Notes under the pieces: generated by a model
Told to the model about the DNA's origin: nothing
What the model saw: the letters and a program-made list of their open reading frames with translations, nothing else
The model's database searches: none
Position numbers and translations under genes: made by a program
In this document: positions 1-36,553 of the stretch, piece after piece
How the letters are laid out: the number at the start of each line of letters is the position of its first letter
How positions within the stretch are numbered: position 1 is the stretch's first letter
Source of the DNA: Methylococcales bacterium
GTDB taxonomy: Bacteria > Pseudomonadota > Gammaproteobacteria > Methylococcales > Methylomonadaceae
Assembly: GCA_023145835.1 (NCBI GenBank)
Contig: JAGLDH010000037.1
Location: 1-36,553 of the forward strand
Direction: 5' to 3'
Length of the DNA stretch: 36,553 bases

Positions 1-2283
1 TAACAAAAAAGGTGACCAGAAGAAAGGATGTTTATAAGAGGTTTTTTTAATCAAATGCACTTGTACATTTTTGATAGCTTGAGCTTTTGTAACCTCTCCT
101 TTTTTAAGTTGGCTATAAAACCTTTTCATCCATAAAGAAACTGCTTTATCATTAACAAGCCATAAAGTTGCAACAGCACTACGAGCATCTGTTTTAATAG
201 CTATTCCAGTCATTCCTAGTGTAGCAAGGTCATCACCTGCCGTTGTTTGGCTAGCACTAAACACCAGTAACTCGACAGGTTTTTTTCTAAACTTATTTAA
301 CCCAACCAGCTGTCTTAATCTGTCCATGTTTAATTTACTATCAAAAGTTAAAATAAAGTTTTCTTGATCTTTATTTGTAAATGCTCCGTGGGAAGAAAAA
401 TGCACATAGTGATAAGGGGTTTGTTGTAATGCCTTTTTCATACTCTTTAATGAAAAACTATTATTTAGTAGCACTTTGCCACCAAGGATTTTTTTTATAT
501 CGGCTAACTCAGTTTTTACATTCTGTAACCCAGAAAAGCCTTGTACTGCGTCAGAGACACCCATTGCGAGTATTTTTTCATTATCAACTGTAATAGCTTT
601 ATTATCTGCAATACTTAACCCTGGCGCACTTGCAATGGCGTAATTTTCAATTAAAAATTTTTCTCCATCATGAAGTGCAGCGAGAGGAATCGTTCGAAAA
701 AACTCATCCGGCACCATCACTAAAGTATCAATTTTATGTTTACTTAATGATGTTTGTAACGGATCAATCAACCATTGGTAAAGTTGTTGCGCATGAGGAA
801 GGTATTCTTGCGTTGTCTGATTTTCTAGTTTTCGACGAAATAATTGTATTTTATTAATCATATCATTACGATTAATAGGTACTGTAAAACGTTTTAGCCC
901 GCTGGATACACTTAGTAATATTTCCACTCTATTTTCAAATAATATAGGGTAAATAATGGCCGTTTGTGGATCTATTTTATCTAAAGCCTTTATCTTTTTT
1001 TGTAAGTCACTAACACAGACATCTTTAAAATAGTCTTGTAACTCAGCAGCTCTAAGTTGCTCAACTGCATTCCAAATTTCTAGCAAATTTTGTTGGTATT
1101 CACTACCTTCTTTAAGGCTATCATTAGCTTGGAATAACAAATCCAGTAATTCTAAATAAAGTGGTCTCAAATCTTCATGAAAAGTTCGAGTATGTGATGT
1201 CTGGCTTGGCGAACTATTACATATTGAATTTAAAGTGCTAACAGCCTGTTGATAAGCTAAAATTACAGACTTATTGTTACCTTTTACTTTTAAAATACGG
1301 CCTTTTTGCCATTGCCATCGGTATAGCGTTTCAGGCTCATGCAATTTTTTAATGGCGTTAATTGCCTCTTGAGTTAAATGCAAAGCCTCTCCATACTCTC
1401 TTCTGTCACTATTAATCGTTCCAAGGTTACCCTTTGCATATGAAATAGCTCTAACATCTGAGATTTGCCTTCCTATCCTTTCTGCTTGTTTAAAAGCATA
1501 GTGTGCAAATGATTGCCAGTCAGACTTATCACTTAATGTACTTTTTACTAGTTTTATCCCTATCTTCCCAAGAGAAATCCACCCAAAAGCTTTATCATGA
1601 TCATCTTCTGTTTCTTCTAAATACATTTTAGCCTTTGACAACTTAGCACCCACATTATCTTTACTTTCTATTTCAAAAGCGGCGACCGCCATATTAACTG
1701 AAGATTTTGCAATAAGTTGTTTATTATCTATGACCTGAGCTATTTTTATACTTTCTGAATAAAGATCTAATGCCAGATTAAACTCCCCTTTTTTGACCTT
1801 TAAATCGCCTAGGTTATTAAGGGATTCAATAAGTAAAACATCTTCCTTATTAATGCGAGCCTTATCAATACTACTCTGAAGGAATTCGTTTGCTTTAGAG
1901 TAGTTCCCCATGGCAAGGTAAGTTGCTCCCAGTCTATTCATAACGGAATTTTTTTGCTGAGAGCTATCTATGAGTTTACTAGCTTTATCAAGTACTTTTA
2001 TTGATACAGAGTATTGAGCTAAAGCATAATGAGCACTAGCAAGTTTAATCAATGCTTCACCGTGCTTGGTTTTATTATTCCCTTCACTATATTTTGTAGC
2101 TAGACCAGTCCATTGAATAATGGCATTTTCGAAATCACCTTGTTGAAATGACTTTTCACCTTGTTCTTTTAATAAGGTTATTTCTAGAATATTTTCTTCA
2201 CTAATCACTGCAACCACTGTGTTTGAAAAAACTAACAAACATATAATACTAAACCAGTAATTCATATAAATAGATGTATTCAT
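1..2283 (-). CDS. TPR and CHAT domain protein, C-terminus cut by window edge
   Basis: The frame is open from an ATG at 2283 to the window edge, 761 codons, and only a few C-terminal residues should be missing because the visible end (HPFFWSPFLL) matches the usual end of CHAT domains. Residues 1-25 form a signal peptide (hydrophobic run ending FSNTVVA), so the protein is probably exported; Met7 is an alternative start. About residues 35-170 contain tetratricopeptide-type helical pairs (for example GEKSFQQGDFENAI, YLAMGNYSKANEFL, LKVKKGEFNLALDLY), with more helical repeats up to about 400. The C-terminal CHAT (caspase-like) domain has the histidine motif HFSSHGAF (His632), but the usual cysteine of LSACxT is serine in FSASQTTAGDD (Ser678, AGC codon at 252-250). 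CHAT domains are peptidase C14/C25 relatives; with serine here, proteolysis is doubtful. Substrate and partners are unknown. No neighbour in the window suggests a role. Confidence 0.85.
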   Translation of the reverse strand, partial: MNTSIYMNYWFSIICLLVFSNTVVAVISEENILEITLLKEQGEKSFQQGDFENAIIQWTGLATKYSEGNNKTKHGEALIKLASAHYALAQYSVSIKVLDKASKLIDSSQQKNSVMNRLGATYLAMGNYSKANEFLQSSIDKARINKEDVLLIESLNNLGDLKVKKGEFNLALDLYSESIKIAQVIDNKQLIAKSSVNMAVAAFEIESKDNVGAKLSKAKMYLEETEDDHDKAFGWISLGKIGIKLVKSTLSDKSDWQSFAHYAFKQAERIGRQISDVRAISYAKGNLGTINSDRREYGEALHLTQEAINAIKKLHEPETLYRWQWQKGRILKVKGNNKSVILAYQQAVSTLNSICNSSPSQTSHTRTFHEDLRPLYLELLDLLFQANDSLKEGSEYQQNLLEIWNAVEQLRAAELQDYFKDVCVSDLQKKIKALDKIDPQTAIIYPILFENRVEILLSVSSGLKRFTVPINRNDMINKIQLFRRKLENQTTQEYLPHAQQLYQWLIDPLQTSLSKHKIDTLVMVPDEFFRTIPLAALHDGEKFLIENYAIASAPGLSIADNKAITVDNEKILAMGVSDAVQGFSGLQNVKTELADIKKILGGKVLLNNSFSLKSMKKALQQTPYHYVHFSSHGAFTNKDQENFILTFDSKLNMDRLRQLVGLNKFRKKPVELLVFSASQTTAGDDLATLGMTGIAIKTDARSAVATLWLVNDKAVSLWMKRFYSQLKKGEVTKAQAIKNVQVHLIKKTSYKHPFFWSPFLL

Positions 2284-2752
2284 TTAAAAATAATAAGAAA
2301 TAATCGATCCATAACTATTAACCTCTGTAATATTTACTTCAATTTACCTTAAAAACCAGATAGGCTTTTTTGGCTAAATTCATTCAATAAGAAGTATTCA
2401 CCTCTCAAGCCAAAACCATCCGCATCAAATAAAAACCAACAAGTTTTTAAGGTAATATAATAATATAGATTTGTTAATTTCATCTAAATTATTTTATGGT
2501 TTCTTTGAGTCCATTCAAATTATTAAAAAACACAACAACAATTTTATACTTCGTTATATCAATAATCAGTATTATAGTATTTAAATAGAGTGATATTTTG
2601 TTTTAATTATAATATTTTCCAGAGACCTCATGATCTAAATTAGGAAGAAAGATTGAGTCCCTCCCTTTAGCTCATTATTGATATCTTCTCGCCCATAACA
2701 ATTTCACTTTGTTACAATTTTTTTTATATATTCAATCAGGTTTCTACAGACA
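2284..2752. other. Non-coding AT-rich gap
   Basis: I see no credible gene between the CHAT gene start and the terminator after tRNA-Leu. The sequence is very AT-rich, with stops in all frames, and holds one imperfect inverted-repeat element, listed separately. The CHAT gene promoter should lie here, but I cannot pick a convincing -35/-10 pair, and no clear Shine-Dalgarno precedes its ATG. Confidence 0.5.
2344..2455. repeat. Inverted-repeat element, 13-bp arms
   Basis: TTACCTTAAAAAC at 2344-2356 is matched by its exact reverse complement at 2443-2455. Inside, TTTTGGCT (2368-2375) pairs with AGCCAAAA (2408-2415), and the stretch next to the outer arms is partly complementary. The arms are offset by 16 nt from perfect symmetry. 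It could be a small non-autonomous mobile element or a structured leader or transcript end; no target-site duplication is obvious. Confidence 0.45.
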
Positions 2753-2753
2753 T

Positions 2754-2790
2754 AAAAAAACCCTTAAGGTTATAAAACATTAAGGGTTTT
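2754..2790 (-). terminator. Rho-independent terminator after tRNA-Leu
   Basis: On the minus strand an 11-bp stem (AAAACCCTTAA pairing with TTAAGGGTTTT) encloses a 12-nt loop and runs into seven Ts. It lies about 30 nt past the CCA end of the tRNA and would end the rpoH/tRNA transcript. The stem is symmetric with an A-run on the other side, so it may also act on transcripts from the left. Confidence 0.8.
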
Positions 2791-2821
2791 AATTTATCTC
2801 GGACTTATCCGAATTATTTTG

Positions 2822-2906
2822 TGGTACCGAGGGTCGGAATCGAACCGACACTTCCGAAGAAATTGGATTTTGAATCCAACGCGTCTACCAGTTTCGCCAC
2901 CCCGGC
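2822..2906 (-). tRNA. tRNA-Leu (anticodon CAA)
   Basis: The minus strand reads GCCGGGG at the acceptor 5' side, a D-arm with GGTAGACGC, an anticodon arm TTGGA-TTCAAAA-TCCAA (anticodon CAA, reads UUG), a long variable arm with a TTCG loop typical of class II leucine tRNAs, the T arm GTCGG-TTCGATT-CCGAC, and an encoded CCA. The 85-nt length fits a class II tRNA. It sits 53 nt downstream of rpoH on the same strand; TATAAT-like hexamers in that gap could give it its own promoter. Confidence 0.95.
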
Positions 2907-2959
2907 ACAATCCTTTATTATAAATAATTATTCATTATAATGCTACAAAATTATTAAAC

Positions 2960-3817
2960 TCATGCCTCCAAAACAACTGCATCTTTTATTTTTTTCATCG
3001 CATTTTTTTCTAATTGTCTTATTCTTTCAGCTGAAACACCATATCGATTAGCTAACTCATGTAAAGTCTCTTTCTTTTCTGACAACCAACGACTATTCAA
3101 AATATCTTGGCTACGCTCATCTAGTCCATCTAGAGCTTGCGATAATAAATTTTCTTTGTGCCCTCTCCAATCTGCTTTTTCAAGCAACAAAGCCGGGTCG
3201 CCATCATGTTGCTCTAAATAGTTAGATGGAGCAGAAATACTTTCTTCCGAAGAATCATCTACTGGTAAGTCAAATGACATATCCCGACCATCAAGACGTT
3301 CTTCCATTTCGTAAACTATTTTAAGATCGACATTTAGATTTTCTGCTATTGCTTCTGCATCTTCTTTTGAAAGCCAACCCAATCCTTTTTTTGATTTTCT
3401 CAAATTAAAAAATAGCTTACGTTGTGCTTTGGTGGTAGCAACTTTAACAATACGCCAATTTTTTATCACATATTCATGAATTTCTGCTCTAATCCAATGA
3501 ATTGCAAAAGAAACCAATCGCACACCTACTTCTGGGTCAAATCGTTTCACTGCCTTCATTAAACCAACATTTCCTTCTTGCATTACATCTGCTAAAGGTA
3601 AACCATACCCTCTATATCCTCTTGCAACATGCGCAACAAAACGAAGATTTGACATAACTAATTTACGAGCAGCTTCAAGATCTCCGTGTTCTCTGTAACG
3701 AACAGCCAATTCACGCTCTTGCTCAGGTGTTAATTGAGGTATATGACTCACTGTACTTATGTATGAGTCAAATGTTCCAACCGACAAGTTAGTGGGTAAA
3801 GCCAATGTATTAGTCAT
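2960..3817 (-). CDS. rpoH: RNA polymerase heat-shock sigma factor RpoH (sigma-32)
   Basis: 285 residues, the usual RpoH length. Region 2 carries the core-binding and -10 recognition segment (GLPLADVMQEGNVGLMKAV, about 72-90; HWIRAEIHEYVIKNW, 107-121). The diagnostic RpoH box follows at 132-140 (QRKLFFNLR), which separates RpoH from other group 2 sigmas. Region 4 ends with a helix-turn-helix (LHELANRYGVSAERIRQLE). It directs transcription of chaperone and protease genes. It lies 127 bp after ftsX on the same strand, the conserved ftsE-ftsX-rpoH order, and may have its own promoter in that gap. Confidence 0.97.
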   Translation of the reverse strand: MTNTLALPTNLSVGTFDSYISTVSHIPQLTPEQERELAVRYREHGDLEAARKLVMSNLRFVAHVARGYRGYGLPLADVMQEGNVGLMKAVKRFDPEVGVRLVSFAIHWIRAEIHEYVIKNWRIVKVATTKAQRKLFFNLRKSKKGLGWLSKEDAEAIAENLNVDLKIVYEMEERLDGRDMSFDLPVDDSSEESISAPSNYLEQHDGDPALLLEKADWRGHKENLLSQALDGLDERSQDILNSRWLSEKKETLHELANRYGVSAERIRQLEKNAMKKIKDAVVLEA

Positions 3818-3944
3818 ATAAGCCTCTTAAAGTTAAATTCTCTAAATTTTAGCATTCTATCAATAGGAGTGCTATTAATTTTATAAGTTCAACTTTTAAA
3901 TTACTTTAAAAAAGCATAATCTTCCATCTTCATAATTTGAAAGT

Positions 3945-4910
3945 TTATTTTGGCTTAATTTGTGCAATTTGATAACCTAATACGCCCCAAGCTCCTAATA
4001 TACCTAAGAATGAGGCTATAAATAACAATATAGCTGTATCAAAAAAACTTAAAAAACTCATTTCAAAGGAGCCTTTATATAACAAGGATAATCTTTCAAT
4101 AGGATTTTGCAGAATCAATGCCATTGCCGTTACCAAAAGCCAAGCCATTATTCCTGAAATAAAACCTAACCAAAAACCTGTATATAAAAAAGGTCTCTGA
4201 ATAAAGGAATGAGTTGCACCAACTAATTTTTCAATTAACACCTCATCTCGTCTGTTTTGTAATTCTAACCTTATTGTATTTCCAGTAATAAATATAACTG
4301 CAACACTCAGCAGTACTGTTAGCAAAAAAACACTACGCTTTATAAGTTGTACAATCGAATGTAATCGATTTACCCATCCCATATCCATTTTTACAAAATC
4401 TATTTGGGAATATTGAGCAAAACTCATCATCAAATTTTCTATACCAAGCACATCATTCAAACTATTCTTAGGCAATATTTGTATAACGATGGGTAATGGA
4501 TTAGTTTCAAGTATACTAAGTGCATCTCCAAAACCACTATATGTTTTAAACTCATCCATCGCTTGTTTTTTAGAAATTAAGTCGACTTTTTTTATACTAC
4601 TATTCTTTCTAATTTCATTAGCTAGGCCTTTGCTTTCCTTGTCACTAACATCGGGTTTTAAATATAACGAGATTTGATTTGTTGACTCTAAATTACCTGT
4701 TAATTTTTCCATATTATCAACAAACAGGTAAAAACTTGCTGCTAATGTCATAGCAATAGCCATGACAGAAATTGTCATTATAGAGGTAAACGGGGTTTTA
4801 ACTAAACGCCCTAAACTTGAAAATAAAGCATGCGCATGTATATGAAAGTATGCGCGTACTTGCCCATAAAACTGATTATTATTTTGTGACTTAGCCGCTG
4901 TACGCTTCAT
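3945..4910 (-). CDS. ftsX: Cell division ABC transporter permease FtsX
   Basis: 321 residues with the FtsX layout: a cytoplasmic N-terminus, a first membrane helix at about 40-66 (VKTPFTSIMTISVMAIAMTLAASFYLF), a periplasmic loop with the PLP motif (LETNPLPIVIQILPK), then three membrane helices to the C-terminus (about 195-220, 242-268, 287-312). With FtsE it forms the complex that activates septal peptidoglycan hydrolases through periplasmic EnvC-type partners. The gene follows ftsE by 2 nt, so the pair is co-transcribed and probably translationally coupled. Confidence 0.95.
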   Translation of the reverse strand: MKRTAAKSQNNNQFYGQVRAYFHIHAHALFSSLGRLVKTPFTSIMTISVMAIAMTLAASFYLFVDNMEKLTGNLESTNQISLYLKPDVSDKESKGLANEIRKNSSIKKVDLISKKQAMDEFKTYSGFGDALSILETNPLPIVIQILPKNSLNDVLGIENLMMSFAQYSQIDFVKMDMGWVNRLHSIVQLIKRSVFLLTVLLSVAVIFITGNTIRLELQNRRDEVLIEKLVGATHSFIQRPFLYTGFWLGFISGIMAWLLVTAMALILQNPIERLSLLYKGSFEMSFLSFFDTAILLFIASFLGILGAWGVLGYQIAQIKPK

Positions 4911-4912
4911 AA

Positions 4913-5569
4913 TTAACTCGTGACTAATTGACCATGATCCAATGTTAAAACACGGTGTCCTATTTTGCTAACGAGATTTTCATCATGACTTGCAATCAAA
5001 ACACTTACCCCAACCTTTTGAAATTGTTCAAAAACTCCCATTATTTCTTTAGACAATTCTGGGTCTAAATTTCCAGTTGGCTCATCGGCTAAGATCAATT
5101 TAGGTTTATTCACAAAAGCACGGGCGATACCAACTCGTTGCTGCTCTCCTCCAGATAAAGCCAAAGGAAATTTTTTTTCTTTCCCCGACAATCCAACTTT
5201 GTCTAGTACCGCTCTAACTCTTCTACTAACTTCCTGAATTCTATAGCCAGATACAATTAATGGTAATGCAACATTATCAAATACTGTTCTATCATTTAAT
5301 AATTTATTATCTTGAAATATTAACCCTAAATCTCTACGGACAAAAGGAATGTATTTTTTTTTAACTTTACTTAAATTTTGACCATCCAATAATATATGCC
5401 CCTGATTACATAATTCCATTATTGCAACTAATTTGAGCAATGTGCTCTTTCCTGCACCAGAATGCCCTGTTAAAAAAGCTATTTCACCTTTTTTCAAATG
5501 AAAACTCACATCTCTCAATGCATCCCCCCCATCTGAGTACCGCTTACTTACATGATCAAATTTAAGCAT
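4913..5569 (-). CDS. ftsE: Cell division ATP-binding protein FtsE
   Basis: 218-residue ABC ATPase. The Walker A motif GHSGAGKST is at 35-43, the Q-loop is in LGLIFQDNKLL, the ABC signature LSGGEQQR at 138-145, Walker B LILADEPTGNLDP at 158-170 and the H-loop in LIASHDENL. All catalytic residues are present. It drives FtsX in divisome activation. It sits 4 nt downstream of the COX15-FtsY fusion gene, in the usual ftsY-ftsE-ftsX order. Confidence 0.97.
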   Translation of the reverse strand: MLKFDHVSKRYSDGGDALRDVSFHLKKGEIAFLTGHSGAGKSTLLKLVAIMELCNQGHILLDGQNLSKVKKKYIPFVRRDLGLIFQDNKLLNDRTVFDNVALPLIVSGYRIQEVSRRVRAVLDKVGLSGKEKKFPLALSGGEQQRVGIARAFVNKPKLILADEPTGNLDPELSKEIMGVFEQFQKVGVSVLIASHDENLVSKIGHRVLTLDHGQLVTS

Positions 5570-5573
5570 AATT

Positions 5574-7586
5574 TTAATCTTTTACAAACAGTGCATCAAC
5601 GAAAGCTTCGGCATTAAAATCTTGTAAATCATCAATGCCTTCACCTACACCTATAAATCGTATTGGGAGTTCAAACTGCTTTGCTAAAGCAAAAATCACC
5701 CCTCCTTTTGCAGTACCATCTAACTTAGTTAATGCTAGCCCTGATAGTTTAACACTCTCATTAAATATTTTTGTTTGTGATAATGCATTCTGTCCTGTTC
5801 CTGCATCAAGAACTAATAAAACTTCATGAGGAGCCGAGTCATCCACTTTCCCCATAATCCTTTTTATTTTACTCAACTCTTCCATTAAATTGGATTTTGT
5901 ATGCAATCGACCTGCTGTATCAGCAATTAAAACATCAATTCCTTTTGCTTTTGCTGATTGTACACCATCATAAATGACAGAAGCAGAATCTGCTCCAGTA
6001 TGTTGAGCAACGACATGAACATTGTTTCGTTCTCCCCATGTTTCCAATTGTTCGACTGCAGCAGCTCTAAAGGTATCACCCGCTGCCAACATTACACTGT
6101 GCCCTTGCACTTGTAATCGTTTTGCTAACTTACCAATTGTTGTTGTCTTACCAACGCCATTAATCCCGACGACCAAAATCACAAAAGGAGTATTTAGTTT
6201 TGGAATTTCAAGTGTTTGATTGCATGGCTCCAACATTTCCAGTAGCATTTCCTTTAATTTACTTTCTAGTGCTTTTCCATCATTCAATTGGTTTCGCTCA
6301 ATACTTGCTGTCAAACGAGAAATAATCTCAGTAGTCGCCTCGACACCAACATCAGCCATTAATAAACTTGATTCAATTTCCTCTAATAAATCTGAATTAA
6401 TTTCTTTTTGGCCTAAAGAAATGCTGGAAAAAACACCACCTAAACCTGTTCTTGTTTTCTTTAACTGTGTTTTTAATCGTAAATATAGCGATTCTTGAGT
6501 AGGCTCAATATAAGGCTCTTCTACCACTTCTGTATCAAGTGAAGGCTCAATTGTCTCTACCGTAATTTCATCTACAAATATAGTATCATCATCTATTTCA
6601 TAAGAAAAATCCTCAAAACTATATTTTTTATAATAGCTAATAGTGATTAATGGCAACATTAATAATGCTGCAAAAATATTATGAAAAATAGTTACCCATA
6701 GTGGTAATTCCAATTTAACGCTATAAACACCTAATAATATTTGTACTAGTAACAATATGCTTAAAACCACACCCGATCTTCGGACATGCTTAGGGTTATT
6801 CTCTGATGTTGCAAACAACATCACTAAGGTAAGCAATAGAAAACAGACTAGAGCACCGACTCTATGTAGCCAGTGTACTGCAACCTGGCCATCAAACGAC
6901 AACACCCCAGTATAGCCATTACTAAAGCCAGAAAAAAGATTTAATGCTCCTAGATAGTCTGCTTTTGGAACCCACGCATTATTACATTGAGGAAAGCCTG
7001 CACAAACCAACCCAGCCTGATTTGAACTAACCCAAAAACCAATAACTGTTTGAAACAACAAGATAATCATTACAATCTGAGTTAATGATTTAAGACCAAA
7101 AGTTGTTGATTGCTGAACAACTCTATTAATTGGGTTAGCTCTTAAATAAAGTAAAAATAAAATCCAAAAAGCAACGAATCCTATCAGCAGATGGCCTGTA
7201 ATAATAAGAGGCATAACCTTCAGTTTTACAGTCCACAAACCCAAGGCCATTTGTGATGAAACAAAAAACAATAATACACCAAACAAGGCAATTGTAGCGA
7301 CGCGCCCTTGTTTCTGTTTCCAAGCAGTTATTGTCAAAAAGAAGACTAAAACACCTAACAATCCAACAAAATACAAATAACTGTTTTGTTTTATACTGTC
7401 TTTTACTTCAACTGTATTTTCAAGGCCGGTAACTTGCCCACTAAGGCTTATCGTATTAGCATAACACCCAGGCCATCCAGCCCAATCAAGGCATCCACTC
7501 CCTATATTAGTTAATCGAACATAGGATGCTAAAACAATAATAGCCAGTGCTATAACAAGTGAAAATAAGGTCGTTTTTCTAAACAT
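5574..7586 (-). CDS. ftsY: COX15/CtaA (heme A synthase family) fused in frame to SRP receptor FtsY
   Basis: One uninterrupted 670-codon frame. Residues 1-318 are a COX15/CtaA-type protein: eight membrane helices (about 5-25, 69-89, 96-118, 126-148, 165-187, 235-258, 270-290, 297-318), two cysteine loops (Cys32/Cys41 in GCLDWAGWPGC; Cys195/Cys201) and histidines His132, His238, His241 and His302. Residues 322-365 are strongly acidic, like the A domain of FtsY. Residues 366-670 are the FtsY NG GTPase: GINGVGKTT (474-482), DTFRAAA (504-510), DTAGR (556-560), TKLDGTAKGG (620-629). FtsY receives SRP-ribosome complexes at the membrane. An eight-helix COX15 ends in the cytoplasm, so the topology allows FtsY to work. 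There is no in-frame ATG between Met310 and Met410, so separate FtsY would need the unfavourable ATG at codon 310 or a GTG at 354. The helix-2 Glu/His-Arg motif of heme A synthases is missing. No cyoE/ctaB follows. The domain assignments are solid; the biological meaning of the fusion is inference. Confidence 0.93.
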   Translation of the reverse strand: MFRKTTLFSLVIALAIIVLASYVRLTNIGSGCLDWAGWPGCYANTISLSGQVTGLENTVEVKDSIKQNSYLYFVGLLGVLVFFLTITAWKQKQGRVATIALFGVLLFFVSSQMALGLWTVKLKVMPLIITGHLLIGFVAFWILFLLYLRANPINRVVQQSTTFGLKSLTQIVMIILLFQTVIGFWVSSNQAGLVCAGFPQCNNAWVPKADYLGALNLFSGFSNGYTGVLSFDGQVAVHWLHRVGALVCFLLLTLVMLFATSENNPKHVRRSGVVLSILLLVQILLGVYSVKLELPLWVTIFHNIFAALLMLPLITISYYKKYSFEDFSYEIDDDTIFVDEITVETIEPSLDTEVVEEPYIEPTQESLYLRLKTQLKKTRTGLGGVFSSISLGQKEINSDLLEEIESSLLMADVGVEATTEIISRLTASIERNQLNDGKALESKLKEMLLEMLEPCNQTLEIPKLNTPFVILVVGINGVGKTTTIGKLAKRLQVQGHSVMLAAGDTFRAAAVEQLETWGERNNVHVVAQHTGADSASVIYDGVQSAKAKGIDVLIADTAGRLHTKSNLMEELSKIKRIMGKVDDSAPHEVLLVLDAGTGQNALSQTKIFNESVKLSGLALTKLDGTAKGGVIFALAKQFELPIRFIGVGEGIDDLQDFNAEAFVDALFVKD

Positions 7587-7591
7587 TTATA

Positions 7592-8188
7592 TTAACCAAT
7601 TTGTGAAATTCTTAACAATTTACCCAGATCTTTTTTTACTTTATACGGATCAAACCCAGGGTCGTATTGCATCATTAAATTACCTAATGGATCCATCAAA
7701 AAAAGCATACCTTCAGGAACACCTGTTTTCCTTATTTTTTTTAGTTTTTGAACTAAGGATGCAGAAGGATTCAATTTTAAAAGCCTAGTATCATCCTTCC
7801 ACCAATTTTTTGCTAATTCCATATTAACTTCAGAAAGAATTATTGCAGCTCGACGAATTCTAACTAAATCTTTATTCATCATTAATCGTAATTGCTTCGT
7901 TTTATGTATTGCTTCTATACAAAGCGTATTACAGCCTTTATTGGGTAAAACATTAAGTAATATCCAATGCCCATTCAATTCTTTTATATTTTGTACAGAA
8001 AACTCATCAGCTCCTATGAACTCACTTCTTTTTGTAGTTACTGGTGGTGTGATTAACTGCCCATTATTGGTTCCATTTCCTATCCAGTTTACATTGCTAG
8101 ACATATACCAAGCGATACAAAAAGGAATGAGTGTCATGGAAAATAGAAGCACAATTGTACGTCTGTTTTTATTATGTTGTTCGTTCAT
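7592..8188 (-). CDS. SCO-like cytochrome oxidase assembly protein
   Basis: 198 residues with one N-terminal membrane anchor (about 11-29) and a thioredoxin-like periplasmic domain. GHWILLNVLPNKGCNTLC carries Cys86 and Cys90 in the CX3C spacing of SCO copper proteins, and the C-terminus has LMDPLGNLMMQYDPGFDP, typical of the unnamed protein encoded between SURF1 and COX15 in many gammaproteobacteria. A role in copper delivery or redox assembly of a heme-copper oxidase is likely from family and context. Its ATG overlaps the surf1 stop by 4 nt, and the COX15-FtsY gene starts 5 nt after its stop, so all three are one transcript. Confidence 0.8.
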   Translation of the reverse strand: MNEQHNKNRRTIVLLFSMTLIPFCIAWYMSSNVNWIGNGTNNGQLITPPVTTKRSEFIGADEFSVQNIKELNGHWILLNVLPNKGCNTLCIEAIHKTKQLRLMMNKDLVRIRRAAIILSEVNMELAKNWWKDDTRLLKLNPSASLVQKLKKIRKTGVPEGMLFLMDPLGNLMMQYDPGFDPYKVKKDLGKLLRISQIG

Positions 8189-8916
8189 TTACTTTTACGG
8201 CTAAAACTAATAAATAAAATAGTTAAGGTGATTGCTAAACCAAACCATTGTACGGCATATGCAATATGTTTTTCAGGTGGCATGACTGTATTTCTTTTCC
8301 AATCTCGAGCGTAGCCCTCTCTCATAGTAGAGTCTAATTCTACCTGAAAGGGAAATAATGGATAACCTAGTTTAGTCGATAAAACATCAACATCAACAAC
8401 TTGAACAACTGATGGCCAGCTCTTTGTAGGAATCTCAGCACCTGTTAGCTTAATTCCAACAACAGGAAAGTTATTAATTCTACCTATCAATCTATTTTTT
8501 TTTGTTTTAATTGATATATCAGGTAATACACGTCTATCTTTATTCAATGGCAACCACCCTCTATTAATTAGGACAGCTTTTTTCATCCCTTTAAGTATAA
8601 ATGGGGTCATAACGAAATAACCAGCCCGCCCATTAACTATTTGATTATCTATTAAATATTGATGATTTGGATCATACTCGCCAGTTATTTCAGTTCGTCT
8701 ATATCGTAATTTTTTTGGGTCATAATCAATAAGTGATAACAAATTAAAACTCCCTTTGTCTATTGCTAACTCTTGCTGATCTAAAAAAATTTTTTTTTCA
8801 TCGGCTCTCCCAAGCTGCCAAAACCCTAAAGAAATCAGTAGTGATAAAACTGCTAAAAAAAGCCCTCCTGAAATAAGATTAAATTTAAAAGAAATTCCGG
8901 CAACAGCTATTTTCAT
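8185..8916 (-). CDS. SURF1 family cytochrome oxidase biogenesis protein
   Basis: 243 residues. Two membrane helices frame a periplasmic domain: the first at about 15-34 ends in the SURF1 signature GFWQLGRADEK, and the last (about 218-238) begins with the second signature HIAYAVQWFGLAITL. SURF1 proteins help insert heme a into cytochrome oxidase subunit I. It is the first gene of the surf1 / SCO-like / cox15-ftsY unit and is divergent from the small membrane protein at 8989, with only 72 bp between them for both promoters. Confidence 0.92.
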   Translation of the reverse strand: MKIAVAGISFKFNLISGGLFLAVLSLLISLGFWQLGRADEKKIFLDQQELAIDKGSFNLLSLIDYDPKKLRYRRTEITGEYDPNHQYLIDNQIVNGRAGYFVMTPFILKGMKKAVLINRGWLPLNKDRRVLPDISIKTKKNRLIGRINNFPVVGIKLTGAEIPTKSWPSVVQVVDVDVLSTKLGYPLFPFQVELDSTMREGYARDWKRNTVMPPEKHIAYAVQWFGLAITLTILFISFSRKSK

Positions 8917-8988
8917 TTTTTATTTGTATCTATTGATATTTTTACTTTAGAATCAAAGAATCTTTATTTTCAAACAACTGTAATTGAT

Positions 8989-9255
8989 ATGCCTATAAAA
9001 ATTCTTTTTATTATTGTTTTTCTATCTATACTTTTTAGTCTAGGGTCAGCACTATTTCATTTGGTCAATAACAAAGGTCAAGAACATTCTAACAAAACGG
9101 CTAAGGCTTTGACCTATAGAATAGGAATTTCATTAGTTTTGTTTATAGCTCTATTTGTTTCTTATGCTACTGGGTTAATTAAACCAAAGGGCATTGGCAC
9201 TAAAATGCATATGAAAAAACCAATCCAGCAAGAAAATATGAAGCTAGAAAAATAA
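8989..9255 (+). CDS. Twin-transmembrane small protein (DUF2909-like)
   Basis: 88 residues with two membrane helices (about 3-26 and 45-64) separated by a short polar loop, and a Lys-rich tail. In many gammaproteobacteria a DUF2909 protein of this shape lies between coxC and surf1, as here next to surf1, so it is probably an oxidase-associated membrane protein of unknown action. The coxBAC structural genes are not in the window. The Lys/Met-rich tail after residue 66 (TKMHMKKPIQQENMKLEK) is longer than I expect for the family. Confidence 0.7.
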   Translation: MPIKILFIIVFLSILFSLGSALFHLVNNKGQEHSNKTAKALTYRIGISLVLFIALFVSYATGLIKPKGIGTKMHMKKPIQQENMKLEK

Positions 9256-9426
9256 TCGAAAGGCTCGTTGGAAATAATTAAAAATTTAATAAAATATTAT
9301 CCTTTTTATTACACAAAATCTCAACGCTATAATACACACATGTAACTTTAAGCAGAAACTAGTTTAAACTATCTAGTACAGAGTAAATTCTATACATTAT
9401 TTAATATTTTCATCACTATATTTTGC

Positions 9427-10281
9427 ATGCAACAGTTCTATTTTTTAATGTTTTTTATTAGTATTTTTTTCTCGTCTTCACCCAATTATGCTGCAGATCT
9501 TTCGACTCCAGCACTCATGCTAGCAAAAACTTATAAAAAAGGCCAAGTTGATATAACTCAGTATTGGGTAAGTGAGAAACTAGACGGTGTACGTGCATAC
9601 TGGGATGGTGAGAAACTCATCTCTAAACAGGGTAACACTTATACAGCACCTTCTTGGTTTACAAAGGGTTTTCCATCACAGCCACTAGATGGTGAATTAT
9701 GGCTAAGCCAAGGTCATTTCCAACAATTACTGGGAACAGTCACCAAAAAGCATCCAATTGATGAAGAATGGAGAAAAATCAGCTACGCTGTATTTGATCT
9801 ACCAAATAACAAACAATCTTTTACTCACCGTTTAAAAATACTTCATCAACTCATTAACAACTCAATAAACCCTTATTTAACTCTTATCCATCAATATCGT
9901 CTAACAAGTGAACATGCTTTGTATGAGGAATTAAACAAAATTGCTTCTATAGGCGGTGAAGGATTAATGCTACATCATGAAAATTCGTTTTATCAAGCTG
10001 GACGTAATAGCAATATACTCAAAGTAAAACCATACTTAGATGCAGAAGCTACTGTTATTGCTCATATTTCTGGTAAAGGTAAATTCAAGGGTATGTTAGG
10101 ATCAATTTTAGTTTCAATACCAGGAGACCTTCAATTTCGTATCGGAACAGGGTTTAGCAATCTACAAAGACTATCACCTCCTCCGCTTGGCTCATTAATT
10201 ACTTACACCTACCACGGAAAAACAAAAAAAGGAATTCCCAAGTTTGCAAGTTTTCTACGTATAAGAAAAAACAAAAAATAG
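9427..10281 (+). CDS. Periplasmic ATP-dependent DNA ligase (LigE type)
   Basis: 284 residues. Residues 1-23 are a signal peptide (FFSSSPNYAA), so the enzyme acts in the periplasm. The nucleotidyltransferase motifs are in order: motif I EKLDGVRAYWDG with nucleophile Lys51, motif III YAVFDLP, motif IV GGEGLMLHH and motif V LKVKPYLDAEATVI, followed by a small OB-fold (KGMLGSILVS to the end). This minimal two-domain form matches bacterial LigE, thought to repair incoming DNA during competence or in biofilm matrix. There is no clear Shine-Dalgarno before the ATG. A TATAAT hexamer at 9328-9333 could be its -10. It lies between oxidase-assembly genes and petABC, with no functional link I can see. 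Confidence 0.92.
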   Translation: MQQFYFLMFFISIFFSSSPNYAADLSTPALMLAKTYKKGQVDITQYWVSEKLDGVRAYWDGEKLISKQGNTYTAPSWFTKGFPSQPLDGELWLSQGHFQQLLGTVTKKHPIDEEWRKISYAVFDLPNNKQSFTHRLKILHQLINNSINPYLTLIHQYRLTSEHALYEELNKIASIGGEGLMLHHENSFYQAGRNSNILKVKPYLDAEATVIAHISGKGKFKGMLGSILVSIPGDLQFRIGTGFSNLQRLSPPPLGSLITYTYHGKTKKGIPKFASFLRIRKNKK

Positions 10282-10398
10282 TACGATTATTAAACCTGAT
10301 AACTTAATATATTCTAAGAAACTAAAACCTATCATTCCTGCGCTCACATTACAAACTTCAACAAAAAACGAGTGGAAATGGTATATTATTCACATAAA

Positions 10399-10443
10399 TA
10401 TAATAACTGATGTATCTAGATATACATCCTATATAACGAGGAG
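10399..10443 (+). promoter_or_regulatory. petABC leader: -10 hexamer, 20-bp palindrome and ribosome binding site
   Basis: TATAAT at 10399-10404 is a good -10, although no convincing -35 precedes it. Just downstream, about where transcription would begin, is a palindrome with perfect 7-bp arms (GATGTAT at 10409-10415, ATACATC at 10422-10428) around a 6-nt centre. It could be an operator or a 5' mRNA hairpin. GAGGAG at 10438-10443 is a strong Shine-Dalgarno 8 nt before the petA ATG. Confidence 0.45.
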
Positions 10444-10451
10444 CGTTACAC

Positions 10452-11051
10452 ATGACTAATGAAGGCGTCGATAAGTCCAAACGCCAGTTTCTAACTTCTG
10501 CCCTTACAGTTGTTGGAGCAGTTGGTACTGGATATTTGGCAGTTCCTTTTCTTTCTCAAATGCAGCCTAGTGCAAAAGCGATGGCAGCAGGAGCACCAGT
10601 AGAAGTTGATATCAGCAAAATAGAGCTTGGACAACTTATCCGTGTTGCTTGGAGAGGAAAGCCTGTTTGGATCTTATCTAGAACTCCAGAAGTATTGGAG
10701 ATTCTAGAATCCGACACAGAAAAGTTAGCTGACCCAAATTCTCATGAATCTGACCAACCTGAAGCAAGTGACAATCCGTTACGTTCAATTAAGCCTGAAA
10801 TATTTGTTGCTGTTGGTCTTTGTACTCACTTAGGTTGCTCCCCAACATTTAGACCAGAAATAGCGCCTAATGATTTAGGCAGCGACTGGAAAGGCGGGTT
10901 TTTCTGTCCATGTCATGGCTCAGGTTTTGACCTAGCAGGCCGAGTTTACAGATCAGTTCCTGCCCCAACTAACCTTGTTATCCCTCCCTATCGCTATATT
11001 ACAGACACTCTCATCATAGTTGGCGAAGACAATACAGAGGCAGTCGCATGA
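10452..11051 (+). CDS. petA: Ubiquinol-cytochrome c reductase Rieske iron-sulfur subunit
   Basis: 199 residues. The N-terminus (SKRQFLTSALTVVGAVGTGYLAVPFL) is a Tat-like, uncleaved membrane anchor with KR in place of the twin arginine, as seen in other bacterial Rieske proteins. The [2Fe-2S] ligands are in CTHLGC (about 124-129) and CPCHGSGFD (about 154-162), with the usual disulfide cysteines. It takes electrons from ubiquinol and passes them to cytochrome c1. First gene of petABC; its stop overlaps the petB ATG by 4 nt. Confidence 0.97.
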   Translation: MTNEGVDKSKRQFLTSALTVVGAVGTGYLAVPFLSQMQPSAKAMAAGAPVEVDISKIELGQLIRVAWRGKPVWILSRTPEVLEILESDTEKLADPNSHESDQPEASDNPLRSIKPEIFVAVGLCTHLGCSPTFRPEIAPNDLGSDWKGGFFCPCHGSGFDLAGRVYRSVPAPTNLVIPPYRYITDTLIIVGEDNTEAVA

Positions 11052-12445
11052 AAAATAAAATAAATGATTGCACCAACTGGGTGCTAGAACGTTTCCCAAT
11101 GTCAAAATTGTGGAACGAACACATGGCTGAATACTATGCACCTAAAAACTTCAATTTCTGGTATTTCTTTGGTTCTCTCGCACTCCTCGTTCTAGTTAAT
11201 CAATTTGTAACTGGAATATTATTAACGATGAACTACAAACCAGATGCCGAACTGGCATTTGATTCAGTTGAATACATCATGCGAGATGTCAATTGGGGAT
11301 GGCTAGTTCGCTATATGCATTCTACCGGAGCATCAGCCTTCTTCATTGTAGTTTACCTACATATGTTCAGAGGTATGATTTACGGATCATATAAAAAACC
11401 TAGGGAACTTATCTGGATTTTTGGTATGCTACTTTTCGTTTGCTTAATGGCTGAAGCATTTATGGGTTATTTGTTACCCTGGGGACAGATGTCCTACTGG
11501 GGTGCACAAGTTATCATCTCATTATTCAGTGCCATCCCTGTCATTGGAGATGACTTATCTCTTTGGATTCGTGGTGACTATGTTATTTCTGATGCCACAC
11601 TTAACCGGTTTTTTGCTTTCCACGTCATAGCCGTGCCACTTGCGTTACTGATACTTGTCTTTTTACATATTGTTGCTCTGCATGAAGTAGGATCCAACAA
11701 CCCTGATGGAATTGAAATTAAAGAATCTAAGGATCCATGGGGGCATCCAGTAGATGGAATTCCTTTTCATCCGTACTATACAGTCAAAGATATTGTCGGC
11801 GTTGCTGTTTTCCTTTTCTTCTTTGCTACCGTAATTTTCTATATGCCTGAAATGGGCGGGTATTTTCTTGAACATGCTAACTTTATTCCGGCTGATCCAT
11901 TAAAAACACCTGAACACATTGCTCCCTTATGGTATTTCACTCCTTTTTACGCAATATTAAGAGCTGTTCCAGATAAATTTGCAGGTGTCATAGCAATGGG
12001 TGGCGCTATTGTAGTTTTATTTTTACTGCCTTGGTTAGATCGCTGTGAAGTAAAGTCAATTCGTTACCGTGGTGGTATTTTTAAAAAAGCACTTGTTTTA
12101 TTTGTTATTAGTTTTATAGCGTTAGGTTACTTAGGCACTCAACCAGCAACAACAGGATATACCATGCTGGCAAGAGTTTTCACTGTAATTTATTTTGGCT
12201 TTTTCTTACTCATGCCAATATATACGCGCTGGGAAAAAACTAAACCCGTTCCAAAAAGTGTTACTCACGAGCCTGATGCTGAAGAAAAGTACGCTGCTTT
12301 AGTTGAATCATTTGATAAAATGACGATTAAGGAGCCTGTCAAAACTAGCTGGGGAACTAAAACACTGCCTGTAAAACCCAATAAAGCAGGTATTGTCGAA
12401 GTATTGACTGGATTACTAAAAAAAATAAAAGCGAGTCTGGATTAA
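11048..12445 (+). CDS. petB: Cytochrome b of the bc1 complex
   Basis: 465 residues with the eight-helix cytochrome b core. Heme ligand histidines are in HSTGASAFFIVVYLHMFRG and in FHVIAVPLALLILVFLHIV. The quinol-site motif reads PLWY (in APLWYFTPFYAILR), a variant of the PEWY/PVWY motif. The core ends near residue 395. An unusual hydrophilic C-terminal tail of about 65 residues follows (WEKTKPVPKS to the end), making the protein longer than the roughly 400 residues usual in relatives. It is integral to the membrane and co-translated with petA; petC starts 2 nt after its stop. Confidence 0.97.
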   Translation: MKNKINDCTNWVLERFPMSKLWNEHMAEYYAPKNFNFWYFFGSLALLVLVNQFVTGILLTMNYKPDAELAFDSVEYIMRDVNWGWLVRYMHSTGASAFFIVVYLHMFRGMIYGSYKKPRELIWIFGMLLFVCLMAEAFMGYLLPWGQMSYWGAQVIISLFSAIPVIGDDLSLWIRGDYVISDATLNRFFAFHVIAVPLALLILVFLHIVALHEVGSNNPDGIEIKESKDPWGHPVDGIPFHPYYTVKDIVGVAVFLFFFATVIFYMPEMGGYFLEHANFIPADPLKTPEHIAPLWYFTPFYAILRAVPDKFAGVIAMGGAIVVLFLLPWLDRCEVKSIRYRGGIFKKALVLFVISFIALGYLGTQPATTGYTMLARVFTVIYFGFFLLMPIYTRWEKTKPVPKSVTHEPDAEEKYAALVESFDKMTIKEPVKTSWGTKTLPVKPNKAGIVEVLTGLLKKIKASLD

Positions 12446-12447
12446 TT

Positions 12448-13170
12448 ATGAAAAAAATTATATACACATTATTACTTTTAGTACCTCTTGGATCTTTCGC
12501 AGCTGGTGATAAAGTTCACTTACAAAGTGCTGATATAAATTTATCAGATTTCAAAGCGATACAAAAAGGTGCTAAGCATTATGTAACCTACTGCTTAGGT
12601 TGCCACTCTGCCAAACATATGCGTTACAAGCGTATTGCCATAGACTTAGAAATTGATGAAGATACAGTGCTCGCTGAAATTGCTCCTGAAGGTGCACGAA
12701 TATACGATCAAATGCATACAGCAATGAACGAGCATGATTCTAAAAAGTGGTTTGGAGTTATGCCTCCAGATTTATCATTAATTGCCCGCTCTAGAGGAGC
12801 TGATTGGTTATACAGTTACCTTAAGGGTTTTTACGTTGATAAAAGCAAACCCTTTGGTGTAAATAACACTGTCTTTAAAGATGTCGGTATGCCTAATATG
12901 CTTTGGAAATTACAAGGGATACAATCTCCTGTTATCAGAAACGTTAAAGGAGAAGAAGTTATATCCTACTTGGAACTTAAAGAATCTGGCTCAATGTCAC
13001 GCAGTCAATTTGACACAATGGTTACCGAACTCGTTAACTTTCTTGTTTATGTAGGGGAGCCTGTTCAATTAGAACGCAAACGTATGGGTAAATATGTATT
13101 ATTCTATTTTCTCCTGTTCGGTATTGTTGCCTACTTACTTAAAAAAGAATATTGGAAAGATATTCACTAA
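12448..13170 (+). CDS. petC: Cytochrome c1 of the bc1 complex
   Basis: 240 residues. Signal peptide 1-19 (MKKIIYTLLLLVPLGSFAA), heme attachment site CLGCH at 49-53, a methionine-bearing region (KDVGMPNMLWKLQG) suited to the axial ligand, and a C-terminal anchor helix (YVLFYFLLFGIVAYLL) ending in a short cytoplasmic tail. It accepts electrons from the Rieske protein. Last gene of petABC; a weak CTATAC/GTATAG stem at about 13182-13207 might end the transcript. Confidence 0.95.
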   Translation: MKKIIYTLLLLVPLGSFAAGDKVHLQSADINLSDFKAIQKGAKHYVTYCLGCHSAKHMRYKRIAIDLEIDEDTVLAEIAPEGARIYDQMHTAMNEHDSKKWFGVMPPDLSLIARSRGADWLYSYLKGFYVDKSKPFGVNNTVFKDVGMPNMLWKLQGIQSPVIRNVKGEEVISYLELKESGSMSRSQFDTMVTELVNFLVYVGEPVQLERKRMGKYVLFYFLLFGIVAYLLKKEYWKDIH

Positions 13171-13317
13171 GCAAAATAATCTATACTTACAAGGATGTGT
13201 GTATAGGTTAATTTTATATATTCTTACCAAAAACATTTCCAACCTATTTAACCGTAGCATCTATTTCTAAACTCATAGACTTGAGAGCAATATGATACCA
13301 ATCATTTAATCTTTAAG

Positions 13318-13482
13318 TATACTTCGTGCAGTTACGGATGCGAATTTTATAGCGAGTTAATTTTTGTTGATAGCAAGGCGCTGAAATGGGCGCATAGCAA
13401 ACTAAGCAACTATTTCAGCAACCGCAGTCTATGGGCAAAAATCAACCGATAGAAAACCGCATCCGTAACTGCACGAAGTATA
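13318..13482. repeat. 165-bp inverted-repeat element (MITE-like)
   Basis: The outer 25 bp at 13318-13342 are the exact reverse complement of 13458-13482 (arms contain CGTGCAGTTACGGATGCG). Complementarity continues imperfectly inward (ATTTTTG paired with CAAAAAT, and GCTGAAAT with ATTTCAGC), so the whole element could fold into one long hairpin. Its G+C is higher than the surroundings. It occupies the otherwise empty petC-sspA gap and encodes no credible protein. The structure suggests a miniature inverted-repeat transposable element or a dispersed palindromic repeat. No second copy is seen in the window. Confidence 0.7.
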
Positions 13483-13645
13483 AATAGAACCAACCACACA
13501 ATCATTGATTAACATCCCTTTTTTTCTAGCTGGAATTTTATTAAGTAAAGTGAGCCTGTAAAAAATCATCACTACCTCCCTGCACAGTACGATACAAATC
13601 ATTTCCTCAATATATCGCCGAACAACCAAAAAAAAACAGCTATGC

Positions 13646-13680
13646 TATAATGGTCTTTTTAGTTCAAATAGCTTATAGAG
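13646..13680 (+). promoter_or_regulatory. sspA extended -10 promoter and ribosome binding site
   Basis: TGCTATAAT (hexamer at 13646-13651) is an extended -10 element; no good -35 is visible, which such promoters tolerate. AGAGG at 13676-13680 lies 8 nt before a GTG at 13689. The ATG at 13650 would be inside the promoter, so the GTG is the better sspA start. Confidence 0.55.
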
Positions 13681-13688
13681 GTTGTTCA

Positions 13689-14324
13689 GTGACAAATATC
13701 ATTGCTCGAAAATCAGTGATGACACTTTTTAGCACATCAACATGCGCACTTAGCCATTGTGCCCGTCTTGTATTACATGAAAAAGGTGTCACTGTAGATA
13801 TTGAATTTTTTGATCCTTCTGAACCACCTGAAGACTTACTAGAATTAAACCCCACTGGCATATCTCCAACACTGATAGAACGAGATCTCGTTTTGTATGA
13901 CGCGCGAATAATTGCAGAATATTTAGATGAAAGGTTTCCTCACCCTCCTTTACACCAAATGGATCCAGTTTCTCGCGCTAATGCACGAATGATCATTAAA
14001 CGAATAGACCAAGACTGGTACCAACTTTTAGATGAAATCCTTACCTCTGGCGAAAAAAAATCAGCAAGAGCAAAAAAAATGCTAAAAGAAAGTCTAATTG
14101 CTGCCACCCCAATCTTTGAAGCTCATCCTTATTTTATGAGCCCCGAATATTCTTTAATTGACTGTGCAATGGCTCCTTTACTATGGCGATTACATAGCCT
14201 CGGAATAGATTTAAACTCATTAGACCCAGCTATTGTAAGCTATTCTAACCGATTATTTACCAGAGAAGCGTTTCAATTGAGCCTTAGTCAAGCAGAAAAA
14301 GATATGGCTCCACAAAGTAAATGA
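13689..14324 (+). CDS. sspA: Stringent starvation protein A (SspA, GST fold)
   Basis: About 211 residues from the GTG start at 13689. The N-terminal thioredoxin-like domain includes MTLFSTSTCALSHCARLVLHEKGV and the cis-proline segment NPTGISPTLIERDLVLYDARIIAEYLDERFPHPPL; an all-helical GST C-domain follows. SspA binds RNA polymerase with sigma-70 and has no glutathione transferase activity in studied cases. It is followed by sspB with a 4-nt ATGA overlap, the standard sspAB pair downstream of petABC, but here separated from petC by an inserted repeat element. Confidence 0.93.
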   Translation: MTNIIARKSVMTLFSTSTCALSHCARLVLHEKGVTVDIEFFDPSEPPEDLLELNPTGISPTLIERDLVLYDARIIAEYLDERFPHPPLHQMDPVSRANARMIIKRIDQDWYQLLDEILTSGEKKSARAKKMLKESLIAATPIFEAHPYFMSPEYSLIDCAMAPLLWRLHSLGIDLNSLDPAIVSYSNRLFTREAFQLSLSQAEKDMAPQSK

Positions 14325-14695
14325 CTTCATTAAAACCCTATTTAATCCGTTCAATATATGAATGGATTATAGATAACGAGCTTACACCACACCTACTAGT
14401 TGATGCAGAAAACCCTGATGCAGTTTTACCTGAAGATTTTATTGAAAATGGGAAAATCGTATTAAATATGCGACCAGAAGCAGTACAAGACTTAACATTA
14501 GGTAACGAAGAAATTCAGTTTAACGCACGTTTTTCTGGAAATCCTATGCGTATAATCACGCCTACAATAGCTGTTTTAGCTATTTATGCTAAAGAAAACG
14601 GCAAGGGAATGGTTTTTGATCCAGAAGAAACCGATGAGCCACCCACTCCTTCAGAAACAAAGCATAAAAAACCTCAGCTAAAAGTTGTTAAATAA
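14321..14695 (+). CDS. sspB: ClpXP protease specificity-enhancing factor SspB
   Basis: 124 residues. The N-terminal folded domain (KPYLIRSIYEWIIDNELTPHLLVDAE to about residue 95) binds ssrA-tagged proteins. A flexible tail ends in PQLKVVK, matching the ClpX-binding peptide at the end of SspB proteins, so both functional parts are intact. It delivers ssrA-tagged substrates to ClpXP. Its start overlaps the sspA stop. Confidence 0.94.
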   Translation: MTSLKPYLIRSIYEWIIDNELTPHLLVDAENPDAVLPEDFIENGKIVLNMRPEAVQDLTLGNEEIQFNARFSGNPMRIITPTIAVLAIYAKENGKGMVFDPEETDEPPTPSETKHKKPQLKVVK

Positions 14696-14763
14696 TAACC
14701 GTTTAATACTATAGAGTTAACACATATTAGTACCTCATTTAACTTCAAATAACAGTGATTTTT

Positions 14764-15084
14764 TTATTTTTCTGGAGCATATAAAGAAGAAATATTCGAT
14801 TTTGATGATTCTTTTACTGTAAAGACCTTAGCAACACCTTTTCTTTCAACTTGGTCAATACGTACAACTTCATGTAATGGAATAAATGACCTCTCAACAC
14901 CTTCAAATTCTGCTTTTATTTTTTCCTCGCCTGGATCCAAAACAATACTGCTTTTTTCACCAAATATAAAGCCTTCAACAATTACAAATCCATACATATC
15001 ACCTTGATATACACTTTTTGCATAAACCTCGTATACCTCGTCTCTATTAATAAATATAACTTTATAAATATGTTTTTCTGACAT
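14764..15084 (-). CDS. DUF1820 family protein
   Basis: 106 residues, soluble, no signal peptide. The compact beta-rich sequence (IYKVIFINRDEVYEVYAKSVY, GFVIVEGFIFG, SIVLDPGEEKIKAEFEGVERSFIPLHEVVRIDQVERKG) matches the DUF1820 family found across gammaproteobacteria near sspAB-type loci. The function is unknown. It is convergent with sspB, 68 bp away, and stands alone. Confidence 0.75.
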   Translation of the reverse strand: MSEKHIYKVIFINRDEVYEVYAKSVYQGDMYGFVIVEGFIFGEKSSIVLDPGEEKIKAEFEGVERSFIPLHEVVRIDQVERKGVAKVFTVKESSKSNISSLYAPEK

Positions 15085-15288
15085 AGCACCTTATATCCAA
15101 CTAGAATTAATTGTATTTTTAATTTAGTATTGTAACAACAAATACAAATACAGAAATAATCATCTATTGTCAGTTAATAATAGACATAAAAAATAAACGA
15201 TTAAGCAATTCAACCCTCTAATTTACTTACAAACGAAATAGGCTATTAAAGTCATTTCATTCATACCTCTCACAATATAATTAAAAAT

Positions 15289-15732
15289 ATGTCCTTTACA
15301 ATTTACCTTTCTGGGGAAATCCACACCGATTGGCGTGAAAAAATAAAACAAGGTATCCTTGAAAATCAACTTAATATAGAAATTCTAACGCCTATCACTG
15401 ATCACGATAGTAGCGACAATGTAGGGTTAAAAATTTTAGGCGTGGAGCAAAATAATTTCTGGAAAGACCACAAAGCAGCTAAGATTAATGCATTACGTAC
15501 CAACAGCTACATTAATCGATCAGATATCGTTATTATAAAATTTGGAGATAAATACAAACAATGGAATGCGGCCTTTGATGCAGGCATCGCCACAAGCTTA
15601 GGAATACCTACCATAATTCTTCATGACCCAGACTTAACTCATCCATTAAAAGAAATTGATGCTGCAGCACTTGCTGTTACCGAAACACCTCAACAAATTG
15701 TTGAAATATTGAAGTACATTTCACAATCCTAA
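15289..15732 (+). CDS. YtoQ family protein
   Basis: 147 residues. It begins MSFTIYLSGEIHTDWREKI and has DIVIIKFGDKYKQWNAAFDAGIATSLGIPTIIL, the nucleoside-2-deoxyribosyltransferase-like (TIR/NDT-related) fold pattern of YtoQ proteins. The family length is about 150. Its biochemical role is not established, so nucleotide or nucleoside processing is only suggested by fold. It is monocistronic, with no clear Shine-Dalgarno. Confidence 0.8.
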   Translation: MSFTIYLSGEIHTDWREKIKQGILENQLNIEILTPITDHDSSDNVGLKILGVEQNNFWKDHKAAKINALRTNSYINRSDIVIIKFGDKYKQWNAAFDAGIATSLGIPTIILHDPDLTHPLKEIDAAALAVTETPQQIVEILKYISQS

Positions 15733-15840
15733 TTGTTTGTGGGAGACGGTCACACTTTTAAAAAAAACTTAAATCTCCCTCTTTCAAAAGAGACTATAGT
15801 GAGAGTATGATGTTTTCATGTTCTGAGAAAGAGGATTGAA

Positions 15841-16092
15841 ATGATTAGTAATACGATATCAAGCGCAACTAGTTTAATTACAAATACTCAGTATAAAGCA
15901 GCCACTGCTAATCATACTATTGCCACACTACCCGTAGCAAAAAATGAGGTTGGCAGTGCCGAGTTTAATTCTAGTGATTTAATTAAGCCAATACTTAGTT
16001 TAAAAGAAGCCGAAATAGAAACATCAGCAGCAGTTAAGATAATAGAAACAGATCAAAAAACTCGAGGCTCACTTTTTGATGCAATAGCATAA
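15841..16092 (+). CDS. Small orphan protein, 83 residues
   Basis: I do not recognise a family. A strong AGAGG lies 8 nt before the ATG, which argues that it is real. The protein is Ser/Thr/Ala/Ile-rich at the N-terminus, has no membrane helix or cysteine, and ends VKIIETDQKTRGSLFDAIA. That end loosely resembles the xVIxTxDxxxGxLxD pattern at the C-terminus of flagellar rod/hook-type and related small proteins, a weak likeness only. Upstream are a CTCTTT-CA-AAAGAG palindrome (15779-15792) and a TATAGT hexamer that may form its promoter. It is convergent with the radical SAM gene, 1 nt apart. Confidence 0.55.
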   Translation: MISNTISSATSLITNTQYKAATANHTIATLPVAKNEVGSAEFNSSDLIKPILSLKEAEIETSAAVKIIETDQKTRGSLFDAIA

Positions 16093-16093
16093 A

Positions 16094-16951
16094 TCATAAA
16101 CTGACACTCACCTCAAAATAGCCTAAGTCTCTTATTTGTCCAGCAAACTGTTTAAGTTCCTCAGCATTTATTTTTTTTATTTTATCTGCTTCTGGTTGAA
16201 AAGAAGGCCTCGCCAATGTATACAGCATAACCTTTTTTAAAAGTAATTTTTGTTTCTTTATATTCATTAACAATTCAATATATGCTTTACGTTCTGCCTG
16301 AGCATCTTCCTTATCTAAGTAATCCAAAATACACGTCTGTATAATTGTTTCACATAAATTAACGGATACTTTTAAATTATTCAATGTTTTTTCTATCGAC
16401 TGGTTCGTATCATTAATCAGTTTTCTACCATGTTCAGTTGCACTATCTAACTTAAACCAAACTTTTCCTTGATAATGGTTTAACGCTTTTATACCTGCTT
16501 GCACATTAGGTTGATTGATCAGACTACCATTCGTTATTAATACAAAATGACTTTCTGGAAACACGCCCATCTCTGAAGCAACTTCACCTATTAATTCGAT
16601 CACTTTATCAAATTGCTTTAGACTCGTTGGCTCCCCATTTCCTGAAATAGCAATATCTTTAATCACTTGTAATTCTTCTGGCACATTAAATTGATCAAAA
16701 AAATGACCACCTAACACTTGCTTTAGAAAAAACCTTAACTCTCTTTCTAATAACTGTAAATCAATATCCGGTGCAGCTCCCCTAATTAATCCTGGTACTT
16801 GACAATAAACACATCGCCAATTACAGGCATTATTAATATTAACATTAATACCTATCGACAATCCCCCTGCTCTTCTGGAAATTACTGGATAAATATACTT
16901 TAAACCAGCGATGTCTCTACTATGATCAGTTATTGATAATTTTTGTTTCAT
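16094..16951 (-). CDS. Radical SAM protein (COG0731-like)
   Basis: 285 residues. The [4Fe-4S]/SAM motif is CNWRCVYC (Cys43, Cys47, Cys50) in the expected CX3CX2C spacing, with the next strand ending ISGNGEPT, the SAM-contact motif. The TIM-barrel half continues with FVLITNGSLIN and KVWFKLDSATEHG. No extra cysteine cluster is seen, so there is probably one cluster. It resembles the Fe-S oxidoreductases grouped near the wyosine enzymes, but the substrate is unknown. It is divergent from the fae homologue with 76 bp between the starts; this pairing may mean a shared C1 or cofactor role (inference). Confidence 0.8.
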   Translation of the reverse strand: MKQKLSITDHSRDIAGLKYIYPVISRRAGGLSIGINVNINNACNWRCVYCQVPGLIRGAAPDIDLQLLERELRFFLKQVLGGHFFDQFNVPEELQVIKDIAISGNGEPTSLKQFDKVIELIGEVASEMGVFPESHFVLITNGSLINQPNVQAGIKALNHYQGKVWFKLDSATEHGRKLINDTNQSIEKTLNNLKVSVNLCETIIQTCILDYLDKEDAQAERKAYIELLMNIKKQKLLLKKVMLYTLARPSFQPEADKIKKINAEELKQFAGQIRDLGYFEVSVSL

Positions 16952-17027
16952 GACTGTTAAGAATAAAGCAATTTCATGGTATTCTAACGACTTAAATTTA
17001 TTTTATGTATTTATTTTGGAGTCATTC

Positions 17028-17576
17028 ATGAGCGAAAGAATTGTTATGCGTACTGGAGAATCACTAGTTGCCGGCGGACCTCCTGGTACAGCAGCTGAAC
17101 CAGAAATTGTTATTGGCGAACTAGACGGTCCCGTTGGAACCGCACTTGCGACATTAACAGGTGATCAAGCTAGTGGCCATTCAAAAGTTTTTGCTATTTT
17201 AAACACTGATATTCAAGTACGACCAGTGACTTTAATGGTAAGTAAAGTCACAGTAAAAAACTCTCGTTACACTAATATTTTAATGGGTACAGTTCAAGCA
17301 GCTATAGCCAATGGTGTTTTAGATGCTGTTCGTGCGGGTGATATACCAAAAGAAAAAGCAAATGACTTGGGTATCATCTGCTCCGTATGGTTAAACCCAA
17401 GCGTAGCAACTGATGATAATCTTGACCATCAAATTTTATTTGATATTCATCGCAAAGCAACGGCTCAAGCTATTCATAAAGCCATGACCAATACTCCTGA
17501 TATTGACTGGTTACTAGATAATCAAGACAAAATCACCCATAAATATTTCCAAATGGGGTTAGACGGTAAAATTTAA
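17028..17576 (+). CDS. Formaldehyde-activating enzyme (Fae) homologue, divergent type
   Basis: 182 residues from the ATG at 17028, chosen because GGAG at 17018-17021 precedes it; the frame extends upstream without one. The core is Fae-like: TGESLVAGG, IVIGELDGPVGTALA, VRPVTLMVSKVTVKN, GTVQAAIANGVLDAV, HRKATAQAIHKAM. Canonical Fae condenses formaldehyde with tetrahydromethanopterin in methylotrophs and has a histidine in the AHIDLIIG-type strand. Here that strand reads AEPEIVIG, with glutamate at that place, so this is probably a paralogue of the Fae2/Fae3 sort with a different role. Its presence still points to a methylotroph. Confidence 0.85.
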   Translation: MSERIVMRTGESLVAGGPPGTAAEPEIVIGELDGPVGTALATLTGDQASGHSKVFAILNTDIQVRPVTLMVSKVTVKNSRYTNILMGTVQAAIANGVLDAVRAGDIPKEKANDLGIICSVWLNPSVATDDNLDHQILFDIHRKATAQAIHKAMTNTPDIDWLLDNQDKITHKYFQMGLDGKI

Positions 17577-17590
17577 TCGTCTTCAAATGT

Positions 17591-17623
17591 CCGCTCTTAG
17601 TGACTTATCAAAACTAAGAGCGG
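17591..17623. terminator. Hairpin between convergent fae and gspE
   Basis: CCGCTCTTAG (17591-17600) pairs perfectly with CTAAGAGCGG (17614-17623) around a 13-nt loop, 15 nt after the fae-homologue stop and 4 nt past the gspE stop. Neither strand has a strong T-run after it, so termination is plausible for both genes but not textbook. Confidence 0.55.
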
Positions 17624-17626
17624 CCT

Positions 17627-19408
17627 TTAAATTTCAACATTCTCAGGCGCTACCCGAAGAACCTCTTCTATTGATGTCACTCCTCCCAAAATTTTTTCTA
17701 CCCCGCTTAATCTCAAGGTTTTCATTCCATCTTTTAAAGCTAATTTGGTAATACTATTTGCATCACAATCATCTGTAATTAGTTTTTGTATCAGAGGTGT
17801 ATTTTTGAATATTTCATAAATCCCTACCCTACCTGAATATCCAGTATTTCGACAGTCAGGACACCCATTTGCTTGAAAAATTTGCTCTGGTTTTTCGACT
17901 AAAAATGGATATACCAGAACCTTCCATTCCTCATCAGTTATAACATGTTCAATTTTACAACTAGAACACAATGTTCTAATTAATCGCTGAGCCATCACAC
18001 CCAAAAGAGTTAATTTCACTAAATAAGGTTTTACCCCAATTTCTAACAATCGTGTAACTGCAGAAGCGGCATTGTTAGTATGTAAGGTAGATAAAACCAA
18101 ATGCCCAGTTAAAGAAGCTTGAATAGCCATTTCAGCAGTCTCTAAATCACGAATTTCCCCGACCATTATGATATCGGGGTCTTGTCGCATTAACGTTCGT
18201 ATTCCTGATGAAAAATCCAAACCTATCTTATGATCTACCTGCATTTGGTTAAAACTTGGTTCAATTAATTCGATAGGATCTTCCACAGTACATAAGTTAA
18301 CTTCTGGGGTTGCAAGTTGCTTTAACGTTGAATATAACGTTGTTGTTTTACCTGATCCAGTGGGACCGGTTACAAGTATGATTCCATGAGCCTGATGACT
18401 CATATCCCCCCACACTTGTTTTTCAAGCTTATTAAAACCTAATGCTGAAAAATTCCGTAATAAAATTTCTGGGTCAAAGATCCGCATGACAATCTTTTCT
18501 CCAAAAGCTGTAGGCATACTAGATAATCTTAACTCTACTTCTCCTTTATCATTTCTAGTTTTAAGCCTTCCATCTTGAGGCCTTCTTTTCTCTGCAATAT
18601 CCATACGTCCCAATGTTTTTATCCGGCTAATCACCGCCCCCATAACCGGTGTAGGGATCTTATAAACCTGATGCATAACACCATCAATACGAAAACGAAC
18701 AAGACTCTCTTCTCGTCTAGGTTCAAGATGAATATCACTAGCACGTTGATCAAATGCATATTGCAACAACCAATTGACCAAATTAACAATATGTTGATTA
18801 TTAGCTTCTAAATTACTAGTTTGACCTAACTCAAGTAATTGTTCCAGATTTCCAAGCTGACCACTACCATTATCTAACTGACGATTTGTTGCATGTTTTA
18901 CAGACTTAGAAAAAGCATAAAGCTCACCAATATACCGATTAATATCTTTGGCACTAGCAAAAACTCGCTTAAACTTTTTTTTATGTAAGTGCCTAAGGTC
19001 TTCTTCCCACTCTCGGACAAAAGGCTCGGAAACAGCGACAGTAATAACATCTTTCTCAACTTTGACAGGCAGAATATTAAACCTCTCTGCATAAGGCTGT
19101 GTACAAATGGATGTAACTGAGACCGCATCTATTTTTAAAGGGTCAATATGAAATAAGGGTAAACCTACTTTAGCAGCGAACCATTCAGATAAATTACCAT
19201 ACGTTATTTTTTTACCTAAGCTACTATCTTTTCCTTTTTGAAAATCACTAATAAGATGAATTAGATCTTTATCTCTATTCTCCCAACGTAATGCATATTG
19301 TTTAATGGCCTGGTCTTCAAACTTTGTTATTAACTTATCTTTAATCAACCAGTCAAGTATTTCTTCAAGTTTTATTTTATGCCCTGATTCAGAGTCTATA
19401 TGCTTCAT
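17627..19408 (-). CDS. GspE/PilB-type secretion ATPase (type II secretion GspE-like)
   Basis: 593 residues. An N-terminal MshEN/T2SSE-N type domain (about 60-165) is followed by the hexameric ATPase: Walker A GPTGSGKTT (348-356), the Asp box around CTVEDPIE, Walker B PDIIMVGEIRD (411-421), the His box LVLSTLHTNNA, and a CX2C...CX2C zinc site (Cys481, 484, 516, 519). All key residues are intact. It powers pseudopilus or pilus assembly at the inner membrane. No other gsp, pil or msh gene lies within the window, so it is an orphan here and its partner system must be elsewhere. GspE is slightly more likely than PilB from the C-terminus. Confidence 0.88.
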   Translation of the reverse strand: MKHIDSESGHKIKLEEILDWLIKDKLITKFEDQAIKQYALRWENRDKDLIHLISDFQKGKDSSLGKKITYGNLSEWFAAKVGLPLFHIDPLKIDAVSVTSICTQPYAERFNILPVKVEKDVITVAVSEPFVREWEEDLRHLHKKKFKRVFASAKDINRYIGELYAFSKSVKHATNRQLDNGSGQLGNLEQLLELGQTSNLEANNQHIVNLVNWLLQYAFDQRASDIHLEPRREESLVRFRIDGVMHQVYKIPTPVMGAVISRIKTLGRMDIAEKRRPQDGRLKTRNDKGEVELRLSSMPTAFGEKIVMRIFDPEILLRNFSALGFNKLEKQVWGDMSHQAHGIILVTGPTGSGKTTTLYSTLKQLATPEVNLCTVEDPIELIEPSFNQMQVDHKIGLDFSSGIRTLMRQDPDIIMVGEIRDLETAEMAIQASLTGHLVLSTLHTNNAASAVTRLLEIGVKPYLVKLTLLGVMAQRLIRTLCSSCKIEHVITDEEWKVLVYPFLVEKPEQIFQANGCPDCRNTGYSGRVGIYEIFKNTPLIQKLITDDCDANSITKLALKDGMKTLRLSGVEKILGGVTSIEEVLRVAPENVEI

Positions 19409-19638
19409 TTTTTATTAAGAATATCCTCATAAAATAATTAGTGTCTCTAATTTATTTAAATAATTTAACTAAGTATAGCTCTGAGCTTTGTATTTTCTGT
19501 GAGACGAAGCAAAAAACCACATTTTTTTTAAAATATATTTCTCGCTAATATTCATTAACCAAAAAAATATAGGCAATTGAAATAACATCATTTTAATTAA
19601 TACTTAAATTAGACATTAGATAACACAGGATTTTCACG
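19409..19638. other. Non-coding gap upstream of gspE
   Basis: AT-rich, with stops in all frames, between the gspE start and an ammonium-transporter remnant. I see no RNA gene or repeat. The gspE promoter should be here, but I cannot choose one with confidence. Confidence 0.4.
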
Positions 19639-20181
19639 TTGAAAAAACTTTCCTTGTCTTAGTTCTATTATTCTCATCACTTAATTTTTCAACAGATGAC
19701 TCCGAATTACAAGAATCACTCAACATAGCATAAATAGCTATTGCTACTTACCTTATTTTCATCATGTAAGTTAATTTTACATTTAAAAAAGCGTGGGGTA
19801 ATTCGAAAAAAAATACAATTAATGTTGCTGTAAAAAATGTATTATCGTTTTCTTTATTTTTTGGCTGTCAGATGTGCCTTTAAGTGAGGAGGAATACCTT
19901 AGCTATGGGTGGGCAACATTGGATTGATACTCATTAAACCTCTTTGGCTACTGCCTCAGAAGGAATAGTAAATTTACTTGTCGAGAATATTTTTTACCCG
20001 ATTTTTTGATTTGAAAGAATTATAAAGAGTATTACAAATGGCTTGAAAAATATCACTGCTAGTGGTGCAATAGTTAGCCTAGGAAATGCTATTATTAGAT
20101 AGTGTCATTGCAGTGCATATGAGTGGAGGGGTTTGGTTTACTTTGGCTTTGTTTAAACTTGTTGAGAAATCGAAAGATTAA
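19639..20181 (+). pseudogene. Decayed ammonium transporter (Amt/Rh family)
   Basis: Fragments of one Amt-like protein appear in order but in shifting frames with stops. First is a signal-peptide-like start (TTGAAAAAACTTTCC, then FLVLVLLFSSLNFS). Then comes a stretch ending KKNTINVAVKNVLSFSLFF, the KNTINVAxKN hallmark of Amt proteins. The C-terminal piece is IAVHMSGGVWFTLALFKLVEKSKD with its stop, resembling the VVHxxGGxxALA helix of Amt. Between them are several stops and shifts, and the total of 543 bp is far shorter than a 400-residue Amt needs. Ammonium uptake must be served by another copy, if at all. The family call rests mainly on the two motifs. Confidence 0.6.
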
Positions 20182-20343
20182 ATCAAAAATGAACACTCAG
20201 TAGAAAGAGTATTACTTCTATTACCAATAGCAATAACAATTTGAGTAATAGAGTTACTTCATTACAGAATTTAGTTATTTGATATAACGTTTTACACTAA
20301 CTGTCTGAATCAAAATAAGCTTCTATTTCTGTCTTTTATATAT

Positions 20344-20376
20344 AAAAAAACCAAAGCCATCGTTCACTTTGGTTTT
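20344..20376 (-). terminator. Rho-independent terminator after purA
   Basis: On the minus strand a 10-bp stem AAAACCAAAG/CTTTGGTTTT with a 10-nt loop runs into a T tract. It lies 27 nt beyond the purA stop and would end the hflKC-hisZ-purA transcript. Confidence 0.8.
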
Positions 20377-20402
20377 CTTCATTAAAATATTATTTAGTCA
20401 TT

Positions 20403-22920
<2,518 letters not shown>

Positions 22921-22991
22921 TCAAACAAAACGCCCCATAATAATACGGAGCGTTATAGTTTTGAATTCACTAGCAGTTAAAAAATTACTGC

Positions 22992-23849
22992 TTATTTTTG
23001 CTTCTTAAAGTATTTAAAGAAATCAGAATCAGGTTCTACTACTAACATATCCCCTGCACTTTTAAACGATTGTTTATACGCACTCATGCTTCGATAAAAA
23101 GAGAAAAACTCGATATCAGCCCCATAAGATTTAGCATATGTATCTGCTGCTGCTGCATCTCCGTTACCTCGTAACACCTCTGCATCACGGAATGCATTAG
23201 CCATTATGATTTCACGTTGTTTATCTGCATTCGCTTTAATACGCTCTGCAGCTTCTTTACCTTGTGATCGAAACTCTCTAGCAACTCTTTCACGTTCAGC
23301 TTCCATTCTGCGATAAACCGAAGAACTTACATCACTAGGTAAATCAATGCGTTTTACTTGTACATCAACTATTTCCATTCCTAGTCTAAGAGCAACAGCT
23401 GATGACCGAGAAATTAATGCTGTTCTAATTGCATTACGATCACTTGAAACAAGTTGTTTAATATTTCGTCTACTAAATTCACTACGAAAGGCATCTTTTA
23501 TAATTTGGTCTAAACGAATATTTGCTTGAGCAACATCCCCAGCAACTGCAGTATAAAAAACTTTAACATCTGCAACTTTCCATTTAACAAATGAATCCAC
23601 AATCACATTTTTCTTTTCAGATGTTAAAAAACGTTCCGGCTTAGAATCCATTGTTAAAATCCGTGAATCAAATTTTTTAATATTATTGATAAAGGGTAAT
23701 TTAAAATGAATACCTGGTTTAAAGTCCGTTTTTATCACTTCACCTAATCGGAATTTAATCGCTCTTTCTGTTTCTGATACAGTAAATACTGTACTAGAAA
23801 CAAGAAAAAACAGCAGACCTATGGTTATTAATATTTTATTTAGTCCCAT
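22992..23849 (-). CDS. hflC: FtsH protease modulator HflC
   Basis: 285 residues, SPFH/prohibitin family. One N-terminal membrane helix (about 4-24) is followed by the SPFH core (SETERAIKFRLGEVIKTDFKPGIHFKLPFI) and a long charged coiled coil (RRMEAERERVAREFRSQGKE). With HflK it forms the periplasmic cage that restrains the FtsH protease. It begins 1 nt after the hflK stop, so the pair is translationally coupled. Confidence 0.97.
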   Translation of the reverse strand: MGLNKILITIGLLFFLVSSTVFTVSETERAIKFRLGEVIKTDFKPGIHFKLPFINNIKKFDSRILTMDSKPERFLTSEKKNVIVDSFVKWKVADVKVFYTAVAGDVAQANIRLDQIIKDAFRSEFSRRNIKQLVSSDRNAIRTALISRSSAVALRLGMEIVDVQVKRIDLPSDVSSSVYRRMEAERERVAREFRSQGKEAAERIKANADKQREIIMANAFRDAEVLRGNGDAAAADTYAKSYGADIEFFSFYRSMSAYKQSFKSAGDMLVVEPDSDFFKYFKKQK

Positions 23850-23850
23850 C

Positions 23851-25044
23851 TTAACGCCCCCTCACATCTCGGCCACGACTTGATGCCCGCGAACTGCTAT
23901 TGTTGATACTTGTTTTATGAGGAATAGTTTTTGGACTATATTGAGTTCCCCCACCTTGTTGTGGTTCAACTGCTGCGCTTCTATTTCCTAATTTATCTAA
24001 AGGTAAGTAAAGTAAATTATTACCCCCTTTTACATCAACCATGACGGTGGAAGTAGTGCTTAATACTTTTTCCATTGACTCTAAATACATCCTTTGCCTA
24101 GTCACTTCTGGGGCTTTTTTATACTCTTTCAATAATTGTGAAAAACGACTCACTTTACCGACAGCTCTAGCAATAACCCTTTCTTTATAGGCTTCTGCTT
24201 CTTGAGTTTTTCTAGATGCTGCACCACGTGCTACTGGAACCACTTCATTAGCGTAAGCATGTGCTTCATTAATATATCGCTCTTTATCTTCGCGAGCTTT
24301 AATTGCATCTTCAAAAGCACCCTGAACTTGTTCAGGTGGCTGCGCATCTTGTAAGTTAACGGAAGTAATTAAAATACCAGACTGATAAGAATCCATTACT
24401 TTTTGAATTTCTTTTTGAATTTCAGCAACGATATCAGTTCGTCCTTCAGTTAACACAAAATCCATATCACTATGACCGATAACGCCACGTTCTGCACTTT
24501 CTGTCACTTGCTTTAACGTCGCAGCAGGATTAAGAAGATTAAAGACAAAATCTTTAGCATCTTTCACTTGATACTGAACAGCTAAACGAATATCAACTAT
24601 ATTTTCATCTTTAGTCAACATAAGTGCTTCTCTAGGTACAGAGCCTGCACCTTGACGACCTCCAGATCGATAGCCTACTTCAATAACTTGTACATTTTGT
24701 ACATCAACAACTTCAACCTGATCAATAGGAGAAGGGAAATGCCAATTTAAACCGGGGTCAGTAGTTGAGGTATACTCGCCAAACCGTGTTTCAACACCTT
24801 GTTTACCTTCATCTATTATATAAAACCCACTTAAGCCCCATAAAACAAGAGCGCCTAAAGCAAGAAACCCAAATCCTTTTAATGATTCACCTTCTGAATT
24901 TCCTCCTCCAGTACCACCACCAAAAATACCACCCATTTTTTCTTGAAATGAACGAATAACTTCGTCTAAATCAGGAGGTCCGTTATCATCTTTACGACCA
25001 CTCCAAGGGTCTTTTTTATCGCCACCGGGCTCATTCCAGGACAT
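23851..25044 (-). CDS. hflK: FtsH protease modulator HflK
   Basis: 397 residues. A Gly-rich cytoplasmic N-terminus (GGIFGGGTGGGNSEG) leads into one membrane helix (about 54-75), the SPFH domain (DEGKQGVETRFGEYTSTTDPGLNWHFPSPID), a coiled coil and a Ser/Arg-rich tail. It is the partner of HflC in controlling FtsH. A gap of 208 bp separates it from hflX, which may hold a promoter for hflKC-hisZ-purA. Confidence 0.97.
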   Translation of the reverse strand: MSWNEPGGDKKDPWSGRKDDNGPPDLDEVIRSFQEKMGGIFGGGTGGGNSEGESLKGFGFLALGALVLWGLSGFYIIDEGKQGVETRFGEYTSTTDPGLNWHFPSPIDQVEVVDVQNVQVIEVGYRSGGRQGAGSVPREALMLTKDENIVDIRLAVQYQVKDAKDFVFNLLNPAATLKQVTESAERGVIGHSDMDFVLTEGRTDIVAEIQKEIQKVMDSYQSGILITSVNLQDAQPPEQVQGAFEDAIKAREDKERYINEAHAYANEVVPVARGAASRKTQEAEAYKERVIARAVGKVSRFSQLLKEYKKAPEVTRQRMYLESMEKVLSTTSTVMVDVKGGNNLLYLPLDKLGNRSAAVEPQQGGGTQYSPKTIPHKTSINNSSSRASSRGRDVRGR

Positions 25045-25252
25045 CTACACTGCTCCAATTTGGATTGAAAAAACTACACTATTTTAATAAGTAGTTCAAA
25101 ACAGGCTATTAAGCCAAACTCTGCCATTCTATCGTAAATAAATATTTTCTGATAACTTATATTAGCATTTAATACTATATATTTTACGACTAGCCTAAAA
25201 AAACACCTTTGTATTTAAATTTAAAGATAAAACAACGTATATAAGCAATCAC

Positions 25253-26521
25253 TTAACCATCAAGTTCTTCTACTTCAACAGTTTTTATTAAACCTAAATG
25301 TTTTTTATCTATTTCTATCAATAAATCCCATCCACCCATATCATTGACCTTTTCTTCAATAATTTTGGCATAGTTAAAAAGATTTGCTCGTACCCCTCCC
25401 TGATTAGGTAATAAATAGCATTTTCTTTTTACTTTTGTACTAGAAAATAATTCCATTAACGCTTTTAACAACAATTCTACTCCAGCACCTGTTACTGCTG
25501 ACAACCAGACTCTGACAGGTTTCCCAGTATTATCATAATCTATATGTGGCTCAACATTCTCCAACAAATCAATCTTATTAAACACTTGTAATTGTTGTAT
25601 TTTATGGGCATTAATATCTTCTAATACCTGGTTTACCTGAAAAATAGTATCATCTCTATCTTCTGCATTAGCATCAATGATATGCAACAATAGTTCAGCC
25701 TCACTCGCTTCTTGCAATGTAGACTTAAATGCAGCAACTAATTCATGCGGCAAATGACGAATAAAACCGACTGTATCTGCAAGCACTACCTTTGTCCCAT
25801 TTGCTAGTGAACAATTTCTTAACGTGGGATCTAGTGTGGCAAAAAGTTGATTAGCCACATAAATGTCTGCTCCAGTTAGGGTATTGAATAAAGTTGATTT
25901 ACCCGCATTGGTATACCCAACTAAAGAAACAGATGGAATCTCTGATTTTTTTCGTTTACTTCTGCCTTGGCTACGTTGTTTTGCTACTTTTTCTAAACGC
26001 CGCTGAATTAGTTTTATGCGATTACTTAATAATCGTCTATCTGTTTCAAGCTGAGTTTCACCTGGCCCACGCATACCTATCCCACCTTTTTGACGTTCAA
26101 GGTGTGTCCATCCTCTAATTAGCCGGGTAGATAAGTGCTTTAATTGCGCCAACTCAACCTGTAGTTTGCCTTCAAAAGTTTGTGCTCTTAATGCAAAAAT
26201 ATCTAAAATAAGGCCATTTCTATCAACTACACGAACTTCTAAAGCTTGCTCTAGATTTCTTTCTTGGCTTGGTGTTAACGGATGATTAACCAAAACAATA
26301 TCCGCTTCATGTATGGCTATTTCAGACTTTATTTCTTCTAACTTACCCTTTCCTACAAAATATTTTGGATCCGGACGCTGTCGACTTCCAGTAACGACAT
26401 GCACGGGCTCTGCTCCTGCAGATTTTGCGAGTTCTTTTAATTCGTAGAGATCTTCCTGACCTACTTGTAATGTAAGATGAACAAGTATTGCTCGCTCACC
26501 TGATTCCGGACGGTCAAACAA
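25253..26521 (-). CDS. hflX: Ribosome-associated GTPase HflX
   Basis: 422 residues. The N-terminal HflX domain (PDPKYFVGKGKLEEI, VVDRNGLILDIFALRAQTFEGKLQVELAQL) and the helical linker with GGIGMRGPGETQLETDRR precede the GTPase domain: GYTNAGKST (G1), DPTLR (G2), DTVGFI (G3), NKID (G4). It splits stalled 70S ribosomes after heat or antibiotic stress. It follows hfq by 115 bp in the conserved hfq-hflX order. Confidence 0.97.
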   Translation of the reverse strand: MFDRPESGERAILVHLTLQVGQEDLYELKELAKSAGAEPVHVVTGSRQRPDPKYFVGKGKLEEIKSEIAIHEADIVLVNHPLTPSQERNLEQALEVRVVDRNGLILDIFALRAQTFEGKLQVELAQLKHLSTRLIRGWTHLERQKGGIGMRGPGETQLETDRRLLSNRIKLIQRRLEKVAKQRSQGRSKRKKSEIPSVSLVGYTNAGKSTLFNTLTGADIYVANQLFATLDPTLRNCSLANGTKVVLADTVGFIRHLPHELVAAFKSTLQEASEAELLLHIIDANAEDRDDTIFQVNQVLEDINAHKIQQLQVFNKIDLLENVEPHIDYDNTGKPVRVWLSAVTGAGVELLLKALMELFSSTKVKRKCYLLPNQGGVRANLFNYAKIIEEKVNDMGGWDLLIEIDKKHLGLIKTVEVEELDG

Positions 26522-26636
26522 ATAAAACTCCAGTTTGAATAATAGGATTCAGTTTTCTGCTTAAAAATTACTTAATAACTGACACAACAACAAATTTCAA
26601 AAAAACACTCTATTGTTAAATTAAATAGTAACTATC

Positions 26637-26876
26637 TTATTCTTCAATAGGCTCATTATCTCTAGGCAATTTGACTGGCTTTCCAGGAACTATAGTCGAA
26701 ATTGCATGTTTATATACCATCTGACTTACTGTATTTTTCAACATAATTACATATTGATCAAATGAATCCACTCTTCCCTGTAATTTTATACCATTGACTA
26801 AGAAAATAGATACTGGAGTATGTTCTTTTCTCAACGTATTTAGAAAATTATCCTGCAAATTTTGGCTTTTTGACAT
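26637..26876 (-). CDS. hfq: RNA chaperone Hfq
   Basis: 79 residues. Sm1 ([25 protein letters not shown]) and Sm2 (YKHAIS at 55-60) are intact; proximal-face Gln8, Asp9, Lys56 and His57 are present and Phe42 is Tyr. The rim patch reads R16-K17-E18-H19 rather than RRER, so it is less basic. The tail is short and ends acidic (DNEPIEE), like the acidic tip that autoinhibits Hfq. It matches small RNAs to mRNAs. Its leader carries a tandem duplication, listed separately. Unlike the usual order, a 576-bp gap with gene debris separates it from miaA. Confidence 0.98.
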
Positions 26877-26886
26877 CCTATTTCCC

Positions 26887-26930
26887 CTATTATTATTCCC
26901 GAATTACACTATTATTATTCCCGAATTACA
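26887..26930 (-). promoter_or_regulatory. Tandem 22-bp duplication in the hfq leader with AAU repeats
   Basis: Two perfect, adjacent copies of a 22-bp unit lie at 26887-26908 and 26909-26930, followed by four more matching bases. Read on the hfq strand, each unit contains CGGGAATAATAATAG; the second ends in the AGGGGA that serves as ribosome binding site 6 nt before the ATG region. (AAU)3AG fits the A-R-N repeat bound by the distal face of Hfq, so two candidate Hfq sites sit on the translation start of its own mRNA. The duplication is seen; autoregulation is inferred, by analogy with E. coli hfq. Confidence 0.6.
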
Positions 26931-27134
26931 CTATCCTTAAGAAAGATAAATACCATCTTATCTAACCAGATATATAGAGACAATACTTTAAAGCTCAAGT
27001 TCCCGACAAAAATAAAAATTTGTTCTTTTTACAACAGTACTTGAATACATCGTAATTTTCCATAAGTTTACGACAATATTAAAAATTTACTTGGCATAAA
27101 TGCTACTCTTACTACGATGCTTTGAATTAATTAT

Positions 27135-27295
27135 ATGGCTAAAGTCTGTTATCGCATTTTTAATATTGCCTGTCACGTATTAACCCATGTAAATTCTTTT
27201 TTATCACACTTTAAGGAGCCTTTGACCAATCAAGCTTGGTAGGAACACTGATTTACATTGGAAGCTTTCTTGTTTTAAAAAAACAATATGAATGA
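27135..27295 (+). pseudogene. Remnant of an EamA-type (DMT) permease C-terminus
   Basis: The frame HFKEPLTNQAW is followed, after a missing base at about 27240, by GTLIYIGSFLVLKKQYE and a stop. Together these read like the last helix of EamA-family transporters (E-P-L-T...W-L-G-x-L-I-x-x-G). Upstream of this only short unlinked peptides are found, so the left limit given is a guess. It is the only coding-like trace in the 576-bp hfq-miaA gap; the rest of the gap (26931-27134 and 27296-27452) holds nothing I can name. Confidence 0.35.
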
Positions 27296-27452
27296 CATCT
27301 ACATTCAAGGCATTAAACGTCTAATCTATAATCTTGAAGCAACTGTAACTCACCTGAAACTGCATTGTATTTTTGTGCATAACTTAAACTCCAAAGTTAC
27401 GTAATCTTTAAGAATGAAGTTTCCTTGTAAAATTGCGGAAGCTTGTAGATAA

Positions 27453-28391
27453 TCAGGTGTTTTTAATACTTTGTAACACTTTATTAGTCAAATCTGGCTC
27501 AAAAGATATAAATTTCAAGGCATCTTTCTCTCTTCGTAACCAAGTAAATTGTCTTTTTGCTAATTGCCTTGTCGCTACAATTCCTTTTTCTATCATTGTA
27601 TCCAGATCATATTTTCCTTGTAAATAACCCCATGTCTGACGATACCCTACAGCACGCATAGCGGGCAAATCCTCTGTTAAATCTCCTCGTTGATACAAAG
27701 ACCTTACTTCTTCTATTAACCCAGAATCAACCATCGCCCTGAACCTTTGTGCAATTTTCTCATGCAATTGTTTTCTGTCATCTGGCGCAACAATAAGCTT
27801 TATTTTTTTAAATGGAATCTGATTTTCTTCTGCTTCTCGAAAAAACTGAGTCATTGGTTTACCACTAAGCTCATACACCTCTAATGCACGTTGAATTCTT
27901 TGTGGATCATTAGGATGAATCCTCTTCGCAGATTCAGGATCTATTTTTTTTAGCTTTAAATGCATAGCTTCTTTACCAAGTGTAGCTAATTCTTCATCTA
28001 ATTTTTTTCTAACTTCATGATTTGCTTCTGGTAAAGAAGCCAAGCCATTGAAAAGTGAATTAAAATATAACATAGTACCACCTGTCAATATAGGTACTTT
28101 TCCATGTTTTGAAATATCTTCCATTATTTTTAAAGCAGATTGTCTAAAACTGCCTGTAGAATAGGATTCGATAGGGTCAATAATATCTATTAGATGATGC
28201 CGAATCCCTTGGCGCTCTTCCAAAGATGGCTTAGCAGTGCCAATATCCATGCCTTTATAGACTAAAGCAGAATCAACACTGATAATTTCTGTATCCAATG
28301 CTTGAGCCAACCGTACAGATAGTTCAGTTTTTCCTGAAGCTGTTGGACCCATAAGAAAAATTGCAGATGGCAACGTATCTTGATTCATCAC
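27453..28391 (-). CDS. miaA: tRNA dimethylallyltransferase MiaA
   Basis: 312 residues. P-loop GPTASGKTELS (15-25), DSALVYKGMDIGTAKPS (an SAL variant of the usual DSRQVY), and the tRNA-binding region RAVGYRQTWGYLQGKYDLDTMIEKGIVATRQLAKRQFTWLR. It adds the isopentenyl group to A37 of tRNAs reading UNN codons, which includes the tRNA-Leu(CAA) in this window. It abuts mutL (adjacent positions, no gap), so it is translated from the same mRNA. Confidence 0.97.
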   Translation of the reverse strand: MMNQDTLPSAIFLMGPTASGKTELSVRLAQALDTEIISVDSALVYKGMDIGTAKPSLEERQGIRHHLIDIIDPIESYSTGSFRQSALKIMEDISKHGKVPILTGGTMLYFNSLFNGLASLPEANHEVRKKLDEELATLGKEAMHLKLKKIDPESAKRIHPNDPQRIQRALEVYELSGKPMTQFFREAEENQIPFKKIKLIVAPDDRKQLHEKIAQRFRAMVDSGLIEEVRSLYQRGDLTEDLPAMRAVGYRQTWGYLQGKYDLDTMIEKGIVATRQLAKRQFTWLRREKDALKFISFEPDLTNKVLQSIKNT

Positions 28392-30215
28392 TTATTGTCC
28401 GCGAAGAAAAAACTTATCTAAATCTGCAGTACTAAATTCAACCCAAGTAGGTCTTCCATGATTACATTGCCCTATTCGTTCCGTTTGTTCCATATCTCTC
28501 AACAACGCATTCATTTCATCAATTGTTAACTTGCGCTTGGCTCTGACAGAACCATGACAAGCCATAGTGGCTAAAATTTCATTCGATTTTTCTAACACAC
28601 GTTGACTCATTCCATGTGTCACAATATCCGCTAAAATATCTTTAATCAAAGTATCCATATTTTCACGCCCTAGCAATGCTGGCGTAGACCTTAGCACTAT
28701 CGTTTCTGGCCCAGATCTATTCAACTCAAATCCTAGTGCTTCAAAAAAGGGATGTTCTTGCTCTGCCAACTCAGCTTCAACACTACTCACTTGAATTTTA
28801 AGAGGCAATAATAATGGTTGGCTTGGAACGTTTCCTTCATAATACTGTTTTTTTAATCGCTCATAATTTACACGCTCATGTGCTGCATGTGCATCAACTA
28901 AAATAATACCTGTTTCTGTTTCCGACAAAATAAAAACACTATGTAAATGAGCGATAGCATAACCTAATGGGTAGGTACCTTCAGTCGCATTCAGAATAGA
29001 TTGGTTGGCATCATCATTAGTGATACTTTCATGTTTAGGATATAAAGATGCATAAGCTTTAATATCTTCTGCTACGTTCATGGATAATGATGATTGTATA
29101 GGAGAGGGAGTCGAACTAAATGATCTGTTTTTTATTGGTAAAGGAGAATCAGGCTCTGTTGGCTGAATAGGTGTAAATTCTTCAATTTTTACGACGCTAT
29201 TTTGCTGGTTTCCTGGCCTAAGATCAGCAAGAGAACGATGTAAAGCCCTATACAAAAAATCGTGAACTAATCGCCCTTCCCTAAACCTCACTTCAAGTTT
29301 TGCTGGATGTGCATTAACATCAACCAAAGCAGGGTCTAACGTCAAATATAAGACAAAAACAGGATGACGACCATGAAATAACACATCTTGATAAGCCTGT
29401 TTGACTGCATGCGTAACTAATCGATCTTTAATTAAGCGTCCATTAACATAAAAGAATTGCATATCCTGCTGACTGCGAGAAAATGTAGGCAATCCAACCC
29501 AGCCTCTCAGTTGTAGACCAGATGCTTCAAAGTCAATTTTGACTGAATTTTCAATAAAAGCAGAGCCACAAATACTCGCTATTCTTTTTTCTTGATCATA
29601 CTCTAACTCAGCTGGCTTTAGGTTAATAATTTCTCGCTGATTATGATTTAAAGTAAACCCTATATCAAAACGACTTAAAGCCATTTTTTTTATCAGGCTC
29701 TCAATATGCGAAAACTCTGTTTTCTCTGTTTTTAAAAATTTACGCCTCGCTGGTGTGTTATAAAACAGATCTCTTACATCAATTGTTGTTCCTGCTGGAT
29801 GAGGGTCAGGTTGTGGATCAAAATCTTTTTCTGACCCATCTGCACTGACTTTCCATGCACAATCTGCATCATTAGTCCGAGAAATTAGAGTCAGCCTTGC
29901 CACAGAACTAATACTTGGCAAAGCTTCCCCACGAAACCCCATACTAGATACATGTTCTAGATCTTGTAAACTTGCTATTTTACTGGTTGCATGTCGTGAT
30001 AAAGCCAAAGGTAAATCATCTTTAAAAATACCACAACCATTGTCACGGATTTTAATAATACGAATCCCACCTTGTTCTACATCAATAGTGATTTGAGTTG
30101 CACCCGCATCAAAACAATTTTCCACTAATTCTTTAACAATTGAAGAAGGCCTTTCGACCACTTCGCCAGCAGCAATTTGATTAACGAGTTGAGTGGGAAG
30201 AGATTGAATTCGCAT
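28392..30215 (-). CDS. mutL: DNA mismatch repair protein MutL
   Basis: 607 residues. The GHKL ATPase has EVVERPSSIVKELVENCFDAG (18-38), DNGCGI (58-63) and GFRGEAL (93-99). A Pro/Ser-rich linker (about 335-400) leads to the dimerisation domain. That domain contains DAHAAHERVNYE (441-452), matching the DQHA(X)2E(X)4E endonuclease metal motif except for Ala in place of Gln, then QPLLLP (466-471), which fits the beta-clamp-binding motif, and CNHGRPT near the C-terminus. It looks like a nicking-type MutL rather than the E. coli non-nuclease type (inference). Confidence 0.97.
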   Translation of the reverse strand: MRIQSLPTQLVNQIAAGEVVERPSSIVKELVENCFDAGATQITIDVEQGGIRIIKIRDNGCGIFKDDLPLALSRHATSKIASLQDLEHVSSMGFRGEALPSISSVARLTLISRTNDADCAWKVSADGSEKDFDPQPDPHPAGTTIDVRDLFYNTPARRKFLKTEKTEFSHIESLIKKMALSRFDIGFTLNHNQREIINLKPAELEYDQEKRIASICGSAFIENSVKIDFEASGLQLRGWVGLPTFSRSQQDMQFFYVNGRLIKDRLVTHAVKQAYQDVLFHGRHPVFVLYLTLDPALVDVNAHPAKLEVRFREGRLVHDFLYRALHRSLADLRPGNQQNSVVKIEEFTPIQPTEPDSPLPIKNRSFSSTPSPIQSSLSMNVAEDIKAYASLYPKHESITNDDANQSILNATEGTYPLGYAIAHLHSVFILSETETGIILVDAHAAHERVNYERLKKQYYEGNVPSQPLLLPLKIQVSSVEAELAEQEHPFFEALGFELNRSGPETIVLRSTPALLGRENMDTLIKDILADIVTHGMSQRVLEKSNEILATMACHGSVRAKRKLTIDEMNALLRDMEQTERIGQCNHGRPTWVEFSTADLDKFFLRGQ

Positions 30216-30220
30216 ATCGG

Positions 30221-30883
30221 TTATCGTGAAGGCAATGTTTTTTGATCAACTAGAGTAGATACAAACTGGCTCGCCTCATTAATAGTGATTTCCATTACTT
30301 CTATGAGTTGAGATATATCAATACCTATTTCTACAAATTCATGTTGCAAAGCTGCAATAGCTTGAGCATTAAGGTTATGCTTTAAAAAAAGCACTTGATC
30401 CTTAAATGCGGATAAAACCGGGTGAATTCGACTTTCTGCTTTCCGCATTGTTTTAATTAATCGGCCATATTGCTGTTTGGAAGCTTTTAATTGCTGTCGA
30501 CTTTTAGTGCGCAATGCACGATTACTATATTGACTTAATTCATCTTCCCACTCCTTAAATAAGGACTGACTCACTTCTTCAATAATAGTAATTTGACTAC
30601 CAACTTCCTCAGTTTTCGATTTACAAAAATCAAACTGTCTTTTCAGCAGGTTATAGCGATGCTCAAGCGTAGTTTCTTCTACATTAACAATATCTTTAAA
30701 TTGTTCTAATGCACTCTCAAACTGATCTCTAGTCCCTTTAAGACTATTACAAGCATGGTCAACATGAATAACGACAATATCTCTCTTATGATGACCAAGA
30801 AAGGATTCTCTGCTTAAATAATAAGCACTGTCTCTCATTTTTTTGACAAACGCAATTAGTTGACTAAGTAAAGAAGTATTCAT
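30221..30883 (-). CDS. DUF2959-like coiled-coil protein
   Basis: 220 residues, cytosolic, almost wholly helical with heptad-like stretches (about 35-150) rich in Lys, Glu and Gln. No signal peptide is obvious. It resembles DUF2959 proteins of gammaproteobacteria, some of which are envelope-linked; the match is moderate and the function unknown. Its start lies inside the 3' end of the preceding kinase gene (20-nt overlap) and mutL follows 5 nt after its stop, so it is embedded in a tightly packed operon. Confidence 0.6.
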   Translation of the reverse strand: MNTSLLSQLIAFVKKMRDSAYYLSRESFLGHHKRDIVVIHVDHACNSLKGTRDQFESALEQFKDIVNVEETTLEHRYNLLKRQFDFCKSKTEEVGSQITIIEEVSQSLFKEWEDELSQYSNRALRTKSRQQLKASKQQYGRLIKTMRKAESRIHPVLSAFKDQVLFLKHNLNAQAIAALQHEFVEIGIDISQLIEVMEITINEASQFVSTLVDQKTLPSR

Positions 30884-31433
30884 TAAACTGATGTTTGGTA
30901 AATAGTGTAATGTTATAATTTGTGTTTAAAGTAAAATTGACAAAGGCTCTATCTACCAGCCCTCGATCTTGCATTTGCTGAAGCGTTAAATCCAGCGGAA
31001 TGTCTGCCGATTTCACTAAAATCAACTCATCTGTATTTAATTGTCTAGCTAGCCAAGCAGCAAGGCTATCTGAGGTAACATTCCAACTTGCCTCAATAGT
31101 AGAATCATTTAGCACAGTAGCATCAGGTGACCAAATAACAGCTGAATGATTCATAGTTGCTTGATATATTAAGGAAACATCCTCTATCACCACAAAAGAT
31201 GGCTTAATGCTTTTATATAACAACGCCATTTGTTTCATCGCTAAAATAGCCATTTTATGCGCGGTCACTTCATCAAAGTTCCACTGCTGCTGAGAAGCTC
31301 TCACCTGGTCGGCAAAGACACCTCCACCAGGAACGATAACCACTTTCTCTTTAATATTTTCTACTGTATTTAAACATTGGGCTAGAGAAGCCTCATCAGT
31401 CATTAAACTACCACCCAGTTTAATGACTATCAT
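30864..31433 (-). CDS. Small amino-acid-kinase-family protein, MfnE-like
   Basis: 189 residues, about the minimum for the amino acid kinase fold. Seen: IVIKLGGSL (2-10), VVIVPGGGVFADQVR (about 31-45), and SWNVTSDSLAAWLARQL with ILVKSADI, the nucleotide and substrate-binding segments. The closest role I know for such short kinases in methylotrophs is MfnE-type phosphorylation of the aminomethylfuran intermediate of methanofuran/methylofuran. That cofactor works with Fae and tetrahydromethanopterin. Position next to pabB (pterin precursor supply) fits. The family is clear, the exact substrate inferred. It overlaps pabB by 14 nt and the DUF2959 gene by 20 nt. Confidence 0.72.
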   Translation of the reverse strand: MIVIKLGGSLMTDEASLAQCLNTVENIKEKVVIVPGGGVFADQVRASQQQWNFDEVTAHKMAILAMKQMALLYKSIKPSFVVIEDVSLIYQATMNHSAVIWSPDATVLNDSTIEASWNVTSDSLAAWLARQLNTDELILVKSADIPLDLTLQQMQDRGLVDRAFVNFTLNTNYNITLFTKHQFNEYFFT

Positions 31434-32808
31434 AATCCATAAATTGTTCCAATAAATCTAACAACGCTGCAGCCTTATCATAACTCTCTTGATATTCATC
31501 TTCCATAGCTGAATCATTGACAATGCCGCCACCCGCCCAAAAACGTATGGTATTGTCTGAATGCACTAAGGTACGAATAGCAATATTTGTATCCATATTG
31601 CCATCAAAACCTATATATCCAATAGCACCACAATAAATTCCTCTTCGATTCGGTTCTAATTCTTCTATTATTTCCATCGAACGTATCTTCGGAGCCCCCG
31701 TAATTGATCCCCCTGGGAAACAATTTCTTAACAAGTCCAAGGCATGCTGCCTTTCAGCTAATACTCCTGTTACCGTACTCACCAAATGATGTACTGTCGC
31801 AAAACTTTCCACATCAAATAATTTAGGAACCTGTATTGAGCCTTTCTTGCAGTTTTTACTTAGATCATTTCTTAACAAGTCAACAATCATTAGGTTTTCT
31901 GCCTGATCTTTTTTACTTGTTAATAAATCAGCTATTTGCTTGTCATTTTTAACTTTATCTTGAAATCTAGGTCGCGTCCCTTTTATTGGCTTTGTCTCTA
32001 CGTCTCCATCAGTAACTTTAAGAAAACGCTCAGGCGAAGAGCTTAAAACCTTTACTTCAGGAAAATTTAGATAAGCGCTAAATGGAGCAGGGTTAATTTC
32101 TCTTAATACTTTATAAGCAGCCCAAGAATCACCTGTGCATGGGCTACAAAAACGCTGTGCTAAATTAACCTGATAACTATCTCCTTCTATTAAATAGTTT
32201 TTAATTTTATCAAAAGATTGACTATAAGTTGCCTTACTCATATTAGATTTAGGTTGCTCTAACACAGAAAAAGAGTGATCTTTTCGTTCAGAAAATAAAA
32301 CACCAAACTGTTCAATTAAACTGCCCCAATCATAATGAGGACTTTCATTGCCAATTAACCAACTTTGTTTTTTAAGATGATCAACAACCACTGCCCAACT
32401 GTATATTCCAACAGCCATTTCAGCAATATTTTCTTCATCTTTTGCAATAACGGGTAATCGTTCTACCCGTCGTGCCAAATCATAAGAAAAATAGCCTATC
32501 GCTCCACCATTGAAGGGAATACCTTTAAATGCATCATAATCAGCCGATTCTAGCTGTTTTTTTACTAATACAAATGGATCATCATCTGAAAAATTAATTT
32601 CATTTTGTCTTGTGATTTTTGTCGTTTTTCCAGTTGTAACCAAGGTCACAACTGGATCGGCAGAAATGATGTCATAACGACCTTGGTCACTATATGGGAA
32701 GCCACTATCAAGAAATACAGACCATGGTATATTCGCTATAGGAGAAAATAGTCGTCGACTATCCTCAAAATAAGGTAACGAATGTTTTTTTTGTTTTGTG
32801 ATTGTCAT
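31420..32808 (-). CDS. pabB: Aminodeoxychorismate synthase component I PabB
   Basis: 462 residues of chorismate-binding enzyme. PIKGTRPR at 274-281 has the PabB-type lysine (Lys276) where anthranilate synthase has alanine. GGSITGAPKIRSMEIIEELEP and GAIGYIGFDGNMDTNIAIRTL complete the active site. It makes 4-amino-4-deoxychorismate for p-aminobenzoate, the precursor of folate and of tetrahydromethanopterin. It leads the pabB-kinase-DUF2959-mutL-miaA transcript. A TATAAT at 32844-32839 on its strand may be the -10. Confidence 0.96.
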   Translation of the reverse strand: MTITKQKKHSLPYFEDSRRLFSPIANIPWSVFLDSGFPYSDQGRYDIISADPVVTLVTTGKTTKITRQNEINFSDDDPFVLVKKQLESADYDAFKGIPFNGGAIGYFSYDLARRVERLPVIAKDEENIAEMAVGIYSWAVVVDHLKKQSWLIGNESPHYDWGSLIEQFGVLFSERKDHSFSVLEQPKSNMSKATYSQSFDKIKNYLIEGDSYQVNLAQRFCSPCTGDSWAAYKVLREINPAPFSAYLNFPEVKVLSSSPERFLKVTDGDVETKPIKGTRPRFQDKVKNDKQIADLLTSKKDQAENLMIVDLLRNDLSKNCKKGSIQVPKLFDVESFATVHHLVSTVTGVLAERQHALDLLRNCFPGGSITGAPKIRSMEIIEELEPNRRGIYCGAIGYIGFDGNMDTNIAIRTLVHSDNTIRFWAGGGIVNDSAMEDEYQESYDKAAALLDLLEQFMDYDSH

Positions 32809-32918
32809 TTAAGAATGGGGAACATCGTACATCAGCATATTATACCGACTAATTATCATCAACCAGAGATTAGGTAAAAAAGACTTGATGAATACTACAA
32901 TCAAGGTGCATAAAGTGA

Positions 32919-33497
32919 CTATTTTTTTAAATATGTCGCATATTCCCAATACTTATAGCCCCAATATTTCTTTCCATCAGGCGCTTCTTCACCCACCCAA
33001 CCTTTGGAAATAAGTTCTTTTGCCAAAAACCGGTTAATAATACCGTGCCCTATCAACAATACTGAGCCATGTTTTTCTGCAAGTTGAATTAATTTATCGG
33101 CTGCCAAAGCAACTCGCGATTTGAACAAATCCAAAGATTCTACCTGAATAAAAACACCTGCAAACCAGAAAACTCTATAAACCATACTCCATACATGGGG
33201 CGTTAAGCGAATAAAAGGAATTTGAATTACTGGAAGCTCCGCCTCTCGAAATATTGCATCAATTAAATCGGGTGACTGATAACCAATAATAATTGAAGAA
33301 TGAATAGATCGGGTAAGATGACTACAACCTATAAATTTATAGGTTGATTCACGTATCATTTCTTGGCAAGAGTGATTAACCTCATCTTTTACTCCAACAG
33401 AATTATATGCATCTATCCACTCAGGCATACCTGAAGAGTGAATTCTATCCCACACAGGTAAATCTGGAATTCCGTGCCTTAATATTGTTATTTGCAT
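32919..33497 (-). CDS. Histidine phosphatase superfamily protein
   Basis: About 192 residues from the ATG at 33497, chosen because AGGGA precedes it closely and the next residues MQITILRHG place the phosphatase motif at the N-terminus, as is usual; the frame opens 17 codons earlier at 33548. RHG (Arg7-His8-Gly9) is the phospho-histidine motif, and SVLLIGHGIINRFLAKEL supplies the second catalytic histidine. Substrate unknown; such proteins act on small phosphates or phosphoproteins. It is followed downstream by pabB on the same strand after 110 bp. Confidence 0.82.
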   Translation of the reverse strand: MQITILRHGIPDLPVWDRIHSSGMPEWIDAYNSVGVKDEVNHSCQEMIRESTYKFIGCSHLTRSIHSSIIIGYQSPDLIDAIFREAELPVIQIPFIRLTPHVWSMVYRVFWFAGVFIQVESLDLFKSRVALAADKLIQLAEKHGSVLLIGHGIINRFLAKELISKGWVGEEAPDGKKYWGYKYWEYATYLKK

Positions 33498-33591
33498 ATC
33501 GTCCCTGCTTAGCTTTTCATTCGAAAATCGTTTATCAAATAAAAACAATATATCTTAGAATATAAGAGGTTTAGAATAAAACGAACACCTT

Positions 33592-33852
33592 TTATATTAT
33601 AAAATAACAAGAAAAGGAAAAATAAATAATGAAATTATAGAACAATAGGGGGCGATTATTTTTCGGCACTGTCCTTCTATTTTTATTAATAAGCGCATCA
33701 ATACCCCCATCATTGACAAGCTCTTGATATCGATAAAAGGTATCGCGTGATACGCCCATCATTTTACAGGCTTTGGATACATGACCAAGTTCTTCCGCTA
33801 AGTTTAATAATCCGGCTTTATGTTTTAGGATTGGATTATTAGTTTGAATCAT
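33592..33852 (-). pseudogene. Truncated IS481-type transposase or HTH N-terminus
   Basis: Residues 1-64 (KHKAGLLNLAEELGHVSKACKMMGVSRDTFYRYQELVNDGGIDALINKNRR) are the helix-turn-helix start of IS481-family transposases. After KNRR the match stops and a hydrophobic nonsense tail leads to a stop, so the DDE integrase domain is gone. TAGTCTCAACTAGATCGTAC (minus strand, near 33950-33925) may be the remaining terminal repeat. The insertion marks a boundary between core genes and the tyrS region. Confidence 0.7.
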
Positions 33853-34107
33853 TAGAGTGTTTCCTTTTTAAATTAAAGATTCGACACCTTTATCAAAACG
33901 GGTAACTCTCTTCTTGTCAATATGAAGTGTACGATCTAGTTGAGACTAATACAAATTAAACACGATTACAATGAAGTACGGGATAAGATCTTTATTTTTG
34001 CTGCAAAAAACAAGACCAGATCCTTGTTATTTCGCTTATTTACTCTTCATTAACGATATACTCTGCTAACTATATTTATCTTAAGTGACCTTAGCCGTAT
34101 AAAAACT

Positions 34108-35418
34108 ATGAAAAACTATATTGAAGAATTAACTTGGCGTGGAATGATTCACAATGTAATGCCTGGTGCTGAGGAGCATCTAAACGAAGCAATGCGCTCT
34201 GCGTATGTGGGTTTTGATCCTACCGCAGATTCTTTACATATCGGTAACCTAGTACCCATCATGTTGCTGGCACATTTCCAGCGTTGTGGACACAAACCTG
34301 TCGCCTTAGTGGGAGGGGCAACAGGTATGATTGGTGATCCTTCAGGTAAATCTGCTGAGCGTAATTTATTAGATGAGAAGACCTTACGGCATAATCAAGA
34401 TGCGATACAAAAGCAGTTGGCTCACTTCTTAAATTTTGATGAGAACGACTCAGAAAACAGTGCTGTTATGGTAAATAATTATGATTGGATGAAAGAGTTT
34501 TCATTTCTGGATTTTATTCGAGATGTAGGTAAGCACATCACAGTTAACTACATGATGGCTAAAGATTCAGTGAAAAACCGTATTACGTCTGATGAATCTG
34601 ATGGTGGTTCTGAAGGAATGAGTTTTACAGAGTTCACTTATCAGTTAGTACAGGGCTATGACTTCTTACATTTATATCAAGAAAGAAATTGTACGTTGCA
34701 AATGGGTGGCAGTGATCAATGGGGAAATATTACCACAGGTACAGAGTTGGTGCGCAGAATAGGCCACGGCAAGGCGTATGCAATAACATGCCCTTTGATC
34801 ACCAAAGCGGATGGCTCTAAATTTGGTAAGAGTGAGGGCGGTAATATTTGGCTTGATTCAGCCAGAACATTACCTTATAAATTTTATCAGTATTGGTTAA
34901 ACTCAGGCGATGAAGATAGCGAAAAGTACATTCGCATTTTTACATTCCTAGCTAAAGATGAAATCGACTCATTGATATCAGAGCATCAAGAAGCACCACA
35001 TATGCGTGTTTTACAAAAGCGTTTAGCAGCTGAAATTACAATGATGGTGCATTCAGAAGCTGATCTGGAAAATGCCATGAAAGCAAGCTCGATTCTTTTT
35101 GGTAAGTCTACAGCTGATGATCTTAAAGCTTTAGACGAGCAAACCTTCCTAGATGTTTTTGATGGTGTTCCACAAAACGAAGTTGCTATGGCAGAGATTG
35201 AAAAAGGTTATGATATTGTTTCAGCAATGGCGACGGATACACAGTTTTTAAAATCCAATAGTGAAGTTCGTCGTGCTCTTAAGCAAAATTCAATTTCGGT
35301 AAATAAAGAAAAAGTATCGGGTGAGGATTATAAGCTTACACAAGCAGACCTTATTAATGAAAAATTTATATTATTACAACGTGGTAAGAAGAATTACTAT
35401 TTATTAAAAGTAGTTTGA
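34108..35418 (+). CDS. tyrS: Tyrosyl-tRNA synthetase, Bacteroidota-like type
   Basis: 436 residues. Class I signature HIGN (44-47) and KFGKS (238-242) are intact; [14 protein letters not shown] and [17 protein letters not shown] complete the active site, and a C-terminal S4-like domain ends [13 protein letters not shown]. Phrases such as [52 protein letters not shown] and GKKNYYL are those I associate with TyrRS of Bacteroidota, not with the usual gammaproteobacterial TyrS. The gene looks richer in G+C than its neighbours, stands alone on the plus strand and is flanked by IS debris, all consistent with horizontal gain. Activity is expected to be normal. Confidence 0.95.
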
Positions 35419-35548
35419 TAAAAGATAGTACTTTTAGTAATATATATTTATAAGCAACTGTTTTATATAAATTAATAAGCTAAATATCACTCTATTACAA
35501 CACATTACAGTATGTACAAAAGTGGCGTATAAACTAATTAGAGCCTGT

Positions 35549-35770
35549 TCAGTAAGTCAGCAATCGTTTTTCACAAAACAGTTCGGTTAGGCCAAAAAAC
35601 TGAAAAATTTTGTGTGTCTGGCGACTGAATAATATCTTAATTTTCTTCAATTTCACTATCAGGCTGATTAGGCTCTTTTTACAGTACGCAAAAAAGATTT
35701 TTTCTAGGGTCAATAGGTTCATCACTAAAAAGATGTTGTTAATCCAAGCGATAGAGGTGTCAGTTTTTGG
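35549..35770 (-). pseudogene. Possible transposase C-terminal remnant
   Basis: The minus-strand frame ends LKKIKILFSRQTHKIFQFFGLTELFCEKRLLTY and stops just inside GAGCCTGTTCAGTAAG (35541-35556 on the plus strand), which resembles the terminal repeat of an insertion sequence. I cannot name the family. The frame continues upstream to 35860, but there it runs antisense through the LCCL-gene remnant, so only this part is likely to be IS-derived. Confidence 0.3.
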
Positions 35771-36005
35771 CTTAATTAATAACAGTAATAATAACCCAAA
35801 CCCTAACCCCACACCTAATGTAAGTGATATTAATTGGAGTAAAAGGCTGCTTCGGTACAACAGCTGTTCATGCAGGATTAATCAATACTTCATGGTAACA
35901 ATAGAAATTCGTGCAAACCTTGAATCTTATGTATCAATCGAGAAAAATGGCGTTACAAGTAATTCTTGGGGTAGTTGGCATGGAAATTTTGCTTTTATTC
36001 GCTGA
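35771..36005 (+). pseudogene. Frameshifted LCCL-domain protein fragment
   Basis: An Asn/Pro linker (NNSNNNPNPNPTPNVSDINWS) leads into two pieces of an LCCL domain in different frames: GCFGTTAVHAGLINTS (about 35850-35897), matching the C-x-x-A-A-V-H-A-G-x-I core, and MVTIEIRANLES...KNGVTSNSWGSWHGNFAFIR (about 35893-36005), matching the NGVTSxxxGSW closing motif. At least one frameshift near 35895, and probably a deletion before 35850, break it. LCCL proteins are usually secreted and bind carbohydrate or lipid; this copy is dead unless the shift is a sequence error. The N-terminal part is missing or replaced by IS-like sequence. Confidence 0.6.
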
Positions 36006-36553
36006 TCACTACCTAGGGGAATGAAAACTAAATAACTGGCTTGTGATTTTTTGAGTCGTTACAACTCGTATTCTATTTAGCGTGTATGTTAATACCCTCA
36101 CCAAAATGAAATACCTCATCTCTGAAAGTTATTACATATATAAGCGATTCATATAAATAAAACACTTATACTCGATGTTCCAGTTTTTAATTTTTGCTTT
36201 TCTGAAGTACAGAAAAATAAGGTGCTAAATAAGTAGTTACTTTCTATATATACTGATTTTACTGGGACAAATATCAATGTGCCCCCTTTAGTTTTCTGTG
36301 ATTAATATAATCAAGTTAAAAAAACTGGAACATCAAATTTAACCTCATACATATGGGGTAAAATTGAACTTTCTGAGGGACGGGGGTTTCTACCCCATTT
36401 CTAACGTTTAGAGTGCTAATATAACCAAAAATTGCAATTGTTAGGTTGAGTCGAAAAGGTTATGAACGAGATAAAAATTCCGTCCAGCATTGCAAAAAGT
36501 GCTAACAAAAATTAGACCTGCAAGAAGCACCCACGTAAAATTGATTTAACAGT
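36006..36553. other. Right-end non-coding region
   Basis: No credible gene. It holds an inverted-repeat element (36174-36334, listed separately), a small hairpin TTTTCTG-AAGTA-CAGAAAA inside it, and a GGGGTA/TACCCC pair around a G-rich tract near 36354-36396. The last 150 bases carry only short unmatched peptides. Confidence 0.4.
36174..36334. repeat. 161-bp element with 15-bp terminal inverted repeats
   Basis: GATGTTCCAGTTTTT at 36174-36188 is exactly reverse-complemented at 36320-36334. The interior is AT-rich and non-coding, with partial complementarity (CAGAAAA and TTTTCTG). Size and ends fit a miniature inverted-repeat element in a degraded region. No flanking target duplication is clear, and the ends differ from those of the element at 13318. 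Confidence 0.45.

Follow-up and report, generated by a model that had tools for sequence, protein, structure and literature searches.

Why does the leader of hfq in a methanotroph carry the same 22-bp sequence twice, directly in front of the ribosome-binding site? The window analyzed here is a stretch of 36,553 nucleotides, contig C177 of the 3.92-Mb draft genome G000 (245 contigs, 95.6% complete). A sequence-only reading of this locus had described a perfect tandem duplication that doubles an AAU-rich motif, and had linked it to translational autorepression of hfq and to a variable-number tract that tunes Hfq levels. We compared the leader with those of related genomes, with the leaders of other genes and with the described sites at which Hfq acts on its own mRNA. 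The doubling by itself is an ordinary slippage product, and the conserved single element that was copied is the main point of interest.

The hfq gene and its surroundings

The hfq product matches the Pfam family Hfq (PF17209) at an E-value of 2.6e-30 and 104.3 bits, relative to a cut-off of 27, and 35 distinct PDB sequences match it at E <= 1e-10, every one of them named Hfq or host factor. The top-scoring named match, at 90% identity, is from Methylobacter sp. BlB1, and other records of Methylococcaceae or Methylococcales come next; the host is therefore probably an aerobic gammaproteobacterial methanotroph. On the minus strand the genes are presumably arranged mutL, miaA, hfq, hflX, hflK, hflC, as judged from their translations, with the identity of Hfq confirmed by Pfam.

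Residue 25 of this Hfq (window 26802–26804) lies at the aromatic position of the distal face and precedes the peptide LVNGI. It is Phe in 72 of the 73 family proteins and Tyr in the other one; at 75 more distant loci, 19 encode Phe and 56 Tyr. Phe25, like Tyr25 of E. coli, is aromatic, and RNA binding by this face is putative. Apart from Phe in place of Tyr, the protein is an ordinary Hfq.

The gap between miaA and hfq contains a decayed IS1595-type transposase remnant (window 27117–27452). Its pieces are 70–83% identical to an intact copy in the same genome (C85, 10598–11545) and to a stretch of C241, and the Pfam family DDE_Tnp_IS1595 supports the transposase identity. This remnant may have separated hfq from transcription out of miaA.

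The 22-bp tandem duplication

The unit TGTAATTCGGGAATAATAATAG is present twice in identical form (Table 1). Tandem Repeats Finder gives a period of 22, 2.2 copies and a 100% match over 26887–26934 (score 96, top of the 15 rows for the window), which amounts to a 48-bp periodic stretch without a mismatch. Both copies yield GGGAAUAAUAAUAG, and each contains AAUAAUAAUAG followed by U or G, forming four consecutive A-R-N triplets, at −43 and at −21. The perfect duplication and the fit of (AAU)3AG to the A-R-N motif thus stand as first described, as does the contact of the second copy with the ribosome-binding site, since the last triplet of the downstream copy, AGG, enters the Shine-Dalgarno (SD)-like sequence. 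The array does lie close upstream of the hfq start, but at a distance of 10 nt (26877–26886, with the ATG at 26876) and not the 11 nt previously given. We also considered a dispersed repeat, which is ruled out: the unit is confined to these two sites, and no third was found anywhere in the G000 genome at up to 3 mismatches.

Table 1. Features of the hfq gene and leader in the window.
Feature	Position	Strand	Details
hfq coding sequence	26640–26876	minus	79 aa; Phe25 at the distal-face aromatic position
SD-like AGGGG	26884–26888	minus	AAGGAG in many relatives
Downstream 22-bp unit	26887–26908	minus	Holds AAUAAUAAUAGG; four A-R-N triplets, the last running into the SD
Upstream 22-bp unit	26909–26930	minus	Identical to the downstream unit; with the next base holds AAUAAUAAUAGU, four A-R-N triplets
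ATAG	26931–26934	minus	Same as the last 4 bases of the unit; the microhomology expected of replication slippage
U-rich stretch UUUAUCUUUCUU	26939–26950 (−74 to −63)	minus	Upstream of the repeats
Candidate hfq promoter, sigma32-like CTTGAG-N14-CTCTATAT	26972–26999 (−123 to −96)	minus	11 of 14 positions, N counted as a match

A single AAU-rich block is conserved in methanotroph hfq leaders

We examined the hfq leaders of 70 of the 191 family genomes with hfq, namely the 30 best-scoring and 40 chosen across genera. Two of these (L150 and L152) did not match the start pattern and were left out, so that 68 family-genome leaders remain, the window included. The wider set of 73 leaders consists of the window, 8 other species of its genus, 59 further family genomes and 5 named loci, one of which (L015) shares its last 75 nt with L113.

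The motif AAnAAnAA, which we take to be the CA-motif of the Hfq/Crc regulon, is present at the hfq start region, within 35 nt of the start codon (−35 to −1), in 64 of the 68 family-genome leaders. These leaders comprise 63 distinct sequences over their last 60 nt and come from 25 genera. Related genomes are not independent, and we therefore also counted by genus: 24 of the 25 genera have the motif in at least one leader and 23 have it in all leaders read. The four leaders that lack it are two in g8 and two in g27. Its position is also regular, the last match beginning at −19 in 40 of the 64 positive leaders. A stricter start pattern, using the nearest ATG or GTG, reads 56 of the 70 family loci, and 53 of these have AAnAAnAA.

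A single AAU-rich block against the SD is conserved in the hfq leaders of this methanotroph family. Most of the 73 leaders have one such block entering the SD, the commonest form being approximately AAUAAUAAGGAGAAAUCGG-AUG, and a typical family block, AAUAAUAAG, stands directly against the SD. Within the genus, the relatives have GGAAUAAUAAUAA (L005, L006, L009 and L010), GAUAAUAAUAAGG (L012) or AAGAAUAAUAAAGG (L007, L008 and L011). The sequence AATAATAA is found in 52 of the 73 leaders, and a run of at least three A-R-N triplets between −50 and −1 in 72 of them. The downstream unit of the window occupies the position equivalent to this conserved single element. The doubling is absent from 72 of the 73 leaders, the window's own being the only one that has it, and none of the hfq leaders of the 8 other genus genomes contains the 22-bp array. 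Another 17 of the 73 leaders have two separate A-R-N runs of at least three triplets each within 70 nt, mostly by way of the SD region. Two clusters are thus not unique to the window, though the repeat is.

Each unit also contains an ATTC-GG-GAAT dyad of the kind that could form a transcription-factor operator. We rejected this as the main reading because the leaders of the genus relatives lack the dyad half of the unit but keep the AAU half. No known structured RNA was found in the hfq leader by Rfam (window 26000–28500, E up to 1); the sole match in that region is a sub-threshold snoRNA inside miaA, which we take as chance.

The AAU form of the block is uncommon before other genes

For background we used SD-preceded open reading frames picked by a simple SD rule, rather than curated genes, in G000 (n = 199) and in its complete relative G065 (n = 177). 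AAnAAnAA occurs in 21/199 of these start regions in G000, with hfq itself counted, and in 15/177 in G065. The longer AATAATAA occurs in 2/199, one of which is hfq itself, and in 2/177. Runs of three A-R-N triplets between −50 and −1 are not rare in this background (65/199 in G000 and 44/177 in G065). The AAU form, and not the A-R-N run as such, is the distinctive part of the hfq block in this comparison, in which hfq may be more highly expressed than the average background reading frame and the controls hold no separate highly expressed class.

Orthologous leaders of two other genes, taken from the same family, served as further controls. None of 30 hflK leaders has AAnAAnAA. For hisZ, 1 of 30 leaders has it when the nearest ATG is taken as the start, and 2 of 30 do when starts farther away are used; this is an imperfect control in which the starts are uncertain, GGAG and AGGA words are absent with the first start choice and one leader (L268) is cut by a contig end. 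Of 75 more distant hfq loci, placed outside the family by titles of which some name only a class, and read from the nearest ATG or GTG, 18 have AAnAAnAA and 1 has AATAATAA. The regular AAU block is therefore a feature of the family and not of hfq in general.

These control regions have features of their own. Many of the 30 hflK leaders (window 25045–25100; L216–L245) have a CCAAT-like word before TGGAGC, and all 30 contain GGAG or AGGA. In many of 30 genomes, the region upstream of hisZ (window 22921–22991; L246–L275) holds a GC-rich inverted repeat, AACGCTCCG...CGGGGCGTTTTGTTTGA, near or overlapping the hisZ start, which looks like a terminator.

Doubled AATAATAATA pairs are found in 13 of 201 family genomes, G000 among them. 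The Hfq peptide VNGIKLQG is encoded at none of 8 loci with doubled pairs (L301–L308; 1.7–3.0 kb each). In G001, G014, G081 and G098 the doubled pairs lie on contigs other than that of hfq, as does the pair on C183 of G000. In G040, hflK is on C19 and the pairs are on C22, so hfq is probably elsewhere.

The block as a putative Hfq operator

Autoregulation of hfq has been worked out in detail in E. coli (PMC6348989). There, Hfq represses its own translation mainly via the distal face, for which the mutant Y25D was studied. A site B at −20 to +4 holds (ARN)3, and a site A lies at an upstream U-stretch (−55 to −50), the second site in vitro. Mutation of (ARN)3 reduced Hfq output (PMC6348989). The methanotroph leader resembles E. 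coli in the gene concerned, in the position of the block relative to the SD, in having at least three A-R-N triplets and in a U-rich stretch farther upstream. It differs in that its block is built regularly from AAU and reaches from just upstream into the SD, whereas site B covers −20 to +4; the window moreover has two blocks, 22 nt apart, as putative Hfq sites.

A second comparison is offered by the Hfq/Crc targets of Pseudomonas, where several Hfq hexamers can be accommodated on a leader that has multiple ARN clusters (PMC6422490, PMC9890229). Those of amiE, estA and rbsB likewise have A-rich ARN clusters of the AAnAAnAA type at their translation starts. In Pseudomonas the targets are genes other than hfq, on which Crc makes the repressive complex stronger, whereas here hfq itself bears the site.

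Because the gene and the triplet rule are the same as in E. coli, and the position nearly so, we favor autorepression for the single block. We propose that the distal face of the Hfq hexamer would bind the A-R-N triplets of the AAU block against the hfq SD. Whenever there is a surplus of free Hfq, bound Hfq would then cover the ribosome-binding site and reduce translation of hfq, as in E. coli. The putative autorepression put forward in the sequence-only reading thus gains support by comparison, from the conservation in the family, the rarity of the block before other genes and the likeness to the E. coli site. That the conserved AAU block is an Hfq operator for autorepression, doubled here by slippage with a second copy of neutral or small effect, is a reading we hold to be somewhat probable.

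The principal rival is that the AAU block acts as a plain translation-initiation enhancer, either an unstructured A/U-rich standby site or an S1-binding site, with Hfq binding incidental and the doubling neutral. An A-rich sequence adjoining the SD can itself raise translation, and conservation alone is therefore no proof of repression. A high need for hfq translation would keep such a block, which abuts the SD in most leaders, and the leader of the window is weakly structured, with 190 of 200 shuffled sequences folding at least as well (z = +1.53). In E. coli, the triplet mutation itself lowered Hfq output (PMC6348989), and this makes an enhancer role a serious rival. Against it, the AAU block is uncommon at the other sampled start regions of these genomes, and the A-R-N periodicity is found at an Hfq gene, with distal-face autorepression documented in E. 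coli (PMC6348989). On balance we regard the enhancer as rather unlikely, while giving it real weight.

In titles and abstract openings of the open-access literature on hfq repeats, methanotroph Hfq and Methylobacter sRNAs, we found no account of this hfq leader. The leader block is best read as a putative Hfq autoregulatory site of a kind already known, which methanotrophs conserve and which carries a lineage-specific duplication here. With a family-wide A-R-N block at the hfq start, the generality of distal-face autorepression could readily be examined by comparison.

Origin of the duplication

Replication slippage makes perfect tandem duplications with short junction microhomology in bacterial leaders. 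ATAG stands before the first unit and also ends the unit, which implies that ATAG words 22 bp apart would have flanked the ancestral single copy. We infer that the duplication most likely arose by ordinary replication slippage between these two words, in which the element and 11 upstream bases would have been copied in tandem in G000. The array resembles other slippage products in its perfect copies, its short junction microhomology and its restriction to one lineage; it differs in that a conserved, probably regulatory block has been copied rather than a neutral spacer. The recent origin suggested by the identity of the copies is weakly constrained, as 22 identical sites would bound the divergence only loosely.

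We next asked how common such arrays are. A 549-kb sample of G000, which includes 107.8 kb that is noncoding by a simple ORF mask, contains two perfect tandem duplications of period 15–100, the one at hfq and a 16-bp one. In 400 kb of G065 there are four, three of them within coding sequence. The hfq duplication is a real event and more than chance, yet it belongs to a class that occurs about once per 275 kb in G000, and such duplications are expected about 14 times genome-wide by simple scaling. An assembly artefact, in which the real chromosome would have one unit, is very improbable. The genome is a draft in 245 contigs, but an ordinary short read is longer than the 48-bp array, and the nearer end of the contig is 9.6 kb away. 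With one other perfect array of period 15–100 in the sampled 549 kb, the assembly is not full of such arrays.

Possible consequences of the second copy

The SD-adjoining copy would keep the ancestral job, and by default we take the second copy to be a slippage product of neutral or small effect. Folding predictions bear on what it could do. Positions −30 to −9 have a predicted mean unpaired probability of 0.45 with two units, the 6th lowest of 68 leaders (family median 0.63), and of 0.72 when computed with one unit. Two copies are thus predicted to lower, not raise, accessibility, which speaks against a simple gain in affinity.

The same predictions raise the idea that doubling makes a hairpin, in which the AAU tracts would be partly hidden and translation damped without Hfq. 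Since AUUCGGGAAU is close to self-complementary, the two units would pair; the minimum-free-energy fold does join them to each other, and the fall from 0.72 to 0.45 on going from one unit to two is in keeping with this. The fold is weaker than that of most shuffles, however (190/200, as above), and the leaders of the genus relatives lack the upstream half of the unit. We consider the hairpin improbable.

A shade more doubtful again is a variable-number tract, in which the number of 22-bp units would differ between cells or strains and set the Hfq level. The copies are perfectly identical, and the hfq leaders of two other species of the genus, L007 and L011, contain heptad tandem arrays. Among the leaders read, though, which come from a set with one genome per species, a single genome has the 22-bp unit in two copies, and heptad arrays are common elsewhere in G001 and in G065. 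Period-7 arrays number 16 rows in 91 kb of G001, two of which are the hfq array, and 14 rows in 400 kb of G065. There are none in 549 kb of G000, and in the 100 kb sampled of G002 the hfq heptad array is the only row listed. As heptad arrays are common elsewhere, they are not special to hfq, and the idea of a propensity for tandem arrays shared by hfq leaders, which we had also entertained, is weakened by those in G001 and G065. The hfq leaders L007 and L011 look alike, and it is possible that G001 and G002 inherited their hfq heptad array from a common ancestor. The claim that the doubling is meaningful in itself, as a tract that tunes Hfq, is not supported: it is absent from 72 of 73 leaders, it bears the signature of slippage, and predicted accessibility falls.

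Returning to the block as an Hfq operator, the second copy would most likely be neutral or of small effect. If it were active, it would provide a four-triplet landing site 22 nt upstream and could raise local Hfq occupancy. Its nearest precedent would then be the leaders of Pseudomonas Hfq/Crc targets, with several hexamers assembled on multiple ARN clusters (PMC6422490, PMC9890229). A stronger version, in which methanotrophs of the family check Hfq with a dedicated AAU-repeat operator joined to the ribosome-binding site of hfq, and in which two-site, cooperative Hfq binding with steeper autorepression has evolved in this lineage, seems to us unlikely. Either a pair of Hfq hexamers would bind, or a single hexamer would occupy both clusters. 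Were it true, a global post-transcriptional regulator would have acquired a new set-point through one slippage step. The natural contrast between one unit and two offers a simple way to ask whether operator number sets the Hfq level.

Upstream leader features

We scored the region upstream of hfq against what we take to be the sigma32 consensus. Better matches than the candidate promoter of the window, with CTTGAA-N14/15-CCCAATAT or CCTCATAT (13 of 14 positions), are found at a like place in L005, L006, L009, L010 and L012, and looser matches upstream of hfq in several other genera of the family. This suggests heat-shock control of hfq in methanotrophs. The candidate promoter would give an hfq leader of about 85–90 nt with both units. 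The U-rich stretch upstream of the repeats is possibly the counterpart of site A of the E. coli hfq leader (−55 to −50), by likeness only. A 13-codon upstream open reading frame (MVFIFLKDSVIRE; window 26915–26956, minus strand) ends at the UAAUAAUAG of the upstream unit.
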